A program made the position numbers and the translations under genes. From the NCBI RefSeq assembly GCF_001190945.1, contig NZ_CP011112.1:682001-746000 (forward strand): a stretch of 64,000 bases of DNA, written 5' to 3'. This DNA is from Luteipulveratus mongoliensis (lineage in GTDB: Bacteria > Actinomycetota > Actinomycetes > Actinomycetales > Dermatophilaceae). The notes beneath the pieces are model-generated. The model ran no database searches. It was not told the origin of the DNA and was given only the letters and a program-made list of their open reading frames with translations. Of this stretch, positions 1-64,000 are shown piece by piece (position 1 is the stretch's first letter; every line of letters starts with the position of its first letter).

Positions 1-303
1 GACCACCCCGACATGGCGGCGGTGCTGTTCGCCGGCAGGGCAGCGTACGACCCCGACTCCTGGCCCACGGCCGAACGGGAGCAGGTCGATGCGGAGAACC
101 GCGAGTTCGACGCGCACGCGGCCGCGCTGGTCAAGGCGCTCGTACGACTCGGCATCCCGCGCATGGTCGTCGACCTCGCGCTCATCGACCTCCCGTACGC
201 CGCCGTGCGCCGCTACCTCGCAGACAGCACTCCCGTGCCCAAGGCCATGCCCGAGATCATTCGCGAAGCCGTCGTCGCGATCCTTCAGGATCACGTCCGC
301 TGA
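1..303 (+). CDS. Hypothetical protein, 5' end outside window
   Basis: The reading frame is open from the first base of the window and stops at TGA 301-303. An ATG lies at 13, but codons before it (DHPD) are also open, so the true start is probably upstream of the window. The visible part is about 100 residues, mainly helical. It has an acidic/Arg-rich first half and a C-terminal stretch ending in EIIREAVVAILQDHVR. No motif identifies a family and no function is proposed. The gene runs in the same direction as the small protein and XRE-ImmA gene that follow. Confidence 0.5.
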   Translation, partial: DHPDMAAVLFAGRAAYDPDSWPTAEREQVDAENREFDAHAAALVKALVRLGIPRMVVDLALIDLPYAAVRRYLADSTPVPKAMPEIIREAVVAILQDHVR

Positions 304-483
304 TCCGCACTGATCGTCCCGCCATGTCTGAGGGTCTTTCGTCTGACGTTTCCTGGCTGGGCGGCCGAAGCGACGAGTCGGGGACTGCTTGCGTTCGCGC
401 ACGATCGTGCCTGGGCGCACATCACTTCACTTCTTGACGGCGTAGATGGCGTCGCGTTTGTCGATGAGCCACCCACCCGCGAG

Positions 484-846
484 ATGTACATCGGGACCAG
501 GTATCGCGTCCGAGTCAAGAAGCATGACGGTGACGGCCAGGTTCGCTCGTATCCCACGCAGAGCGTGCTGCTGTTCCTCGAGCAGGCGCAAGACACTCTG
601 GACGGACTCGAGGAGATCCGGCTGTTTGCTGGCTACCGCTGGGACGCTGACGTGTGGCAGATCGGGGCCCCCGTGATCTCCTTGCACGATGGCGAACAGG
701 TCATTTGGGTACACGAGCTGCCAGAGGCTGATCAACTGGCGATCGCGAGCGCCGTACCGGTCACTCCGCACAGCGGCCCACAGCCGCCAGAAGTTGTCGT
801 GAGCGAGAGGCTGAGTGCCAACCGCCCAGAGGAAGGGCAAGCGTGA
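484..846 (+). CDS. Hypothetical protein translationally coupled to the XRE-ImmA regulator
   Basis: The protein has 120 residues from ATG 484, with motifs such as YIGTRYRVRVKKHD, LEEIRLFAGYRWD and ISLHDGEQVIWV. It is probably a small mixed alpha/beta protein of unknown role. Its stop overlaps the GTG of the downstream regulator (GTGA at 843-846), so the two are very likely co-translated and act together. The same frame is open upstream to a stop at 301 and reads like coding sequence (AFAHDRAWAHITSLLDGVDG, then FVDEPPTRE) without ATG, GTG or TTG. The true N-terminus may therefore use a rare start or be damaged by a frameshift near 390. Confidence 0.6.
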   Translation: MYIGTRYRVRVKKHDGDGQVRSYPTQSVLLFLEQAQDTLDGLEEIRLFAGYRWDADVWQIGAPVISLHDGEQVIWVHELPEADQLAIASAVPVTPHSGPQPPEVVVSERLSANRPEEGQA

Positions 847-1883
847 CCAGGATCGGTGAGGTCATCGCGACGGCGCGTCGTGCGCACGGGCTCACGCAAG
901 AACAGCTCGCCAAGCTGGCAGGCGTGACGCAGGCTGCCTTGTCCCGTTACGAGAATGATCTGCGCGAGCCAGATGACGGCGTACTCGATCAGATCGCGCA
1001 TGCGCTCGGCGTGACCCCTTCCTTTCTCAGGCGTGCGGACCGTGTGCACGGCGGGATGGCCGTAGATGCTCACATGCGACGGAGAGCGACGGCGGCTCCG
1101 GGCGTGTGGCGGCGGCTGGAGGCTCAGCTGAACATGTATCGATGGCACGCCAGTCAGATGTTCGAAGAAGTGACGATCAATGCCTCGAGTCACGTACCGA
1201 CGATCGACGCCCTTGAGGCGTCGCCAGCGGATGCGGCGCGGTTGGTGCGCGCACAGTGGCGTATGCCGATCGGGCCGGTTCGACACCTTGTCGACTGGCT
1301 GGAGAGTGCCGGATGCGTGGTGTTCGTGGAGGACTTCGGTTCTCCGCGCGTCGATGGCCTGTCGCAGTGGATTGGTGATCATCCGGTGATCATCGTGAAC
1401 GCGGTGGTGCCGCCAGATCGTATGCGCCTGACCCTTGCTCACGAGCTTGGCCACCTGGTGATGCACACGGCAGTCACGATCGGCCAAGACCTCGAGGCGG
1501 AGGCCAACGCTTTCGCGGGTGAGTTCCTGATGCCGGCGGACGTCGTTCGACCCGCACTACGGAACTTGAGCGCGTCACGCCTACCAGCCCTCAAGCAGGA
1601 GTACGGCGTCTCGATGCAGGCACTGGTGGAGCGCGCCTTTCACCTTGGCCTCCTCGGACCAAAGGAGCGCACCAGGATCTACAAGGTGTTCAGTGCGCGC
1701 GGGTGGCGAGTGATCGAACCTGGGAGTGATGACATCCCGATCGAGCGGCCGGCCCTTGCTGAAGTGATCGGCAGCGCCCTTGCTGGCCGCGGCCTGACCG
1801 ACCGCGAGATTGCGGACTTGGCCGGCTTCGCATCCGCCGGGGAGAACGCGCTCTTTCGGCCGACGGGTCTTCGGGCAGTCTGA
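843..1883 (+). CDS. XRE-family regulator fused to ImmA/IrrE metallopeptidase
   Basis: This 346-residue protein has two domains. An N-terminal XRE-type helix-turn-helix covers about residues 3-60 (TARRAHGLTQEQLAKLAGVT, then QAALSRYENDLREP). A C-terminal ImmA/IrrE-type peptidase domain carries the zinc motif HELGH at about residues 200-204, with the supporting EAEANAFAGEFLMP segment. In this family the protease usually cleaves a repressor or controls a stress or mobile-element switch. That role is family knowledge; the target here is not visible, although the coupled upstream protein (484-846) is the obvious candidate partner. The GTG start at 843 overlaps the upstream stop. Confidence 0.88.
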   Translation: MTRIGEVIATARRAHGLTQEQLAKLAGVTQAALSRYENDLREPDDGVLDQIAHALGVTPSFLRRADRVHGGMAVDAHMRRRATAAPGVWRRLEAQLNMYRWHASQMFEEVTINASSHVPTIDALEASPADAARLVRAQWRMPIGPVRHLVDWLESAGCVVFVEDFGSPRVDGLSQWIGDHPVIIVNAVVPPDRMRLTLAHELGHLVMHTAVTIGQDLEAEANAFAGEFLMPADVVRPALRNLSASRLPALKQEYGVSMQALVERAFHLGLLGPKERTRIYKVFSARGWRVIEPGSDDIPIERPALAEVIGSALAGRGLTDREIADLAGFASAGENALFRPTGLRAV

Positions 1884-1955
1884 AGCGCGCGTGATTCCAA
1901 CTCGGCGAGTAGTCCGGCTTGACCTCAAGTCGACTTCACATTGCACGGTGGCGAC

Positions 1956-2378
1956 ATGCTTCTGCGCACCGACACGTCACCGGTCAGGTCCGGGCCGTTC
2001 GCAACGCTGATTCCCGTTGAGTACCAAGCCTTTCTGGCCCTCCCGCGGATCGCGTCCCTCGGTCTCCAGCTCGCCGACGGCCGCCAGCACCTCACGCCGG
2101 TGAAGGCGACGTACGACGAGGGCCGGCGGGCGGCGTACGTCATCGTCGACCGGCAGTCCGTGAAGGCGAGACGGCTGACCGTGGAGCCGTCCAGAGTGGC
2201 GATCGGCGAGCACGACCAGTCGCAGTGGATCACACTCGAGGGGCGGGCGAGACTGTCTCTCGAGCCGGAGACGCTGGATCGTGCGCGGACGCTCTATCGC
2301 CGACGGTTCGACCGGCCGTCGCGGTGGGGCGACGCCGTTGTGGCGCTCGATATCGACCGCGTGCTGACCGGGCGTTGA
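1956..2378 (+). CDS. PPOX-class (pyridoxamine-oxidase-fold) family protein
   Basis: The protein has about 140 residues with the split-barrel flavin/F420-binding pattern of actinobacterial PPOX proteins: a strand pair ending in GLQLADGRQHLTPVKATYD, then RRAAYVIVDRQSVKARRLTV and a C-terminal ALDIDRVLTGR. ATG 1956 is preferred because GGTGG lies just upstream; a TTG at 1941 would add five residues. Family members reduce small substrates with F420 or flavin, but the substrate here is unknown. It is followed 11 bp later by the arylamine N-acetyltransferase and probably shares its transcript. Confidence 0.65.
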   Translation: MLLRTDTSPVRSGPFATLIPVEYQAFLALPRIASLGLQLADGRQHLTPVKATYDEGRRAAYVIVDRQSVKARRLTVEPSRVAIGEHDQSQWITLEGRARLSLEPETLDRARTLYRRRFDRPSRWGDAVVALDIDRVLTGR

Positions 2379-2389
2379 GAGGACTACGA

Positions 2390-3220
2390 ATGAGTGAGTA
2401 CGACTGGCAGCTGGGCGATCTCGACCTTCCCGCCTACCTTCGCCGCGTTGGTGTCGCGCAGCGCGCGCCGAGCCTTGAGGCGCTGGGCGAGCTGCACACC
2501 GCACACGTGCGCACGTTCCCGTTCGAGAACTTCGACGTGCTCCTGGAGCAGCACCCGGGAGTCGCGCTCAAGGACGTACAGGCGAAGTTCGTGGAGCGCG
2601 GTCGGGGCGGCTACTGCTTCGAGCACGGCACGCTCTTCGCGGCGGTGCTGGAGCGGCTCGGCTACGACATCGAGCGGCACCTCGGTCGGGTGGGCGATGC
2701 GTCACGCGCCCCGCGTACGCACCTGGTCGTGACGGTCGTCCTCGACGGTCGCCGCTACCTGACTGACCCGGGCTTCGGGATGAGTCTGCTGCGCCCGATC
2801 CCGTTGGAGGACGGCGCGGAGGACGACCAGGACGGCTGGCCGTATCGAGTGCGCCGCATCGACATGGGTGCCTCCGGCGCCGCCTGGGAGCTGTATCGGC
2901 TGCGCAGCGAGGGCTGGGATCTCATGCACACGACCGACGAGGTGCCGGTCCGTCCGGTCGACATCGAGATGGGCCACCTGTTCACCAGCACCCACCCGTG
3001 GTCGAACTTCCGGCGCCGACTGAGTCTCGCTCGCCACGGCGACGGTCAGCACACCACGGTCTCGGTCGCCGGCGTCACCACCCGCGTGCCGGGTCGGCCA
3101 ACCGTACGCCGACCGGTCGCCGACGGTGAGCTGCCGGACCTCTTGCGCGAGATGGGCGTGACCCTCACCGACGACGAGCTCGACCGCTTCCTCAAGATCT
3201 GGCCGACCTTGGAGGAGTAG
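2390..3220 (+). CDS. nat: Arylamine N-acetyltransferase
   Basis: This 276-residue protein transfers an acetyl group from acetyl-CoA to arylamines or hydrazines by a ping-pong mechanism. The complete catalytic triad is visible: Cys76 in RGGYCFEHG, His111 in RTHLVVTV and Asp126 in LTDPGFG. The N-terminal segment HTAHVRTFPFENFDVLL is also typical of the family. The ATG at 2390 follows GAGAGGAC and sits 11 bp after the PPOX-like gene, so the two are probably co-transcribed. A perfect 42-bp palindrome downstream is the likely terminator. Confidence 0.95.
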   Translation: MSEYDWQLGDLDLPAYLRRVGVAQRAPSLEALGELHTAHVRTFPFENFDVLLEQHPGVALKDVQAKFVERGRGGYCFEHGTLFAAVLERLGYDIERHLGRVGDASRAPRTHLVVTVVLDGRRYLTDPGFGMSLLRPIPLEDGAEDDQDGWPYRVRRIDMGASGAAWELYRLRSEGWDLMHTTDEVPVRPVDIEMGHLFTSTHPWSNFRRRLSLARHGDGQHTTVSVAGVTTRVPGRPTVRRPVADGELPDLLREMGVTLTDDELDRFLKIWPTLEE

Positions 3221-3262
3221 GCCGCGCGTCCGGCCTCATCTGTTGATGAGGCGGTCGCAAAC

Positions 3263-3304
3263 GACGTGAGGAACCGTGCGCTCGAGCGCACGGTTCCTCA
3301 CGTC
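3263..3304. terminator. Perfect 42-bp palindrome between convergent genes
   Basis: Twenty-one bases starting GACGTGAGGAACC are followed immediately by their exact reverse complement, ending at 3304. The site lies between the convergent nat gene and the Tat esterase gene, which suggests a bidirectional transcription terminator. There is no T-tract, as is common in actinobacteria. Confidence 0.7.
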
Positions 3305-3317
3305 GAGATAGCGACGG

Positions 3318-4301
3318 TCAGGCCTTGCGAAGGCGGGCGATGACGCCCTCGATGTCGTGCTGGAGCAGGTCGGGGCGAACCCAGTGGCCGCCGTCGACCT
3401 CCTTGTCCTCGAACGGGATGCCGGCCCCGCGGAGGGCGTCCTTGAACACTCGCTGCGTGGCCAGCACGCCGGTCTCGTTGAACACGCTCCACGGGTCAGT
3501 GGGCGCCGGGCTCGTGCCGGCGACCAGGAAGATCCGCTTGTTGCGGAAGCTCTCGATGTGCTCCATCGGGTTGTCCGCGGACACGCGACCCTGGTCCCAG
3601 GCCGGCACCCCGTAGATCGAGCCACCAGCCAGCTCGACGGCCATCGAGGACACGTTGGCCCAGTGTGCGACGGCGCCGCCGCTCCATCGCAGGTCGGCCG
3701 GTCCGGAGTGAGCGCTGATCGAGGCGAAGTGCCCGAAGTACTTGGTCGTGTACTTGAGCGCGCCGAAGCCGCCCATCGAGAAGCCGGAAACCGCGCGGCC
3801 GTCGTACTCGGCGAAGGTGCGGAAGTTGCCCTCGATCCACGGCACGAGTTGACCCATGTGGAAGGTCTCCCAGTTGTGCGGGCCGTTGTTCGCGTTCACC
3901 GGGTTGCTGTACCAACCGGCAGCGCCACCATCTGGCATGACGATGATGAGGTCCTTGCCCTCGGTGAAGCCGCGCAGGTTGAAGTTGGGATCCATGTCGA
4001 ACGAGCGGAAGTCCTGCTGCCCGCCGTGCAGGAGGTAGAGCACGGGGTAGGTCTTACCGCTCGTGTAGTAGTCGGACGGCAGCAGCACGTTGACCGCCGG
4101 GTCCCACTCGATCTCGTCGGTGGCGAAGCGGTAGTACTCCATCCGCCCGTACGTCTCGTGCGCGGTGACGGTCAGCGGGCCGGCCGCGCTCGCGGACGAT
4201 GCTGTCGTCAAGGAGACGCCCCCGCCCAGGGCTGTGGCCGCTGCGACTCCGCCGGCGACCTTCAGGACGCTGCGACGAGACAGGCCTTTTTCGTGAGACA
4301 T
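3318..4301 (-). CDS. Tat-exported esterase, alpha/beta hydrolase (esterase D/antigen 85-like)
   Basis: This 327-residue protein has a twin-arginine signal (LSRRSVLKVAGG, Arg9-Arg10) and an AXA-type cleavage region near SASAA at residue 40, so it should be exported folded. The alpha/beta-hydrolase core shows VLYLLHGGQQD (oxyanion region), the nucleophile elbow GFSMGG (Ser about 175) and a likely catalytic His in DGGHW near the C-terminus. The family includes secreted acyl-esterases and mycolyltransferase-like proteins. The substrate cannot be read from sequence. It is transcribed away from its neighbours and its own upstream region is 4302-4467. Confidence 0.85.
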   Translation of the reverse strand: MSHEKGLSRRSVLKVAGGVAAATALGGGVSLTTASSASAAGPLTVTAHETYGRMEYYRFATDEIEWDPAVNVLLPSDYYTSGKTYPVLYLLHGGQQDFRSFDMDPNFNLRGFTEGKDLIIVMPDGGAAGWYSNPVNANNGPHNWETFHMGQLVPWIEGNFRTFAEYDGRAVSGFSMGGFGALKYTTKYFGHFASISAHSGPADLRWSGGAVAHWANVSSMAVELAGGSIYGVPAWDQGRVSADNPMEHIESFRNKRIFLVAGTSPAPTDPWSVFNETGVLATQRVFKDALRGAGIPFEDKEVDGGHWVRPDLLQHDIEGVIARLRKA

Positions 4302-4467
4302 GTGATGAGTCCTCCCAAGGATGTGGAGCGCAGAGGGGATGCGCTTACCCCGACCGTATGGGAAATCGTTCTCTCAATGGCAAACAGAGTGTCAGTTTTT
4401 GACAATGACCCTGTCAGGGCAAGGGATTAGGCGCCTTCTGTTCATCTGAGCGCCACTCGCGCGCCAG

Positions 4468-4496
4468 GCCCGCGACCTCGTACGACGGTCGCGGGC
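4468..4496. terminator. Hairpin downstream of NTF2-like gene
   Basis: A perfect 10-bp stem, GCCCGCGACC with GGTCGCGGGC, has a 9-base loop. It lies 40 bp past the stop of the minus-strand NTF2-like gene and before the promoter region of the esterase, so it is a probable intrinsic terminator. Confidence 0.55.
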
Positions 4497-4538
4497 TGCG
4501 TGCGGGCCTCGCCTCACGGCGGCGGGCCGGCCCCACCC

Positions 4539-4892
4539 TCAGGCGGGCACCTTGTCGAGGAAGCCGAGGACCGTCTCGATCCGGCCGTCGTCGTCCGTGA
4601 CGACGACGTCGAAGCCGATCACGACCGGCTCTGCCCCCTCCGGCCCGAGGCCCCACTGGAAGCGGGCCTGCTGGTGGTGACTGTCGACCTCGCCGACAAG
4701 CGTGAAGACGAAGTCGGGGAACTGCTCCTGCACGGCACCGATGGTCGCGCCGATGGCGTCGTGCCCGGACGCCTGAGCCATCGGGTCGGAGTACGACGCG
4801 TTGTCGGCCCAGTGGTCGGCGAGCAGCTTGGCGCGGGCGTCGGCGTCCTTCTCGTTCCAGGTGGCGAGGTAGGAGGCGGCGAGAGTGTTCAT
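4539..4892 (-). CDS. SnoaL/NTF2-like fold protein
   Basis: The 117-residue protein has the NTF2-like layout: an N-terminal helix (LAASYLATWNEKDADARAKLL), the segment SYSDPMAQASGHDAI, the central ATIGAVQEQFPDFVF, and strands carrying HHQQARFQWGLG and a C-terminal IETVLGFLDKVPA. Such small cone-fold proteins serve as polyketide cyclases, isomerases or ligand-binding proteins, and no specific reaction can be assigned. The gene is monocistronic and divergent from the VOC protein gene, with which it shares a 187-bp intergenic region. Confidence 0.75.
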   Translation of the reverse strand: MNTLAASYLATWNEKDADARAKLLADHWADNASYSDPMAQASGHDAIGATIGAVQEQFPDFVFTLVGEVDSHHQQARFQWGLGPEGAEPVVIGFDVVVTDDDGRIETVLGFLDKVPA

Positions 4893-5079
4893 GGCGAACG
4901 TCCTTACGGGAGAGTCGTGTTCGGTTGATGTGATGACTCTCGCCCGAAGAGGTCGTGGCGTCGATGACCTCTGAGGTCATGGTGAACAGATGGTCGCTGT
5001 CCGTCGAACGGACAACTGCTGTCGGTCGCCGGGTCTAGCCTCCGAAGAGTCAGCCAACGTCGCCTGTCAGGAGCCCGCC

Positions 5080-5499
5080 ATGCCCAGCCGCCTCAACCCG
5101 TACATATCGTTCGACGGCAATGCCAAGGAAGCGATGGAGTTCTACCACGCAGTCCTCGGGGGAGACCTCAAGACCAACACGTACGGGGAGTTCAGCGCCG
5201 ATCATGGCGACGACGCCGACAAGGTCATGTACGCCATGCTCGAGACCCCGGACGGCTTCACCCTGATGTCCTCCGATACCCCGGCCGGGATGGACTACAA
5301 GCCCGGCACCAACATCACCATCAGCTTGAGCGGTGACGACGACGACAACCTGCGCGGCTGGTTCGAGAAGCTCGCCGACGGCGGTCAGATCACGGTGCCG
5401 CTGGAAAAGCAGGTGTGGGGCGATGAGTTCGGCATGCTCGTCGACAAGTTCGGCATCGGCTGGCTCGTCAACATCGCCGGCGAGGAGAACAAAGCCTGA
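5080..5499 (+). CDS. VOC-family protein, PhnB-like
   Basis: The 139-residue protein matches the PhnB-like glyoxalase/VOC fold: it begins LNPYISFDGNAKEAMEFYHA, followed by VLGGDLKTNTYGEF, then YAMLETPDGFTLMSSDTP, and ends with WGDEFGMLVDKFGIGWLVN. These proteins fold as paired beta-alpha-beta-beta-beta units. The function is usually unknown and metal ligands are often missing. ATG 5080 follows CAGGAG. The frame is open further upstream to 4990 but has no family-like sequence there. The stop coincides with a possible CTG start of the phosphotransferase that follows. Confidence 0.82.
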   Translation: MPSRLNPYISFDGNAKEAMEFYHAVLGGDLKTNTYGEFSADHGDDADKVMYAMLETPDGFTLMSSDTPAGMDYKPGTNITISLSGDDDDNLRGWFEKLADGGQITVPLEKQVWGDEFGMLVDKFGIGWLVNIAGEENKA

Positions 5500-6401
5500 C
5501 CTCGGAGGAGCCCTCAGATCGCGCGCGTCGCATCGCGCGTCAGGTCGGGCTGGCCGGCGACGAGCCCCGTGACCTGTCCGGTCACGGGTCGGTCAACCAT
5601 GTCTTCGTCGTCAGTGACTGCGTGATCCGCTTCGCCCGCGACCCGAAGCGCGAGGACGAGTTCGCCACCGAGGTGTGGTGCCTGGCGCAGGCGGCACAGT
5701 GCGGGGTGCCGAGTCCCGAAGTCGTGGCGTACGACCAGATCGACGGCGCCTCTTACCTTGTGCATCGGTTCGTGCCCGGCGCGAGCGGCGACACGCGACC
5801 CACCGCAGCGTTGTGGCGAGACCTCGGCCGTTACGCCAGGGCGGTTCGCGGCGTGAGCCTGCATGATGCGCCCGCCGGACTGTTCGGACGATTCGGTCGC
5901 GACCCGGAGGCCGCGTGGCGCGCGCACCTGGACTACAACGACGGTCAGCTGCGCGAGGGTGATCCGCTCATCTGGCTGGGCGTCTATCGGGCCGAGCAAC
6001 GCCAGCACGTGCGTGACCTGATCGGCGAGCTGCGTTCTGCTTCCTTCGAATTCGGGCTGTGCCACGGTGACCTTGCGCCGCGCAACCTGCTCGTTCGACC
6101 CGAGTCGGAGTCGGTGCTCATCGACTGGGGCTGCGCGACCGTCGCGCCGGTCCCGCACCACGACTTCGTCTACCTGCTCGACGGCACGGCCGACGACGAC
6201 GGACCGCCGACAGCCGACGTCGATGCGTTCGCGGATGGTTATGGCGTACGCGTCGCTGACCTGATGCCGACCCTGGAGCCGATGCGTGTTCTGGCGGCGA
6301 TCGACGTGGTCCGGTGGGCGATCGATCGTCGGCCGGATCGGGTGGACGAGCTGGTCAGCGCGGCGCGTCGTCGGCTCTCGCCACTGCTGGGTCCGACCTG
6401 A
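5496..6401 (+). CDS. Phosphotransferase (aminoglycoside phosphotransferase/kinase-like), start uncertain
   Basis: The kinase-like fold is clear: an ATP-loop-like GSVNHVFVV near the N-terminus, VIRFARDPKREDEF, then the catalytic HGDLAPRNLLV and the metal-binding VLIDWGCA. Members phosphorylate small hydroxylated molecules or antibiotics; the substrate here is unknown. The first ordinary start codon is GTG 5622, but this would delete the loop GSVNHVF, and the frame upstream to about 5499 reads as family sequence. CTG 5496 overlaps the upstream stop (CTGA) and has GAGGAG eight bases before it, so it is proposed as start. The alternative is GTG 5622. Confidence 0.75.
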   Translation: MTSEEPSDRARRIARQVGLAGDEPRDLSGHGSVNHVFVVSDCVIRFARDPKREDEFATEVWCLAQAAQCGVPSPEVVAYDQIDGASYLVHRFVPGASGDTRPTAALWRDLGRYARAVRGVSLHDAPAGLFGRFGRDPEAAWRAHLDYNDGQLREGDPLIWLGVYRAEQRQHVRDLIGELRSASFEFGLCHGDLAPRNLLVRPESESVLIDWGCATVAPVPHHDFVYLLDGTADDDGPPTADVDAFADGYGVRVADLMPTLEPMRVLAAIDVVRWAIDRRPDRVDELVSAARRRLSPLLGPT

Positions 6402-6428
6402 ACGGGCCTGCGGCCGGGGCCCGTTCAG
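6398..6428. terminator. Hairpin terminator between convergent genes
   Basis: An 11-bp perfect stem (CTGAACGGGCC with GGCCCGTTCAG) has a 9-base loop. It includes the stop codon of the phosphotransferase gene and ends 7 bp before the stop of the convergent SDR gene. It probably terminates both. Confidence 0.65.
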
Positions 6429-6434
6429 GCCTGA

Positions 6435-7292
6435 TCAACCCCTCGCAGTGGCCTTGCGGGACGCGGATGGCTGGAGCCGGTTCATGACACTCAGGTACGA
6501 CGCCGGGAACAGTCGGGCGAGCACGTCCGGGACCACGGCCGAGTACGCGATCAGGACGCGCGGTTTGCGCTTCTCGACGCCGGCGAGGATCTGAGCAGCA
6601 GCCTTGTCCGCGGGATACGTCAGCAGCTTCGCAAAGCCCTCCTTGCCGCGCGCCACCTGGGAAGCCGGAGCGCCGCTGGCGATCCGGGCCGACTCGGCAA
6701 TGCGGGTCTTGATGCCACCGGGATGCACGGTGGTCACGCCGACCTTGCCGTCGAGCTCGTGGCGCAGCGACTCGCTAAACCCGCGGATCGCGAACTTGCT
6801 TGATGCGTAAGCAGTTTGGCCAGGTGGTGCGATCAGTCCGAACAGACTCGAGACGTTCACAACGTGGCTGCCCTGGGTCTCCAGGAGAGTTGGCAGGAGC
6901 AGTCGGGTCAGAGCGACGGGAGCTCGGAAGTTGACGTCCATCACCCAGTCGAACTCCTCGGCGGTGGCATGCAGGAACTCACCACCCAGAGCGACGCCGG
7001 CGTTGTTGATCAGCAGCGTGATGTCGGGGTGCAGCTGCAGGATCGAGGCGGCGAGGGCCGGCAGCGCGTCGATGTCGGACAGGTCGGCGACCAGGACATC
7101 AACGCCGAGATCGGGGTGCTTGGCGCGGATGGTCGACTCCACGTCCTTCAGCCGCTCGGCGTCGCGGTCGATCAGCACGAGGTCGCATCCGCGGTCGGCG
7201 AGTTGGTAGGACATCTCCTCGCCCATACCGCTCGCAGCGCCAGTCAGGACCGCTGTTCCACCAAGGAACGGGAAATTCTCTAGTTGCGGCAC
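6435..7292 (-). CDS. SDR-family NAD(P)-dependent oxidoreductase
   Basis: This 285-residue short-chain dehydrogenase/reductase has the cofactor motif TGAASGMG at about residues 17-24, the acidic LIDRDAERL after the second strand (suggesting NAD preference), LLINNAGVAL, a catalytic Ser in VVNVSSLFG and the YASSK active-site motif. The C-terminal tail is basic. The substrate is unknown; related proteins are often annotated as fatty-acyl or steroid-type reductases. It stands alone, convergent with the phosphotransferase. Confidence 0.9.
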   Translation of the reverse strand: MPQLENFPFLGGTAVLTGAASGMGEEMSYQLADRGCDLVLIDRDAERLKDVESTIRAKHPDLGVDVLVADLSDIDALPALAASILQLHPDITLLINNAGVALGGEFLHATAEEFDWVMDVNFRAPVALTRLLLPTLLETQGSHVVNVSSLFGLIAPPGQTAYASSKFAIRGFSESLRHELDGKVGVTTVHPGGIKTRIAESARIASGAPASQVARGKEGFAKLLTYPADKAAAQILAGVEKRKPRVLIAYSAVVPDVLARLFPASYLSVMNRLQPSASRKATARG

Positions 7293-7499
7293 GCTGCTCC
7301 TCCAAGTCCTTCAGCCCAACGGCGCGGGCCGATTTGTCCAGTCTGCGCGGGGGCGTACGCCGAGCGCTTGACTCAGGACGACAGACCTTTGACTTCAGGC
7401 GACAGGTAAAGAGATCGTCCGATGTCTACCGCCGGGTATGGGGTGCGTGGTCTTCTGTGCCATCCGCACCACCCCTCAGCTCTGTGACGGAGACCTCTC

Positions 7500-8918
7500 A
7501 TGCGCATTCCCGTTGCTTTCGCGGCCGCTGCCGTCTGCGGCCTGGCCGCCACGTCCTTCGGCACCCCGGGCGCATCAGCCCACGAGTCCAAGTCGCCGAC
7601 GCTCAGCGCGGCTGCGGTTCCGGCCAACCTCACTCCGGTCCGGGTACGGCACTCCCTGCTGGGGACGCACAGCTGGTACCAGCAGACCGTCGACGGCGTC
7701 CCCGTCCTTGGTGGCTACTACGCCGTGCACACGACCAAGGGCAAGAGCGTCGTCCAGGACGGGCGGCGTACGGTCGGCAAGCTCCCGCGCATGAGCGCAG
7801 CGATCTCGACCGCGACTGCTCGACAGAAGGCCGCCGCCCATGGCCCCACGCGCAGCTCGCGGCTGGTCATCGTGCCCGGCGCGACGACTCGCCTGGCGTA
7901 CGAAGTCCGTACGACCACCGACAAGCAGGTCCTCGTCGGCGCCTCCGACGGCAAGGTCCTCAAGGTGGTCGACGAGCGTCGCCATGCAGACGCGACCGGC
8001 AAGGTGTTCGACCCGAATCCCATTGTCTCCCAGCAGAATGAGTCGCTGAAGGACAGCAACAACTCGGCGTCCGCGGTGCCGACCGCGGCCTACAAGACGG
8101 CGACGCTGAGTCACCTGGACACCAGCGGCTACCTGCACGGCACGTACGCCACGGTCGTCAACAGCACCAAGAAGAAGGCCAAGCATGCGGCGGTGAAGTC
8201 GACCAACGGGACGTTCAACTTCGACCGGAGCCAGGAAGGCTTCGAGCAGGTCAACGCCTACTACGCCGTCGACACCACGCAGACCTACTTCCAGGGCCTC
8301 GGCTTCACCAACGTCAACAACGAGGCGCAGGACCTCAGCGTCGACACCGTGACGGACGACAACTCCTGGTACTCACCGGGATCGGACGTCATCACGTTCG
8401 GCACCGGCGGCGTCGACGACGCGGAGGACCAGGAGGTCGTGCGGCACGAGTACGGCCACGCGGTCCAGGACGACCAGGTGCCCGGCTTCGGCAGCACCGA
8501 GGAGGGTGGCGCGATCGGTGAGGGCTTCGGTGACTACCTCGCGATGACGATGTCGCAGCCCAACAGCCCTGACAACGCGACGACGCCGTGGGCCTGCGTC
8601 ATGGACTGGGACAGCACGTCCTACACGTCGACCACGCCGCACTGCATCCGTCGCCTCGACACCGACAAGACGGTCGCGGACAAGACCGGCGAGGTGCACG
8701 ACGACGGTGAGATCTGGTCCAACGCGCTGTTCGACATCAACAAGGGTCTCGGCCGTGACAAGGCCAACAAGGTGATCCTGGAGGCCCAGTTCAACTTCGC
8801 TCCCGACACCGACTTCGCCAAGGCGGCCAAGAACACGGTCGACGCCGCGACCTCGCTGTACGGCGCGACCGACGCCGCCAAGGTGACCGCCGCCTTCCAC
8901 GCCCGCGGCATCCTCTGA
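7500..8918 (+). CDS. Secreted zinc metallopeptidase (thermolysin/fungalysin-like)
   Basis: This 472-residue precursor has a Sec signal peptide (MRIPVAFAAAAVCGLAATSF, cleavage near residue 28). An N-terminal propeptide of the FTP type follows (SLLGTHSWYQQTVDGVPVLG). The catalytic domain carries HEYGH at about residues 316-320 and the downstream third-ligand region GAIGEGFGDYLA. The arrangement fits M36/M4 gluzincins, which are activated by propeptide removal and degrade extracellular protein. HAVQDDQVPGFGS after the zinc motif favours the M36-like branch. A 207-bp upstream region holds its promoter. The convergent AraC gene is separated by a palindromic element. Confidence 0.9.
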   Translation: MRIPVAFAAAAVCGLAATSFGTPGASAHESKSPTLSAAAVPANLTPVRVRHSLLGTHSWYQQTVDGVPVLGGYYAVHTTKGKSVVQDGRRTVGKLPRMSAAISTATARQKAAAHGPTRSSRLVIVPGATTRLAYEVRTTTDKQVLVGASDGKVLKVVDERRHADATGKVFDPNPIVSQQNESLKDSNNSASAVPTAAYKTATLSHLDTSGYLHGTYATVVNSTKKKAKHAAVKSTNGTFNFDRSQEGFEQVNAYYAVDTTQTYFQGLGFTNVNNEAQDLSVDTVTDDNSWYSPGSDVITFGTGGVDDAEDQEVVRHEYGHAVQDDQVPGFGSTEEGGAIGEGFGDYLAMTMSQPNSPDNATTPWACVMDWDSTSYTSTTPHCIRRLDTDKTVADKTGEVHDDGEIWSNALFDINKGLGRDKANKVILEAQFNFAPDTDFAKAAKNTVDAATSLYGATDAAKVTAAFHARGIL

Positions 8919-8926
8919 CCCCCGCC

Positions 8927-9045
8927 GGTTGAGCCGGCTGGAGCGCTAGCGAAGGCCGAGTCGAAACCCGGTGACGCACAGGGAGATTCTCCCTGGACGG
9001 CACCGGGTTTCGACTCGTCTCGCCCAGGGGCTCGCCGGCTCAACC
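8927..9045. repeat. Nested palindromic intergenic element, copy 1 (subfamily A)
   Basis: The outer ends GGTTGAGCCGGC (8927) and GCCGGCTCAACC (to 9045) enclose inner arms GAGTCGAAACCCGGTG and CACCGGGTTTCGACTC, with a short hairpin AGGGAG...CTCCCT in the middle. Similar elements occur at 12801, 23643, 27575 and 63498. This copy lies between the convergent metallopeptidase and AraC genes, so it may act as a terminator as well as being a REP-like repeat. Confidence 0.85.
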
Positions 9046-9168
9046 AGCGGCCCAAGCCGAGGTGCAGCGTGGCGGTCTTCTTGAGACGCAGGAGCTGTAC
9101 GACGACGCCGGCCTCCCGCGGTGATTGTCGACTCCCAGACGGACCTCGCGAGCGCGCTGGCTTGAGGC

Positions 9169-10197
9169 TCAGCCTGTGACGAGGGTCGGGTCGTGGCGGA
9201 CCGCGGAGGGGGTGGTGTTCCACCAGCGGCGACAGCACCGGGTCAGCGCGGACTGCTCGGACAGTCCCAGCAGGCCGGCGACCTGGCTCATCGGCATGTC
9301 GGTGGTGGTGAGGTAGCGGGAGGCGGCGTTTCGGCGTACGTCATCCACGATGGCCGCGAACGACGTTCCCTCGGCCGCCAAGCGACGTTGCAGTGTGCGC
9401 GGGTGAAGTGCGAGAAGCCTTGCCACAGAAGCAATCTCGGGCGGTGTCGTGCCAAGCGACTGCTGAACAGCACTGTGTACGCGCGGCGCCAGTGAGTTGG
9501 GCGCCTCGGGCGCCCGTTCGGCGAGGAAGGCCAGGGCGAGCTGGCGTACGTTCGTGTCGATGTCCGTCAGTGGCTGCGACGCCAGGCTCAACGGCACGCG
9601 GAGCAACGCGGCCGGACGGCCGACACGGACCGGCACGCCGAAGAACGACTCATACGCAGCGATGGGCCCCGGCGGCCGGTACGGCAGCTCGACGGTTCGC
9701 AGACCGTACGGCCCGTTCGCGAGGAATCCGATGGCCCGATGCAGGAACCCCAGGCCCATGTCGGTGGCCTGGATCGGGAACGGCAGTCCATCCGGCAACG
9801 GCTCCGTCACGCCGTAGTGGACGGCGACGATGCCGCGAGTGCCGTAAGGATCGTCCACCAAGGACAGGCTCAGCGCCTCCGCGTGCACGAAGAGGTAGCG
9901 CGAGGTGCACTCGAGGGCGTCCCCGATGGTGGGCGAGTTCTGGATGGCGAGCGCGAGCGGCCCGAGCATCCCGAAGTCCTGACGCGCCGCGACCCGTAGC
10001 CCGAGGTCCGGGCAGTCGAGCTCATGCGCGGCGATCTCGAGAACGGTCGCCGCCGCCTCGCCCTCGACGAGCAGGTCGTCGCCATCGAGGGCTTCGATCG
10101 GGAGCCCGGCCAGGAGCGCGTACTTCTCAGCGTTGCCGCCGAGCTCGGCGATGGTGGCGCGCAGACCCCGCAAACCGGCCGAACGAACCACGGGCAT
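9169..10197 (-). CDS. AraC-family transcriptional regulator
   Basis: The protein has about 342 residues from ATG 10197, or 361 from ATG 10254. The N-terminal domain resembles the arabinose-binding-like sensor region seen in OruR/ArgR-type AraC proteins (CPDLGLRVAARQDFGMLGPL). The C-terminal AraC double helix-turn-helix contains VARLLALHPRTLQRRLAAEG and MSQVAGLLGLSEQSALTRCC, followed by a WWNTTP segment in place of the usual FRRW..TP. The later start is preferred because the earlier one leaves almost no promoter space. The gene is divergent from the monooxygenase operon, which is its most likely target. Confidence 0.88.
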   Translation of the reverse strand: MPVVRSAGLRGLRATIAELGGNAEKYALLAGLPIEALDGDDLLVEGEAAATVLEIAAHELDCPDLGLRVAARQDFGMLGPLALAIQNSPTIGDALECTSRYLFVHAEALSLSLVDDPYGTRGIVAVHYGVTEPLPDGLPFPIQATDMGLGFLHRAIGFLANGPYGLRTVELPYRPPGPIAAYESFFGVPVRVGRPAALLRVPLSLASQPLTDIDTNVRQLALAFLAERAPEAPNSLAPRVHSAVQQSLGTTPPEIASVARLLALHPRTLQRRLAAEGTSFAAIVDDVRRNAASRYLTTTDMPMSQVAGLLGLSEQSALTRCCRRWWNTTPSAVRHDPTLVTG

Positions 10198-10268
10198 GTC
10201 GTCCAGCGTCAAATGGTTGTCGCGCAAAGTCAAGCGTTCGGACCGTACGACCATCCACTATGGACGGT

Positions 10269-11888
10269 ATGAGCGCTACCGCCCCGCATGAGACGACCCC
10301 GACCGGCGAGACGACGATGCCGGCCCGGGGGAGCCTGCGACCTCGGCCGGAGGAGGAGGGTCGTCAAGAAGGCGCAGGAGACCATCTTGACGTCGTCATC
10401 GTCGGTGCCGGCCTGTCCGGTGTCGGCGCGGCCTACCGCCTGCAGACCGAGTGCCCCGACCGCAGCTACGCGATCCTCGAGTCGCGCGACACGATGGGCG
10501 GCACCTGGGACCTGTTCCGCTATCCGGGCGTGCGGTCCGACTCGGACATGTTCACGCTGGGCTACCCGTTCAAGCCGTGGCGTGAGGCCAAGTCCATCGC
10601 CGATGGCCCGTCGATCCTGAGCTACATCAAGGAGACCGCTGCCGAGTTCGGCATCGACGAGAAGATCCGCTACGGCACCCGGGTGCTTTCGGCCGACTGG
10701 TCGACCGACGAGGCTCTGTGGACCCTCACGCTGGAGCAGGACGGTGTACGCCGCACGCTCACCTGCGAGTTCCTGTACTCCTGCGCGGGCTACTACAACT
10801 ACGAGCAGCCTTACGCACCAACGTTCCCCGGCATCGACTCCTTCGCCGGCGAGGTCGTCCACCCGCAGTTCTGGCCGGAGGATCTCGACTACACCGGCAA
10901 GAAGGTCGTGATCATCGGCTCCGGCGCCACGGCTGTGACGCTGGTCCCGTCGATGGCCGAGCAGGCGTCGCACGTCACGATGCTGCAGCGTTCACCCACC
11001 TGGATCAGCGCCGTGCCGTCTCGGGACAAGCTCGCCGACAAGATCCGAGCTGCGTTGCCGGCCGACGCTGCGCACCGAGTCGTGCGCACCAAGAACATCC
11101 TCTTCACGATCGGGCTGTACCAGTTCTGCCAGCGTCAGCCCGAGAGGGCGCGCAAGCTGTTCACGTCGCTGTCGACGCGCATCCTCAAGGACGAGCAGCT
11201 GGTGAAGGAGCACTTCACCCCGAGCTACAACCCGTGGGACCAGCGACTGTGCGCAGTCCCGGACGCGGACCTGTTCAAGGCCATCAAGAAGGGCACGGCG
11301 GACGTCGTCACCGATCACATCGACGAGTTCGTTCCTGAGGGCATCAGGCTGAACTCCGGCGAGGTGCTCGAAGCCGACATCGTCGTGACGGCAACAGGCC
11401 TGCAGCTGCTGGCCTTTGGCGGCATCCAGCCGCACGTCGACGGCGCCAAGGTTGATCTGACCGAGCAGTTCGTGTGGCGCGGCGCGATGATGACCGGTGT
11501 CCCCAACTTCGCGGTCTGCATCGGCTACACCAACGCGTCCTGGACGCTGCGGGCCGACCTCACCTCGCGGCTGGTCTGCAAGGTGCTCAACCACATGGAC
11601 AGCAACGACTACGCCGCTGTCGTCCCGCAGCCGCAGGGCGAGCTCCAGGAACGACCGCTGCTCGACCTCGCCTCTGGCTACGTGCAGCGTTCGATCAACG
11701 AGTTCCCCCGGCAGGGTGACCGCAGCCCGTGGCTGGTCCGGCAGAACTACATCATCGACGCGGCGACCACCATGCGTACGAACCTGAGCAAGACGCTCAA
11801 GCCCACCGCGAGGTCAGCCGTACGCCGGCCGGGACCGGCCGTCGTACCCGAGCCTGCACGGGCGCCCGAGCTGGAGGTGGCGAGTTGA
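10269..11888 (+). CDS. Flavin-containing (Baeyer-Villiger-type) monooxygenase
   Basis: The protein has about 539 residues. The FAD-binding motif is VVIVGAGLSGVGAAYRL, the Baeyer-Villiger fingerprint FAGEVVHPQFWP lies near residue 191, the NADPH-binding motif is VVIIGSGATAV, and the family motif VVTATGLQL follows. The enzyme should insert oxygen into a ketone to give an ester, or oxygenate a related soft nucleophile, using NADPH and O2. The start is ATG 10269 (ATG 10260 is nine bases earlier). The next gene encodes an alpha/beta hydrolase whose start overlaps the stop, which is consistent with ester hydrolysis after oxygenation. The divergent AraC gene is the likely regulator. Confidence 0.92.
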   Translation: MSATAPHETTPTGETTMPARGSLRPRPEEEGRQEGAGDHLDVVIVGAGLSGVGAAYRLQTECPDRSYAILESRDTMGGTWDLFRYPGVRSDSDMFTLGYPFKPWREAKSIADGPSILSYIKETAAEFGIDEKIRYGTRVLSADWSTDEALWTLTLEQDGVRRTLTCEFLYSCAGYYNYEQPYAPTFPGIDSFAGEVVHPQFWPEDLDYTGKKVVIIGSGATAVTLVPSMAEQASHVTMLQRSPTWISAVPSRDKLADKIRAALPADAAHRVVRTKNILFTIGLYQFCQRQPERARKLFTSLSTRILKDEQLVKEHFTPSYNPWDQRLCAVPDADLFKAIKKGTADVVTDHIDEFVPEGIRLNSGEVLEADIVVTATGLQLLAFGGIQPHVDGAKVDLTEQFVWRGAMMTGVPNFAVCIGYTNASWTLRADLTSRLVCKVLNHMDSNDYAAVVPQPQGELQERPLLDLASGYVQRSINEFPRQGDRSPWLVRQNYIIDAATTMRTNLSKTLKPTARSAVRRPGPAVVPEPARAPELEVAS

Positions 11889-12823
11889 CCATGTTCGAGT
11901 CGGAAGTCCCGACGGGTCGGTCACGGCACTACTCCACGGCTACGGACACCAGGCAGGTCACGGTCGGTGGCCGTCCTGTCCGGGTCCGGGTCAGCGGTCC
12001 GCACGACGGTGAGCCGATCCTGCTGATCCATGGGATCGCCCGCAGTCTGGAGGACTGGAAGGCCAGCCATGACCTGCTCGCTCGCGACCACCGAGTCATC
12101 AGCATGGATCTGCCGGGCTTCGGGCTGACGCGCAAGATGCGAGGACGGCCGGGACTCGAGGGATTCGCCAAGGCAGTCGTCGGAGTGCTCGACTCGCTCG
12201 GTGAGAAACGACCCGTGCACCTGATGGGCAACTCGCTCGGCGGTGCCGTGGCCATGGCCGTCGCCGCGCACTACCCGGAGCGGGTGGCCAGCCTGGTGCT
12301 CGCCAACTCGGCGGGCTTCGGGCGCAAGGTCCACATCTCGCCACTGCCGATCATGTGGGCTGCTCTGTCCAATGTGCCCGGCGGCATCGGTCGACGAACC
12401 GGGCTGAAGGCGCGCGAGGCCGGTGCGCAGATCAACCGTGACCTGTTCTACGATCCGTCCTTCGCCACGCCGGAGATGATCAAGCACGCCGCCACGGTCG
12501 GTCGACAGCCGGACTTCCAGGCGACCTTCATGGGCACCGCGCTCACCATGGGCGTACCCGGCTTCGGCACCTTCCCCGGCTGGCGGCGCGAGCTGCTGAC
12601 GGCGGTTCGCGAGAGCGGCATTCCCGTGCTCGTGGTGTGGGGCGACACCGACAACGTGCTGCCGGTCGAGCATCTGGAGTCGGTCGCCACGGTCCTGCCG
12701 GACGCGCATACGCACCTGTTCGCGCAGACCGGTCACATGCCGCAGATCGAGCGCGCCGACGAGTTCGTCCAGCTGGCAAGCGAATTCGTCGGCAAGAGCC
12801 GGCCGAGTAGGGCGAGCCGCTAG
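11885..12823 (+). CDS. Alpha/beta-fold hydrolase
   Basis: The hydrolase has about 312 residues with the oxyanion motif LLIHGIARSLEDW, the nucleophile elbow MGNSLGG (Ser about 117), an acid in VVWGDTDNVLP and the catalytic His in AQTGHMPQIE. TTG 11885 overlaps the monooxygenase stop (TTGA) and is well spaced from GGAGG; ATG 11891 is the alternative. It probably cleaves the ester or lactone made by the upstream monooxygenase, which is inferred from the pairing. The last residues (about SRPSRASR) and the TAG stop lie inside the palindromic element that begins at 12801. Confidence 0.9.
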   Translation: MTMFESEVPTGRSRHYSTATDTRQVTVGGRPVRVRVSGPHDGEPILLIHGIARSLEDWKASHDLLARDHRVISMDLPGFGLTRKMRGRPGLEGFAKAVVGVLDSLGEKRPVHLMGNSLGGAVAMAVAAHYPERVASLVLANSAGFGRKVHISPLPIMWAALSNVPGGIGRRTGLKAREAGAQINRDLFYDPSFATPEMIKHAATVGRQPDFQATFMGTALTMGVPGFGTFPGWRRELLTAVRESGIPVLVVWGDTDNVLPVEHLESVATVLPDAHTHLFAQTGHMPQIERADEFVQLASEFVGKSRPSRASR

Positions 12824-12904
12824 GCGAGGCCGTATCGAGACCAGGTGCACGTGGTCGCCGGGTCTCGATACGCCTCCGCTGGCGCTCCGGCTACTCGACC
12901 AACG
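12801..12904. repeat. Nested palindromic element, copy 2 (subfamily B)
   Basis: The outer ends are GGCCGAGTAG and CTACTCGACC, the inner arms GTATCGAGACC (12831) and GGTCTCGATAC (12861). The element overlaps the 3' end of the hydrolase gene and supplies its last codons and stop. Its closest relative in the window is the copy at 63498. Confidence 0.8.
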
Positions 12905-12942
12905 GTGAGCAACCTCGCAGGCGCGAGCGGCGTACAGGATGT

Positions 12943-13512
12943 ATGCGACGTCTACCCGCGCTCGGCGCCGTGGTCCTGTTGGCTCTCGGCGTCCTCATCG
13001 GACTGCCTGCGCCCGCCCACGCCTGCTCATGCGCTTCGAGCTCAGCGCCGGAGCTCCTCAGCAAGTCGGATGCGGCCTTCGTCGGGCGGCTGGCGGAACG
13101 GCGGGGCAGCGACGGTGATCTTGTGCGGTTCGCGCTCGACGTCAGTCGGGTCTACAAGGGCACCGTCAGTGCCAAAACCGTTGTCTACAGCGAGGGTCGT
13201 GGCGGCGGCGACTGCGGTGTGACCTTCGAGTCAGGTGAGGAACGCATGGTGCTGGCGAGGCTGGAGAGCGGCCGCCTCGTCACGTCCTTGTGTCGCGGCA
13301 CCAGCATGGTCAAGGAATCCGAGGTCGCTGCCAGCGGGTTCGACGCCTACTCGCCCGTTGCTGCCGAGCACTCGCCTCCGCCGGTCGGATCCGCGGCGGA
13401 GGACGATCCCGCCGGGAGCGAAAAACCCTTCAGATGGCTGCTCGGAGTCGGCGTCGTCGGGGTCGTGCTGCTGGGCGGTGCGTACTGGGCCGCAAGGGTC
13501 AGGGGACGATGA
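12943..13512 (+). CDS. Secreted/membrane protein with NTR (TIMP-like) domain
   Basis: The 189-residue protein has a signal peptide (GAVVLLALGVLIGLPAPAHA). Mature CSC at the cleavage point resembles the Cys-X-Cys N-terminus of netrin/TIMP-like domains. The middle part (AFVGRLAERR, FALDVSRVYKGTV, GDCGVTFESGEERMVLARLE) fits the NTR beta-barrel with further cysteines. A C-terminal hydrophobic helix (LLGVGVVGVVLLGGAYWAA) and an Arg-rich tail anchor it in the membrane with the domain outside. The function is unknown. Its 3' end overlaps the convergent oxidoreductase gene by 14 bp. Confidence 0.75.
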   Translation: MRRLPALGAVVLLALGVLIGLPAPAHACSCASSSAPELLSKSDAAFVGRLAERRGSDGDLVRFALDVSRVYKGTVSAKTVVYSEGRGGGDCGVTFESGEERMVLARLESGRLVTSLCRGTSMVKESEVAASGFDAYSPVAAEHSPPPVGSAAEDDPAGSEKPFRWLLGVGVVGVVLLGGAYWAARVRGR

Positions 13513-14419
13513 TGATCTTGCCGCGGACCTTGCCGCTCTGGCTCGCCGCAAAGGCCTCGGCCACCTGATCGAGTCCGTACGTTGCGGACACCTCGACCTT
13601 CAGCTCACCTTGGTCCACCAGCTCGACCAGACGTGCCGTCTCGTGGCCGTCCGGCCGGACCCACACAGCGCTGCCGCCGTGCTCGGCCACCGTGCCGTCG
13701 GCGATCGACGCGTGCCGGCCGCCCTCGCGCAGGACGGCGAGCGTGGTCTCGAGCTGGCCACCGACGAAGTCCGCCACCGCATCCACGCCATCGGGCGCGA
13801 GCTCGCGTACGCGCTCGGCCAGCCCCTCGCCGTACGTCACCGGCTCGGCACCCAGGCTGCGCAGGTAGTCGTGGTTGCGCTCGGACGCCGTCCCGATCAC
13901 TCGGGCGCCGCGAGCGCGGGCGATCTGCACGCCGAAGCTGCCGACGCCACCGGCCGCAGCGTGGATCAGCACGGTGTCGCCGTCGGACACCTCGATGCGG
14001 TCGAGCGTCCGGAGTGCAGTGCCGCCGGCGAGCGGCAGGCCGGCCGCCTCCTCCCAGGTGAGGGAAGCGGGCTTGCGCGCGACGGCCGTCACCGGCACCG
14101 CCATCTGCTCGGCGAACGAACCGGCACTGAGCACGTCCTTGCGGGCGTACGCGATGACCTCGTCACCCACCTGGTACTCCGGGGTGTCGATGCCGACCGC
14201 CGTCACGACGCCGGCGACGTCCCAGCCCGGGATCACAGGAAAGACCGCATCGATCAGCGGGTCGAGCCCGCCGGTCATCGCCTTCCAGTCGACCGGGTTC
14301 ACGCCCGCGGCGCGCACCTCGATCAGCACCCAGCCGGGGAACACCTTGGGGTCGGGCACCTCCGTCACCTGGATGGTGCTCAGATCAGTGCTGTACGCCG
14401 GGTAGGTCGCTGCGCGCAT
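13499..14419 (-). CDS. NADP-dependent quinone oxidoreductase-like (MDR family)
   Basis: This 306-residue medium-chain dehydrogenase/reductase lacks structural zinc cysteines. The GroES-like domain shows VLIEVRAAGVNPVDWKAM and PGWDVAGVV; the Rossmann domain shows HAAAGGVGSFGVQIARARGA. It belongs to the zeta-crystallin/quinone reductase type that reduces quinones or enals with NADPH. A short piece homologous to its N-terminus (VLIEVRAAGV) occurs again on the same strand near 15034-15080, upstream of the neighbouring gene. This is probably a duplication remnant. Confidence 0.9.
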   Translation of the reverse strand: MRAATYPAYSTDLSTIQVTEVPDPKVFPGWVLIEVRAAGVNPVDWKAMTGGLDPLIDAVFPVIPGWDVAGVVTAVGIDTPEYQVGDEVIAYARKDVLSAGSFAEQMAVPVTAVARKPASLTWEEAAGLPLAGGTALRTLDRIEVSDGDTVLIHAAAGGVGSFGVQIARARGARVIGTASERNHDYLRSLGAEPVTYGEGLAERVRELAPDGVDAVADFVGGQLETTLAVLREGGRHASIADGTVAEHGGSAVWVRPDGHETARLVELVDQGELKVEVSATYGLDQVAEAFAASQSGKVRGKIIIVP

Positions 14420-14523
14420 CGGCTGTCCTCTCGCGGGTCGGGTCTCGCGTGATGCAGCAGCGCGAGGCGCTGCGCTATTCCAGGGAGTACGGGAGGACCG
14501 TCAGCAGGTCATCATTTCGTGGA

Positions 14524-14988
14524 TCACAGGGACTGCGGTAGGCCGTCGACTCCCAGGTCGCGACGAGCAGCGGAGTAGAGGGCATTGAGCGCCTCGACCA
14601 GGCCATAGTCCCCTGGATCCTCACCGTTCCTTGTTGCGACCAACCCATCCCAGATCCGCTGGTTTACCTCGTGGGCCGCATCGATCGCAGAGGCCGAAGC
14701 AAGAAGCATCAGTGTTTCGAAGTGGCCCGACCGCTCAAGCTCGCGTTGCTCCATGACCTCGAGGAACTCGGCCTTCTTGGTGTCGTCGCTGACCTGGAGT
14801 GAGCGCGCCGCATTGGCGGCTATGTCCTTCACGCAAGTGGAGAACTGGATGTAGATCTGGAGCCGTCGCTCGTCCCAGCGGGTCGCCAACTCCCGCTTGT
14901 ACCTCGCCCGCTCTGCCGCCGATGTTGCGAGGAACGACCCCACTGCGCCAACCACGACACCAAGCAGGGTGAAGAGTTGGGCGGCCAC
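14524..14988 (-). CDS. Hypothetical membrane-anchored protein
   Basis: The 154-residue protein has one N-terminal hydrophobic helix (LFTLLGVVVGAVGSFLA) followed by a long helical cytoplasmic region (RYKRELATRWDERRLQIYIQ, KAEFLEVMEQRELERSGHFE). This is a common layout for small actinobacterial proteins of unknown function found in variable regions. No enzymatic motif is seen. It lies between the quinone oxidoreductase gene and a fragment duplicated from that gene. Confidence 0.6.
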   Translation of the reverse strand: MAAQLFTLLGVVVGAVGSFLATSAAERARYKRELATRWDERRLQIYIQFSTCVKDIAANAARSLQVSDDTKKAEFLEVMEQRELERSGHFETLMLLASASAIDAAHEVNQRIWDGLVATRNGEDPGDYGLVEALNALYSAARRDLGVDGLPQSL

Positions 14989-15033
14989 CTGTCAGATGCT
15001 AGTGGCGCACGTACGGCGCGGACGGCCACGCCA

Positions 15034-15080
15034 GCGGCGCGCACCTCGATCAGCACCCGGTCGAGGAACACCGCGTCACT
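15034..15080 (-). pseudogene. Fragment duplicated from quinone oxidoreductase N-terminus
   Basis: On the minus strand the bases encode VFLDRVLIEVRAAGV. This matches KVFPGWVLIEVRAAGV of the complete oxidoreductase gene at 13499-14419, with near-identical DNA (GCGCGCACCTCGATCAGCACC on the plus strand, apart from flanks). No start, cofactor domain or continuation is present. It appears to be a duplication or recombination scar. Confidence 0.5.
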
Positions 15081-15143
15081 GGTTGGTCTCACCCGGTGCA
15101 GCGGCGTCGGCCGCCACGCTATTCCGGATGGCAGGGTGAGCGT

Positions 15144-15890
15144 GTGCTGCGCGTCCTCACGCTCAACGTGTCGAACCCTCCGGCCGAGCGGGCCAAGGGT
15201 CTGCTCGAGTGGCTGTGGCACCAGCCGGACGAGGTGCTGGTCCTCACCGAGGTCGGCAAGGGCCCGGGCTCGCGGCTGATTGCGCAGGTCTGCCGCGCGG
15301 CCGGCTACTCCGTGCTCGCGTCCGACCCGCAGGATCTCGGTGTGCTGGTCGTGGGCCGGGACGTCGACATCGAGAGCGCCGAGCTGCCTTGCCCGATGGT
15401 CCTGCCCGGTCGAGTCTGTGCCGTGCATCCGGTCGGCGCAGACCCGCTGCTCATCGTCGGCGTCTACGGCGCCGCGAGCGACCCCGTGCGATACAGCAGC
15501 AAAGCGCAACGTGAGCGAAAGCGTGAGTGGCTGACGGCGTACGACGTCTGGTTGCGTGAGTGGCTGCCGACGAGTGGTCCGTCGCTCATGATCGGCGATC
15601 TGAATCTTGTTGATCCACAACATGATTCGACGTTGCGCTACGTCCTCGCTGAGGAGACTGCGACGTACCACGCTTTGTCCGAGGAGCACGGCCTCGTCGA
15701 CGCCTACCGCGCGCATCACCCGGACGGTGACGCGATCAGCTGGGTTGACCACTCGGGGGCGGGCTGCCGCTATGACCACGCCTTCGCCTCGCCCGATGTC
15801 GTACGCCGGGTCACGGCCTGCGATCTCGACCACGAGCCGCGAGTCGCGGGACTGACCGATCACTCAGCGCTGCGGATCACCCTCAGCTGA
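15144..15890 (+). CDS. Endonuclease/exonuclease/phosphatase (EEP) family protein
   Basis: The protein has 248 residues from GTG 15144 (VLRVLTLNV), which follows AGGGTGAG. Recognisable EEP motifs are LTLNVSN at the N-terminus, VLVLTEV (metal-binding Glu), LMIGDLNLV (Asp/Asn pair), a region like WVDHSGAGCRYDHAFAS, and the terminal LTDHSALRITL (catalytic Asp-His). The family cleaves phosphodiester or phosphomonoester bonds; the substrate is not defined. It overlaps the convergent deaminase gene by eight bases. Confidence 0.82.
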   Translation: MLRVLTLNVSNPPAERAKGLLEWLWHQPDEVLVLTEVGKGPGSRLIAQVCRAAGYSVLASDPQDLGVLVVGRDVDIESAELPCPMVLPGRVCAVHPVGADPLLIVGVYGAASDPVRYSSKAQRERKREWLTAYDVWLREWLPTSGPSLMIGDLNLVDPQHDSTLRYVLAEETATYHALSEEHGLVDAYRAHHPDGDAISWVDHSGAGCRYDHAFASPDVVRRVTACDLDHEPRVAGLTDHSALRITLS

Positions 15891-16356
15891 CCGGTCGGTG
15901 CAGCTGCTTCATCTCCTCGACCAGCTCGGGTGCGGGTCCGTCGACCACCGCGCCCGGCACGAGCTCTTGGATCGGCAGGGGAGTGACGGGGGAGGCGGGC
16001 AGGCCCCACTCCTGCCGCCACTGCACCAGCTGAGCCGACGAGACGGCGTACACGATGCGGCCGAGCCCTACCCAGCCGTGGGCGGCCGAGCACATCGGGC
16101 AGTGCTCGCCGGAGGTGTAGACGGTCGCGGACGCGCGCTCAGCGGGCGAGAGATTGCGCGCCGCCCACCGCGCGACCTCGAACTCGGGATGACGGGTCTC
16201 GTCGCCGTCCTTGACCCGGTTGCGGTCCTCGAAGCGCACCTGCCCGGCGGCGTCGACCAGCACTGAGCCGAACGGCTCGTCGCCGTCCGCGAGCCCCTCG
16301 CGAGCGAGCGCGACACAGCGATGCAGGTGGCCCAGATCGACCTCGGAGACGGCCAT
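15883..16356 (-). CDS. Nucleoside/cytosine-type deaminase
   Basis: The 157-residue deaminase has zinc-binding motifs HPEFEVAR (His plus catalytic Glu) and EHCPMCSAAH (two Cys ligands), plus EPFGSVLVD, which is typical of guanine/tRNA-adenosine-type deaminases. ATG 16356 overlaps the stop of the upstream gene (TGATG), so the two are translationally coupled. The likely substrate is a free purine or pyrimidine base, but it is not resolved by sequence. HPE replaces the more common HAE, a variation seen in guanine-deaminase-like members. Confidence 0.88.
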   Translation of the reverse strand: MAVSEVDLGHLHRCVALAREGLADGDEPFGSVLVDAAGQVRFEDRNRVKDGDETRHPEFEVARWAARNLSPAERASATVYTSGEHCPMCSAAHGWVGLGRIVYAVSSAQLVQWRQEWGLPASPVTPLPIQELVPGAVVDGPAPELVEEMKQLHRPVS

Positions 16357-16874
16357 CAGTCGGGGTAGCCGCCCTCGACCGCGACGTCGGTCGGCGACTG
16401 GCACCACACGACATCGCGCAGGGTCTGACCGATCAGGTCGGCCGCAAAGGTCGCGACGACGTCGGGCAGGTAGGGCCGCGGCGGCAGGGGTGACCGGGGG
16501 AGGTACATCATGAAGACCGCCGCACCCTCCTTGATCGGCGCCGGCCAGCCGAGGTCGATGAGCGCCTCGATCTGGTCGTCGGTCCAGGCGTACTCGCCGC
16601 CCATTGACGCCGGACCGGTCAGATCGAGCAGGAGGCTGTTCTCCTCACGCATCGCCTGTACGACGGGTGCCGGCAGGAGGTCGCGGCGACGGTTGCGCAA
16701 TCGCCCCGTGAGGCGGCCCTTGGCGGGCTCAGGGGCGGCCGGGAAGGCGCGGGCCTGCGGGATGATCACGAGGTTCTCGTCCGGACCATGCTTCAGGAGC
16801 TGCTCGGCGACGCCGGCTTCCCAGGCCTTCCACGACGTGGTTTCCAGGTCGCGGGGCTCGTACACGCACTGCAT
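16356..16874 (-). CDS. TY-Chap/YbjN-like domain protein, hypothetical
   Basis: The protein has about 172 residues from ATG 16874 (MQCVYEPRDLE). The C-terminal half (REENSLLLDLTGPASMGGEY, LIDLGWPAPIKEGAAVF, DVVATFAADLIGQTLRDVV) resembles the type III secretion chaperone/YbjN-like peptide-binding fold (TY-Chap) common in actinobacteria. This is by pattern, with moderate confidence. The N-terminal half resembles SseB-like regions. The role is unknown. It is coupled to the deaminase gene downstream. Confidence 0.6.
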   Translation of the reverse strand: MQCVYEPRDLETTSWKAWEAGVAEQLLKHGPDENLVIIPQARAFPAAPEPAKGRLTGRLRNRRRDLLPAPVVQAMREENSLLLDLTGPASMGGEYAWTDDQIEALIDLGWPAPIKEGAAVFMMYLPRSPLPPRPYLPDVVATFAADLIGQTLRDVVWCQSPTDVAVEGGYPD

Positions 16875-17013
16875 CGTGCCACGCGAACGCGGGCCTGTGC
16901 CGATGGAATGGCGGCGTCCACAGTGATCGGGAACAACGGGCGTACGCCGCACGTATCAACGCCCACCTCCGTAGCCTCGTCTCGATAGAAGCGTCGGCAG
17001 CGGGGAGACGGAC

Positions 17014-19302
17014 ATGGCCGGGCACTGGGTCGAGCTGCGGATCCACGGCGTCAGCGGCGCGCCGCCCGAGGACCTCCTCGAAAGCGCCCACACCAAGCAG
17101 GTCGCGGGCGACTCCTCGGGTCGCTTCTTCCGACCGACTGACACCCTCGGCCAGGAGCTGCAGAAGCCGGGCCGGATCCTGGAGGGCTACCACTGGGGGC
17201 GGTTCACGTCGGGCAGCTGGCGCCAGGGGTTGTGGCTGATCCTGGTGCCGTTCGGCTTCGTCAACGCGGCGGCCTTCATGGTGCCGCACCCGGGCGACCG
17301 TCGGCCCGAGCGCGTCTGGCACACCATCGTCGGTGCGCTGATCCGGGCCCTGGGCATCTGTCTGACCTGCATCTTCGGCCTGTCGATCGGGCTCATCCTT
17401 GTCGACCTGCTCGCCTGGCAGTGGGCCGCAGGGCTCGACACGTTCAAGGGAGTCCGGACCGGCCTGCTGATGTCGGCGGGCCTGGTCGTGGGTGCCCTGG
17501 TGCTGCTCGGTCTGCACCAGCTCGGCAACCAGCACCGTATGAGGCGGGCGCCCGAGGACGCACCCGGCTCGATCGCGGAGTCCACCACCGTCGGCCTCTG
17601 TCGTAGGGCGTTCTACGCCGGCGATCCGGATGCGCCCACCCTCGGCCGGCTGCACCTCGCCGCGGGATGGACCGAGGTCGCGATCATCGGAAGTCTTACG
17701 GCACAACGGGTTTCGTCGAGCGGATTCCCTGACGCCCTGTTCGTGGCGGGCCTCATCGTCCTGATCCTGATCGCCGCCGCGACCACGCTGCTCGGTGACC
17801 CGTCGGGGTCCGTGACGGGCACGCAGCGGCACGAGATGTGGCACGACCAGGTCATGAGGCCGGTAAGTGTCGCGGCCCTGCTCTCCTCCGTCGGGCTCAT
17901 CGCGTGCTCGGTCGGCGCGTTGGCGGGCACCGATGGTCACGCGTTGACGCTCGACTTCGACCGGTACTCAAGCTGGTTGGCCGCTGTCGTCGGTGTCGGC
18001 GTGCTGGCGCTGCTCATCGCCAATGCGATCCTGGCCTGGCTGACCCGCAACCAGGAGGACGCCGATCCGCGACCGTTCCGCCGGTACGCCGGCGGTATGG
18101 CTCCCTGGGCGGCTGCCTCGACCGGCGTGTTCATCGGGGTCGGCTTCTGTGGGGCGTTCGTGCTCGGGACTGCTCGGCTGGTCGGTGCAAACGCGCAGAC
18201 GGCGCTCATCTACCGGACGACGTACGCCTGGGGTCTGACCGTCCTTCTCCTCGCCACGATGGTCGTGGTCGGCCTGCTCTTCACCATCGCCAAGCGGACC
18301 GCGCTCGTACGAGAGGTGGAGGCGTCGTACGACGTCCTGCGCCCGGACGCCGTCCTGCCGAGACGTTGGATCCTGCGAATTGCGTTGGCCTGCGGTGTAT
18401 CTCGCGTCAAGAACACCATTCCAGTGGTGTTCCTGACGACCGCGATCGGTGGCATGTTGATCACCGTCGTCACGACCGTCGAGATGTTCGACGTCAACCT
18501 GCCGACGGTGTTCGGCTGGCTCAGCGCGGTCCCGAGTGATGGCCCGTCCGCGCGCGTCGTGACCAGCCTGGGGACGTACGCACTCACCGGCCTGGCCGCG
18601 GTCCTCCTCGTCCTCGGACGACGATCACTGCGCACGGAGCAGACTCGTCGTGGCGTCAACGTTGTCTGGGACGTGGTGTCCTTCTGGCCGCACTCGGCGC
18701 ACCCGTTCGTCCCACCGGCCTACTCCCAGTTCGCTGTTCGTGAGCTGCGCAACCGGATCCGCTTCCACCTCGGGTTGCTCGATGTGCAGCCGCCCGAGGG
18801 TCCCGCCGACCGTGTCGTGGTCGCGGCTCACAGTCAGGGCAGCCTCATCGCGTTCGCGTCCACGATGTGGCTCGGCGAGGAGGAGTCGCGCCGGGTCGGC
18901 CTGTTGACGTTCGGGTCACAGCTGCAGGTCGCGTTCCCGCGGGCGTTCCCCGGCTACGTCAACCACGGGTTGATCGAGCAGGTCCACCAGCAGCTCGATG
19001 GCCGCTGGATCAACCTCTACCGTGAGACCGATCCGATCGCCGGGCCGGTGCTGTCCTGGGACCGTACGTCGATGGCCCAGGGCGATCCGCATTCCACCTC
19101 CGTCGGTGTCGGCGAGGGCGAGGACCGGATCGATGAGCGGACCGGTCGGCGTGAGAGCGGTGACGACTGGCGGCTGCTCGACCCGACGCCGTACGACCCG
19201 GAGCTCCAGCTCGGCGCGGTGGACCGGATGGGGCGCCACTCCGGCTTCATCGACTGCCCTGACTACGCCGAGGCGATCGAGCTCGTACGCCGCCCGCGCT
19301 GA
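17014..19302 (+). CDS. Large polytopic membrane protein with C-terminal serine-hydrolase-like domain
   Basis: The 762-residue protein begins WVELRIHGVSGAPPEDLLES, a sequence resembling soluble lipase-like starts. Roughly ten hydrophobic segments follow between residues 70 and 540 (for example GLWLILVPFGFVNAAAFMV and LLMSAGLVVGALVLLGL). The C-terminal region carries VVVAAHSQGSLIAFAS (residues about 595-610), a nucleophile elbow of alpha/beta hydrolases (H-S-Q-G-S), and a downstream Asp/His-rich part ending near MGRHSGFIDCPDY. It may be a membrane-bound lipase or esterase. Homologues are usually annotated as hypothetical. GGGAGA precedes ATG 17014. Confidence 0.75.
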   Translation: MAGHWVELRIHGVSGAPPEDLLESAHTKQVAGDSSGRFFRPTDTLGQELQKPGRILEGYHWGRFTSGSWRQGLWLILVPFGFVNAAAFMVPHPGDRRPERVWHTIVGALIRALGICLTCIFGLSIGLILVDLLAWQWAAGLDTFKGVRTGLLMSAGLVVGALVLLGLHQLGNQHRMRRAPEDAPGSIAESTTVGLCRRAFYAGDPDAPTLGRLHLAAGWTEVAIIGSLTAQRVSSSGFPDALFVAGLIVLILIAAATTLLGDPSGSVTGTQRHEMWHDQVMRPVSVAALLSSVGLIACSVGALAGTDGHALTLDFDRYSSWLAAVVGVGVLALLIANAILAWLTRNQEDADPRPFRRYAGGMAPWAAASTGVFIGVGFCGAFVLGTARLVGANAQTALIYRTTYAWGLTVLLLATMVVVGLLFTIAKRTALVREVEASYDVLRPDAVLPRRWILRIALACGVSRVKNTIPVVFLTTAIGGMLITVVTTVEMFDVNLPTVFGWLSAVPSDGPSARVVTSLGTYALTGLAAVLLVLGRRSLRTEQTRRGVNVVWDVVSFWPHSAHPFVPPAYSQFAVRELRNRIRFHLGLLDVQPPEGPADRVVVAAHSQGSLIAFASTMWLGEEESRRVGLLTFGSQLQVAFPRAFPGYVNHGLIEQVHQQLDGRWINLYRETDPIAGPVLSWDRTSMAQGDPHSTSVGVGEGEDRIDERTGRRESGDDWRLLDPTPYDPELQLGAVDRMGRHSGFIDCPDYAEAIELVRRPR

Positions 19303-19410
19303 CCAGGACTCGGCTCGGGTCCCGCAACGTGACCGGTGATCAACGGTCACATGCCTGAAACATCCACTTCTTACGTTGGCCTGACTGCTAGCGCGAGGGG
19401 GTGAGCCCTG

Positions 19411-21624
19411 GTGTTCGACCATGTCGACCCGTTCATCGGGACCGGCGCCACGGCGCTGCCCGCGCCCAAGGGTCTCGCCGCGACCTGGTGGTGGCCCAAG
19501 CCGCAGGTCGGCAACACCCATCCGGGCGCGACCTATCCGTTCGGGATGGTGTCGGCCTGTGCGTACTCAGGGGCGTATCCGACCGGATATGGCACCTACG
19601 ACTTCAACACCGAGGGCGTCCCGGACGTCTTGTACGACCGCCCTGTCGCCTCAGGCTTCACGCACTTCCAGCAGTCGGGCACTGGGGCAATTCGCAAGTA
19701 CTACAACTACTTTCGCGTGTCGCCGATGCTCGGGCCGCTCGATGACCTCGGGACAACTTGGGACTTGTCGGACGAGATCGCCGAGCCGGGCTACTACGCG
19801 GCGACGCTCGGGTCCGGCATCCGATGTGAGCTGACGGTCGGCCCGAAGTCGGCGGTGCACCGCTACACCTTCCCTGCCCACGAGCAGGCGCGCATCGTCA
19901 TCGACGCCTCAACCGGTGGGCTCGCGATACCGCACAGCCAGACCGTCCCGCTCCGGGCACACCTGGCGATGCTCGCCCCGGGCGTCGCTCAGGGCGAGAT
20001 CCACGTCGAGGGCGTGCCGCTCGCCGTCCACCTCGAGGTTGACGCGCCCGGCTGGCGCCAGCTGCTCTGGTACGACCGCCGCCTGATGCCCGGTGGCACT
20101 CGCCTCGACTTCGACTACATCCGGCCGACGACGCTGCGTCCGTTCGGGCTGATGTTCATGGGGCCGTCGCGGGCCGAGCAGACCATCGAGGTGCGGCTCG
20201 GCTTCTCGTTGCGCGGCTGCGACAACGCCGAGGCGAACCTGTACGCGGATCTCGGCGGGCGCGGGTTCACCAGCCGGCGAAGCGAGACGACTCAGGCATG
20301 GCGCGAGCACCTCGGTCGGGTCGAGATCAAGACCGAGTCTGCTGACCAGGCAACGGTTTTCGGGACCGCGTTGTACCACTCGCTGATCAAGCCGTGCTTT
20401 GCGCAGGACGAGAGCCCGTCCTGGACGACCGAGGGCCCGTACGCCTTCGACATCTGCACGATGTGGGACATCTACCGCACCCAGCTGCCTCTGCTGACGG
20501 CGCTCTTCCCGGACAAGGCGGTCGCGCTCGCGAGCTCGATGCTGTCGGTCTGCGAGCAGGAGGGCAACCTCCCGATCGGCTACCGGATGGCGAAGGGCGC
20601 GGACCGCTTCTCACGCCAAGGGAGTGCCCTCGCGCACACCTTCCTGGCAGACCTGTGTCTGCTGGATCTGCCTGGTATCGACTGGGACTGGGCCATGGTG
20701 CACCTCGAGATGGACCTGCGGAGGACGTACGGCGAGGACTACCTCGTGCACGGCGTCGCCCACCCGATCAGCCACACGCTCGACCTCGCCTACGCCTACC
20801 ACTGCACCGCCGCCATTGCCCGCAAGGTGCGCGACCGGGCGCTCGCCGATCAGCTGCGGTCGCACGCCGGAGGCTGGCGGGCGGCGTACGACCCGAAGAC
20901 CGGTCTGCTGCTGGACTCGACCTATTACGAAGGCGGCCGGTGGAACTACTCCTTCCGCCTGCTGCACGACATGCGCGCGCGGATCGAGCTGGCCGGGGGA
21001 GACGCGCCGTTCGTCGATCTGCTCGATCGCTTCTTCGGATACGACGCCGAGCCGGTCACCCAGCCGGGCGTACGTCCCAGCGTGGCTGAGATGGACGCGG
21101 GCTATGCGCTGGGTCGGTTCGAGGGGCTCAACAACGAACCGGACTACGAGGCACCGTGGGCGTACTACTACGCCGGGCGGCCGGACCGGACGGCCGAGGT
21201 GGTGCAAGCCGTCATCGCCAACCAGTTCGGAACTGGTCGCGGTGGACTGCCGGGCAACGACGACTCGGGCGGCTTGTCCGCCTGGTACGTCTGGGCCTCG
21301 CTCGGGCTGTTCCCGGTCGCTGGGCAGAACCTCTTCCTGGTGGGAGCTCCGGCAGTCTCCGAGTCTGCGGTGCAGCTGACGGACCACGAGTTGTCCATCA
21401 CCACAACAGGATTCGAGCCGGTCGAGCCAGGCGGACCGGTCTCGTACGTCCAGTCGATCGCCGTCGACGGCAAGACCTTGGAACGCCCCTGGATCTCCGG
21501 CCGCGAGGCCCGCCACATCCGCAACCTGCACATCGAGCTCGGCCCCTTGCCGTCAGCCTGGGGCAACCGCATCCGACCACCGTCCACGTCCGACTCCCTG
21601 CACACCACTGGAGGTGAGGCATGA
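19411..21624 (+). CDS. GH92 family glycosyl hydrolase (alpha-mannosidase type)
   Basis: The 737-residue protein starts VDPFIGTGA and NTHPGATYPFGMVSA, then SGFTHFQQSGTGA, all hallmarks of GH92. The C-terminal (alpha/alpha)6 domain contains the family signature GNDDSGGLSAWYVWASLGLF plus YNYEAPWAYYY-like NNEPDYEAPWAYYYAG. GH92 enzymes are calcium-dependent inverting exo-alpha-mannosidases acting on N-glycan or mannan mannose. No signal peptide is visible, so it is probably cytoplasmic. A small inverted repeat (GTGACC...GGTCAC, 19329-19350) lies in the upstream region. The stop overlaps the start of the glycosyltransferase (ATGA). Confidence 0.92.
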   Translation: MFDHVDPFIGTGATALPAPKGLAATWWWPKPQVGNTHPGATYPFGMVSACAYSGAYPTGYGTYDFNTEGVPDVLYDRPVASGFTHFQQSGTGAIRKYYNYFRVSPMLGPLDDLGTTWDLSDEIAEPGYYAATLGSGIRCELTVGPKSAVHRYTFPAHEQARIVIDASTGGLAIPHSQTVPLRAHLAMLAPGVAQGEIHVEGVPLAVHLEVDAPGWRQLLWYDRRLMPGGTRLDFDYIRPTTLRPFGLMFMGPSRAEQTIEVRLGFSLRGCDNAEANLYADLGGRGFTSRRSETTQAWREHLGRVEIKTESADQATVFGTALYHSLIKPCFAQDESPSWTTEGPYAFDICTMWDIYRTQLPLLTALFPDKAVALASSMLSVCEQEGNLPIGYRMAKGADRFSRQGSALAHTFLADLCLLDLPGIDWDWAMVHLEMDLRRTYGEDYLVHGVAHPISHTLDLAYAYHCTAAIARKVRDRALADQLRSHAGGWRAAYDPKTGLLLDSTYYEGGRWNYSFRLLHDMRARIELAGGDAPFVDLLDRFFGYDAEPVTQPGVRPSVAEMDAGYALGRFEGLNNEPDYEAPWAYYYAGRPDRTAEVVQAVIANQFGTGRGGLPGNDDSGGLSAWYVWASLGLFPVAGQNLFLVGAPAVSESAVQLTDHELSITTTGFEPVEPGGPVSYVQSIAVDGKTLERPWISGREARHIRNLHIELGPLPSAWGNRIRPPSTSDSLHTTGGEA

Positions 21625-22931
21625 ACATCGCCGACCACACGCACATCCCGCCGCGGCCGACCCGCCGCCTCGTCCTCGTCGTCCGTGCCGACCCGGTCAT
21701 CTGTGGGCACTCCGGCGAGGCGCGCTGCCTGGCCGAGGTCGCGCTCACCCGCGGCTTCGACGACGTCCGAATCGTGACGTGGCCGCTGGACCGTCTCGAG
21801 GAGGCCGGGCTGCCGCTCAAGCCACTCGATCATGTGATGCCGTACAGCCCTGGCATCACGGTTGAACGACCGGAACCTATTGGTGACTATCGGGTTCCGG
21901 ACGGTCGCTATCTCGCCGGACTGACCGGGCGACTCGTCGAGCTGTTCAGCGACGGCGTCCCGACGGTGGCCATGTCGCTCTACCTGAGCCCGCACGCGGT
22001 CGCGGTGCACGATGCGGTCCAGGTGGCGCGGCGCATCGGGCCGGCCCGCGTCATCACCGTCGCTGAGGCGGTCGGATCGGACATCACCAACGTCGTGCGC
22101 GAGTGCGTCGAGACGGGGCGCTTCGGTGCGGCGGCGCACATCCTGTCGGTCTATCTCGCGTCTGACCACTGCGTCGCGGTGTCGGACTACACGAAGGACC
22201 TCATCGTGGCTTCAGCCGCGACGCTCGACGCGATGCACGGGACGTCATTCGCCCAGCGCTGCCGCGACCGCATCGCCATCTCCTATCCCGCTGTCGACGC
22301 GTCGGCATATCTGTCCATCACCGAGCGCGACATCACCGAAACCCTTGGCCGCCGCGGGCTTTCGCGTGACGGCTATGTGCTGTTCCTCTCGCGGCTGGCC
22401 TCCGCGAAGGGCGTCGATGACTTGATCGATGCGTACGCCGGCAGTCGCGCCTCCCGACACGTGCGGCTCGTGGTGGCCGGGCGAGGACCGCATGAGCTGG
22501 CGATCCGCGATCGGGTTGCCGCTGCTGGGCTGGAGGGTCGCGTCGATGTGCTGACGGACGTGGACGACGCGGAGAAGCCGGCCTTGATGGCCGGGTGCGC
22601 GGCCTTCGTGCTGCCGACCCGGTCGCAGCCGGAGTTCGTCGAGACGTTCGGCATCGCCTTGGTCGAGAAGATGCTCGCGGGAGGCGGGCCGGTCATCACC
22701 TGCGCGACCGGCGGCGTACCCGAAGCTGTTGGTGACACCGCACTGCTCGTGCCGCAGCACGACCCGACCACGCTGCGTGAGGTGCTCGACGAAGTGGTGT
22801 GCGACTGGACTCCCGAACGCAAACACGGAGCCGAACAGCGTTCTCGCGCTTACGCATTGCAGTTCGATCGGGCGGAGGTCTTCGACCGCCTCTTCTCCCT
22901 GGCCGAGCCCCCCGCCATCCACGTCGCCTGA
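21621..22931 (+). CDS. Glycosyltransferase, GT4-like
   Basis: This 436-residue GT-B-type transferase has the N-terminal acceptor domain LVLVVRADPVICGHSGEARC. The nucleotide-sugar-binding half has LFLSRLASAKGVDDLIDAYA and VRLVVAGRGPHELAI, and the E-x7-E-like motif lies in PEFVETFGIALVEKMLAGGG with TGGVPE. Donor and acceptor are unknown. It overlaps the GH92 gene by four bases, so synthesis and trimming of a mannose-containing glycan may be linked; this is inference from gene order only. Confidence 0.88.
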   Translation: MNIADHTHIPPRPTRRLVLVVRADPVICGHSGEARCLAEVALTRGFDDVRIVTWPLDRLEEAGLPLKPLDHVMPYSPGITVERPEPIGDYRVPDGRYLAGLTGRLVELFSDGVPTVAMSLYLSPHAVAVHDAVQVARRIGPARVITVAEAVGSDITNVVRECVETGRFGAAAHILSVYLASDHCVAVSDYTKDLIVASAATLDAMHGTSFAQRCRDRIAISYPAVDASAYLSITERDITETLGRRGLSRDGYVLFLSRLASAKGVDDLIDAYAGSRASRHVRLVVAGRGPHELAIRDRVAAAGLEGRVDVLTDVDDAEKPALMAGCAAFVLPTRSQPEFVETFGIALVEKMLAGGGPVITCATGGVPEAVGDTALLVPQHDPTTLREVLDEVVCDWTPERKHGAEQRSRAYALQFDRAEVFDRLFSLAEPPAIHVA

Positions 22932-22935
22932 TACG

Positions 22936-22969
22936 CACTCATACACATGCTACTGTATGTGTATGAGTG
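22936..22969. promoter_or_regulatory. Palindromic operator of the toxin-antitoxin operon
   Basis: Thirteen-base perfect arms (CACTCATACACAT and ATGTGTATGAGTG) are separated by eight bases. The site sits immediately before or across the antitoxin start. Ribbon-helix-helix antitoxins normally repress their own operon by binding such a site. It is A/T-richer than its surroundings and probably also holds the -10 region. Confidence 0.75.
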
Positions 22970-23223
22970 TCATGGAGCGCCGACTGCAGCTGCTGCTGGA
23001 CCGAGAGCGCTATGCGCGGGTCGAGGAGGAGGCGGAGCGGTCGGGCCGCAGCGTCGCTGCGGTAATCCGTGAGGCGATCGACTGGCGCTTCAACGATGAC
23101 AAGACCACGCGGCAGCGGGCCGCGGCTGATCTGCTGGGCGGCACCACGGCAGTCCTCGGGACCGAGCCGGACTGGGCTGAGACGAAGAGTGTTATGGACG
23201 CCGATCTCGAGCGCACGATCTGA
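22963..23223 (+). CDS. Ribbon-helix-helix antitoxin
   Basis: The protein has 86 residues from ATG 22963 or 83 from ATG 22972 (MERRLQLLLD). The latter would keep the operator outside the coding region. The N-terminal RHH fold is RRLQLLLDRERYARVEEEAE followed by RSGRSVAAVIREAIDWRF. The C-terminal part (DWAETKSVMDADLERTI) would wrap the toxin. Its stop overlaps the ATG of the PIN-domain gene (TGATG), a standard type II toxin-antitoxin arrangement. It is probably autoregulated through the 22936-22969 palindrome. Confidence 0.85.
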   Translation: MSVMERRLQLLLDRERYARVEEEAERSGRSVAAVIREAIDWRFNDDKTTRQRAAADLLGGTTAVLGTEPDWAETKSVMDADLERTI

Positions 23224-23648
23224 TGGCAGACGCAGCATTCCTCGACACGATGGTGCTGGCGTACGCGGTGGGCGGTGCGCACGAGCAACGCGACGCGTGC
23301 CGAGCGATTCTGGAGCGCGCCGCCGATGGGGTCCTGGATCTGCACGTGAGTGCTGAGGCCGTGCAAGAGCTTCTCTTTCATCGCCTTCGGCGAACGGACC
23401 GGGAGACGGCCCTCGTGCAGAGCCGACACGTCCTCGCGATGTGCGTCATCCATCCACTCGATCGCGACGTCTTGCACGACATGCTCGACCTGGTGGAACG
23501 GACGGAGATCCGAGGACGTGACGCGATCCATGCGGCGACTGCGCTCGCGGCCGGCTTCGATCGCATCGTGACGACGGATGCTGCCTTCGACAGCGTTCCC
23601 GGCCTGCGCCGCATCGCCCCGGCCGATGCGATCGAGTTCGCTGGTTGA
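23223..23648 (+). CDS. PIN-domain toxin (VapC-like ribonuclease)
   Basis: This 141-residue PIN-domain protein carries the acidic residues needed for Mg2+-dependent RNA cleavage: Asp in AFLDTMVLAYA, Glu in EAVQELLFHR, Asp in RGRDAIHAATAL and Asp in VTTDAAFDSV. It is translated with the preceding RHH antitoxin and should be neutralised by it. The target RNA is unknown. The last residues and the TGA stop (GCT GGT TGA) fall on the end of a palindromic repeat element that begins at 23643. Confidence 0.9.
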   Translation: MADAAFLDTMVLAYAVGGAHEQRDACRAILERAADGVLDLHVSAEAVQELLFHRLRRTDRETALVQSRHVLAMCVIHPLDRDVLHDMLDLVERTEIRGRDAIHAATALAAGFDRIVTTDAAFDSVPGLRRIAPADAIEFAG

Positions 23649-23757
23649 GCCGAGCGAGCCGCTAGGGGGCCGAGTCGAGTCAGGTGACGCGAGGACCGAG
23701 TCTCATTGCGTCGCAACGCGTTTCGACTCGGCTCCACTGGCGCTCCACCGCTCAACC
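23643..23757. repeat. Nested palindromic element, copy 3 (subfamily A)
   Basis: The ends are GGTTGAGCC and GCTCAACC, with inner arms around GAGTCGAGTCAGG and the partly diverged GTTTCGACTC. The element lies between the convergent PIN toxin and MerR-ClpN genes. Both genes use the TGA inside its GGTTGA termini as stop codon, one from each end. Confidence 0.8.
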
Positions 23758-24804
23758 AACGGGCTTCGGCCACCGTTTGGTGATCTCGGTGGTGATGAGC
23801 GCGTGCAGGTCGTCCGAGGTGAAGCCGAGGTTGTGCAGGATGCGAGCGGCGAGGCTCTCCTCGACGCGGATCAGGCCGAGCAGCGTGTGCTCGGTGCCGA
23901 CCCAGTTGTGGCCGAGATCCGATGACGCGTGGAGGGCCTGCTCGATGGCCTCCTTGCTGTCCGGCCCGAAGGCGATGTGACCGAGCAACGTGGTTGTCCC
24001 GGCCGGCGGCATCGCGTCCTCGATCGCGGTGCGGAGGTCCTGCTCGGACCTGCCTTTCGAGGTCAGTACGTCGTAGGCGAGGCCCTTCGGCTCGTCGAGC
24101 AGGCCGAGCAGCATGTGCTCGGTGCCGATGAGCTCATGCTTGTACGACCGTGCGGACTCTTGCGCGAGCATGATGCAGTGCCGATTCAGCTTGGTGAATC
24201 GCTCGAAGGCGTTCGGCGACCGGTGTCGCTGGGTGGCCGTCGTCCCACCCAGCGCCTCGCTGATCTCGTTCCATGACGCGCCGCCCTGCTTGGCCTCGCG
24301 GACGAAGTGGTCAACGAGCTGTTCACCGAGGTCGGACAGGGAGTCTGCGCGCTGTCGCGCCTCGCTGACCCTGGCCAGATCGTCGGCGTCGGGGAGCTCC
24401 TCGTAGAGCCGCGCGATCAGGTCGGCGAGGCTGACGTTGAGCGTCGGGGAAGAAGTCATCGTGTTGTCCTGTCCTCTGAGAAGGGCAACGAGAGACGTGA
24501 GGACCTCGCGGGTCGATGCCGTGTGAGCCTCGACGTGGCGCCAGTACGACAGCACTTCACCGGCCGCGGCTTCCGGGGTCGAGGCCCCGATGATCGCCGC
24601 GATGCGTGGCAGCGGCACCCCGGCCGAGCGCAGCCGGGCCACGAGGCGGGCCTGCTCGACCTGCTCCGGGGCGTAGTAGCGATAGCCGTTGCTCGGGTTC
24701 ACCTCGGCCGGCGTCAGCAGCTCGAGCTCGTCGTACAGACGCAGGGCCTTGGCAGTCAGCCCGCTCGCGCGTGCGAACTCACCGATACTCAACACGCAGG
24801 TCAT
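23752..24804 (-). CDS. MerR-type regulator fused to tandem Clp-N (ClpA/ClpC N-domain) repeats
   Basis: The protein has 350 residues. Residues 1-75 form a MerR helix-turn-helix (LSIGEFARASGLTAKALRLY and PSNGYRYYAPEQVEQARLV), followed by a helical linker. Residues about 150-195 look like a second small HTH (GASWNEISEALGGTTATQRH). Two Clp-N repeats follow: about 203-275 (FTKLNRHCIMLAQESA, LIGTEHMLLGLL) and about 285-350 (EAIEQALHASSDLGHNW, VGTEHTLLGLI). Clp-N domains bind adaptors or substrates of the ClpC unfoldase, and no ATPase is present here. An internal ATG (residue 116, MTSSPTLNV) preceded by a purine-rich stretch could give a separate Clp-N protein. The stop codon comes from the palindromic element. 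Confidence 0.85.
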   Translation of the reverse strand: MTCVLSIGEFARASGLTAKALRLYDELELLTPAEVNPSNGYRYYAPEQVEQARLVARLRSAGVPLPRIAAIIGASTPEAAAGEVLSYWRHVEAHTASTREVLTSLVALLRGQDNTMTSSPTLNVSLADLIARLYEELPDADDLARVSEARQRADSLSDLGEQLVDHFVREAKQGGASWNEISEALGGTTATQRHRSPNAFERFTKLNRHCIMLAQESARSYKHELIGTEHMLLGLLDEPKGLAYDVLTSKGRSEQDLRTAIEDAMPPAGTTTLLGHIAFGPDSKEAIEQALHASSDLGHNWVGTEHTLLGLIRVEESLAARILHNLGFTSDDLHALITTEITKRWPKPVG

Positions 24805-24864
24805 CCTCTCGCTTGGGCGCTGGTTGCGCCTGTAGAGACCCTCCGCGTTGCCCTAGGGGGAAGG

Positions 24865-25641
24865 TCAACCAGCGGCGCGGCGGTGGATGGCGAGGCCCGA
24901 TTCGCCGGGGGCCAGGTGGTCGATCAGACGGGACTCACGGTCGTACTCACCGTCGTGCATCGTCCGGTAGGGGATCGGCTCCTCCGTGTCCAGACCATCG
25001 AGTCTGTCTAGAAGGCAACGCTTTTCGGCCTCGAAGGCTGATCCATCGAGCCGATCGGAACGCGCGATCAGGTGCGGTCGAAGCGGCTGCATGCCGGTGT
25101 AGTGGACGGTCCCGTGCAGCAGTGGCCACAGCACGTCCTCGAGCGGACCGCTGATGCCACGCGGGCCGAGCGAGGTGCTGCGGTCGCCGGCTGCCACCAC
25201 GGTCAGGACCCGTCGCCCGACCAGTCCACCGTCGCCGTACTTGCGCACCCGCCCGGTCGCGGGATCCCGCAGCCAGAAAGCGAATCCGCTCGTCAGCACC
25301 CGGTCGAACCAGCCCTTCAGGATCGCCGGCGCGCCGTACCACCACAGCGGGAACTGCAGCACCACGGTGTCGGTCTCGCGCACCTTCGCCTGCTCGCGGC
25401 GGATGTCCTCGCTCAGCGTGCCCTCCAGCGTCGCGGCCTTCTGGCGCGAGACGAGTGGCACCGCGGTGTCGGGCTGCTCGAAGTCGGCGTCGCTGAGCAC
25501 CGGGTTCCAGCCCATGGCGTAAAGGTCGGACTCGACCACCCGATGACCCCGCCCGCGCAGGTGTTCGAGGGCCGCCGACCGCAGGCTCGCGGTCAGGGAC
25601 TTCGGGTCCGGGTGGGCGCTGATCCACAGAATTCGGTCCAT
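24865..25641 (-). CDS. NAD(P)H dehydrogenase (quinone)-like flavoprotein
   Basis: This 258-residue flavodoxin-fold reductase has the N-terminal phosphate-binding strand-loop RILWISAHPDPKSLTASLRS, the substrate/flavin loop VVLQFPLWWYGAPAILKGWF and VVAAGDRSTSLGPRG. It belongs to the NQO/KefF-like family that reduces quinones or electrophiles with two electrons. ATG 25641 follows CTGGAGGC. It is divergent from an HxlR regulator with a 76-bp intergenic region, a pairing typical of redox- or electrophile-induced reductases. Confidence 0.9.
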   Translation of the reverse strand: MDRILWISAHPDPKSLTASLRSAALEHLRGRGHRVVESDLYAMGWNPVLSDADFEQPDTAVPLVSRQKAATLEGTLSEDIRREQAKVRETDTVVLQFPLWWYGAPAILKGWFDRVLTSGFAFWLRDPATGRVRKYGDGGLVGRRVLTVVAAGDRSTSLGPRGISGPLEDVLWPLLHGTVHYTGMQPLRPHLIARSDRLDGSAFEAEKRCLLDRLDGLDTEEPIPYRTMHDGEYDRESRLIDHLAPGESGLAIHRRAAG

Positions 25642-25717
25642 GCCTCCAGGCTGAGCGAGGTCGTACGATAGGCGCAAGTACGCACTCTGTTGTCTAGTAG
25701 TGACCAAAAGGATAGTA

Positions 25718-26065
25718 ATGCGTCGTTCCGTGGAAACTGCCCTGCAGGTCTGCCCGGTCGAGGTCGGTGTGGCCGTGCTCGGCGGCGCCTGGAAGCTCAC
25801 GATCGTCAAGCATCTGGGCAAGCGGCCACATCGCTTCGGCGAGCTCGGTCGCGCGGTCGGGACCGTCACACCGCGGGTGCTGACCCGCCAGCTGCGCGAG
25901 CTGGAGGCGGACGGTCTCGTCTCCCGCACCGTCTTCGCGGAGGTGCCACCGCGGGTGGAGTACGCCCTCACCGACCTGGGCGAGACCCTGCGGCCGGCCG
26001 TGGCGTGGCTGGACGACTGGGGCGCGACGTACGCCGAGGCGCACGCGGGTGAGACCCACGAGTAG
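25718..26065 (+). CDS. HxlR-family transcriptional regulator
   Basis: The winged-helix regulator has 115 residues from ATG 25718, which has AAAAGGA five bases upstream; GTG 25700 is possible. HxlR signatures are CPVEVGVAVLGGAWKLTIVK, FGELGRAVGTVTPRVLTRQL and DGLVSRTVFAEVPPRVEYAL. The single Cys in VCPVE is the usual redox- or electrophile-sensing position. It probably controls the divergent NQO-like reductase and itself through the intervening region, which contains GTACGATAGGCGCAAGTAC. Confidence 0.9.
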   Translation: MRRSVETALQVCPVEVGVAVLGGAWKLTIVKHLGKRPHRFGELGRAVGTVTPRVLTRQLRELEADGLVSRTVFAEVPPRVEYALTDLGETLRPAVAWLDDWGATYAEAHAGETHE

Positions 26066-26170
26066 CAACCGCTGTCGGTGCCTTGTCACATTCTGGGGAG
26101 CGGCGACGTCAACCCGATGTACGGACCGATGAAGGCGCCGGACGACCGCGCCCGACCAGGAGGACAGCTC

Positions 26171-27523
26171 GTGAGCACCGACCAGATTCCCGCCACTCAA
26201 GGCCCCGTCTTCGTGCCCTCCGACGACGGGTACGAGGAGGAGATCGCCGGCTACAACCGCATCGTCACCCATCGACCGCAGCTCGTCGTGGGCGCCGAGA
26301 CGGTGGAGGACATCGCGACTGCCGTGCAGTACGCCGGCCGCGAGGGTCTGTCGGTCGGGGTTCAGGCCACCGGGCACGGCCCGACGGTGCCGGCCGACGG
26401 CGTACTCATCACCACGCATCGCATGCGTGACGTGGAGGTCGACCCGCAGGCGCGGACGGCGCGCGTCGCCGCTGGGGCGCAGGGCTCAGACGTCCTAGCC
26501 GCGGCCGCCTCGCACGGGTTGGCGCCGCTGGGTGGTTCGACGGGAGCGACCGGATTCATCGGGTACCTCTTGGGTGGCGGGCTGCCGATGCTCGGCCGCC
26601 AGTTCGGCTACGCCGCGGACCGTGTCCGGTCGATCGACGTGGTGACCGCGGACGGCACGGCGCGGACGGTGACGCCGGACAACGGGTCGGACCTGTTCTG
26701 GGCGCTGCTCGGTGCGCGCGGCAACTTCGGTGTCGTGGCCTCCGTCGAGGTCGACCTGGTGCCGGTGGACGAGGTGATCGGCGGCAGCCTGGCGTTCGTG
26801 GGCAAGGAGGCCGACGCCGTCATCCGCGCGTACTTCGCCTGGCTGCCCAGCTGTCCGGACGACGTGTCCACCTCGATCGCGTCGATGCAGATGCCCGACC
26901 AGCCGTTCATCCCCGAGCCGATCCGTGGGCAGCGGACCGTGCAGGTGCGCTTCCTGTCGACCGGGTCGCCCGAGACCGGCTTCGTCGACGCGCTGAGCGC
27001 CGCCGGGTCACCGGTCCTGGGCGCGGTGGGCCCGATGCGGTACGCCGACGTCGCGACCATCCACAACGAGCCGACCACGCCGACGGTCTTCGCCGGTCGG
27101 AACGGTCTGCTCCGCGAGCTCGACGAGGCCGGCGTGGAGGTGTTGGTCGCGCACCTCGGGTCTGCGGGCGATGACCGCTACCTCGCCGAGGTCCGTCACC
27201 TCGGAGGTGCGCTCGCCGTGGACCCCGGCGGCCGAACCTGCATCGATCGACGCGACGGTGCCTTGACGCTCTACACCGGAACCCCGCTGTACGGCATCGA
27301 CGAGGACACCGCGGTCGCGGCCCAGCATGAGCTGCACTCGGCCATCGAGCCGTGGAGTCTCGGTGCGGTCAACACGATGTTCCTGACCGGAGCGGGTAGG
27401 CCCGGGGAGCTCGAGTCGGCGTTCACACCGGAGGCCTTCCAGCGGTTGCGGGACATCAAGCGCCAGTACGACCCGAGCAACATGTTCCGCGTCAACCGCA
27501 ACATCACCCCTGCCGCCGGCTGA
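26171..27523 (+). CDS. FAD-binding oxidoreductase (berberine-bridge/PCMH type)
   Basis: The protein has 450 residues from GTG 26171, which is preceded by CAGGAGGACAG; the open frame extends to 26078 without family sequence. It has the PCMH FAD fold (PQLVVGAETVEDIATAVQYA, ATGHGPTVPADGVLITTHRM, GGSTGATGFIGYLLGGGLPM, GRQFGYAADRVRSIDVVTAD) and a C-terminal BBE segment (RLRDIKRQYDPSNMFRVN). The usual bicovalent His/Cys flavin attachment is not obvious; the His of ATGHGP may hold FAD. These enzymes oxidise alcohols or sugars with O2. It follows the HxlR gene and may be co-regulated. Confidence 0.88.
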   Translation: MSTDQIPATQGPVFVPSDDGYEEEIAGYNRIVTHRPQLVVGAETVEDIATAVQYAGREGLSVGVQATGHGPTVPADGVLITTHRMRDVEVDPQARTARVAAGAQGSDVLAAAASHGLAPLGGSTGATGFIGYLLGGGLPMLGRQFGYAADRVRSIDVVTADGTARTVTPDNGSDLFWALLGARGNFGVVASVEVDLVPVDEVIGGSLAFVGKEADAVIRAYFAWLPSCPDDVSTSIASMQMPDQPFIPEPIRGQRTVQVRFLSTGSPETGFVDALSAAGSPVLGAVGPMRYADVATIHNEPTTPTVFAGRNGLLRELDEAGVEVLVAHLGSAGDDRYLAEVRHLGGALAVDPGGRTCIDRRDGALTLYTGTPLYGIDEDTAVAAQHELHSAIEPWSLGAVNTMFLTGAGRPGELESAFTPEAFQRLRDIKRQYDPSNMFRVNRNITPAAG

Positions 27524-27580
27524 GCCGCCCTCCCGTTGGTTGAGCCGCCCTCCCGTTGGTTGAGCCGCCCTCCCGTTGGT
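27521..27580. repeat. Three tandem 20-bp repeats at the edge of a palindromic element
   Basis: The unit TGAGCCGCCCTCCCGTTGGT occurs three times exactly at 27521, 27541 and 27561. It overlaps the stop codon of the FAD oxidoreductase gene and runs into element copy 4. Each unit includes the element terminus GTTGGTTGAGCC. Confidence 0.95.
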
Positions 27581-27699
27581 TGAGCCGGGCGAGCGCCCTG
27601 GCGCGAGCCCGAGTCGAAACCCGGTGACGCTCAGGGAGACTCAGCGTCCGCGGTCACCTGGTTTCGACCCGGCTCCGCTGGCGCTCCGCCGGCTCAACC
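27575..27699. repeat. Nested palindromic element, copy 4 (subfamily A)
   Basis: The outer ends are GTTGGTTGAGCCGG and CCGGCTCAACCAGC, with inner arms GAGTCGAAACCCGGTGAC and GTCACCTGGTTTCGACC. It is preceded by three tandem copies of its own terminal sequence. The layout matches copies at 8927 and 23643. Confidence 0.85.
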
Positions 27700-27881
27700 A
27701 GCGGTGTCGGGCTACGCTCGGACTGTGCCGCCGACCTTGGTCCCGCTTCCCCTGTATGGGGAGGACCACTCGCGCGGCGATCTCGCTCCCTGACGACAGC
27801 TCAGCCCCTGGGCCGAATTCTGCCTGAGCACAGGCGAACTCGCGCTCGAGACCGAGCCAACCATCGTCGTACGGAGCCACT
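27700..27881. other. Non-coding stretch before the MFS gene
   Basis: Together with the repeats at 27521-27699 this makes a 358-bp gap without a supported gene. A short frame starting GTG 27723 (VPPTLVPLPLYGEDHSRG) and a further open stretch (EFCLSTGELALETEPTIVV) look protein-like but are in different frames. They may be a decayed gene. The region must also hold the promoter of the MFS gene. Confidence 0.3.
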
Positions 27882-29036
27882 ATGTCCCGCACTACCGACG
27901 GCCTGGTGAGCCGTCCGCATGTCCCCAGAACGCTGCTGTCGAGCCTGCTGGGCCGGCTGCCGGTCGGGATGATGCCGGTCGCGCTGGTGCTGTTCGTCCG
28001 CGACAGCGACCGGTCGTTCGACTCTGCGGGTCTGATCATGGCGGCGTACGCCCTGGGTGCCTGCATCGGCGGGCCTGTCTTCTCGCGGTGGATGGACCGC
28101 GCCGGGCAGGGGCGGCCGCTCGTCATCGCCGGGACGATCTCAGCGCTCCCCATTGCGTCGCTGCCCTGGGTGCCGTGGGCGCTGGTCCTGGCGCTCGTGC
28201 TGGTCGGCGGGTTCGCCACCCCTCCGTTGGAGCCGGCGCTGCGTGCCTTGTGGCCACACCTGGTCGATCCGGCACGCCTACCCTCCGCCTTTGCGATCGA
28301 TGCCGCTGCACAGGAGCTGATCTTCGTGCTCGGCCCGCTGCTGGTCCTCGCGACATCGAGTGTGTCCGCATCGGGTGGTCTGATCGCGGCTGCCGTCGTC
28401 ACCGCCGCTGGCGTCGCATCCTTCATCACCGGTCAGCCGTCGCGGGATTGGGTTGCACCACAACAGGTTTCGCGACACTGGCTCGGACCGCTGCGATCGC
28501 GTCGCCTCGTCCTCCTGTACGTCGCCATCGTGGGGCTTGGCCTCACAGTGGGCTCGCTACCGGTCGCGTTCGTCGCGTACGCCGAGAGCGAGAGTGTGCG
28601 CGGCCTCGGCTCATGGCTCGTCGCACTCAACGCCCTCGGTGCGCTCGCAGGCGGCGTGACCTACAGCCGACTGCGGCAGCATCCCGATGCCGGCCGCGCA
28701 GTCGGGATCCTGTTCGCAGCGCTCGGCCTCACCTACCTGCCGCTCGCCCTCGTCCCGGGACCGGTGGCGATGGGCGGGCTCGTCTTGCTGAGCGGCGTCT
28801 TCCTCCCACCGGCGCTGACCTGCGCGTTCCAGCTGGTCGACCGCTGGGCGCCGACCGGTACGACGACCGAGGCCTTCGCCTGGATCATCAGTGCGTTCCT
28901 GGTCGGCTCGTCGGGCGGAGCCGCGTTGTCAGGGACGTTCGCCGACGGCGGTCACCTCAGCGCGCCCTACCTTCTCGGAGCCGCCGCAGCCCTGCTCGCC
29001 GGCGCCATCGCTGCAGCCACCACCGCAGTAGGTTGA
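27882..29036 (+). CDS. MFS transporter
   Basis: The major facilitator protein has 384 residues and about 12 membrane helices, beginning RTLLSSLLGRLPVGMMPVAL. It has an MFS-type loop GPVFSRWMDRAGQGRPLVIA and a second-half VYSRLRQ-like loop (GGVTYSRLRQHPDAGRAVG). The family exports drugs or other small molecules by proton antiport; the substrate is unknown. Its stop (GTA GGT TGA) lies in a GGTTGAG sequence that resembles one end of the palindromic element family, at the left border of the accessory region. Confidence 0.88.
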   Translation: MSRTTDGLVSRPHVPRTLLSSLLGRLPVGMMPVALVLFVRDSDRSFDSAGLIMAAYALGACIGGPVFSRWMDRAGQGRPLVIAGTISALPIASLPWVPWALVLALVLVGGFATPPLEPALRALWPHLVDPARLPSAFAIDAAAQELIFVLGPLLVLATSSVSASGGLIAAAVVTAAGVASFITGQPSRDWVAPQQVSRHWLGPLRSRRLVLLYVAIVGLGLTVGSLPVAFVAYAESESVRGLGSWLVALNALGALAGGVTYSRLRQHPDAGRAVGILFAALGLTYLPLALVPGPVAMGGLVLLSGVFLPPALTCAFQLVDRWAPTGTTTEAFAWIISAFLVGSSGGAALSGTFADGGHLSAPYLLGAAAALLAGAIAAATTAVG

Positions 29037-29048
29037 GTCAGCCGGCTG
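29031..29048. repeat. Half-copy (left end) of the palindromic element
   Basis: GGTTGAGTCAGCCGGCTG matches the left terminus GGTTGAGCCGGCTGG of copy 1 apart from a three-base insertion. No right half follows locally; a right end without a left half occurs at 49280-49297. It supplies the stop codon of the MFS gene. Confidence 0.45.
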
Positions 29049-29166
29049 TCCAACTCCACGAGCAGGCCACTCAGTCCAGGCCCCGCTGTGGCGATCTCCG
29101 AGAGATCACACGACACCATGCGTTGAAGTCCTACCTCAGCGAGAATGAGCCGATGGGGTGGCGGGC

Positions 29167-31929
29167 ATGATGGAGTGGAGCGACGCGGCGCGGTCTGTCT
29201 GGGGTAAGACCGACCCGAAGAGCGACACCTCCATGCCGCTCGTACGCCATCTCGAGGACACGGCCGCGGTCGCCGGACACGTATGGGACCACTGGCTGCC
29301 GACCAGCATCAAGCAACACGTGGGCGCGGCGTTGCCGCGTGGCGAGGCGGACGGGCGCACCCTCCTCACCTGGCTTGCCGGCGTGCACGATGTCGGCAAG
29401 GCCAGTCCGGCGTTCGCGGTCAAGGCGCGGAAGGCCCCGGGTTTCGGACACCTCGTCGGGGAGATGGAGGCCCAGGGCCTCGTGTGCGGTACGCCAATCG
29501 CGCCTCTCCCTCCGCACTGCCGGGTCGGGCACTCGTTGGTGGAACGATGGTTGGAGCGATTCCAGCCTGCGAGGCGAGCGTCGCCGAGCCTGGCGGTGGT
29601 CGTCGGCGGTCACCACGGTGTGCAGCCGACGGTGATGGATCTGCGCGCGATCCGCCGCGAGCACCTCGGAGCCACACCCGAGTGGGAGGCGGCGCAGACC
29701 GAGATCTTGACGCACATGGCCCAGCTCACTGGCGCCGACGACAGGCTGCACGACTGGTTGCGACAGCCGCTCCCGCTGACGTCCCAGGTACTCCTCACAG
29801 CGAGCGTGGTTGTCGCGGACTGGTTGGCCAGCGACACCTTGCGGTTCCCGCACCAGGATCCCTCAGCCTCCGCCGTGCGTCTGGCACGAGCCGACCTTGA
29901 TCGTGACCTGCTGGGGCCGTGGCACGCCACTGATCCGGGTTCTGACGTCAATGACGTGATGTCCCAACGGTTCCCACGGCTCAAAGGAGTGTCGGCGAAC
30001 TCCGTTCAGACGGCGGCGGTGCGGGCGGCACGCGCGACATCGTCACCGTGCCTCATGCTGATCGAGGCGCCGATGGGTGCAGGCAAGACGGAGGCGGCGC
30101 TCATGGTGGCGGAGGTGCTTGCCCACCGGTTCGGTCAAGGCGGAGTACTGATGGGGCTCCCGACCATGGCGACCTCCGGCGCGATGTTCGGACGCGTTCT
30201 GGACTGGTTAGACCATGCCAACGTCGGAGTCCGCGCCAGTGTGACCTTGGCCCACAGCAAGGCCGGGCTCGACGACAGGTACGCCGGTCTGGTCGCGAAC
30301 GGACGCGTCAGGGGCGTGGGCGAGCCTGAAGGTGAACGAGATTCGGTCGCGGTGGTCAGCTCGTGGTTACGAGGTCGTCGCAAGGGCTCGCTCGCGAGCA
30401 TGGTCGTCGGCACCATCGACCAAGCGCTCTTCGGGGCTCTGCAGGTCAGGCACGTGGCCCTCAGACAACTCGCGCTGGCTGGCAAGGTCGTCGTTCTCGA
30501 CGAGGTTCACGCGGCGGACGCCTACATGCAGCGTTACCTCGTGCGGGTTCTCGAGTGGCTGGGCGCGTATGGCACTCCGGTCATACTCCTGTCCGCGACA
30601 CTGCCGCCGGCGCGCAGAGCCGAGCTGCTGGGCGCCTACGCCAGGGGCAGGGATCTCCCGCCGGTGCTAGTGACGGCCGAGGTGGAGTACCCGCGCATCA
30701 GCGTGCAGAGCGCCGACCTCGTGGAGAACCACGTTCCGTGGGACGGGCGTCGGACGTCCGTGACGGTCGAGGCTCTGCCCGACGGTGTCGGGCATCTGGT
30801 CGCCGCTATCCGACCGGTCGTCGCCGACGGAGCGTGCGTGGCTGTCATCCACAACACGGTCAGGCGCGCGCAGGGGACGTACGACGCGTTGGTCGCCGAG
30901 CTCGATGAGGCGCGAGTTGTGTTGCTGCACAGTCAGTTTGTCGCCGTTGATCGCATGAAGAAGGAGAGAGCGCTCCGCGACGCGCTCGGTCCACAGGCAT
31001 TAGGAAGACCGCAAGGGTTCGTGGTGGTCGGCACCCAGGTGCTCGAGCAGTCGCTCGACATCGACGTCGACCTGATGGTGTCCGAACTGGCACCGGTCGA
31101 CTTGATCCTGCAACGGATCGGCCGGTTGCACCGACATCCGCGCGGGGTCGGCGAACGTGACCGGCCACCAACAGCGCGACGTCCGCGGCTCCTGCTCACC
31201 GGCGTACGTGACTGGAGCTCGTCGCCACCGGAGCCTGATCGGGGCAGTCAAGCGGTGTACGGCCAGAGTGCGCTTTTGCGTGCCGCGACCGTCCTCGCAC
31301 CTCACCTCGACGGCGCGCCGGTCCAGGTGCCCGACGATGTCTCCGGTCTGGTCGACGCGGCGTACGCGCCCGGCCTGCCCTGTCCGGCGGGTTGGGAGAC
31401 GGCCTGGGCTGAGGCGGAGGCCGCGGCACGGACGCAGGACGCTCTGCAGGCGAGGAATGCGGGCGACTTCCTCCTGGGCAGCCCAACATCCACGACGCTC
31501 GTGGGGTGGCTGGAGGCGCGCGTGAGCGACACCGACGACCCGGGCGCGCGTCCGCAGGTGCGTGACGGCGAGGACGGTATCGAGGTGGTCGTAATCCAGG
31601 ACGTCGCAGGCGAGCTGCGCGCCCTGCCATGCGGCCCGATCGGCGGGAGGCGCCTGCCGCTGCGCGAGGCGGACATCGACGACAAGCTGGCCAAGCAGGT
31701 CGCGGGCTACACCCTGCGGCTGCCCATGAGGTTGTGCCGCGGCCCAAGAGGAGAGCGGGTTGTTGACGATTTAGAGCGCCAGGGAAGGGAATTCGCAGGA
31801 TGGCAGCGATCCCGGTGGCTGACGGGCGTGCTCGTGCTATCACTGGATCACGACCTCAAGGGAGAGGTCGACGGGACAGGGGTGCGGTACGACCTGAGGC
31901 GGGGGCTTCTGGTCGGTGCCGACGGGTAG
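29167..31929 (+). CDS. cas3: CRISPR-associated helicase/nuclease Cas3 (type I-E)
   Basis: The protein has about 920 residues from ATG 29167 (GTG 29158 and ATG 29170 are alternatives). The N-terminal HD nuclease shows HLEDTAAVAGHVWDHW and GVHDVGKASPAF (His-Asp near residues 74-75). The superfamily 2 helicase shows Walker A APMGAGKTEAAL (about 300), the DEVH box VVLDEVHAAD (about 445), LSATLPP, and motif VI region LILQRIGRLHRH. Cas3 is recruited by Cascade to R-loops and degrades the target DNA. It is the first gene of the cas operon, with 10 bp to cse1. All catalytic motifs look intact, so interference should be functional. Confidence 0.96.
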   Translation: MMEWSDAARSVWGKTDPKSDTSMPLVRHLEDTAAVAGHVWDHWLPTSIKQHVGAALPRGEADGRTLLTWLAGVHDVGKASPAFAVKARKAPGFGHLVGEMEAQGLVCGTPIAPLPPHCRVGHSLVERWLERFQPARRASPSLAVVVGGHHGVQPTVMDLRAIRREHLGATPEWEAAQTEILTHMAQLTGADDRLHDWLRQPLPLTSQVLLTASVVVADWLASDTLRFPHQDPSASAVRLARADLDRDLLGPWHATDPGSDVNDVMSQRFPRLKGVSANSVQTAAVRAARATSSPCLMLIEAPMGAGKTEAALMVAEVLAHRFGQGGVLMGLPTMATSGAMFGRVLDWLDHANVGVRASVTLAHSKAGLDDRYAGLVANGRVRGVGEPEGERDSVAVVSSWLRGRRKGSLASMVVGTIDQALFGALQVRHVALRQLALAGKVVVLDEVHAADAYMQRYLVRVLEWLGAYGTPVILLSATLPPARRAELLGAYARGRDLPPVLVTAEVEYPRISVQSADLVENHVPWDGRRTSVTVEALPDGVGHLVAAIRPVVADGACVAVIHNTVRRAQGTYDALVAELDEARVVLLHSQFVAVDRMKKERALRDALGPQALGRPQGFVVVGTQVLEQSLDIDVDLMVSELAPVDLILQRIGRLHRHPRGVGERDRPPTARRPRLLLTGVRDWSSSPPEPDRGSQAVYGQSALLRAATVLAPHLDGAPVQVPDDVSGLVDAAYAPGLPCPAGWETAWAEAEAAARTQDALQARNAGDFLLGSPTSTTLVGWLEARVSDTDDPGARPQVRDGEDGIEVVVIQDVAGELRALPCGPIGGRRLPLREADIDDKLAKQVAGYTLRLPMRLCRGPRGERVVDDLERQGREFAGWQRSRWLTGVLVLSLDHDLKGEVDGTGVRYDLRRGLLVGADG

Positions 31930-31939
31930 GGGGTTGGCC

Positions 31940-33586
31940 GTGGCCGAGTCGTCCTTCGATCTGCTCACGCAGCCCTGGGTTGCCGTCCGGGACGACGACG
32001 GCGTGCACGAGCTGTCGCTGATCGACACATTTGCGCGGGCGCACGAGTTGACAGGTCTTGCTGGGGAGCTGGCCACCCAGGATCTCGCGGTGCTGCGACT
32101 TCTCCTGGTGATCCTGCGTCGGACGATGGGTTCGGTCCGCGGGGACGGCGAGGCGATCGACCGCTGGGCGGAGTGGTGGCAGGCCGAGTCACTGCCCACA
32201 CCACAGATCGACGCCTACCTGGCCGGCTGCTCCGAACGGTTCGACCTCCTGCACCCCACGACACCGTTCATGCAGGTGGCCGGGCTCGAGGCGGGCAAGA
32301 CGTCCGGCCTGGTCAAGCTGATTGGCGACGTGCCGGACGGACACCGGTACTTCACCCTCCGGTCGGGTGCGGGTCTGCGGTCGCTGTCATACGCCGAGGC
32401 GGCGCGGTGGGTGGTGCACTGTCAGGCGTTCGACCCGTCCGGCATCAAGTCCGGAGCGCTGGACGATGGACGGACCAAAGGCGGCAGGGGCTACCCCATC
32501 GGAACCGGCTGGACCGGTCGCTGCGGTCTCGTCGTCATGGAGGGCGCAAACCTCAAGGAGACGCTGCTCCTGAACTTGCGCCTCGATCCGGACGACGCCC
32601 CCGAAGACCGGCCCGTCTGGGAGCGGGAGATACCGACCGAGACACCCGATCCGATGCACGTCGTCGCGGCTGGTCCCTGTGACCTGATGACCTGGCCGAT
32701 TCGGCGAATCCGGTTGATACACAACGGTTCTGAGGTCACCGACGCCATCATCGCCAACGGCACTCCCGTGCAGTGGCACAACCAGCACCGGCTCGAGACG
32801 ATGACGGCGTGGCGCCGCAGCTCCGGTCAGGAGAAGAAGCACGGTGTGCCCGCCTACATGCCGCACGAGCACGATGCCAACCGCTCGTTCTGGCGAGGTC
32901 TGCAAAGCCTCATGGTGACCGGCGGCGAGCGGCGTACCACCAGCAATGACGCCGAGCAGTCGCTGCCGCCGCGCACCCTCGACTGGATCGCGACCCTGCA
33001 GGCCGATGACGCTCTGGACGTGGACCACCCGACCCGGATGCGTGCGATCGGCATGGTCTATGGCAGCAACAGCTCGGTGGTGGCGAGCGTGGTCGACGAC
33101 GCGTTGCAGCTGAGGCTGTCCGTGCTGACCGACTCGGACCTCGAAGCAGAGGTGGTCGCCGCGCTCCGGGCCGCGGACGAGGGCGTACAAGCCCTGGCCA
33201 ACCTGGCAGCCAACCTGGCCCGCGCGTCGGGCGCTCTGCCCGAGGAGGATCGCGAGGCGGCTCGGGCGCAGGGCTACTACGGCCTGGACCAGGGCTTTCG
33301 CCGATGGGTGTCGACGTTGTCGACGCGCTCGGACCCGACCGAGCGGCGTACGGCGTGGCAGAGCTACGTCCATCACACGCTCGGGGCGATGGGTGACGCA
33401 CTCGTCACAGCCTCTGGTGATCAGGTCTGGCGTGGCCGACTCGTCACCCAGACCAAAGGCGGCGAGCGTCTCGTCAACGCGCCCGTCGCACACCTGTGGT
33501 TCACCGGCACGCTGCGCTCGGTCCTCCCGGCCGCGAACCAGGTCCAACCCAGTGACCGCACCACACCGGAGAGCGCCGATGTCTGA
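31940..33586 (+). CDS. cse1: Cascade large subunit Cse1 (Cas8e)
   Basis: The protein has 548 residues from GTG 31940. The Cse1/CasA N-terminus FDLLTQPWVAVRDDDGVHEL is clear, as are the segments FMQVAGLEAGKTSGLVKLIG and GGRGYPIGTGWTGRCGLV. The C-terminal four-helix region is present. Cse1 recognises the PAM and recruits Cas3. It overlaps cse2 by eight bases. Its length is slightly above that of the E. coli protein, as usual in actinobacteria. Confidence 0.95.
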   Translation: MAESSFDLLTQPWVAVRDDDGVHELSLIDTFARAHELTGLAGELATQDLAVLRLLLVILRRTMGSVRGDGEAIDRWAEWWQAESLPTPQIDAYLAGCSERFDLLHPTTPFMQVAGLEAGKTSGLVKLIGDVPDGHRYFTLRSGAGLRSLSYAEAARWVVHCQAFDPSGIKSGALDDGRTKGGRGYPIGTGWTGRCGLVVMEGANLKETLLLNLRLDPDDAPEDRPVWEREIPTETPDPMHVVAAGPCDLMTWPIRRIRLIHNGSEVTDAIIANGTPVQWHNQHRLETMTAWRRSSGQEKKHGVPAYMPHEHDANRSFWRGLQSLMVTGGERRTTSNDAEQSLPPRTLDWIATLQADDALDVDHPTRMRAIGMVYGSNSSVVASVVDDALQLRLSVLTDSDLEAEVVAALRAADEGVQALANLAANLARASGALPEEDREAARAQGYYGLDQGFRRWVSTLSTRSDPTERRTAWQSYVHHTLGAMGDALVTASGDQVWRGRLVTQTKGGERLVNAPVAHLWFTGTLRSVLPAANQVQPSDRTTPESADV

Positions 33587-34235
33587 GTCGACAGCAACCA
33601 GGTCCACGACCGATCAGGTCATGGACGCAGCCCGAGAGCGGATCTCCGAGCTGCAACGCGACTACCTCCCCAGCGGTGCCCGCGACCAACCCACGGCGCG
33701 CGCGGCCGGGATGATGGCCGCGCTGCGACGTCTCGAGCCGTCGGCCCTCACAGCCGAGCCGAAGGTGTGGGAGCTGACCCTCGGTGGTCTGCCGCCCGGG
33801 CTCGCCGGCCATGGCGACCAGCCGTCCCGCGCGGAGCGAGCGGTTCACGCGGGACTGGTGTTGTACGCCGTACACCAGCAGTCCCGGCCGGAACCGATGC
33901 ACGTGCCGGGTGTCTCCCTGGGCGCGGCGATCCGGAGGCTGGCGAAGGCGCGGTCGCCGAAGGACGAGCTCGACCCGGCCACGCTGCGACGATTCGAGCA
34001 GGTCATCGTCTCGACCACGTGGGAGCGACGGCTCTATCACCTGCGCGAGCTGATGACCCTCCTTCGCGCCCATCGGCTGCCGCTCGACCACGTTCGCCTG
34101 ACCGGGGACCTGTTCGACCTGCAACTGGCCGTGTCCGTTGAGCGCGTACGACTTCGGTGGGGCCGCGACCTGCACCGACCCGGTCGATCAGAGGACCAGA
34201 CCACTTCAGCAAGTCAGGACGGAGACCAGCCATGA
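33579..34235 (+). CDS. cse2: Cascade small subunit Cse2 (Cas11)
   Basis: The protein has 218 residues from ATG 33579. Cse2/CasB features are an all-helical fold with RDYLPSGARDQPTARAAGMM, ALRRLEPSALTAEPKVWELT and IVSTTWERRLYHLRELMTLL followed by LDHVRLTGDLFDLQ. The dimer forms the belly of Cascade and stabilises the displaced strand. The stop overlaps the cas7e start (ATGA). Confidence 0.93.
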   Translation: MSESTATRSTTDQVMDAARERISELQRDYLPSGARDQPTARAAGMMAALRRLEPSALTAEPKVWELTLGGLPPGLAGHGDQPSRAERAVHAGLVLYAVHQQSRPEPMHVPGVSLGAAIRRLAKARSPKDELDPATLRRFEQVIVSTTWERRLYHLRELMTLLRAHRLPLDHVRLTGDLFDLQLAVSVERVRLRWGRDLHRPGRSEDQTTSASQDGDQP

Positions 34236-35362
34236 CCGGACGGTTCATCGACATCCACGTGTTGCAGACGGTGCCGCCGAGCAATATCAACCGCGACGAC
34301 ACCGGCAAACCGAAGTCGGCGGTGTTCGGTGGCGTACCGAGGGCTCGCGTGAGCAGCCAGGCGTGGAAGCGCGCGACGCGAGCGGCGTACGGAGATCACC
34401 TGAACGATGCGGATCTCGGGGTGCGGACCAAGCGCGTGGTCGAACAGATCTGCGGGCGACTCGCCAAGAGTCATCCGGAACTCGCGCCGGACGAAGCGCG
34501 CACCCGCGCCGAGAAGGTGATCGAGGCACTCGGCCTCAAGCTGGAGAAGCCGCGTGGCAAGGCCAAGGGCGGCGAGGATGCCGACGACGCCTTTCGGGGC
34601 ACCGAGTACCTCGTCTTCTTCAGCAACACCCAGATCGAGCGGCTCGCCGCGTTGGCCGCCGACGGCGATGGGGCATCGGTCGACAAGAAGGTCGCGAAGG
34701 CCGCGGCAGGTGGTGACCATGGCGTCGAGGTGTCCCTCTTCGGGCGCATGGTCGCCGACGACAAGGGCCTCAATGTCGACGCGTCCGTGCAGGTGGCGCA
34801 CGCGATCAGCACCCACGCGGTCGAGCTGGAGCAGGACTACTTCACCGCAGTCGACGACCGCAATCCGGAGGGCCAGTCTGGAGCCGGGATGCTCGGGACG
34901 ATCGAGTTCAACTCGGCCACGTTGTATCGGTACGCGACGGTCAATGTCGCGGGACTGCGCGACAACCTCGGCGATGACGCTGCGACGGTCCGCGCGGTGC
35001 AGGCGTTCGTGCGGGCGTTCATCAGGAGCATGCCGACCGGCAAGCAGAACACCTTCGCCAACCGAACCGTCCCGGACGCCGTCGTGGTGATCGTGCGAGA
35101 GGATCAACCGGTCAACCTGGTTGGCGCCTTCGAGGACCCGGTAGTCGCCAACGGAGAGGGACTGATCGAGCAGTCCGCGGCTCGGCTGGCCGCCGAGGTC
35201 GCGTCGGTGCGGGACTTCGTCTCTGCGCCGGTAGCGTCCCTCGTGGTGGCCCGCCAGAGGGCGGCCGCGCTCGCTGGCGTCGGCGAGAAGGTCTCGTTGG
35301 ACGGGCTCGTGGAGCGGCTCGATGGGCTGGTGCTCGTGCCAACCGAGCCGTTGCCGGCATGA
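34232..35362 (+). CDS. cas7e: Cascade backbone subunit Cas7e (Cse4/CasC)
   Basis: The protein has 376 residues from ATG 34232. The hallmark start is FIDIHVLQTVPPSNINRDDT followed by KSAVFGGVPRARVSSQAWKR. Later segments are EYLVFFSNTQIERLAALA, YFTAVDD and MLGTIEFNSATLYRYATVNV. Six copies line the crRNA spacer in the Cascade complex. The gene overlaps cse2 and cas5e by four bases each, which indicates tight translational coupling. Confidence 0.96.
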   Translation: MTGRFIDIHVLQTVPPSNINRDDTGKPKSAVFGGVPRARVSSQAWKRATRAAYGDHLNDADLGVRTKRVVEQICGRLAKSHPELAPDEARTRAEKVIEALGLKLEKPRGKAKGGEDADDAFRGTEYLVFFSNTQIERLAALAADGDGASVDKKVAKAAAGGDHGVEVSLFGRMVADDKGLNVDASVQVAHAISTHAVELEQDYFTAVDDRNPEGQSGAGMLGTIEFNSATLYRYATVNVAGLRDNLGDDAATVRAVQAFVRAFIRSMPTGKQNTFANRTVPDAVVVIVREDQPVNLVGAFEDPVVANGEGLIEQSAARLAAEVASVRDFVSAPVASLVVARQRAAALAGVGEKVSLDGLVERLDGLVLVPTEPLPA

Positions 35363-36072
35363 GTGTTCTCCTTCTCCGACTAGCCGGACCCTTGCAGGCC
35401 TGGGGGGACTCCGGTTCACGGTTCACGCGGCGGGAGACCAGGCCAGAGCCCACCAAGAGCGGGGTCCTCGGCCTGCTCGCCGCTGCGGCGGGGCGTCGGC
35501 GGACCGACCCGGTCGAAGATCTGGCGGGGCTGCGGTTCGGGGTGCGCGTCGACCAGCGCGGCACGCTCGTCCGGGACTTTCAGACTGCGCATCGGCCGAC
35601 CGACGAAGCGATGATGCCGCTCTCGACGCGCTACTACCTCTCGGACGCTGTCTTCGTTGCCGGTGTCGAGGGCGACCATGAGCTGCTCGTCAGTCTCGAC
35701 GAGGCGATCAGAGCGCCTGCCTTTCCCCTCTATCTGGGGCGTCGGTCCTGTCCGCCTATTGGGCGAATCAGCCTGGGGGTTAAAGAAACTCGTCTGTACG
35801 ACGGGTTGCGCGACGCGCCGTGGGAGGCAGCGGGATGGCACCGCCAGTCTCAGAGCGATCCCGCATACTTGCCGGTTCTGATGGACGCGCCACACGACGG
35901 CGACCAGTTGGCGTACGACACGGAGTCCGTCCAGGACGTACCGATCAGCTATGCCTCGGAGCGGCGAATGTACGGCTGGCGGACCGTCGTTCGAGCCGAG
36001 CCGGTGCGCAAACCGAACCCGGATGGTCGATCTGATCGCGTCGATTATTTCGCCGCGCTGGGAGGCGTGTGA
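35359..36072 (+). CDS. cas5e: Cascade subunit Cas5e (CasD)
   Basis: The 237-residue protein starts VLLLRLAGPLQAWGDSGSRF, then RETRPEPTKSGVLGLLAAAA, typical of Cas5e. The C-terminal part includes FPLYLGRRSCPPIGRISLGV. Cas5e binds the 8-nt 5' handle of the crRNA. It overlaps both neighbours (ATGA at 35359; TGATG at 36070-36074). Confidence 0.95.
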   Translation: MSVLLLRLAGPLQAWGDSGSRFTRRETRPEPTKSGVLGLLAAAAGRRRTDPVEDLAGLRFGVRVDQRGTLVRDFQTAHRPTDEAMMPLSTRYYLSDAVFVAGVEGDHELLVSLDEAIRAPAFPLYLGRRSCPPIGRISLGVKETRLYDGLRDAPWEAAGWHRQSQSDPAYLPVLMDAPHDGDQLAYDTESVQDVPISYASERRMYGWRTVVRAEPVRKPNPDGRSDRVDYFAALGGV

Positions 36073-36788
36073 TGTATCTCGTGCGGATGCGGCTGGACCC
36101 GCGCAGCCGGGCCACCCGAAAGGTGCTGTCTTCGGCACAAGCCATGCACGCAGCGGTCCTGCGCGCATGTGGATCGGAGGCGAATGACCTTGTCGCGGAG
36201 GGTGACCGGCGGATCCTCTGGCGCGTGGATCAGCATGGGCGCGACGACATCGAGCTCTACCTGACGAGCCCCGGCAAACCCTCTCCGGACGGCTCCGCGC
36301 TTCCGGACGGGCTGCCGCCCGTCGGCTCCTGGGACATCGCCGACTACGAGCCGTTCCTGTCTCAGCTGGGCCCTGGTCAACGCTGGCTGTTCCGGCTGAC
36401 TGCCAACCCGGTGCGATCGATGAGTCGCGCGGCGCCGGATGGGCGGCGCGTGCGAGGCAAGCCGATTCCATTGACGCACGCTCATCAGGAGGAGTGGCTC
36501 GTGGCACGCGCCGAGCGTCACGGGTTCACGATCCCTCTGAACAGCCTTGACAGTCCTGAGGTTTCGGCTCGCGAGCTGCTCCAACGAGATCGTCACACGA
36601 CGTCGTTCAACAGGCGTTCCGATGGTGAGGACGCAGGTCGTACCGATCGCGTTCAGATCACACGTGTGACGTTCGAGGGTGTGCTGGACGTGACTGATCC
36701 CGACGCACTGCGACTCACGCTGCGCAACGGCATGGGCAAGGCACGCGCATACGGTTGCGGCCTCATGACCCTTGCGCCGATGAGATGA
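36072..36788 (+). CDS. cas6e: crRNA-processing endonuclease Cas6e (Cse3/CasE)
   Basis: The protein has 238 residues from ATG 36072 (GTG 36069 is also possible). Tandem ferredoxin-like folds begin MYLVRMRLDPRSRATRKVLS. The catalytic His aligns at residue 26 (SAQAMH). The C-terminal glycine-rich loop is GMGKARAYGCGLMTLAP. Cas6e cuts the pre-crRNA at the 3' base of the repeat hairpin. The 7-bp stem CTCCGCG/CGCGGAG of the downstream repeats is a suitable substrate. The gene overlaps the truncated cas1 by four bases. Confidence 0.95.
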   Translation: MYLVRMRLDPRSRATRKVLSSAQAMHAAVLRACGSEANDLVAEGDRRILWRVDQHGRDDIELYLTSPGKPSPDGSALPDGLPPVGSWDIADYEPFLSQLGPGQRWLFRLTANPVRSMSRAAPDGRRVRGKPIPLTHAHQEEWLVARAERHGFTIPLNSLDSPEVSARELLQRDRHTTSFNRRSDGEDAGRTDRVQITRVTFEGVLDVTDPDALRLTLRNGMGKARAYGCGLMTLAPMR

Positions 36789-37138
36789 AATCACCGCCGG
36801 GTCCTCCGCCCGCCGAGATCGGTGAGCTGGTGCGTGCCCAGGATCGAACGAGCTTCCTGTACGTCGAGCGGTGCACAGTTCATCGCGAGGGCAATGCCCT
36901 TACGGCACAGGATGATCGGGGCGTCGTCCACATCCCGGCGGCGACGATCGGAGCGCTGCTGTTCGGGCCTGGGACACGTGTCACGTACCAGGCGATGATG
37001 CTGCTCGCGGAGATGTGCCGTGCTGAGCCTGTTTGGCCCGGGTCTTGGTCGGATCCGCTCTGCGCTCGCGGAGATGAGCCCACGCACCCGTGTCCCGGGC
37101 CGCAGTCCAGGTCGTCCGCTCCGCGCTCGCGGAGATGA
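36785..37138 (+). pseudogene. cas1: cas1 remnant: N-terminal ~75 codons running into the CRISPR array
   Basis: ATG 36785 overlaps the cas6e stop. The frame encodes a normal Cas1e N-terminus (PPAEIGELVRAQDRTSFLYV, ERCTVHREGNALTAQDDRG, VVHIPAATIGALLFGPGTRV) until about TYQAMMLLAE near 37012. It then becomes repeat and spacer sequence, ending at 37138 with repeat-encoded residues SAPRSRR. The full protein should be near 300 residues; the C-terminal catalytic domain (Glu, His, Asp metal ligands) is missing and no cas2 follows. Integration of new spacers should therefore be impossible unless supplied in trans. The junction is described under findings. Confidence 0.9.
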
Positions 37139-38790
37139 GCCCAGGACCGACACCTGCACCGTGTCGCCGACGCGGTCCGCTCCGCGATCGCGGAGATGAG
37201 CCCACCATCGGGAGGGGGGTCGTCATGGACGTCCGCTCCGTGCTTGCGGAGATGAGCCTTGCGACTCCTCTGGCGTGATCGAGATCGCCTGGTCCGCTTC
37301 GCACTCGCGGAGATGAGCCCGAGATGACGACAGCAGTGGCGGCGACCACCACGTCCGCTCCGCGCTCGCGGAGATGAGCCGACGCTGGCCAAGCAGGCGC
37401 AGCACTTCGCCAAGTCCGCTCCGCGCTCGCGGAGATGAGCCCCGGATCGCTTGCGACGCCGCGCCAGGCTCGCCGTCCGCTCCGCGCTCGCGGAGATGAG
37501 CCGTTCAGCAAGACCAACGTCGACCAGTGGCGCATGTCCGCTCCGCGCTCGCGGAGATGAGCCGACGCTGGCCAAGCAGGCGCAGCACTTCGCCAAGTCC
37601 GCTCCGCGCTCGCGGATATGAGCCCAGGGAGACGCCAGCCTTCACGGTCTGGAAGGTGTCCGCTCCGCGCTCGCGGAGATGAGCCCTGCTTGGTCTTCGT
37701 GCCCTGCCACGGGTACTCGTCCGCTCCGCGCTCGCGGAGATGAGCCGTACTCGACCGGCACGCCGAACACGTCAGCGATGTCCGCTCCGCGCTCGCGGAG
37801 AAGAGCCCTACGGACGGAGTGACGACGATGACGACGACTGGTCGCTCCGCGCTCGCGGAGATGAGCCCGGCTACATCGGCGCGGCGGCGTTCGCCCAAGG
37901 GTCCGCTCCGCGCTCGCGGAGATGAGCCCGCGCGACGCTCGTCAGCTTCACGCGTCGATGTCCGCTCCGCGCTCGCGGAGATGAGCCGGAGCGGGTCATG
38001 ATCACAGAAACAGGAACCAAGTCCGCTCCGCGCCCGCGGAGATGAGCCCGCGCCGGCGTGGTCGAGGTAGTAGGTGACGACGTCCGCTCCGCGCTCGCGG
38101 AGATGAGCCCTGCCTGACGACTGCGCTTGTCCGCTGCTGCTGGTCCGCTCCGCGCTTGCGGAGATGAGCCGGCGTTCAGCGGCCAGACGATCGACATCGA
38201 CGTGTCCGCTCCGCGCTCGCGGAGATGAGCCCTCTTCACCGATGGCGGCCCGCTGCTGCTGGTCCGCTCCGCGCTCGCGGAGATGAGCCCTGCTTGGTCT
38301 TCGCGCCCTGCCACGGGTACTCGTCCGCTCCGCTCGCGGAGATGAGCCCGGAGGGGGAGCAAGTGAGCCGACTCAGGCTGATTCCGCTCCGCGCTCGCGG
38401 AGATGAGCCCCTCAGTGGGGGAGGAAGTGGGGGAGGACGGACGAGCACGGCACGTCCGCTCCGCGCTCGCGGAGATGAGCCCCTCAGTGGGGGAGGAAGT
38501 GGGGGAGGACGGACGAGCACGGCACGTCCGCTCCGCGCTCGCGGAGATGAACCCTACGTCCTACGGCTGACTCGCGATGAACTCAAGTCCGCTCGCGTTC
38601 GCGGAGATGAGCCCTCCACGACGGCTTACTTGGCGGCTCGCTTCACATCCGCTCCGCGCTCGCGGAGATGAGCCCAGGTACCGGTGCGCTCCTTTGTGCC
38701 GAACACGGTCCGCTCCGCGCTTGCGGAGATGAGCTCCAGCTCTGCTGGTCCTGCTCGACATCGGCGACGTCGGCTCCGCTGACATGAGCC
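37053..38790 (+). CRISPR. Type I-E CRISPR array, 29 repeats, no leader
   Basis: The repeat is 28 bp plus one variable base. It begins GTCCGCTCCGCG and ends CTCGCGGAGATGAGCC, with a 7-bp hairpin CTCCGCG/CGCGGAG. The usual period is 61 bp (33-bp spacers, or 32 plus the 29th repeat base), with shorter units at 37203, 37929 and 38232 and two 44-bp spacers at 38410 and 38482. The orientation matches E. coli-type repeats read from the cas side, giving a 5' handle AUGAGCC plus one base. Both ends contain degenerate repeats; the last (38769-38790) is truncated. A half-repeat formed by cas1 sequence lies in register at 37003-37019. Spacers are duplicated at 37381/37564 (identical), 37686/38290 (one mismatch) and 38410/38482 (identical). 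Confidence 0.97.
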
Positions 38791-38851
38791 CCGGCCACCG
38801 CATGATCCTTCGAGTTCACCCTCCACACATCTCTCGAACGGAGTCATCACG

Positions 38852-38935
38852 ATGACCGCGCCACACATTGTCGACCCTGCTGGGTGAAGCCCCGTCCGGG
38901 GCCTCACCGGACCCAATGCGCACCTCGTTGCAGCC
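38852..38935 (+). pseudogene. Remnant of IS256-type transposase N-terminus (frameshifted)
   Basis: ATG 38852, preceded by ACGGAG, encodes MTAPHIVDPAG and then stops at TGA 38885. Shifting frame at about 38877 continues with LLGEAPSGASPDPMRTSLQ. The combination strongly resembles the start of actinobacterial IS256-family transposases (MTAPHIVDPAxLLxEA..ASPDLMR..L). The rest of the transposase is absent. Both a frameshift and a truncation are present, so it is a decayed IS copy at the distal end of the CRISPR array. Confidence 0.6.
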
Positions 38936-39182
38936 CTGGCTGGCGACCAGCGGCGAGACGCGCTCCACGCTGAACTACAGCTTCGGCGAGGCGAGCCAGC
39001 ACCCAGGCCCGGCTGGAACGCGCCGGCCTGGTCCTGGCCTATCAGCCCGGTGCGGCTGAGAGCGGCGCACTCACCTACCTGCTCGCCGACGGTGCACTGG
39101 AGCGGGTGCCCGGCCTGGTCTCCGTGGCAGACCACCTTCGCCGACGAGCATGCTCGACCCTGACGCGACAGGTTGACTGCCG
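38936..39182 (+). other. Decayed coding sequence between CRISPR array and minus-strand operon
   Basis: With the transposase remnant this makes a 392-bp region without an intact gene. One frame (about 39007-39170, stop at 39244) reads ARLERAGLVLAYQPGAAESG, then ALTYLLADGALERVPGLVSV, and looks like a protein fragment. Upstream the matching sequence (STLNYSFGEAS) is in another frame. No start codon and no known family can be named. It is most likely a broken gene next to the IS remnant. Confidence 0.4.
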
Positions 39183-40613
39183 TCACCGCTCGATGCCGTG
39201 GCGACCGTCACGGGTTTGCTGGGTGATGGCCGCTCGCACGCGGTAAGCGACACCGGTCGGGCCCTGACTCGCCCGCGTGACGTCTGAGCGCTGTTGGATG
39301 ACATCGCCCACGACCCGTTCTCGGACCTGCGCCGGCTCAAGTCCAGCCGCCCGAAACAAACGCACGGAAGCGGTAATATCGTTGTGGGACAACGGGTTCC
39401 GAGCATTCTGTTGTTCGAGGTCGCGTCCAAGCCGGTGGATCACCTCACTCGCCAGGACGACGGGGTCACCGCGGACCCACTGGCCCATTGTTGGTCTCGG
39501 CTGGGCTGGCTCGCTGCTGCCGGTCGTGCGCTGCCACCAGTCACGGCGATCCAGGTCGGCGTTGACCTCGTCACGACCCGGTGGCCCGGTGCGCGGCACG
39601 ATCTCCCGGGAGAGTCGCTCTTGCACGCGTCCGAGCAGGTCCCGGTTCTCGCGCAACCGGCCGACCTGCTCGTGCCTGCTCACGAGCTCAACGAGAAGGG
39701 CGCCAACGGGTTGGTCGCGCTCGATGCGCTCATCGATCCGACCGGCCAGCTCATCAGTCTGAGTGCTCCCGTTCAGGATCACGCTCTCGCAGCGTGCCCG
39801 CGCTGCGTCCACCCCGGATGCCGCCCGCTCCAACGCATCTGTCCGTTCGGCGTACGCCCGGCTCGCCCGCTCCATCTCTCCAGCCAAGTGAGCCGCACGC
39901 ATGTCGACGCGCTGCTGTACGGCGGCCAGCGCCGCCTCGATCGCGGCCCGCTGCTCGGTGACCCGAGCCAGCTCTGTCTCAGCCGAGAGCGGCCGCTCCT
40001 GGTGTCGGGTCGGGTCACGGCGCTCAATCGCGACCTGTCGGGCCAGGTCACGCTGCCGATCGACGACGGGCTCGAGCTCTCGAGTACGCAGTTGGACGCG
40101 GACCTCATCGAGTACCCGGTCACGGCTCAGATCGGTCACTACCCTCAGCAGGAATGTGTCTGGATAGGCCCGCTCCAGATCGCGCGCCCGCTCCAGCGCC
40201 GCGGGTGGCAGCTTCGCCAAATCTTCGACCAGCCAGACCATCACACCGTCACGCCTGAGTAGGACGGTGTCCTTCTCCAGTTGGCGGTCGACGGTGTCCT
40301 CGGCTGACTCGCCGGACTTGACCTCGATTGCAACCCGTACCTTGAGCTTCGCCGCGTGGTCGTGGAACCGGGCACCATGGTCGGTGTCGTAGTAGATGTG
40401 GCTGCCCCAGCCCCGCTCGGGCTGCAGCTCCAGGGCGTACCCGATCTCGTTCTCGAACGCCTCGCCCACCTCGCGGCTGACCCCGAAGCGCTCGCGGGCG
40501 GTCCGGTAGTCGACCAGGTTGCGCGGCTGCCGACCACGATCCACCCGGTTCGGGGCGTACACCTGCCGATGGTGCCGCTCCCAGTCCTCCTCGGACCACC
40601 CAGAAGTCGACAT
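39183..40613 (-). CDS. Putative PD-(D/E)XK nuclease-like domain plus coiled coil, unknown function
   Basis: The protein has 476 residues. Residues about 25-150 contain ENEIGYALELQPERGWGSHI, GARFHDHAAKLKVRVAIEVK and SGESAEDTVDRQLEKDTVLL followed by GVMVWLV. An upstream Glu/Asp, strand and EVK pattern suggests a restriction-endonuclease-like fold; this is a motif-level inference. Residues about 215-330 are strongly helical and charged (ERPLSAETELARVTEQRAAI, VSRHEQVGRLRENRDLLGRV), likely a coiled coil. The C-terminal third is unrecognised. It follows another unknown gene by 10 bp in the same operon and may be a nuclease effector or mobile-element protein. Confidence 0.6.
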   Translation of the reverse strand: MSTSGWSEEDWERHHRQVYAPNRVDRGRQPRNLVDYRTARERFGVSREVGEAFENEIGYALELQPERGWGSHIYYDTDHGARFHDHAAKLKVRVAIEVKSGESAEDTVDRQLEKDTVLLRRDGVMVWLVEDLAKLPPAALERARDLERAYPDTFLLRVVTDLSRDRVLDEVRVQLRTRELEPVVDRQRDLARQVAIERRDPTRHQERPLSAETELARVTEQRAAIEAALAAVQQRVDMRAAHLAGEMERASRAYAERTDALERAASGVDAARARCESVILNGSTQTDELAGRIDERIERDQPVGALLVELVSRHEQVGRLRENRDLLGRVQERLSREIVPRTGPPGRDEVNADLDRRDWWQRTTGSSEPAQPRPTMGQWVRGDPVVLASEVIHRLGRDLEQQNARNPLSHNDITASVRLFRAAGLEPAQVRERVVGDVIQQRSDVTRASQGPTGVAYRVRAAITQQTRDGRHGIER

Positions 40614-40623
40614 GAGCGTGTGT

Positions 40624-41154
40624 CTATCGACCGTGCTCGACCCGGTACTCGAACCAGTCCTCCGGCGACAACCTGCCAGCGGCGACCCAGGCCTCGTAGT
40701 CCTCCAGGGAATAGTTGAACAACCGCGCCCACTTCTCGCCTGTGCGTTCAGTCATCGCGCCACCCACATGGAGTTCGACCTCGAGGTACGCCGGAGTTGC
40801 CGGCTCGCGCACGACTGGCTCGTTGCTGCCCCGACGGTCCACATCGATCCACATCCAGGAACCCTCGAAGGACCGGACGAACACCTCACCGAGGTAACGC
40901 GCGAACCGCTTCGAGCGCTCGGGCCAGTCCAGGTCTATCGGATCGTCGGCCCAGTAGTAGGCCAGTGCCGCCTGCTCCGCGTGCCGCAAACCTTCCTCGG
41001 ACCACAGGTCGGCCGGCATGTCCGGCACGTCCCGCTCGAAGAACAGCGCCAGCTCAGCATCCAGCGACGCGAGCCACTCCAGAAACACCGGGTCGTGCTG
41101 GTCTCGCTCGCGCTGCGCCAGCTCCGCTGCGGTGTACGGCCGATCCCCGCCCAC
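40624..41154 (-). CDS. Hypothetical protein, first gene of two-gene operon
   Basis: The protein has about 176 residues from GTG 41154 (VGGDRPYTAAELAQRERDQH). The open frame continues upstream to 41571, but that part is Arg/Ser-rich and does not look coding. It is acidic and rich in Trp and Tyr (HAEQAALAYYWADDPIDLDW, GSWMWIDVDRRGSNEP, YSLEDYEAWVAAGRLSPEDW). No family is recognised. The composition is like that of small binding or immunity proteins. It is divergent from the STAND operon across a 270-bp region containing a tandem GTTCGRCACTC repeat. Confidence 0.5.
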   Translation of the reverse strand: MGGDRPYTAAELAQRERDQHDPVFLEWLASLDAELALFFERDVPDMPADLWSEEGLRHAEQAALAYYWADDPIDLDWPERSKRFARYLGEVFVRSFEGSWMWIDVDRRGSNEPVVREPATPAYLEVELHVGGAMTERTGEKWARLFNYSLEDYEAWVAAGRLSPEDWFEYRVEHGR

Positions 41155-41236
41155 TTCGATCTCCAGCCATAGTCGTGTGTGTCTTGGCCAAGTCTGGTCG
41201 AACTCACCGGTCGCCTGCCAGCATGGCCGGCTGGGA

Positions 41237-41258
41237 GTTCGGCACTCGTTCGACACTG
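41237..41258. promoter_or_regulatory. Tandem 11-bp direct repeat in divergent promoter region
   Basis: GTTCGGCACTC is followed directly by GTTCGACACTG. The same pair, with the variable base reversed, is found at 46159-46180 beyond the STAND/DUF89 operon. It may be a binding site for the HTH of the STAND protein or a recombination-site repeat. It lies about 170 bp before the STAND gene and about 85 bp before the opposite gene. Confidence 0.45.
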
Positions 41259-41425
41259 ACGTGTTCCATCCGACTGGTCCGGCTTGCGAGGATGGACAGA
41301 TGCCTTCGTTGTTTCGGCCATCGCCGGGCCTCAGCATGAGACTCTTCGGGTGCCGCGCATGACCGCGCAAGGAGTCCTGCGCACGGGACCCGGTGGGGAC
41401 CGCCCTTACGAGGGAGGGGGGCACT

Positions 41426-44400
41426 ATGTCGAAGACGATCCAACGCTGGACCGGTCGCGAGTCGCGCGCGCTCCGCGAAGCACTGCGGATGAGCGTGCGC
41501 ACGTTCGCGCAGTACCTGGGTGTCAGCGATCGGGCAGTCTCCAAGTGGGAATCCGGTGATGGTGCACGCACACCCGGACCGGACTCTCAAGCGATCCTTG
41601 ATACGGCGTACACCCGCGCCGACGACGCGGCGCGTGACCGGTTCTGGGATTCCCTCACGCCCGACGCTCGACCCGACACGCCCACCAGCATCGGCCTGGC
41701 CATGGTTCCCGACCTGGAGCCATCCATGATCGCGCGGGACGACGAGCTACAGACGCTCGTGAGGATGCTCGATGAGGCTTCGAATGCCTCTGGGGCACAA
41801 GTCATTACGGTCGCCGGGCCGGGTGGGTTCGGCAAGACGACGCTCGCCACACAGACTGTCCATGACGATCAGGTCCTGGACCTGTTCCCAGAGATCCTGT
41901 GGGTCGAGACTGGCGAGGAGTGCTCGGCCGCCCGGCTCACGCACCTGATCACTGACCTGTGCTTCCATCTCGATGGCACTCGGCCACAGCTATCGGACCC
42001 GGAGCAAGCGGGGTTCCATCTCGCCCGCGTCATCGGAGACCGGCGGCTTCTGATGGTCGTGGACAACGTGTGGTCCGGCGCAGACCTGGCCCCCTTCCTG
42101 TTGGGCGCACCCAACTGCGTACGCCTGGTGACCACCCGCAACCTGCGCGTCACACCAACCACCGCACGGATCCTGCGGCTCGGTCCTATGGGGTCGGCAG
42201 AGGTCATCGAGCTCCTACAGAGAACAATCCCATCCGCCTCAGCACCTGCGTTGCGACCGTTGATCGAGCTCTGCGGTGGGTGGCCGCTGCTGGCAAATCT
42301 TGTCGGCGCGAGCGTGAGCAGCGATGTCGTCGCGGGAGCATCAGCCGGGACCGCCCTCCGTATCGCGCGCGATGCGCTACAGGCGCACGGCCCTCAAGCC
42401 TTCGATATCTGGGACGCCGATCAGCGCACAGCGGCGATCAGCCACGTCATCTCGACCTCACTGCGAGCCCTCGATGACGGTGTACGTCTATCTGGCGCAG
42501 AGGGCTTGAGCGAGCGGTACGCATCCCTGGCCGCCTTTCCTCCTTCGATGCCCATCCCCTTGGACGTGCTGGCGCGATGGTGGGGCCACGCCTACGGCTG
42601 GTCATCGGTCGTCGTCCGACAGTTCTGCAAGGTGCTCGCCGACCGGTCGCTGATCAGCGCCTACCGTGCAGACGTCGAGGCCATCGTTCTGCACGACGTC
42701 TTCCGCGCCTACCTGCTGGGCGAGGTCGGTGAATCGCTCCCGGACCTGCACCGATCACTGCTGGCCGCGATCGAGCTGCCCTCCGGATGGTCGGCGATGC
42801 CGCGAGACCGGACGTACGAGTGGGCGAACATGACGTTCCACCTTTCCCAGGCGCACGAGCATCAGGCGTTGGCCACGCTTCTCTCCGATCCGGAGTACGT
42901 GACGGCCAAGGCAAGCGTCTGTGGGGCACAGGCGTTGCGCGCGGACCACGACCTCCTCATGTCTGTGGACGGCGACACTGACGACGATGTGTTGGATCGA
43001 GCACGCTTCCTGACATCGCAGGGCTACCTGCTGCACGGCCAACGGTCCGAACCGGATATGGCCAGCACGTTGCTCATCGCGACGTTGCGGAACGGGAAGA
43101 AGCCCGATGGCACATTTCTTGACGTCCTCCGCGGAACCGGAGTCTCGGTGCCCTGGGCGACAGCACCGGAGGACAGGGAGCTTCCGGGTCATGTGGGCAC
43201 CGTGGTGTCAGTCGCTGCGCGGGAGGACCTGCTCGTCTCGGGCGGCGAGGACGGCGTAGTCCGCGTCTGGGACCTCTCGACGAAGAGTCTGATCAGGACG
43301 TTGCCCGGACATACGGGTTGGGTGCATGCGGTCGCGATCTCACCGGACGGCAATCTCATCGCCTCAGCCGGTGAGGACAGCGCGATCCGATTGTGGTCGA
43401 CTACCAACGGAACGCACGTGGGCGTCTTGCCGGGTCACGACAAGCGGATTCGAACGTTGACCTTCCTCCACCACAGCAGCCACCTGGCTTCAGGTGCTGA
43501 GGACGGACTGATCCGCGTCTGGGACCTGACGACGTCGACACTGGCGCGGCAGGCGACAACACGCGGCGTTGGCATCTGGTCGCTGTCGGTCAGCAGTGAC
43601 GACGAACTTGTCGCCGTCAGCGGCGAGGACGAGTACGTACGCCTGCTGGACCTGCACACCGGAGACCTGCTCGATGAGAGGGCTTCGCACCGCAGCTGGG
43701 TCCGATCGGTGGCCTTCATTCCTGGCCAGTCCGTCTTGGTGTCGGCATCGGCGGACGGCACAGCCCGCACCTGGAAGACCGATGCAAGACGACTGGAACC
43801 TGTCGCGATCCTCGACGCCGACGGCGAACGGCTACGTGCCGTCACCACTTGGCATGGGCAGATCGTCACGGCTGGCGAGAACGCGACCATCACACGGCAC
43901 ACCACACCCCCGTCGCAGGTCCGAATGCCGGCCGGAGTCAACTGGATTCGCACGATCGCGACGACCAACGGTGGGATCGTCGCTGGCTGCGAGGACGGCG
44001 GACTCAGACTCTGGCAGCACGACGGGACTGGCTCGCTTGAGACTCTCGCCTCGGGCCGCAGCACTGTGTGGTCATCGGCCTTCGCCGAGCGCGGCCAGAC
44101 CGTGGCGCTCGGCCGTGCCGACGGCACCGTACGACTGCACAACCCCACCACCGGGCAGGAGCACTCCCGCCTCGCAGCTGGACATGGCCGGGTCTGGGCC
44201 CTCGCCGCAGCCGGCCCCTATCTCGCGGCTGCATGCGGCGACGGCCGGCTGCGCGTGTGGCGAGGCAGCACCCAGACTCTCGAGCTCAACATCGACGTCG
44301 AGCTCACGTGGGACGTCGCCATCACTCGCGACGGCACGTTGATGGCCGCCAGTGACACCAACGGGCACGTGCGCGTCTGGTCACTCCCGGATGGACATCT

Positions 44401-44926
44401 CCGCTGGGACCACGCCGCCAACGCCGGCCGGGTGCGCTCCCTGGCCCTCTCAGCCGATGCCGACCTGGTTGCCGCCGCCGGTGGCGACGGCGTGGTCCGC
44501 ACCTGGACACTCAGCACTGGAGAGCCGCACCAGGCCGTGTCGGTACCGGGATGGGCGCGCACGGTTGCGTTCGACCCGAAAGGATCCCGGCTGGCGGTTG
44601 GCGCGGGCAACGGTGACATCTACCTCCACCAGGTCGGTCAGGCGGACGCCGACATAGTCCTCGGTGGCCATCGAGGTCGAGTGCTGATGCTCGGATTCGC
44701 AGTTGACGGCTCGTGGCTCACGTCCGTTGCAGCCGACGGTGCGGTACGACGTTGGTCGCTGGATTCTGACGATCCGGCGGACGCATGTTGTGTGGCAGAC
44801 GTTCGCGTGGATGCGAGCGCCCAGTGCGCCGCGTTCGACGCCACGACGGCCAGCGTCGTGGTCGGCAGCGCGAACGGCATCGCCCTGTTGGGTTTCGGCG
44901 TCGACGAGCAAGGAGTTCACGAGTGA
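41426..44926 (+). CDS. Apaf-1-like STAND NTPase: XRE HTH, NB-ARC, 14 WD40 repeats
   Basis: The protein has 1166 residues from ATG 41426, with GGGAGGGGGG just upstream. Residues about 10-60 are an XRE helix-turn-helix (LRMSVRTFAQYLGVSDRAVS, KWESG). The NB-ARC ATPase has P-loop VAGPGGFGKTTLA (about 130), Walker B RRLLMVVDNVW (about 207), a RNBS-like LVTTRN, and the GLPL-like CGGWPLLANLVG. A helical/winged region follows. From about residue 585 there are 14 WD40-type blades (for example SGGEDGVVRVWDLSTKSLIR), enough for two seven-bladed propellers. STAND proteins oligomerise on ligand binding and activate an effector. The stop overlaps the DUF89 gene start (GTGA), so that protein is the likely partner or effector. 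Confidence 0.9.
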   Translation: MSKTIQRWTGRESRALREALRMSVRTFAQYLGVSDRAVSKWESGDGARTPGPDSQAILDTAYTRADDAARDRFWDSLTPDARPDTPTSIGLAMVPDLEPSMIARDDELQTLVRMLDEASNASGAQVITVAGPGGFGKTTLATQTVHDDQVLDLFPEILWVETGEECSAARLTHLITDLCFHLDGTRPQLSDPEQAGFHLARVIGDRRLLMVVDNVWSGADLAPFLLGAPNCVRLVTTRNLRVTPTTARILRLGPMGSAEVIELLQRTIPSASAPALRPLIELCGGWPLLANLVGASVSSDVVAGASAGTALRIARDALQAHGPQAFDIWDADQRTAAISHVISTSLRALDDGVRLSGAEGLSERYASLAAFPPSMPIPLDVLARWWGHAYGWSSVVVRQFCKVLADRSLISAYRADVEAIVLHDVFRAYLLGEVGESLPDLHRSLLAAIELPSGWSAMPRDRTYEWANMTFHLSQAHEHQALATLLSDPEYVTAKASVCGAQALRADHDLLMSVDGDTDDDVLDRARFLTSQGYLLHGQRSEPDMASTLLIATLRNGKKPDGTFLDVLRGTGVSVPWATAPEDRELPGHVGTVVSVAAREDLLVSGGEDGVVRVWDLSTKSLIRTLPGHTGWVHAVAISPDGNLIASAGEDSAIRLWSTTNGTHVGVLPGHDKRIRTLTFLHHSSHLASGAEDGLIRVWDLTTSTLARQATTRGVGIWSLSVSSDDELVAVSGEDEYVRLLDLHTGDLLDERASHRSWVRSVAFIPGQSVLVSASADGTARTWKTDARRLEPVAILDADGERLRAVTTWHGQIVTAGENATITRHTTPPSQVRMPAGVNWIRTIATTNGGIVAGCEDGGLRLWQHDGTGSLETLASGRSTVWSSAFAERGQTVALGRADGTVRLHNPTTGQEHSRLAAGHGRVWALAAAGPYLAAACGDGRLRVWRGSTQTLELNIDVELTWDVAITRDGTLMAASDTNGHVRVWSLPDGHLRWDHAANAGRVRSLALSADADLVAAAGGDGVVRTWTLSTGEPHQAVSVPGWARTVAFDPKGSRLAVGAGNGDIYLHQVGQADADIVLGGHRGRVLMLGFAVDGSWLTSVAADGAVRRWSLDSDDPADACCVADVRVDASAQCAAFDATTASVVVGSANGIALLGFGVDEQGVHE

Positions 44927-46092
44927 CCAGCAGTCCCCAGGCTGAGCCCATCGTGTCGAACGAGCCTGGATCCTTTCCCTGGGGTGTTCTGACCAAACGG
45001 CACCCTCAGCTGATCGAGACGGTCCGCCGACAGCTTCCCTACCCACCAGCGACCCAGGAGGCACTCGACAGCCTGCTGCGAACGCTTGACCGAGCTGTGC
45101 CGCCCCTCGAGCCCGGCGCATGCGACCATCAGAAGTGGCAAGACTGGTCAGCCCCCTACCTCGGTATGAGATGGGTCGATGCCCCGTTCTTATGGGCCGA
45201 GTCCTATTTCTACCGACTTTTGCTGTGTGCGACCGACTACTTCGAGAGCGGCCCCTGGTCCGGAGTCGACCCGTTCGCACCTCAGAAGAACGCGGAGCTC
45301 GAGACACCAGAGCTCTCGCGTGACCTTGGAGCGCTCGACCGTCTGGTCGAGGCACCTGGCGAGGTGGGCTTGAGTGCTGCATTGTCCGCCGCGCTCTGGG
45401 GCAATCGTGCAGACCTTGGCTTTCGAATATCAGACCCGTCCGCACAGGAACGGCAACAGGTCGAAGACCTGGTGGCCGACGACTCATCGCTCGTTCCGCC
45501 GCTCCTTGATTCACGGCCCGCCGGGCAGGTCCACCTCATCGCTGACAACGCCGGCCGAGAGCTGGTCGCGGATCTCGTCCTGATCGATCGCCTGCTCGTC
45601 ACCGGACGTGCAGCGGAGGTCACGCTTCACCTGAAGCCGTACCCCTACTACGTCTCGGACGCGACCACTCAGGATCTGCTCATGGTGCTACGTCGCATGC
45701 ACGCAGCCGGAGGGGCCGCCGACGACATCGCTACGCGACTAGCCGCGAATATCCGGGACGGTCAACTCCGGGTGCAAACGCACGGCTTCTGGTGCAGCCC
45801 CCTGACATTTCATGACCTGCCCGGGGACCTGACCGCCGAGCTAGCGAGCGCCCGGCTCGTCATCATCAAGGGCGACTTGAACTATCGCCGCCTGGTCGGG
45901 GACGCTCATTGGGCTCCGACGACGGCCTTCACAGACCTCACGAGCTACTTTCCGGCACCGCTCCTTGCGCTGCGGACACTTAAATCCGATGTCGCAGTCG
46001 GAGTAAACAGCGAACGCCTGGCCCGTCTCGAGTCGAGTGCGCCCGGCTGGCGGACCGACGGTACGCACGCTGTCATTCACGCACGGCCCTGA
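44923..46092 (+). CDS. DUF89/ARMT1-family damage-control phosphatase
   Basis: The protein has 389 residues from GTG 44923. Family motifs are WAESYFYRLLLCATDYF, ALWGNRADLGF, IADNAGRELVADLVLIDRLL (metal-binding Asp-Asn, about residue 207) and VIIKGDLNYRRLVGD (about residue 316), close to the ARMT1-type consensus. DUF89 proteins are metal-dependent phosphatases that hydrolyse sugar phosphates and other damaged or reactive phosphometabolites. The gene overlaps the upstream STAND gene by four bases, so it is almost certainly co-translated. That context points to regulated, possibly suicidal, phosphometabolite turnover, which is inference. Catalytic motifs appear intact. Confidence 0.9.
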   Translation: MTSSPQAEPIVSNEPGSFPWGVLTKRHPQLIETVRRQLPYPPATQEALDSLLRTLDRAVPPLEPGACDHQKWQDWSAPYLGMRWVDAPFLWAESYFYRLLLCATDYFESGPWSGVDPFAPQKNAELETPELSRDLGALDRLVEAPGEVGLSAALSAALWGNRADLGFRISDPSAQERQQVEDLVADDSSLVPPLLDSRPAGQVHLIADNAGRELVADLVLIDRLLVTGRAAEVTLHLKPYPYYVSDATTQDLLMVLRRMHAAGGAADDIATRLAANIRDGQLRVQTHGFWCSPLTFHDLPGDLTAELASARLVIIKGDLNYRRLVGDAHWAPTTAFTDLTSYFPAPLLALRTLKSDVAVGVNSERLARLESSAPGWRTDGTHAVIHARP

Positions 46093-46158
46093 CGCATTCA
46101 TTCTCAGGCGATCTCCTGATGGGGCGCGCCATACCGAGCGCAGAGCTCCACCGAATAA

Positions 46159-46180
46159 GTTCGACACTCGTTCGGCACCC
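46159..46180. promoter_or_regulatory. Tandem 11-bp direct repeat downstream of STAND/DUF89 operon
   Basis: GTTCGACACTC is followed by GTTCGGCACCC, near-identical to the pair at 41237-41258. It lies 120 bp before the next gene (46301) in the 208-bp intergenic region after the DUF89 gene. It is either an operator shared by the promoters on both sides of the operon or a flanking repeat left by insertion. Confidence 0.45.
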
Positions 46181-46300
46181 CTGCAGCGGCTGATCATTCC
46201 GTCCCGTCACCACCGGCACAACGCTGTTCACCAGGCCTGTGGGCAGCTGTATTCCAGGAGCACCTGGACACGGCTGCCCGCCTACGGAAGGGACAGCCAG

Positions 46301-46864
46301 GTGGATTACACGAGCGACTCAGGCTGCACGTTCGAGGACGTCGCGGACTGGGCAGCACCGGACCTACTGATACTCGGCGTTCAGGATTCGACCGCCCAGG
46401 CAAATCAAGAACGCTGTCGTCGAGCCGCCTCGATTCTGGCTGAGTATGCGCTGTATCCCGAGGAGTTCGACGAGCCGCCGATGCTGCGGCTGCTGGTCAA
46501 GCACCACGGGGATATGGTCGCCGTCGCAGATGATCTCGCGATGGTGGAACATCTGCGTGAGCACCTGCGCATGGACGGCTTCCTTGTCCAGGTGTGGCAG
46601 GACCTCGAACGGACCTCCGCGCACCCGGCCGGTGCGGGACGCGGGGCTGCCGCCGTGCTGGGTGCTCGGCTGACCGAGGCGGTGAACGAGGTCCGCGCAC
46701 GCGCCGGGCTGCGCCGGCTGACCACCAGGCAGGTCGCCACACGCCGACTCGGCGACGTCGTCCGCGTAGCCGCCAGCGACACCGACCGACCGCGCGGACG
46801 GCATCACGCCGACCATGAGGACAAGCAGCCGGCGGCCAGGTACCTCGCGGCCTTCAAGGTGTGA
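46301..46864 (+). CDS. Unknown protein, paralogue of the gene at 48021
   Basis: The protein has about 187 residues from GTG 46301, with GGAAGGGA upstream. The core (APDLLILGVQDSTAQANQER, SILAEYALYPEEFDEPPMLR, LLVKHHGDMVAVADDLAMVE) and the later segment NEVRARAGLRRLTTRQVATR align over the whole length with the protein at 48021-48524. The family is unknown; it is helical with no catalytic motif seen. It is probably part of an actinobacterial accessory module with the receiver-domain and WhiB-like genes downstream. Confidence 0.65.
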   Translation: MDYTSDSGCTFEDVADWAAPDLLILGVQDSTAQANQERCRRAASILAEYALYPEEFDEPPMLRLLVKHHGDMVAVADDLAMVEHLREHLRMDGFLVQVWQDLERTSAHPAGAGRGAAAVLGARLTEAVNEVRARAGLRRLTTRQVATRRLGDVVRVAASDTDRPRGRHHADHEDKQPAARYLAAFKV

Positions 46865-46967
46865 TCAGGTTGCGCACCAGCGCTATTCACGCGATCAGTC
46901 TCGCCCGGTCATCGGCAGACCCACTGGTGGCCAAGGCCATCCGTGGCGGCCGTTACTGGTGCCGGCG

Positions 46968-47411
46968 ATGACGCGGCCACCAGCCAGGCTGCGGGATCAG
47001 CTCATCGATGCAGGGCTGCATCTTGCCGATGTGCCTGTCGAGTTCTCGCGCGTCGCCAGCCGGTCGTTGTGTCGCCGCATCGGTGCGGAGGCGATGGCGC
47101 GGATGCACCACCTGATGAACGGGGCACCGGTGGTCGCACCGCATCTGGTCACCGAAGCCGGCCGGGCACCGCGGGTGTGGTTCCTGGTCGCCCAGATCAA
47201 GCGCTCTCCAACAGGGCAGATCCTCGGCCCGGTCTGGATCGACGGCGGACCGCTGAAAGTCACCTACCTCGCACTGGCCGAGATGACCCACCGCGACTGC
47301 CTCATCTGCCGACCAGCCCGCGGACACGGCCCCACACACGTGCCCTCCGGCGGTGAGTCCGGGACCGCCCGGTCGATGTCTGCACAGGCCCCGGATCGAG
47401 TCGCGATGTGA
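46968..47411 (+). CDS. Hypothetical protein
   Basis: The protein has about 147 residues from ATG 46968 (MTRPPARLRDQLIDAGLHLA). The frame is open upstream to 46815 without convincing coding character. It contains RRIGAEAMARMHHLMNGAPV and VWFLVAQIKRSPTGQILGPV, then VTYLALAEMTHRDCLICRPA with a Cys-X2-Cys pair near the end. The family is unknown. Its stop is adjacent to or overlaps the upstream end of the receiver-domain frame, so the small genes here are probably one operon. Confidence 0.55.
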   Translation: MTRPPARLRDQLIDAGLHLADVPVEFSRVASRSLCRRIGAEAMARMHHLMNGAPVVAPHLVTEAGRAPRVWFLVAQIKRSPTGQILGPVWIDGGPLKVTYLALAEMTHRDCLICRPARGHGPTHVPSGGESGTARSMSAQAPDRVAM

Positions 47412-47503
47412 TCGCGACCCGTGCAGGAGTGACCGAACAACGAACGAACGCCCCGGCGCGTGGGATGAACGCACCGGGCCGACTCTCAAGGGCGGCAGGA
47501 AAG

Positions 47504-47905
47504 ATGGTTGAACACGTAGGAGCAGTACCGCGGGTGCTGCTGGTCGACGATGACCCGGCGGTCGCGCAGCCGCTGGCACGAGCCCTGCACCGCGAAGGAC
47601 TCCAGGTGTCCGTTGCCGGCACCGGTGCCGAGGCGTTGGAGTCGTTGGACGACCGGCCGGACCTGATCATCCTGGACCTGCGGCTGCCCGATACCGACGG
47701 GCTGGACATCTGCCGACAGATCCGTCGCGCCGGGCACCGGATGCCCGTACTGATCCTGTCCGCACACACCGACCGGATGGACACCGTCGTCGGCCTCGAC
47801 GCAGGCGCCGACGATCACGTGACCAAACCGTTCAGACTCCCCGAGCTCCTTGTCCGCATCAAAGCCCTGCTACGCCGTGCCGCATGGGCCGGGGCCACCG
47901 GATGA
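47504..47905 (+). CDS. Stand-alone response-regulator receiver domain
   Basis: The protein has 133 residues from ATG 47504, with GGCAGGAAAG upstream; the frame opens at GTG 47408. A complete CheY-like receiver is present: acidic pocket VLLVDDDPAVAQ, phospho-acceptor Asp in LIILDLRLPDTDG, Thr/Ser in LILSAHT and Lys in VTKPFRLPELLVRIKALLRR. The end resembles an OmpR-type linker, but the winged-helix output domain is absent. It may act by protein-protein contact or be a truncated OmpR-type regulator. No histidine kinase lies nearby. Confidence 0.85.
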   Translation: MVEHVGAVPRVLLVDDDPAVAQPLARALHREGLQVSVAGTGAEALESLDDRPDLIILDLRLPDTDGLDICRQIRRAGHRMPVLILSAHTDRMDTVVGLDAGADDHVTKPFRLPELLVRIKALLRRAAWAGATG

Positions 47906-48020
47906 CTCTCCACCCTGGCGATCAAGCGGTCGCCCCTGATCTGGTCGGACGGGCGATGCGTGACCCCCGAGCCCGTCGCCCGTCTGACCGTCCACTCCCC
48001 CGCCACGACGGGACCCCTTT

Positions 48021-48524
48021 GTGAGCACGCTCAAGAAGGTCGCAGGGTGGTCACCGGCGGACCTGCTCACCCTCGGCGTACCCGGGTCCGATGAACCGGC
48101 GAACGAACAACGACACGCACTGGCTACCTCGATCCTGGCCGAGTACCGACCGCACGCGACCTGGCTGGAAGAACCACCCATGCTCGCCCTCCTGATCGCG
48201 CACCGCGGCGACATCCGCGCCGCCGCAGACGACCCGCACGTCATCGACCACGTGCGCCACTCGGTCGCCCGGGACGCGATCCTCACCGTGACCTGGCGAC
48301 ACCTCGAACAGCTGGTGCAGAACCCCGGCGCGCACCGGCCAGCACCCGACTACGGCCCGATCGGTGCCGTCCTGGCCACCGAGGCAAACACCGTGCGTGC
48401 CCGCGCCGGACTCGACCCGATCACGACCGGGCAGCTCGCCGCCCGACGCATCCGCGTCCTGCTCGAGCACGCCGGAACCGGCCACCTCACGAAGACCGAC
48501 CACCCAACTCGGGAGGGCGAATAA
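48021..48524 (+). CDS. Unknown protein, paralogue of the gene at 46301
   Basis: The protein has 167 residues from GTG 48021. It aligns end to end with the 46301-46864 product: SPADLLTLGVPGSDEPANEQ, then SILAEYRPHATWLEEPPMLA, LLIAHRGDIRAAADDPHVID and NTVRARAGLDPITTGQLAAR correspond to matching blocks there. Divergence is substantial, so this is an old duplication or two separate acquisitions of the same family. No function can be named. Confidence 0.65.
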   Translation: MSTLKKVAGWSPADLLTLGVPGSDEPANEQRHALATSILAEYRPHATWLEEPPMLALLIAHRGDIRAAADDPHVIDHVRHSVARDAILTVTWRHLEQLVQNPGAHRPAPDYGPIGAVLATEANTVRARAGLDPITTGQLAARRIRVLLEHAGTGHLTKTDHPTREGE

Positions 48525-48591
48525 TGGTAGATACCAACCCTTCTCGCGCGATCCAGCCCATACCGGCCCGCCGAGCGCCAAGGGGTCTCGC

Positions 48592-48864
48592 ATGAGCGCC
48601 CGCAGGCCGATCCAGACGGCCACTGCGTGGCTGGCCGCGCATTGGTTTCCGCAATGGCACGGCCACCAGGACAAGCACCGTGCACACGCCGCACTGCTCT
48701 GCTCCGGCCGCTCAGTGCTCCTGACCTGCCGCGAGTACGCCATCCGCACTGGCCAGCAGTACGGCATCTGGGGAGGACTGTCCGAGCACGACCTGGCCGG
48801 CCTCATCCGCCGCCGACGACGTCAGCGCGACAACGAGTCCGGCCCGGAACGGGCCGCATCATGA
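48592..48864 (+). CDS. Degenerate WhiB-like protein
   Basis: The protein has 90 residues from ATG 48592. The segment CREYAIRTGQQYGIWGGLSE, followed by a basic RRRRRQR tail, matches the WhiB signature (CLxYAL..GxxxGIWGG.SE.ER). Only two cysteines are seen (LLCSGRSVLLTCREYA), whereas canonical WhiB proteins have four, including a Cys-X2-Cys pair, for the [4Fe-4S] cluster. The protein may therefore lack the cluster and have altered redox sensing or only DNA/sigma binding. It overlaps the next small gene (ATGA). Confidence 0.65.
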   Translation: MSARRPIQTATAWLAAHWFPQWHGHQDKHRAHAALLCSGRSVLLTCREYAIRTGQQYGIWGGLSEHDLAGLIRRRRRQRDNESGPERAAS

Positions 48865-49043
48865 CCGGCCTGGTCGTCGCCGTGGACGCCGACGCCCTCT
48901 TCGCCGTCCTGAACTGGACCGGCGTCCCGCCCGACGGATGGAGCCCGGACGCCAAGGCCGCCTGGCGCACGCTCATGTCCAGCTTCCCAGACCACGACCG
49001 CCGATTGATCACGCCACCTCGCGTCTGGCAGCGTCACGGCTGA
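48861..49043 (+). CDS. Small hypothetical protein
   Basis: The protein has 60 residues from ATG 48861, overlapping the WhiB-like stop by four bases: VVAVDADALFAVLNWTGVPP, then DGWSPDAKAAWRTLMSSFPD. It is acidic at the start and basic at the end. No family is recognised. Tight coupling supports a real gene. Confidence 0.45.
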   Translation: MTGLVVAVDADALFAVLNWTGVPPDGWSPDAKAAWRTLMSSFPDHDRRLITPPRVWQRHG

Positions 49044-49331
49044 TCTGGCAGTGCAGGTGGGGCTGGCGTGAGCGGCTGGCGTTCCTGACGGACAACCGCG
49101 CCCGGCTTCACCCGCGGCCACTGCCAGTCGTCAACCGGCTGGGCCTGTGGGGTCTGCTCCTGTGGTCAGCGCCGGTTGCGGACGTACAGCTGTGCCTTCT
49201 TGCCGCACCGGGGCAGCGGCGGTCCATCTCAAAGGCCGGCATCGCGGCCAGCAGCTCGCTGAGCTTGGCGTACCTGGAGGCTCGCCCGGCTCAACCAACG
49301 AGAGTGCCCCATCTGAGAATCGGGCTTGACC
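49044..49331. other. Region without an intact gene at right border of accessory segment
   Basis: This gap of about 320 bp to the ABC transporter start shows no complete gene. On the minus strand around 49200-49290 a frame reads YAKLSELLAAMPAFEMDRRC and, after a one-base shift, PRCGKKAQLYVRNRR followed by a stop. This looks like the end of a decayed small zinc-ribbon-type protein gene. A half palindromic element lies at 49280-49297. The promoter of the ABC operon follows. Confidence 0.35.
49280..49297. repeat. Half-copy (right end) of the palindromic element
   Basis: GCTCGCCCGGCTCAACCA corresponds to the right terminus (GGCTCGCCGGCTCAACCAGC in copy 1). No left half lies nearby. The unpaired left end is at 29031, at the other side of the accessory region. 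Confidence 0.5.
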
Positions 49332-49350
49332 TTGACCCAGCGTCAACCTT
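49326..49350 (+). promoter_or_regulatory. Promoter/operator of the ABC exporter operon
   Basis: TTGACC at 49326 is a -35-like hexamer. It overlaps a dyad TTGAC-CCAGC-GTCAA (49332-49346) close to the start codon at 49364. MerR-family regulators bind such dyads between the -35 and -10 elements, and the operon ends with a MerR gene. The -10 element is not obvious. Confidence 0.45.
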
Positions 49351-49363
49351 GCACGCTCCTCTC

Positions 49364-50155
49364 ATGACCACTGAAACAGCCACCCGGCCGGCCATAGAGG
49401 TGCACGGCCTGGAGAAGTCCTACAAGGACCTGCACGTGCTGCGCGGCGTCGAATTCGACGTCGCACCGGGCACCATCTTCGCCCTTCTCGGTTCCAACGG
49501 TGCGGGCAAGACGACCGCCGTGAAGATCATGTCCACGCTCCTCAAGGCAGATGCCGGGAGCATCACCATCAACGGTTTCGACGTAGCCGAGCAGCCGGGC
49601 AACGTCCGCGAATCCATCAGTCTCACAGGCCAGTTCGCAGCCGTCGACGAGATCCTGACCGGCCGCGAGAACCTCGAGCTCGTCGCCGAGCTGCGGCGTC
49701 TCAAGAACAGACGGGAGATCGCGGAGGAGCTGCTCAACCGGTTCGACCTCACGGAGGCCGGAAACCGAAGGGCAGCAACCTATTCCGGCGGTATGCGCCG
49801 ACGCCTGGACATCGCGATGAGCCTCATCGGCAACCCGCCTGTCCTCTTCCTCGACGAGCCGACCACCGGCCTCGACCCGCAGTCACGGATCGAGGTCTGG
49901 AAGACCGTTCAGGAGCTGGCCGACCGCGGTACCACGGTGCTGCTGACCACGCAGTACCTCGACGAGGCCGAAGAGCTCGCCGACCGCATCGCGATCCTGC
50001 ACGAGGGACGGATCATCGCGAACGGCACGCTCGCCGAGCTCAAGCAGCTGCTCCCCGCGCCGAAGGTCGAGTACGTCGAGAAGCAGGCCTCCCTCGAAGA
50101 CATCTTCCTCTCCATCATCGGCCACGACCGCCAGCCCACGAAGGACCCGCGATGA
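49364..50155 (+). CDS. ABC transporter ATP-binding protein (DrrA/daunorubicin-resistance type)
   Basis: The 263-residue ATPase has Walker A GSNGAGKTTAVKIM, a Q-loop in SLTGQFAAVDEILTGRENLE (typical of DrrA-type exporters), signature YSGGMRRRLDIAMSLIG, Walker B VLFLDEPTTGLDPQ and the switch-region TTQYLDEAEELADRIAIL. With the permease encoded next (ATGA overlap) it forms a drug or small-molecule exporter. ATG 49364 is 18 bp after the MerR-type dyad. Substrates of this class include anthracyclines and other hydrophobic compounds; here the substrate is unknown. Confidence 0.93.
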   Translation: MTTETATRPAIEVHGLEKSYKDLHVLRGVEFDVAPGTIFALLGSNGAGKTTAVKIMSTLLKADAGSITINGFDVAEQPGNVRESISLTGQFAAVDEILTGRENLELVAELRRLKNRREIAEELLNRFDLTEAGNRRAATYSGGMRRRLDIAMSLIGNPPVLFLDEPTTGLDPQSRIEVWKTVQELADRGTTVLLTTQYLDEAEELADRIAILHEGRIIANGTLAELKQLLPAPKVEYVEKQASLEDIFLSIIGHDRQPTKDPR

Positions 50156-50913
50156 CTGCCTCATTCGTCCATGACACGACTGCACTGCTGAAGCGCTCGC
50201 TGCGCCACATCCTGCGCAGCCCCGACACGATCATCACCACGGCCATCACCCCGATCGCCATGCTGCTGCTGTTCGTCTACGTTCTCGGCGGGTCGATCCA
50301 CACCGGCCACGGCAAGTACGTCAACTACCTGTTGCCCGGAATCCTTCTGATCACCGTGGCCTCGGGTATCGCGTACACCGCCTTCCGGCTCTTCACCGAC
50401 ATGTCGAACGGCATCTTCGAACGCTTCCAGTCGATGCCGATCGCCCGCTCGGCGGTGCTGTGGGGACACGTCCTGACATCAGTCGTCGCCAACCTGATCT
50501 CGCTCGCGCTTGTGGTTCTTGTCGGCATCGCGATCGGATTCCGTTCCAGTGCAAGCGTTTTCGCGTGGTTGGGCGTCACTGGGATTCTCGTCCTCTTCAC
50601 GCTGGCGCTGACCTGGCTGGCCGTGATCCCGGGCTTGACCGCGAAGTCCGTCGACGGAGTGAGCGGGTTCTCCTACCCCCTGATCTTCCTGCCGTTCGTC
50701 AGCTCGGCCTTCGTTCCGACGTCCGGCATGCCGGGCCCGGTGCGCTGGTTCGCCGAGAACCAACCGGTCACCTCGATCGTGAACACCATCCGCAACCTGT
50801 ACGCCGAGCAGCCCGTCGGCAACGACGTCTGGATCGCGCTCGCGTGGTGCGTCGGCCTGCTGGTCGTCGCGTACGCGCTCGCCATGAGCACCTACCGCCG
50901 CAAGATCGCCTGA
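50152..50913 (+). CDS. ABC-2 type permease (DrrB-like)
   Basis: The protein has 253 residues with six predicted membrane helices (ITPIAMLLLFVYVLGGSIHT, YLLPGILLITVASGIAYTAF, LGVTGILVLFTLALTWLAVI) and the DrrB-like loop FVPTSGMPGPVRWFAENQPV followed by TSIVNTIRNL. It is partner of the preceding ATPase and overlaps it by four bases. The DUF1048 gene follows 29 bp later. Confidence 0.92.
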   Translation: MTASFVHDTTALLKRSLRHILRSPDTIITTAITPIAMLLLFVYVLGGSIHTGHGKYVNYLLPGILLITVASGIAYTAFRLFTDMSNGIFERFQSMPIARSAVLWGHVLTSVVANLISLALVVLVGIAIGFRSSASVFAWLGVTGILVLFTLALTWLAVIPGLTAKSVDGVSGFSYPLIFLPFVSSAFVPTSGMPGPVRWFAENQPVTSIVNTIRNLYAEQPVGNDVWIALAWCVGLLVVAYALAMSTYRRKIA

Positions 50914-50942
50914 CCCACACCACCTCATACAAGGAGACAGAC

Positions 50943-51281
50943 ATGAACAACTTCCTCACGAAAATCATTGGTGACAAAAAGGACTGGAAGGCGATGGAGG
51001 CGCGAGCGAACGCTCTTCCTCGCGACTACCGGATCGTGTACGGCGAGATGAAGTCGTACATGTGGCGCTTCACCGCCGGTGACGGCATGGACATCGTCGA
51101 CGTCCTCCGGGACGTGCTCGCGCTCTTCGAGGCCAGTGCAGCTGAGGGCAAGCGCGTCCTGGAGGTGACCGGGGACGACGTCAGCGCGTTCTGCGACGAG
51201 CGCCTGAAGGGCACGTCGTCCTACATGGACAAGTGGCGGCAGTCCCTCAACAGCACCGTCGCCAGCAAGCTCGCACAATAG
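50943..51281 (+). CDS. DUF1048 family protein
   Basis: This 112-residue helical protein, preceded by AAGGAGAC, matches DUF1048 in pattern: KKDWKAMEARANALPRDYRI, then VYGEMKSYMWRF, LRDVLALFEASAAEGKRVLE and DDVSAFCDERL. These proteins are commonly encoded with PadR/MerR regulators and ABC-2 exporters, and their role is unknown. Here it sits between the permease and MerR genes, so it is part of the exporter operon. Confidence 0.8.
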   Translation: MNNFLTKIIGDKKDWKAMEARANALPRDYRIVYGEMKSYMWRFTAGDGMDIVDVLRDVLALFEASAAEGKRVLEVTGDDVSAFCDERLKGTSSYMDKWRQSLNSTVASKLAQ

Positions 51282-51285
51282 GTCC

Positions 51286-52056
51286 ATGCTGACGATCAGC
51301 CAGCTCGCGGCGTACGCGGGTGTGACGGTGCGAGCCGTACGGCACTATCACGCCAAGGGGCTGCTCCCCGAGCCCGACCGGGACCACTCTGGCTATCGGC
51401 GGTACGACGCCGCGGCCGTGGTGGAGCTGATCAAGATCCGTACGCTCGCCGACGCCGGCGTACCCCTCTCGCGGGTGCACGAGCTGTTGGCAGCGGGAGA
51501 CCAGGAGTTCGCGGCGGCGGTCGAGGAGATCGACCGCCGCCTGCGAACGGAGATCCACGAGCTGCAGCGGCACCGCAAGCGGGTCGCCCAGCTCGCGGCC
51601 GGAGACAGCCTCGCGCTGCCACCGGAGGCAGTTGCGTACGTCGGCCGGCTTCGAGGACTCGGAGTGCCGGAGGAGATGGTCGACGCCGAGCGAGACGCCT
51701 GGATCCTGGTCGCGGCGCAGCTGCCCGAGCGGATGGCGCTGTTCATGCAGATGAAGGAGCAGCAGCTGCAGGACCCGAGTGTGGTGGCGCTCTACCGCGA
51801 GCTCGCCGACGTCATCTACTGGACCGAGGACGATCCTCGACTGCCCAACGTCGTCGATCAGCTCATCGCGCAGATGGAGAGCATCCCGACCGACGCATGG
51901 GACGACGACCCTCTCCCGGACGATCTCGCGGTGCTGCTTGATGGCGTGTTCCTGGACTCGGTCCCCGTCGCACGCCGGATGCTCCAGCTGATGGAGGCGC
52001 GAGGCTGGACCGGGTGGACCAACCTCAAGCGCATCGAACCCCCACGAGAGTTTTGA
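51286..52056 (+). CDS. MerR-family transcriptional regulator
   Basis: The 256-residue protein has an N-terminal MerR helix-turn-helix (TISQLAAYAGVTVRAVRHYH, AKGLLPEPDR, SGYRRYDAAAVVELIKIRTL), a dimerisation helix (AAVEEIDRRLRTEIHELQRH) and a long C-terminal helical domain of unknown ligand. It lies four bases after the DUF1048 stop. It probably controls the exporter operon through the dyad at 49332-49346 and so responds to a transported compound. Confidence 0.88.
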   Translation: MLTISQLAAYAGVTVRAVRHYHAKGLLPEPDRDHSGYRRYDAAAVVELIKIRTLADAGVPLSRVHELLAAGDQEFAAAVEEIDRRLRTEIHELQRHRKRVAQLAAGDSLALPPEAVAYVGRLRGLGVPEEMVDAERDAWILVAAQLPERMALFMQMKEQQLQDPSVVALYRELADVIYWTEDDPRLPNVVDQLIAQMESIPTDAWDDDPLPDDLAVLLDGVFLDSVPVARRMLQLMEARGWTGWTNLKRIEPPREF

Positions 52057-52136
52057 TGCGTTCTTGATGCGTCAGGCTTCGTCGTCGAGGCAGGTCGATG
52101 TCACGCTGTCCAGGACCGCATCGATGAGGAGAGCAC

Positions 52137-54068
52137 GTGACTACGCGGGACATCGCGTCCGTCAGACCTGCCGGCCATGACGTGATCCGGGCCGGCGTCG
52201 TGATCGCAGCGCTTGGCGTCGTGTTCGGCGACATCGGCACCAGCCCGATCTACACGATTCAGACCGTCTTCAACCCCGACGACCCTCATCCAGTGCCGAT
52301 CTCCCCGGACAACGTCTTCGGCATCGTCTCGCTGATCTTCTGGTCCGTCATGCTCATCGTGACGATCACCTACATCACCCTCGTGATGCGCGCCGACAAC
52401 GACGGCGAGGGCGGCATCATGGCGCTGATCACACTACTGCGCCGATGGGGGACCAGCGGATCTGCCCGGCGCACAACGGTTCTCGCGGGTCTGGGCATCT
52501 TCGGTGCGGCTCTGTTCTTCGGCGACAGCATGATCACGCCGGCGATCTCAGTGCTGTCGGCCGTCGAAGGACTCAAGGTCGTGCAACCCGGCATGGGGGA
52601 CTGGATCATCCCGATCACCGTCGTCATCATCGTGTCGCTCTTTACGGTCCAGCGCTTCGGGACGGCAGCGGTCGGTCGGGCTTTCGGCCCCGTGATGATC
52701 CTGTGGTTCGCCGCGATCGGCGCCTGCGGTGTGAAGGGGATCGCTGAGCACCCGTCGATCCTCAAGGCCCTGTCGCCGACGTACGCGCTGCAATTCATGA
52801 CGGGCCACTTCGGCATCGCCTTCTTCGCGCTCGCCGCGGTCGTGCTGTCAGTGACCGGAGCTGAGGCGCTGTACGCCGACATGGGCCACTTCGGGCGACG
52901 CGTCATCACGTGTGGCTGGCTCGGACTCGTGCTACCGGCCTGCACGTTGAGCTACCTCGGCCAAGGCGCCCTGATCCTGCACGACCCGGCCACGAGCAGC
53001 GCGCCGTTCTTCCTGCTCGCACCCGACTGGGCGCGCCTGCCGATCGTGCTGATCGCGACGGCCGCGACGGTGATTGCGGCACAAGCGGTCATCACGGGCG
53101 CCTTCTCGGTCGCGTCTCAGGCGATCCAGCTCGGCTACCTGCCGCGGCTGCGCATCACGCACACCTCGGAGTCGCACATCGGCCAGATCTACGTGCCGTG
53201 GGTGAACTGGGTGCTCATGGTGTCGGTCATCACGCTGGTCTTCGCGTTCCGTACGTCCGCGGCGCTGGCTTTCGCATTTGGGATGGCCGTCACGGGCACC
53301 ATCACGATCACCACCCTGCTCTTCTTCTACGTCGCCCGCACGCGATGGCATGTCCCGCGCTGGCTCCTGGCGTCCGGGCTCGCGATCCTGCTCCTCGTCG
53401 ATCTGCTGTTCCTGGCCGCCAACCTCACCAAGCTGGTACACGGTGCATGGCTGCCGCTCCTCATCGCGCTGACCGCCTTCACCGTGATGATCACGTGGCA
53501 ACGTGGCCGGGAGGTGGTGACTGCCGCACGCGAGCGCGCGGAAGGGTCGCTGCCCGAGTTCGTTGAGTCCCTGCGAGACCGCCAACCGCCATTGGTCCGG
53601 ACCCCGGGCAGCGCGATCTTCCTCAACCGTGGCAAGGAGACCGCGCCGCTGGCGATGCGCGCCAATGTCGAGCACAACGGTGTCCTGCACGAGCATGCCG
53701 TGGTCGTGTCCGTCGAGACGTTGCCTTCACCGCGCGTCCCAGAGACGGAACGCGCCGTCGTGGACAGCCTGGGCCAGGCTCGCGACGGCATCGTGCACGT
53801 CATGCTCCGGTACGGCTACATGGAGACGCCGCGAGTGGTCGACGACCTCCGCCGTCTCACGCCCGACCAGACCGAGGGTGCCCTGCAGCTGGACGGCGCC
53901 TCGTACTTCTTGTCCAAGATCGAGCTCGCCAAGGGCGATGAGCCGACCATGGCCTCGTGGCGCAAGGGCGTCTTCCTCGCCACGTCACACATCACTGCGG
54001 ATGCTGCCGACTACTTCGGCCTGCCTCGCGATCGCACGGTCATCATCGGGTCAAGGATCGAGGTCTGA
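52137..54068 (+). CDS. kup: Kup potassium uptake transporter
   Basis: This 643-residue KUP/HAK/KT protein has the N-terminal signature ALGVVFGDIGTSPIYTIQTV, then DNDGEGGIMALITLL and GDSMITPAISVLSAVEGLKV. About 12 membrane helices are followed by a cytoplasmic C-terminal domain (FLNRGKETAPLAMRANVEHN, then PSYFL-like GASYFLSKIEL). It imports K+ by proton symport. GTG 52137 follows GAGGAGAGCAC. Its 3' end overlaps a remnant of a dehydrogenase gene on the other strand. Confidence 0.95.
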   Translation: MTTRDIASVRPAGHDVIRAGVVIAALGVVFGDIGTSPIYTIQTVFNPDDPHPVPISPDNVFGIVSLIFWSVMLIVTITYITLVMRADNDGEGGIMALITLLRRWGTSGSARRTTVLAGLGIFGAALFFGDSMITPAISVLSAVEGLKVVQPGMGDWIIPITVVIIVSLFTVQRFGTAAVGRAFGPVMILWFAAIGACGVKGIAEHPSILKALSPTYALQFMTGHFGIAFFALAAVVLSVTGAEALYADMGHFGRRVITCGWLGLVLPACTLSYLGQGALILHDPATSSAPFFLLAPDWARLPIVLIATAATVIAAQAVITGAFSVASQAIQLGYLPRLRITHTSESHIGQIYVPWVNWVLMVSVITLVFAFRTSAALAFAFGMAVTGTITITTLLFFYVARTRWHVPRWLLASGLAILLLVDLLFLAANLTKLVHGAWLPLLIALTAFTVMITWQRGREVVTAARERAEGSLPEFVESLRDRQPPLVRTPGSAIFLNRGKETAPLAMRANVEHNGVLHEHAVVVSVETLPSPRVPETERAVVDSLGQARDGIVHVMLRYGYMETPRVVDDLRRLTPDQTEGALQLDGASYFLSKIELAKGDEPTMASWRKGVFLATSHITADAADYFGLPRDRTVIIGSRIEV

Positions 54069-54158
54069 CCAGCCGGTCACGCTGTGCCCGGCGGCCCGCA
54101 GGGTGCCAGCCATGGCGACGCCCATTCGGCCGAGCCCGAGGACCGCGACAGTCGTCAC
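54051..54158 (-). pseudogene. Truncated NAD-binding 6-phosphogluconate/3-hydroxyisobutyrate dehydrogenase-like gene
   Basis: GTG 54158 overlaps the RidA stop (GTGA) and encodes TTVAVLGLGRMGVAMAGTLR, then AAGHSVTGW. This is the Rossmann nucleotide-binding start (GLGRMG) of the beta-hydroxyacid dehydrogenase family. The frame ends after 35 residues at a stop inside the 3' end of kup, so about 250 residues are missing. A deletion probably joined the ridA operon to kup. Confidence 0.75.
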
Positions 54159-54556
54159 TCGGACACCAGGGCCATCGCCTCGACTTCGAGCAGGAAGCCC
54201 GGCTCGAAGAGCGCCGACACCTGCACGGCAGAGCTTGCCCACCGGTTCTCGGGCTTGATCCGGCTCCACAACGCGTCCCGCAGCAGCGGGATGTTGCGGA
54301 TGTCGGTGAGGAAGTACGTCACCTTGACGACATCGTCGAAGGAGGCGCCCGCCGCGGTGAGGCAGCGCCCGATGTTGGTGAAGACCTGCTCGGCCTGGGC
54401 CGCGAAATCGCCTGGCCCAACAAGGTTTCCGGACTCGTCCCGGGCGATCTGCCCGGCGACGAAGACCATACGGCCAGTCCCGGAGACAACGTTGCTGTAG
54501 CCCGGTGCCTCGACGACGCCCTCAGGAGCATGGATGCGGGTGATGTGGTCACTCAT
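54155..54556 (-). CDS. RidA family enamine/imine deaminase-like protein
   Basis: The protein has 133 residues from ATG 54556. RidA/YjgF features are APGYSNVVSGTGRMVFVAGQ, QAEQVFTNIGRCLTAAGASF, DDVVKVTYFLTDIRNIPLLR and a C-terminal FLLEVEAMAL; the substrate-binding Arg of the strict RidA group is replaced or shifted. The family hydrolyses reactive imines or related compounds. It was once coupled to a dehydrogenase gene, now truncated, and is divergent from a LysR regulator that probably controls it. Confidence 0.9.
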   Translation of the reverse strand: MSDHITRIHAPEGVVEAPGYSNVVSGTGRMVFVAGQIARDESGNLVGPGDFAAQAEQVFTNIGRCLTAAGASFDDVVKVTYFLTDIRNIPLLRDALWSRIKPENRWASSAVQVSALFEPGFLLEVEAMALVSE

Positions 54557-54640
54557 GGTCACCAGCCTGGGCGAGTCGGCGGCATCCCACAAGCGCACGT
54601 CACCGATGCCTGACATGCGTCCGGCGCATATCGTGGAGAC

Positions 54641-55600
54641 ATGGACCTCGTTGCGCTGCGGACGTTCGTCGAGGTCTGCCGCCTCGGTTCGATCTCGGCC
54701 GCGGCCGTTGCGTTGGGCTACTCGCAGTCGGCCGTCTCCCGTCAGGTCGCCGGTCTGGAGCAACGGCTCGGTCACGCGCTGCTGGACCGCCGGCCCCGTG
54801 GCGTACGACCGACCGTGCACGGTGAGGCGTTGCTGACCCACGCCAGGATCATCGTGCGCGAGGTCGACCGAGCCGAGGAGTCCGTACGCACCGCAGGCGT
54901 GCGCCCTCGGTGTCGGCTGGCCGTGGGCGGAGTGCCGTCCGCGACGGCCTCGCTGGTCCCGCGCACGATGACCCGGTTCGCGGAGGTGCAGCCCGATGTC
55001 GGGGTATCCGTGAGCGGTGACCTGACATCGGTACTGCTGGCAAGGGTGGAGTCCGAGGAGCTCGACCTTGCCGTGGTGACCGACTTCCCGCCCGGACTCC
55101 CCGATGCGCCCGGCATCGAGCTGCGACACCTGATGGACGACGAGATGCACCTGGCCGTGGGCCTGCACCACCGGCTCGCGAGCAGCTCGCCGCGCAGGGT
55201 GCGGCTGGAGTCCCTGGCGGACGAGTCGTGGGTCGAGGACAACGCCGGCTCGGCGACCGTCCTGGTGCAGGCCGCCGCACGTGCGGGCTTCTCGCCACGG
55301 ATCGAGTACGACGTCCGCGGCTTGCTCAGCAAGCTCGCCCTGGTCGCGTCCGGGCACGGCGTCGCCGTCGTTCCCGGACTGCTGCTGTCCGGTCTGCGAT
55401 CCGACATCGCGACCCGGCGTCTGCTCGATCCGCCGCGGCGAGGCGTCTACGTGGCCCACAGGCGTACGGCCATGGATGACCCGGTGATCGGGGCGTTCGT
55501 CGAGGCGCTCACGGCCGAGGTGGCCGACGTCAGTCCGCGGCCTCGACGTGCTGCCGGACCTGACGACCCACGCGCACTTCTGGGATCGGCGGGCAGGTAG
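54641..55600 (+). CDS. LysR-family transcriptional regulator
   Basis: The 319-residue protein has an N-terminal LysR helix-turn-helix (LRTFVEVCRLGSISAAAVAL, GYSQSAVSRQVAGLEQRLGH, ALLDR) and a periplasmic-binding-like effector domain (CRLAVGGVPSATASLVPRTM, ELDLAVVTDF, VASGHGVAVVPGLLL). It is divergent from ridA with an 84-bp shared upstream region, the classic LysR-target layout. Confidence 0.93.
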   Translation: MDLVALRTFVEVCRLGSISAAAVALGYSQSAVSRQVAGLEQRLGHALLDRRPRGVRPTVHGEALLTHARIIVREVDRAEESVRTAGVRPRCRLAVGGVPSATASLVPRTMTRFAEVQPDVGVSVSGDLTSVLLARVESEELDLAVVTDFPPGLPDAPGIELRHLMDDEMHLAVGLHHRLASSSPRRVRLESLADESWVEDNAGSATVLVQAAARAGFSPRIEYDVRGLLSKLALVASGHGVAVVPGLLLSGLRSDIATRRLLDPPRRGVYVAHRRTAMDDPVIGAFVEALTAEVADVSPRPRRAAGPDDPRALLGSAGR

Positions 55601-55735
55601 AGCTGCGCGTGGATGCCACACGTGCGCGACAGTGGCGACGCCGCCTGAGCAAGGCCGTCCGGGGTGACCCTGAGTGCACCCTGAACATCGCGAATCGCGG
55701 TGGCGGCCTCGGAGCGCGCGCGGCATCCTGGTCGC

Positions 55736-56401
55736 ATGGGCCCTGTTGACGTGTACGTCCGTGACTTCACGCGCGCGGTGAGCGGACGTCGTACGCCGCG
55801 CGGTGGCCCTCCCATCATCGTCACCGAGGCCCACGACCACTTGCTCGACGCGACCGAGTCGTGGGAGCGCAAGGGCTACGACCGGCGTACGGCCGAGCAA
55901 CGAGCCATTGCGGAGTTCGGTGACGTCGAACAGCTCGCACCCGGTTATCGCAGCGTCGTCGCCTTCGACATCGTCCGTCGATCGACGTGGGTTCTGCTGG
56001 TAACACTCATGATTCAACCGTTCGTCTGGGACCTACGACGGCAGGAGCCGCTCCCGAGAGACACCAGCATCGGCGCGTTGAAGCACGTGGTCGAGACGAT
56101 CGGGATGGGCCTGCTGGTCGGGGGAGCGCTCGCCGTCCTGACGCTCACGATCGGGCTGCGGTGGTGGGGCATCAGGACCTGGATGATCCGGTCGACCGCA
56201 GCCGTTCTGGCCGCGGGTTCCGCGCTGGTGATGGTGCTGGGTGTCGCGATGGCGCTCACCGGCACGACCACGATCGGTGACCTCGCGCTGGTCGGAGGTT
56301 TTGTCTGCGTCCCCATGACCCTGGTGGTCGGGCTCAGCGTGCGCGGCTGGCTGCGCCTCGGGTCGCCACGGCGCGATCCGGCAGGCATCCTGGAGGCATG
56401 A
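55736..56401 (+). CDS. Permease-prefix-domain membrane protein (first of tandem pair)
   Basis: The protein has 221 residues from ATG 55736. The N-terminal cytoplasmic segment IIVTEAHDHLLDATESWERK, then GYDRRTAEQRAIAEFGDVEQ and LAPGYRSVVA, matches the prefix domain usually fused to permeases or encoded beside PadR genes. Four hydrophobic helices follow, without an ABC-type permease domain. The function is unknown. It overlaps a paralogue by four bases (ATGA 56398-56401). Confidence 0.7.
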   Translation: MGPVDVYVRDFTRAVSGRRTPRGGPPIIVTEAHDHLLDATESWERKGYDRRTAEQRAIAEFGDVEQLAPGYRSVVAFDIVRRSTWVLLVTLMIQPFVWDLRRQEPLPRDTSIGALKHVVETIGMGLLVGGALAVLTLTIGLRWWGIRTWMIRSTAAVLAAGSALVMVLGVAMALTGTTTIGDLALVGGFVCVPMTLVVGLSVRGWLRLGSPRRDPAGILEA

Positions 56402-57024
56402 CCCCGATCGATCGCTACGTCGACATGCTCGCTGGCGCGGTCGGTAGTCGTCGCGCGGTCATCGTGGACGAGGCGCGCGACCACCTGCTCGACGCGGCGG
56501 AGTCCTGGGAGCGCAAGGGCTACGACCGGCGTACGGCCGAGGATCGCGCGATCGCCGACTTCGGAGCGGTCGACGAGCTCGCCCCGGGCTACCGCAGCGT
56601 CGTCGCGTTGGCGACCGCTCGGCGTACGGCCGTGCTCGTCGTCATCATCATTGCCGTGCAGCCCGCGATCTGGTCCCTGCGCCACGACGCGTCGGCCAGC
56701 AGCCCGGCTTCGTTGGATGCTCTCGCGGACCTGATCGGCACGGTCGGCTTCGTCCTGTCGGTGGCCAGCATGGTGCTGTGCAGCTTCGGGGTGCGGTTGC
56801 TCGGCGTACGCACGTGGATGGTGACCTCGGTGTCGGCCGCTGCCGTCCTGGTCGCGCTGTCCTCCACGATCCTGGCGCTCGCGTGGATCCCGATGGGCAG
56901 TGGCACGGTCGTCGACCTCGTTATCGGCGTCGGAACCCTAGCCATGCCAATGGGATTGGCCGTCTGGCTCGCCGCGCGCTCGTGGCGCCAGGTCACCGGC
57001 CGCGTGCCGGTCACCACCCGCTGA
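56398..57024 (+). CDS. Permease-prefix-domain membrane protein (second of tandem pair)
   Basis: This 208-residue protein is paralogous to the preceding gene product. VDEARDHLLDAAESWERKGY, then DRRTAEDRAIADFGAVDELA and PGYRSVV are nearly the same, while the four membrane helices are diverged. A recent tandem duplication with coupled translation is likely. The regulator normally paired with such genes (PadR) is not adjacent; the nearest lies at 57596 and faces another gene. Confidence 0.7.
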   Translation: MTPIDRYVDMLAGAVGSRRAVIVDEARDHLLDAAESWERKGYDRRTAEDRAIADFGAVDELAPGYRSVVALATARRTAVLVVIIIAVQPAIWSLRHDASASSPASLDALADLIGTVGFVLSVASMVLCSFGVRLLGVRTWMVTSVSAAAVLVALSSTILALAWIPMGSGTVVDLVIGVGTLAMPMGLAVWLAARSWRQVTGRVPVTTR

Positions 57025-57053
57025 GCCGCCAGCGCGGCTGGGCTGGGCAGTCG

Positions 57054-57557
57054 TCAGCGGCCGAGCAGCCGGCCGATGTTCCCCAGCGCCAGCACCACCA
57101 GGTCGCCCGCCTGACGAGGCCCGCCCAGCACCAGCCGGAACGTGTTTCGGTGATTCACGGCGTACGCCGCAAAGGTGAGCGGGTCCGGCCGGCCGCTGCC
57201 CTTGGCCGCCGCCGCGGTGTGCAAGCGGTCGATACCGCGGAACCACTCGTCCGTGTCCAGCGCCGGCGTGGTCTCCCAACGCACCCGCGTCGTCACGTCG
57301 CCGCCGTTCCACATCCGGTGCACCTGGCCGGCCTCGACCGTCAGCGTGTCGCCGGCGTGGAAGTCGGTGGTCTCGCCGTCGCGCTCGACGCGCAGCGTGC
57401 CCTCGGCGACCGTGAAGTGCTCGGCCTGCTGCGGGTGGTAGTGCGCGGGCGGCTTGCTCCCGCCTGGCTCGTAGACCGCCTCGACCGTGAGGCAGGCCTC
57501 GTCCGCAGACACGATCTCGACGGACTCGTGGTCGCTCAGTCGCAGTACCTCACCCAT
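57054..57557 (-). CDS. Cupin-domain protein
   Basis: The 167-residue protein has a cupin beta-barrel with metal-binding motif 1 GGSKPPAHYHPQQAEHFTVA (His, His, Glu, with the following FTVAEGTLRVE) and motif 2 HAGDTLTVEAGQVHRMWNGG. The C-terminal helices carry FRLVLGGPRQAGDLVVLALG, which may associate with the membrane. It could be a small dioxygenase-like or sensory protein; the substrate is unknown. It lies 39 bp upstream of the PadR stop on the same strand. Confidence 0.82.
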   Translation of the reverse strand: MGEVLRLSDHESVEIVSADEACLTVEAVYEPGGSKPPAHYHPQQAEHFTVAEGTLRVERDGETTDFHAGDTLTVEAGQVHRMWNGGDVTTRVRWETTPALDTDEWFRGIDRLHTAAAAKGSGRPDPLTFAAYAVNHRNTFRLVLGGPRQAGDLVVLALGNIGRLLGR

Positions 57558-57595
57558 GGAGTGAGCATGCCCCTTCGCGCGGGGTCTGTCAGGCG

Positions 57596-57922
57596 TTAGG
57601 CAACCCCGGGTCGCAGCACGGCCTGTACGACGTCGGCCAGCTGATTCCAGTCAGCACGCTGCTGCGCCAAGGCCTTTCGACCGCCGCGCGTGAGCTCGTA
57701 CGTCCGTCGCTTGCGGCCCGACACGGTCGACCAGTCGCTGGCGAGCCAGCCGGCCTTCTCGAGTCGGTGTAGCGCGGGGTAGAGCGTGCCGGTCGCGATG
57801 TCCAGACTGCCGTCGCTGCGCTCGGACAGGAACTCGGTGATCGCGTAACCGTGGCGCGGCCCGTCCTCGACGCTCGCCAGGATCAGGGCGTCCAGATGTC
57901 CTCGCAGTGCCTCCGACTTCAT
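57596..57922 (-). CDS. PadR-family transcriptional regulator
   Basis: This 108-residue winged-helix repressor has RGHLDALILASVEDGPRHGY, AITEFLSERSDGSLDIATGT, LYPALHRLEKAGWLASDWST and SGRKRRTYELTRGGRKAL. PadR proteins release DNA upon binding phenolics or drugs. It is divergent from the MMPL transporter gene, and both starts flank a 21-bp-arm dyad (57942-57992), so it should repress itself and the transporter. Confidence 0.93.
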   Translation of the reverse strand: MKSEALRGHLDALILASVEDGPRHGYAITEFLSERSDGSLDIATGTLYPALHRLEKAGWLASDWSTVSGRKRRTYELTRGGRKALAQQRADWNQLADVVQAVLRPGVA

Positions 57923-57941
57923 CCACCCAGCATAGACAGCA

Positions 57942-57992
57942 ATAAGTAGACAAACAACAGGTCACGTGCTTACCTGTTGGCTGTCTACTTAT
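57942..57992. promoter_or_regulatory. PadR operator dyad in the divergent PadR/MMPL promoter region
   Basis: Arms of 21 bases (beginning ATAAGTAGACA and ending TGTCTACTTAT) match at 19 of 21 positions around a 9-base spacer. The site is A/T-rich against the background and lies between the divergent starts at 57922 and 58014. It is the probable binding site of the PadR protein, overlapping both promoters. Confidence 0.75.
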
Positions 57993-58013
57993 GAAGTCGT
58001 CCCAGGAGGAATC

Positions 58014-60140
58014 ATGCAAAGCCCCGCCCGTTGGGCCACCCGCCGGCCGTGGCACGCGCTCGCGGCCTGGCTCTTCGTCTTGATCGCCGTCACCGGCGCG
58101 TCCTTCGCGGTCGGCTCGAGCCACCACGACAGCACCGAGCTGCCCGGCACCGAGAGCCAGCACGTGAGCGACGCGCTCGCCGGCACCCGGGACGCGCTCG
58201 ATGAGGTGCAGGTCGTCTTCAAGGCCAACGGCGGCAACGTGGCCGCGGACCCCGCGGTGCGTACGACGATCGCTGACCTCCGCGCCAACGATGCGGTCAA
58301 CGCGGTGTCGCCGCCGTCGGCCCAGGCGGGCTCCCTGTCCAAGGACGGCCGAACGGGCTTCGCGACGGTGACCCTCAAGACGATCCCGGAGGAGACCGAC
58401 CCGGCACAGGTGCGCGACATCATCGACACCGCCGAGAAGCATCAGACCGGCAGCCTGCAGATCGCGCTCGGAGGCGACGCGGTGCGCAACGCGTCGCAGG
58501 AAGGCGGCGCCGCCGAAGGCATCGGCATGATGGCCGCGCTGGTGATCCTGGTGATCTTGTTCGGCTCGCTGCTGGCCGCGCTCCTCCCGATGCTGACGGC
58601 ACTGTTCGCGGTCGGGTCTGCCGTGGGCGCGGTCGCGCTCGTCTCGCATCTGGCGGCCGTGCCGTCCTACGCGCCGCCGATGATGATGCTGGTCGGTCTC
58701 GGCGTCGGCATCGACTACGCACTGCTGATCTTCACCCGGTTCCGCAGCGAGCTGCTGGCCGGGCGTACGCGTGAGCAGGCCACGGCCATCGCGCTCAGGA
58801 CCGCCGGGCGATCCGTGCTGTTCGCCGGCGTCACCGTGATCATCGCCCTGGTCGGCCTCGTCGTGCTGGGGCTCGGCTCGATGCAGGGTCTCGCGCTCAG
58901 TGTGGCGATGACGGTGCTGCTGACGATGGTCGCGTCGATGACGCTGCTGCCAGGGCTGCTCACGCTGTTCAGCAAGCGGATCGAGAAGCACGTCCGCAAG
59001 CGGGCCGCCAAGCGGACCAAGGTCCAAGGCGACGCTTGGCGGCGAGTCTCCGACGGCGTACGACGTCGTCCGTGGCTGGCCTTGCTCGTTGCGGTGCCGC
59101 TGATGCTCGTCCTCGCCGTGCCCGCTCTCGGGATGCGGCTCGGGTTCTCCGACGCCGGGACGGACGCGTCGAGCGCGACGTCGCGGAAGGCGTACGACAT
59201 GCTCGCTGACGGGTTCGGGCCAGGTGTCAACGGTCCGCTGTACGTCCTCGCCGAGGGCACGCCGCAGCAGGCGGGCGCAGCGGCCCAGGCGTTGCGCAGC
59301 GTCGAGGGAGTCGCCGGCGTCAACGGGCCAATGGGTGAGCCCGGCCGGCCGTCCGCGCTGATCGTCATCCCCGAGGGCGGCCCGGCCTCTGACGCCACCG
59401 TCGACCTCGTGCATCGACTGCGGGACACAGCCCTGCCGAAGATCTCCGCGAACTCGGGCGGCACGTACTCCGTCGGTGGGTCGACCGCGGGCGCCATCGA
59501 CTTCGCCGATGCGGTGAAGGGGCGGCTGCCGTGGTTCATCGTGCTCGTGGTCGGGCTGTCGTCCGTGCTGCTGATGGCGGTGTTCCGGTCCGTGCTGATC
59601 CCGCTCAAGGCGGCGGTGCTCAACGTGCTCTCGATCGGAGCGGCCTTCGGGATCATGACCTGGGTGTACGGCGACGGTCACCTGGGCGTGCCGAGCGGGC
59701 CGATCGAGGCGTTCCTACCGGTGATCTGCTTCTCGGTCGTGTTCGGGCTGTCCATGGACTACGAGGTGTTCCTCGTCTCGCGGATGCACGAGGAGTGGCG
59801 GCGCTCGGGCGACGCGCATCATGCCGTACGCGAGGGCCTCGCTTCGACGGGCGCCGTCATCACCGCGGCGGCCGCGATCATGGTCGTGGTCTTCGGGGCG
59901 TTCATGCTCAGTCCCGACCGGATGCTGGGGCAGATGGGTCTGGGCCTCGCGTCGGCCGTGCTCCTCGACGCGGTCCTGGTGCGCTGCCTGATCGTGCCGG
60001 CCGTGATGCACCTGCTGGGTGACAAGGCCTGGTGGCTCCCCGGCTGGTTGGACCGGTCGCTCCCACGAATTCGCTTGGAGGACAACGTGATCGAGCAGTC
60101 AGAGCAGTTGCACCCGGTCCAACCAGTGCCGACCCGCTAG
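58014..60140 (+). CDS. MMPL-family (RND-like) transporter
   Basis: The protein has 708 residues from ATG 58014 with AGGAGGA upstream. It has two repeated halves, each with a large extracytoplasmic loop and a five-helix bundle (MMAALVILVILFGSLLAALL, then VGLGVGIDYALLIFTRFR; second half FIVLVVGLSSVLLMAVFRSV and VFGLSMDYEVFLVSRMHEEW). The GxDYALL and MDYEVFL Asp-Tyr pairs are those of proton-driven MmpL proteins, which export lipids or drugs. Repression by the divergent PadR protein is likely. Confidence 0.93.
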   Translation: MQSPARWATRRPWHALAAWLFVLIAVTGASFAVGSSHHDSTELPGTESQHVSDALAGTRDALDEVQVVFKANGGNVAADPAVRTTIADLRANDAVNAVSPPSAQAGSLSKDGRTGFATVTLKTIPEETDPAQVRDIIDTAEKHQTGSLQIALGGDAVRNASQEGGAAEGIGMMAALVILVILFGSLLAALLPMLTALFAVGSAVGAVALVSHLAAVPSYAPPMMMLVGLGVGIDYALLIFTRFRSELLAGRTREQATAIALRTAGRSVLFAGVTVIIALVGLVVLGLGSMQGLALSVAMTVLLTMVASMTLLPGLLTLFSKRIEKHVRKRAAKRTKVQGDAWRRVSDGVRRRPWLALLVAVPLMLVLAVPALGMRLGFSDAGTDASSATSRKAYDMLADGFGPGVNGPLYVLAEGTPQQAGAAAQALRSVEGVAGVNGPMGEPGRPSALIVIPEGGPASDATVDLVHRLRDTALPKISANSGGTYSVGGSTAGAIDFADAVKGRLPWFIVLVVGLSSVLLMAVFRSVLIPLKAAVLNVLSIGAAFGIMTWVYGDGHLGVPSGPIEAFLPVICFSVVFGLSMDYEVFLVSRMHEEWRRSGDAHHAVREGLASTGAVITAAAAIMVVVFGAFMLSPDRMLGQMGLGLASAVLLDAVLVRCLIVPAVMHLLGDKAWWLPGWLDRSLPRIRLEDNVIEQSEQLHPVQPVPTR

Positions 60141-60146
60141 GGCTGG

Positions 60147-60689
60147 TCAGCGGGAGGCTGCGGTGGTCGACCGAGCAGTGCGAGCTGCTGCCGGTCGGCC
60201 CCAGCGGGTCCGGCCCCACGGCTTGAAGACCGAGAGCACGACCGCGAAGGACAGCGACGTCAGCGACACGATCGGCGGGTAGACCAGGTCGCCTGCGGAC
60301 ATGTCCTGGGTGCGGCCGGCGACCAGATCCGCACCGCGCTGGGCGAGCTCGTCGAGGCCCGGCATCAGTGCGATCAGGATCAGCGTCGACAGGACCAGGT
60401 TGATGACGAGCTTGGTGAGGACCCACTTGTGCTTGACGACCCCGTAAGCCGAGCCCCAGCCCAGCAGCACACCGGTGACAAGGGTGGCCAGCGCGGCGGT
60501 CAGCATCGGCCACACGACATAGGCGAGGGCCTGGAAGCACAGCCCGACCGTCGACGGGTCATCGCTGGTCAGGCTCACGCCGACGAAGACGGCGACCATG
60601 ACGTCGACCCCGATCCACGTGGCGACGGACAGCAGGTGCAGCACGAGAAGCGTCCTGCGCGAACGGCGACTGAATCTCTGAGTGCTCAT
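60147..60689 (-). CDS. DUF2269-like integral membrane protein
   Basis: The 180-residue protein has four membrane helices: LLVLHLLSVATWIGVDVMVA, ALAYVVWPMLTAALATLVTG, WVLTKLVINLVLSTLILIAL and IVSLTSLSFAVVLSVF. The pattern, with a HLLSVATWIG motif and KW before the third helix, resembles DUF2269 proteins, which are of unknown function. It ends seven bases from the convergent MMPL gene end. Confidence 0.65.
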   Translation of the reverse strand: MSTQRFSRRSRRTLLVLHLLSVATWIGVDVMVAVFVGVSLTSDDPSTVGLCFQALAYVVWPMLTAALATLVTGVLLGWGSAYGVVKHKWVLTKLVINLVLSTLILIALMPGLDELAQRGADLVAGRTQDMSAGDLVYPPIVSLTSLSFAVVLSVFKPWGRTRWGRPAAARTARSTTAASR

Positions 60690-60797
60690 GCCACTCAGAG
60701 TCCCGGGACGGCCCGGCGCAGGCGTCCGCCGAGCGTGGAGATCGGCGTACGTCAGATGCTGAGTCTCCCCGCGCCGGCCGCCCGCCCCGCGGGGTCA

Positions 60798-60857
60798 GAA
60801 CTGAGTACCGGTGGTTTGACTCAGTTCAAACCGAGTCGAACCACCGGTACTCAGTTC
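60798..60857. terminator. Long inverted repeat downstream of SMP-30 gene
   Basis: Arms of 25 bases (GAACTGAGTACCGG... and its complement ending at 60857) pair with one G-T wobble around a 10-base loop. The site lies after the minus-strand SMP-30 gene stop at 60880 and before the DUF2269-like gene start. It is probably a strong intrinsic terminator. Confidence 0.65.
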
Positions 60858-60879
60858 CGGCGGACGGGTCCGCGGGCGG

Positions 60880-61791
60880 TCAGGTGGCGGGCGGGTAGAG
60901 GGCGCCGTTGAAGGTCACGCGCAGGGTGTAGACCGAACGGCCTGCGGTGATGAACAGCTGGTTGCGCTTTGGACCACCGAACGCGAGGTTCGACACGGAC
61001 TCGGGCAGCATCAGCTTGCCGATCAGGTCGCCGTCCGGCGCGAAGCAGTGCACCCCGTCCCACGCGGCGGCCCAGATGCGGCCCGTCGTGTCGACGCGCA
61101 ACCCGTCGAACCGGCCCGCTGTGCAGGTCGCATGGATGTCGCCGCCCTTGAGCGAGCCGTCGTCCAGAACGTCGAAAACCCTGATGTGCGAAGGCTCTTG
61201 GCGAGTGTCAGCGATGTAGAGCTGCGACTCGTCCGGCGAGAACGCCAGCCCGTTGGGCCGGCAGAAGTCGTCCGCCACGACGGTGAGCTCGCCCGACGGG
61301 TCCAGGCGGAAGACGTACTGACCGTCCTGCTCCTGCTCGCCGGCGTTGCCCTCGTAGTCGCAGGCGATGCCGTACGGCGGGTCGGTGAACCAGATCGACC
61401 CGTCGGCGCGGACGACCACATCGTTGGGGGAGTTGAGACGCTTGCCGTTGTAGGAGTCGGCGAGCACGGTGACCGACCCGTCGAGCTCGGTGCGGGTGAC
61501 CCGGCGGTTGCCCTGCTCGCAGGAGATCAGGCGGCCCTGACGGTCGATGGTGTTGCCGTTGGAGTAGCCGGAGTCATCACGAAACACCCCGACCGCTCCG
61601 GTGGTCTCGTCCCAACGCATCAGGCGGGACGCCGGGATGTCGCTCCAGACGAGGTAGCGGCCGGCGGGGAAGTAGACCGGGCCTTCGCTCTTGAGCGAGC
61701 CGGTGTGGATGCGCTGGACGACGTAGTCGCCGTCCAGCAGGTGGAAGCGGTCGTCCAGCTTCACGAACTCGGTGTCGATGACGTGTTCCAT
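60880..61791 (-). CDS. SMP-30/gluconolactonase/LRE family protein
   Basis: This 303-residue six-bladed propeller lactonase has EGPVYFPAGRYLVWSDIPAS (metal-binding Glu), RLISCEQGNRRVTRTELDGS, LNSPNDVVVRADGSIWFTDP (Asn-Asp metal site), CRPNGLAFSPDESQLYIADT and a later DGLRVDTTGRIWAAAWDGVH. Family members hydrolyse sugar lactones with Ca2+ or Zn2+. It is monocistronic, flanked by inverted repeats on both sides. Confidence 0.92.
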   Translation of the reverse strand: MEHVIDTEFVKLDDRFHLLDGDYVVQRIHTGSLKSEGPVYFPAGRYLVWSDIPASRLMRWDETTGAVGVFRDDSGYSNGNTIDRQGRLISCEQGNRRVTRTELDGSVTVLADSYNGKRLNSPNDVVVRADGSIWFTDPPYGIACDYEGNAGEQEQDGQYVFRLDPSGELTVVADDFCRPNGLAFSPDESQLYIADTRQEPSHIRVFDVLDDGSLKGGDIHATCTAGRFDGLRVDTTGRIWAAAWDGVHCFAPDGDLIGKLMLPESVSNLAFGGPKRNQLFITAGRSVYTLRVTFNGALYPPAT

Positions 61792-61809
61792 GCGGGGCTC
61801 CTGCTGTGC

Positions 61810-61867
61810 CGAGAGTGCAAGCCGCGTCGCTTCCGGATCCGGGGTAGCGACGCGGCTTGCACTCTCG
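61810..61867. terminator. Perfect 22-bp-arm inverted repeat
   Basis: CGAGAGTGCAAGCCGCGTCG plus two more bases pairs exactly with the segment ending at 61867, with a 14-base loop. It lies between the stop of the TMEM175-like gene (61959, minus strand) and the start of the SMP-30 gene (61791). It is probably the terminator of the former. Confidence 0.65.
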
Positions 61868-61958
61868 ACCCGGAAGCGCGCCTCACTTTCCCCACCCGTA
61901 CAGGCGTTGCTTCGGCACCTTCACGCTAGCACTGGCTGACCGTAGCCAGCCACGCGGG

Positions 61959-62576
61959 TTAGTGGGCCTTCGCCCGGCTGAACAAGCGCCGGAACGGGAA
62001 GTCGGTCGCCATCAGGAGCATCAGCGGGTAGTAGCTCGTCGCCGGGAAAGTCAGACTGATCGCCAAGGCGAGGACAAAGGCGACGGTGGTCTGGATCAGA
62101 GGCGTCGGGTCCGGCTTGTCGTCACTGTCCCGGGCCGAGCGGTCACGTCCGACCACGACACAGATCGCCGCAAGCAAGGCCGAGCTGACCGCCATCGTGC
62201 CGATGTAGAAGATCTTGGTCGCCGCCTGATCGCCGGCGCCCGGTTCGGCGAGCAACGCTGTCGGGAACGGCAGCACCACAATGGTCAGCGTCCAGCCCAG
62301 CAGCAGGCGGGTGAGGGCCGCGTTCTCCGCGATGACCGTGCGGATGACCGCGTGCTGCGAGAGCCACAGCCGCGCAATGACCAAGAAGCTGAGCAGGAAT
62401 CCCCAGATCTCGTTGCTGTGGTCGGACACCAGGTCAGTGACGGACCCGCCATTGAGCTCGCCTGCGATATCGACGAGCGGCAGCACCAGCAGCGTGATGG
62501 CGATCGCCACGATCGCGTCGATGAAGGTGATGAAACGCTCGAAGTCGCGCGATCGCTCGATCTGTTGCTCGTCCAC
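61959..62576 (-). CDS. TMEM175-family (DUF1211) potassium channel-like protein
   Basis: The 205-residue protein has six membrane helices. The family signature at the start of helix 1 is RFITFIDAIVAIAITLLVLP (F-x-D-A-I-x-A-I-A-x-T-L-L). The rest is IWGFLLSFLVIARLWLSQHA and LLGWTLTIVVLPFPTALLAE, as in prokaryotic TMEM175 homologues, which form K+-permeable tetramers. The helices fill most of the length. Confidence 0.88.
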   Translation of the reverse strand: MDEQQIERSRDFERFITFIDAIVAIAITLLVLPLVDIAGELNGGSVTDLVSDHSNEIWGFLLSFLVIARLWLSQHAVIRTVIAENAALTRLLLGWTLTIVVLPFPTALLAEPGAGDQAATKIFYIGTMAVSSALLAAICVVVGRDRSARDSDDKPDPTPLIQTTVAFVLALAISLTFPATSYYPLMLLMATDFPFRRLFSRAKAH

Positions 62577-62599
62577 GGCGTGAGGCTATAGGCAAGCGT

Positions 62600-63379
62600 T
62601 CAGGAGTGACTCACCGTGAGGCCGTAGATCTTCACCTCGCCGTAGTTGTCGTCCGCGCACGGGTCGGCGTTCTCGCAGTTGGCCTGGGTGTACGCGCCGG
62701 CCTTGAAGTAGGCGCCGTCGAAGTCCTGGGTCTGCGTGGTCTGCAGCTGGCCGTTGTAGTACGCCTTGATCTCGCCGCCGGAGACCACGAACTTGGCCTC
62801 GAACTTCGTGCCGAGCTGGTAGTCGCTGGTCACGAGCTTGTGGTGGGAGTCGTCCGGGCTCGTGATGTAGAGCTTCGTGCCCTCGAGCCGAAACACGGAG
62901 ACGTCGTCGTCCGCGTCGTGGATCTGCCCGGCCACGACATTCGGCCGCCCCTCGGGCACGTGCGTGATCGCCTCGTTGATCACCATCGTGTGCGTGCCCT
63001 CGGTCGAGGACCAGCTCGCCTTGTCCGAGCCGTCCATCTCGCGCAGCTCGGACCGCGGATAGCTCGACCCACTCGTCGTCACCCCGTTGACCGCGGCTCG
63101 GAACTGGACGCCGGTGCAGTCATCGGTCGCGGTGAACCACGGATCGATGCCGTACGTCGCCAGCTCGGGCTGCATGACATCTTTCGGGTCCTCGTCCTCA
63201 CCGATCGGCAAGCCCTCGTACCAGTTGGTCAGGTCCAGCACGTCGGCCGGATATTGACAGTCCGCCGTGGTGGCGGCGACCCGCGGCTCAGCGGCTTCGA
63301 CAGGCGCGGCGCTCGCGGTCGCGCCACCTGCGAACAGGGCAGCCGCGGCGGCCATGGTCAGGACGTAGTTCCTCGACAT
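62600..63379 (-). CDS. Secreted polysaccharide lyase family 7 (alginate lyase)
   Basis: The protein has 259 residues from ATG 63379 with a signal peptide (YVLTMAAAAALFAGGATASA). PL7 motifs are complete: SSYPRSELREM (Arg and Glu of the RSEL motif), VVAGQIHDADDD (Q-I-H catalytic) and DGAYFKAGAYTQANC (YFKAGxYxQ). It cleaves alginate or a related polyuronate by beta-elimination outside the cell. QIH suggests activity toward polyguluronate or polyMG, which is family knowledge. The frame is open upstream to 63631, but the signal peptide fixes the start. Confidence 0.93.
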   Translation of the reverse strand: MSRNYVLTMAAAAALFAGGATASAAPVEAAEPRVAATTADCQYPADVLDLTNWYEGLPIGEDEDPKDVMQPELATYGIDPWFTATDDCTGVQFRAAVNGVTTSGSSYPRSELREMDGSDKASWSSTEGTHTMVINEAITHVPEGRPNVVAGQIHDADDDVSVFRLEGTKLYITSPDDSHHKLVTSDYQLGTKFEAKFVVSGGEIKAYYNGQLQTTQTQDFDGAYFKAGAYTQANCENADPCADDNYGEVKIYGLTVSHS

Positions 63380-63497
63380 ATTCGGCAGGCTATGCAGTGG
63401 CCGCCATCGCGAAGTGCATGGAGCGGGTACAGAACTGGCCACGAACACCAGCACTTCGGCAGGCTTTCGAGCAGCACCGAATGCCTGCCGCTCCGCT

Positions 63498-63597
63498 GGT
63501 CGAGTAGCCGGAGCGCCAGCGGAGGCGTATCGAGACCCGCTGCGCGTGGTCACCGGGTCTCGATACGGCTCGCGCTGGGGCGCTCGCCTACTCGACC
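63498..63597. repeat. Nested palindromic element, copy 5 (subfamily B)
   Basis: The outer ends are GGTCGAGTAGCC (63498) and CTACTCGACC (to 63597), with inner arms GTATCGAGACCCG and CGGGTCTCGATAC. It is the same layout and sequence type as copy 2 at 12801. It lies just after the response-regulator stop (63609) and upstream of the alginate lyase. Confidence 0.85.
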
Positions 63598-63608
63598 GGC
63601 GATAGCCG

Positions 63609-64000
63609 TCAGTCGAGGGGGACGAAACCACTTTCGTACGCGCGGATCACGGCCTGCACCCGGTCGCGCACGCCCAGCTTGCCGAGGATGCTCGTGACGT
63701 GGGTCTTGACCGTCTCGACGGTGACGAAGAGCTCCGCGCCGATCTCGGCGTTGGAGAAACCTCGGGCCAGCAGCCGCAGCACGTCACCCTCGCGCTCACT
63801 CAGCGTGGGCAGCCCCGGCCGCGCAGCTGAGGCGGGCGTCGCTGAGGCGACCAGTCGGCGTACGGCGTCGGGGTAGAGCAGCGAATCCCCTTGGTGGACA
63901 GTGAGAATCGCGTTGACGACGGTGTCCGGCGCCGACCGCTTGAGCAGGAAACCCTGCGCGCCCGCCTGCAACGCCTCGTGGACGTAGTCGTCGTTCTCGA
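63609..64000 (-). CDS. NarL/LuxR-family response regulator, N-terminus outside window
   Basis: The visible C-terminal 130 residues start in the receiver domain (LQAGAQGFLLKRSAPDTVVN, with the conserved Lys). They continue through a linker to a LuxR helix-turn-helix (LPTLSEREGDVLRLLARGFS, NAEIGAELFVTVETVKTHVT, SILGKLGVRDR). The frame is open to the end of the window, so the start and phospho-acceptor Asp are outside. It is a DNA-binding output of a two-component system whose kinase is not in the window. Confidence 0.92.
   Translation of the reverse strand, partial: ENDDYVHEALQAGAQGFLLKRSAPDTVVNAILTVHQGDSLLYPDAVRRLVASATPASAARPGLPTLSEREGDVLRLLARGFSNAEIGAELFVTVETVKTHVTSILGKLGVRDRVQAVIRAYESGFVPLD

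Follow-up and report, generated by a model that had tools for sequence, protein, structure and literature searches.

Organization of the locus

The window, i.e., the whole stretch of 64,000 nucleotides from Luteipulveratus mongoliensis that was analysed, carries on its + strand a type I-E CRISPR-Cas locus in which cas3, casA, casB, casC, casD and casE are all open (Table 1). Each of the six scores above the curated threshold of one or more NCBIfam models for Cas3 or type I-E, and the type I-E interference module (cas3 plus casA-B-C-D-E) is complete, bearing out the view of a first-pass annotation of this DNA that the interference genes had been retained, all of them as open frames. The start of cas1 sits inside the casE stop as an ATGA overlap. 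The adaptation module, which would comprise a complete cas1, cas2 and a leader, is represented by a 76-codon cas1 stump only, whose open frame extends across the first repeats as far as 37138 (117 aa). Against the type I-E Cas1 model TIGR03638, the stump covers profile positions 3-67 of 269 (E 2.9e-17); its 62.8 bits fall short of the cut-off of 215.6 set for the whole protein, as a fragment would. In line with the cas genes follows an array of 29 repeats with a predicted stem, most of them spaced 61 nt apart, as is typical of type I-E arrays (28-29-nt palindromic repeats with a period of about 61 nt).

Table 1. Features of the type I-E locus, in window coordinates
Feature	Position	Strand	Evidence
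cas3 (HD nuclease + helicase) ORF	29158..31929	+	TIGR01587 E 2e-56; TIGR01596 HD E 1.6e-17
casA/cse1	31916..33586	+	TIGR02547 E 6.3e-62; PF09481
casB/cse2, start approximate	33591..34235	+	TIGR02548 E 1.7e-31
casC/cas7, start approximate	34232..35362	+	TIGR01869 E 1.8e-89
casD/cas5e	35359..36072	+	TIGR01868 E 3.3e-40
casE/cas6e, overlapping the cas1 start (ATGA)	36069..36788	+	TIGR01907 E 1.9e-16; PF08798 E 8.9e-60
cas1 stump, 76 codons (MKSPPG...MMLLAE)	36785..37012	+	TIGR03638; 80% identity over 76 aa to Cas1 of the closest relative, G026
GCTCGCGGAGA, tract compatible with both parents; crossover within or adjoining it	37003..37013	+	
3' half of CRISPR repeat (hybrid "repeat zero"), one substitution; 5' stem half is cas1	37003..37019	+	
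Spacer 0, 33 nt	37020..37052	+	
CRISPR array, 29 repeats, consensus GTCCGCTCCGCGCTCGCGGAGATGAGCC, duplicated spacers	37053..38790	+	
Insertion-sequence 5'-end remnant, frameshifted	38792..38933	+	80% over 150-column alignment to L086

The genome is a single contig of 5.42 Mb that is 99.83% complete, and a search of it for another cas1 or cas2, which the first-pass annotation had proposed as a check, returned no other cas1 and no cas2. Neither the Cas1 family PF01867 nor the Cas2 families PF09707 and PF09827 gave a match in it, PF09707 having matched in only 2 of 14 control genomes as a positive control. The Cas2 of G026 as query likewise found no match in the genome, and the full-length Cas1 of G026 matched the stump only. 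This whole-Cas1 match runs past the stump as far as residue 96, owing to a VWPG encoded in spacer 0 that lies near the VWVG of cas1.

The junction between cas1 and the array

The LLAE codons at the end of the stump read CTG CTC GCG GAG (37001-37012). The overlapping segment 37003-37019, GCTCGCGGAGATGTGCC, is identical at 16 of 17 positions to the 3' end of the repeat, GCTCGCGGAGATGAGCC, the sole substitution being an A-to-T change, and it ends 61 bp before the end (37080) of the first full repeat. The stump stays open and conserved up to the junction, with no foreign sequence between it and the half repeat. The stump, the hybrid repeat and the 61-bp spacing together confirm the core observation of the first-pass annotation, that cas1 is joined in register to the CRISPR array. 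The exactness of the register, which had been offered there as evidence, follows simply from recombining inside a repeat; any such crossover gives a 61-nt register, which thus adds no independent evidence.

With at most one mismatch, the 17-mer occurs 28 times in the 5,420,910-base genome, always in the forward direction and always between the hybrid site and the array end, and a reversed-pattern control across the whole genome gave 0 occurrences; the match is therefore not due to chance. The predicted RNA fold of the hybrid 28-mer is -4.1 kcal/mol, compared with -11.7 kcal/mol for the consensus repeat. As the hybrid is not predicted to form the normal stem, spacer 0 is probably left without a normal crRNA. 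The stump also carries substitutions at 2 of 25 near-invariant columns, L60F and H68Y, while 15 of the 23 other rows in this comparison have none and eight have 1-4, a pattern only suggestive of relaxed constraint on the cas1 stump.

Intact loci in relatives

A Cas1 match was found in 24 of 186 genomes of the family, the Luteipulveratus mongoliensis genome included. A cas6e search of 117 relatives matched 12 other genomes of the family, in all 12 of which cas1 continues beyond LLAE, as one open frame in 11 and as two frames in G057. Neither cas6e nor cas1 was matched in the congeners G001 and G002. A strain preserving the ancestral intact locus was not found among the relatives; the closest intact loci lie in other genera, the closest being 51% identical in Cas6e.

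The distance from LLAE to the first repeat is 1067-1309 nt in 16 relatives versus 40 nt in the window, and in the relatives the intervening space is filled by the rest of cas1, cas2 and a short leader; L035, for example, has 735 nt of cas1, an overlapping cas2 of 115 codons and a 44-nt leader. The gap between cas2 and the array is 18-56 nt in 14 of the 16 loci, the remaining pair having gaps of 101 and 137 nt. These 16 come from 19 fetched relatives; the contig of L044 ends before any repeat, none were seen in L048, and L047 was also omitted, although its LLAE-repeat distance of 1157 agrees.

The residues behind LLAE in 31 aligned relative rows are S, N, C or V followed by G or A, and never the M-C of the window. 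The 6 nt that follow the 11-mer are repeat-like at 1-2 of 6 positions in all 31 rows, compared with 5 of 6 in the window. (The 31 rows represent 29 distinct loci, G057 and G202 entering twice each; the window's own L076 was left out, and L073 and L074, where the alignment ended before LLAE, and L077, which gave no hit, were dropped.) Both comparisons indicate that cas1 ends at 37012 or 37013 and that ATGTGCC belongs to the repeat. The first-pass annotation had counted ATG with LLAE; ATGTGCC is instead repeat sequence with one substitution, and the tract shared by cas1 and the repeat, given there as 13-17 bp, shrinks to at most 11 bp.

Similarity between cas1 and the repeat

The hybrid itself cannot prove that the parental cas1 and the repeat shared sequence, because beyond the crossover its sequence is bound to be that of the repeat. 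For the same reason an estimate from random junctions (at least 11 bp at 1e-5) was set aside. The similarity was scored instead by comparing cas1-cas2 of 20 relatives with the window's repeat over 21,870 position/offset pairs, with the window's own cas1 excluded. The LLAE site paired with the repeat's GCTCGCGGAGA ranked first of the 21,870, with a mean of 7.35/11 against an average of 3.13 (sd 0.86), and was also first among the ten closest relatives. However, the runner-up lies near (7.15), and the comparison favours sites close to the LLAE anchor, since indels put more distant ones out of register, so that the rank is good rather than overwhelming evidence; the 20-relative set includes G057 with its frameshifted cas1. 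The deletion discussed below would thus have fallen where cas1 and the repeat are predicted, from these alignments, to be most alike.

A related cas1 lacking the repeat-like stretch had been named beforehand as the finding that would speak against the first-pass reading. What the relatives carry is a partial version of the stretch, at the best average site, with a mean match to the 11-mer of 7.2/11, a range of 4 to 10, and 10/11 in 3 of 31 rows. A shared tract of the kind expected for a microhomology-guided deletion is present; as the parental cas1 is represented by those of relatives only, 11 bp is an upper bound, and fewer bases may really have been shared, because those to the right of the crossover necessarily match the repeat.

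State and transcription of the array

The first ten repeats are free of mismatches in 15 of 16 relatives, the exception being a ten-repeat array with 1 and 3 mismatches in two of them. By comparison, the first five full repeats of the window hold seven mismatches, and the far end is worn too, where the last repeat is badly degenerate; two other repeats carry small deletions. Spacer 9 is a copy of spacer 6, and there are several short spacers. The worn repeats together with the duplicated and short spacers make the array look old, internally shuffled and no longer renewed. The suggestion of the first-pass annotation that the array is frozen is supported in this respect, since wear even at the leader end is expected once acquisition has stopped. 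Spacers 23 and 24 are also identical, with a 72-nt period (two identical 72-bp units with an unusual 44-nt spacer, window 38382-38525), and spacers 11 (37686-37718) and 21 (38290-38322) differ at one base.

The same annotation had ascribed read-through transcription of the array to the loss of the leader. This is unlikely; read-through is probably not new, because no more than 18-56 nt separate cas2 from the array in 14 of the 16 loci of the relatives. Transcription of the array from the cas operon may well go back to the ancestor. Alternatively, a promoter may have lain inside cas2, in which case it would have been lost. A sigma-70 consensus scan of 36600-37300 found neither a promoter nor a terminator, such a scan being a poor guide in a high-GC genome.

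Origin of the junction

The best explanation, which we hold to be very probable on the sequence comparisons, is a homology-guided deletion between the LLAE codons of cas1 and the locus's own repeat. The ancestor would have been a complete type I-E locus with the order cas3-casABCDE-cas1-cas2-short leader-array. A single deletion, at least about 1.1 kb long, would then have joined the LLAE codons to the matching 3' half of a repeat of the same array. Cas2 and the leader would have gone entirely, together with some three quarters of cas1 and possibly also the youngest repeats. In this the deletion proposed by the first-pass annotation stands with respect to the rest of cas1, cas2 and the leader, while the loss of the youngest repeats is plausible only, their number being uncountable. 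A tract of 11 bp or less is short for RecA recombination, and slipped replication, single-strand annealing or microhomology end joining would fit better. Ku is encoded in the genome, which allows end joining without discriminating between these pathways. The cell would have kept its interference genes and a read-only array, from which crRNAs could in principle still be produced by read-through from the cas operon and may still guide interference, and it would be unable to add spacers with its own enzymes.

The deletion may instead have been the end of two or more steps, in which cas1 was first inactivated by a frameshift, a stop or an insertion sequence and later deletions ended by chance in LLAE and the repeat. 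Such a history has parallels in that two other family members have a cas1 disrupted in place, which is split over two frames in G057 (L069/L078) and lies in two pieces in two frames in G202 (L075/L079), the latter also with one TGA, although both are draft assemblies and sequencing error is possible; an insertion-sequence remnant moreover adjoins the other end of the array. However, no foreign sequence separates the stump from the half repeat, the stump is open and conserved to the junction, and the junction falls where cas1 and the repeat match best on average, all of which make a stepwise origin improbable.

Far less probable still is that no crossover took place at LLAE and that the 40 nt behind it are degenerate cas1, the join lying at the first full repeat, whose GTCCGCT resembles the cas1 codons for VRY. 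The continuation of the Cas1 match to residue 96 would agree with this, as would the mean score of spacer 0 against cas1 (7.25), which is above that of 25 of 26 control spacers. Yet the score is exceeded by one control spacer and equalled or bettered by 20% of shuffles, so residual cas1 in spacer 0 is not significant; the 6 nt past the 11-mer are 5/6 repeat-like, where no more than 2/6 is seen in any of the 31 relative rows, and the exact 61-nt spacing would have to be a coincidence. That the junction is an assembly artefact, the real genome having an intact cas1-cas2-leader, is equally hard to credit: the junction is known here from the assembly alone, but the genome is one contig, an 11-bp identity is far below assembly overlaps and was presumably too short to mislead the assembler, and the A-to-T change in the hybrid and the worn leader-end repeats suggest an old junction.

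Relation to known systems

A homology-guided deletion of this kind would start from a locus like those of the relatives (e.g., G026, G044 and G055), which share with the window the cas6e-cas1-cas2-array order, the 28-nt repeat type and the position of the array directly behind the cas genes, but keep cas1, cas2 and perfect leader-end repeats, which the window's locus does not have. In Beijing-lineage Mycobacterium tuberculosis, the RD207 deletion removed cas1 and cas2 (PMC5310062); that system is of type III-A, its csm genes are affected as well, and a cas1-repeat junction is not described in the part of that source relied on here. CRISPR repeats are also described, in the portion of a second source used here, as substrates for RecA-dependent exchange or RecA-independent slippage that deletes spacer-repeat units (PMC8047081); there both partners are repeats, whereas in the window one partner is a cas1 codon run. 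Among the literature matches listed (titles and abstract starts), no deletion between a cas1 codon run and a repeat was found described.

CRISPR loci are known to lose their adaptation genes, and the cas1-repeat route is a clean and well-resolved instance of this, giving a nucleotide-level picture of how a CRISPR locus loses learning and keeps its attack genes. It is a single case, and it explains a loss rather than a new function. A frozen array of this kind also serves as a clock, in which later changes of repeats and spacers represent wear and not turnover. The likeness of LLAE to the repeat might further be a built-in weak point, such that drift of a repeat towards ...CGCGGAG... lets cas1 recombine with the array and turns an adaptive locus into a fixed one in one step, perhaps favoured where adaptation is costly; we consider this a long shot.

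Spacer targets and surroundings

Exact IMG/VR scans with the first 20 nt of spacer 0 and with parts of spacers 6/9, spacer 8 and spacer 1 gave no match, and a search of a phage collection with the array (E up to 1) gave 12 records with short partial matches only, the best at E 0.04. An exact IMG/VR scan with part of spacers 11/21 found four contigs (L080-L083), which agree with spacer 11 at 31-32 of 33 bases; in three of these contigs AA precedes the match. Spacer 19 (window 38171-38203) matches the organism's own genome (L084:7734-7766) at 30/33, with AAG across the start and the three mismatches at positions 6, 8 and 9. The gene it targets has no PHROG or Pfam match, and four of eight proteins near it match phage families, including tail, head and endolysin. 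The matches of spacers 11 and 19 support a genuine phage memory that is read in the + direction.

A near-mode search of a plasmid collection with 36069-37400 gave no match. A large NB-ARC + WD40-repeat protein (1177 aa) is encoded near the CRISPR locus, at window 41393-44926, and an element of about 200 bp at window 27513-27713 matches dozens of places on both strands in the congeners G001 and G002. The insertion-sequence remnant behind the array, which we take to be mutator/IS256-like, corresponds to a copy in G001 (L086) with an intact 436-aa transposase-like ORF. With a single base between it and the final, degenerate repeat, the array may be truncated distally too.
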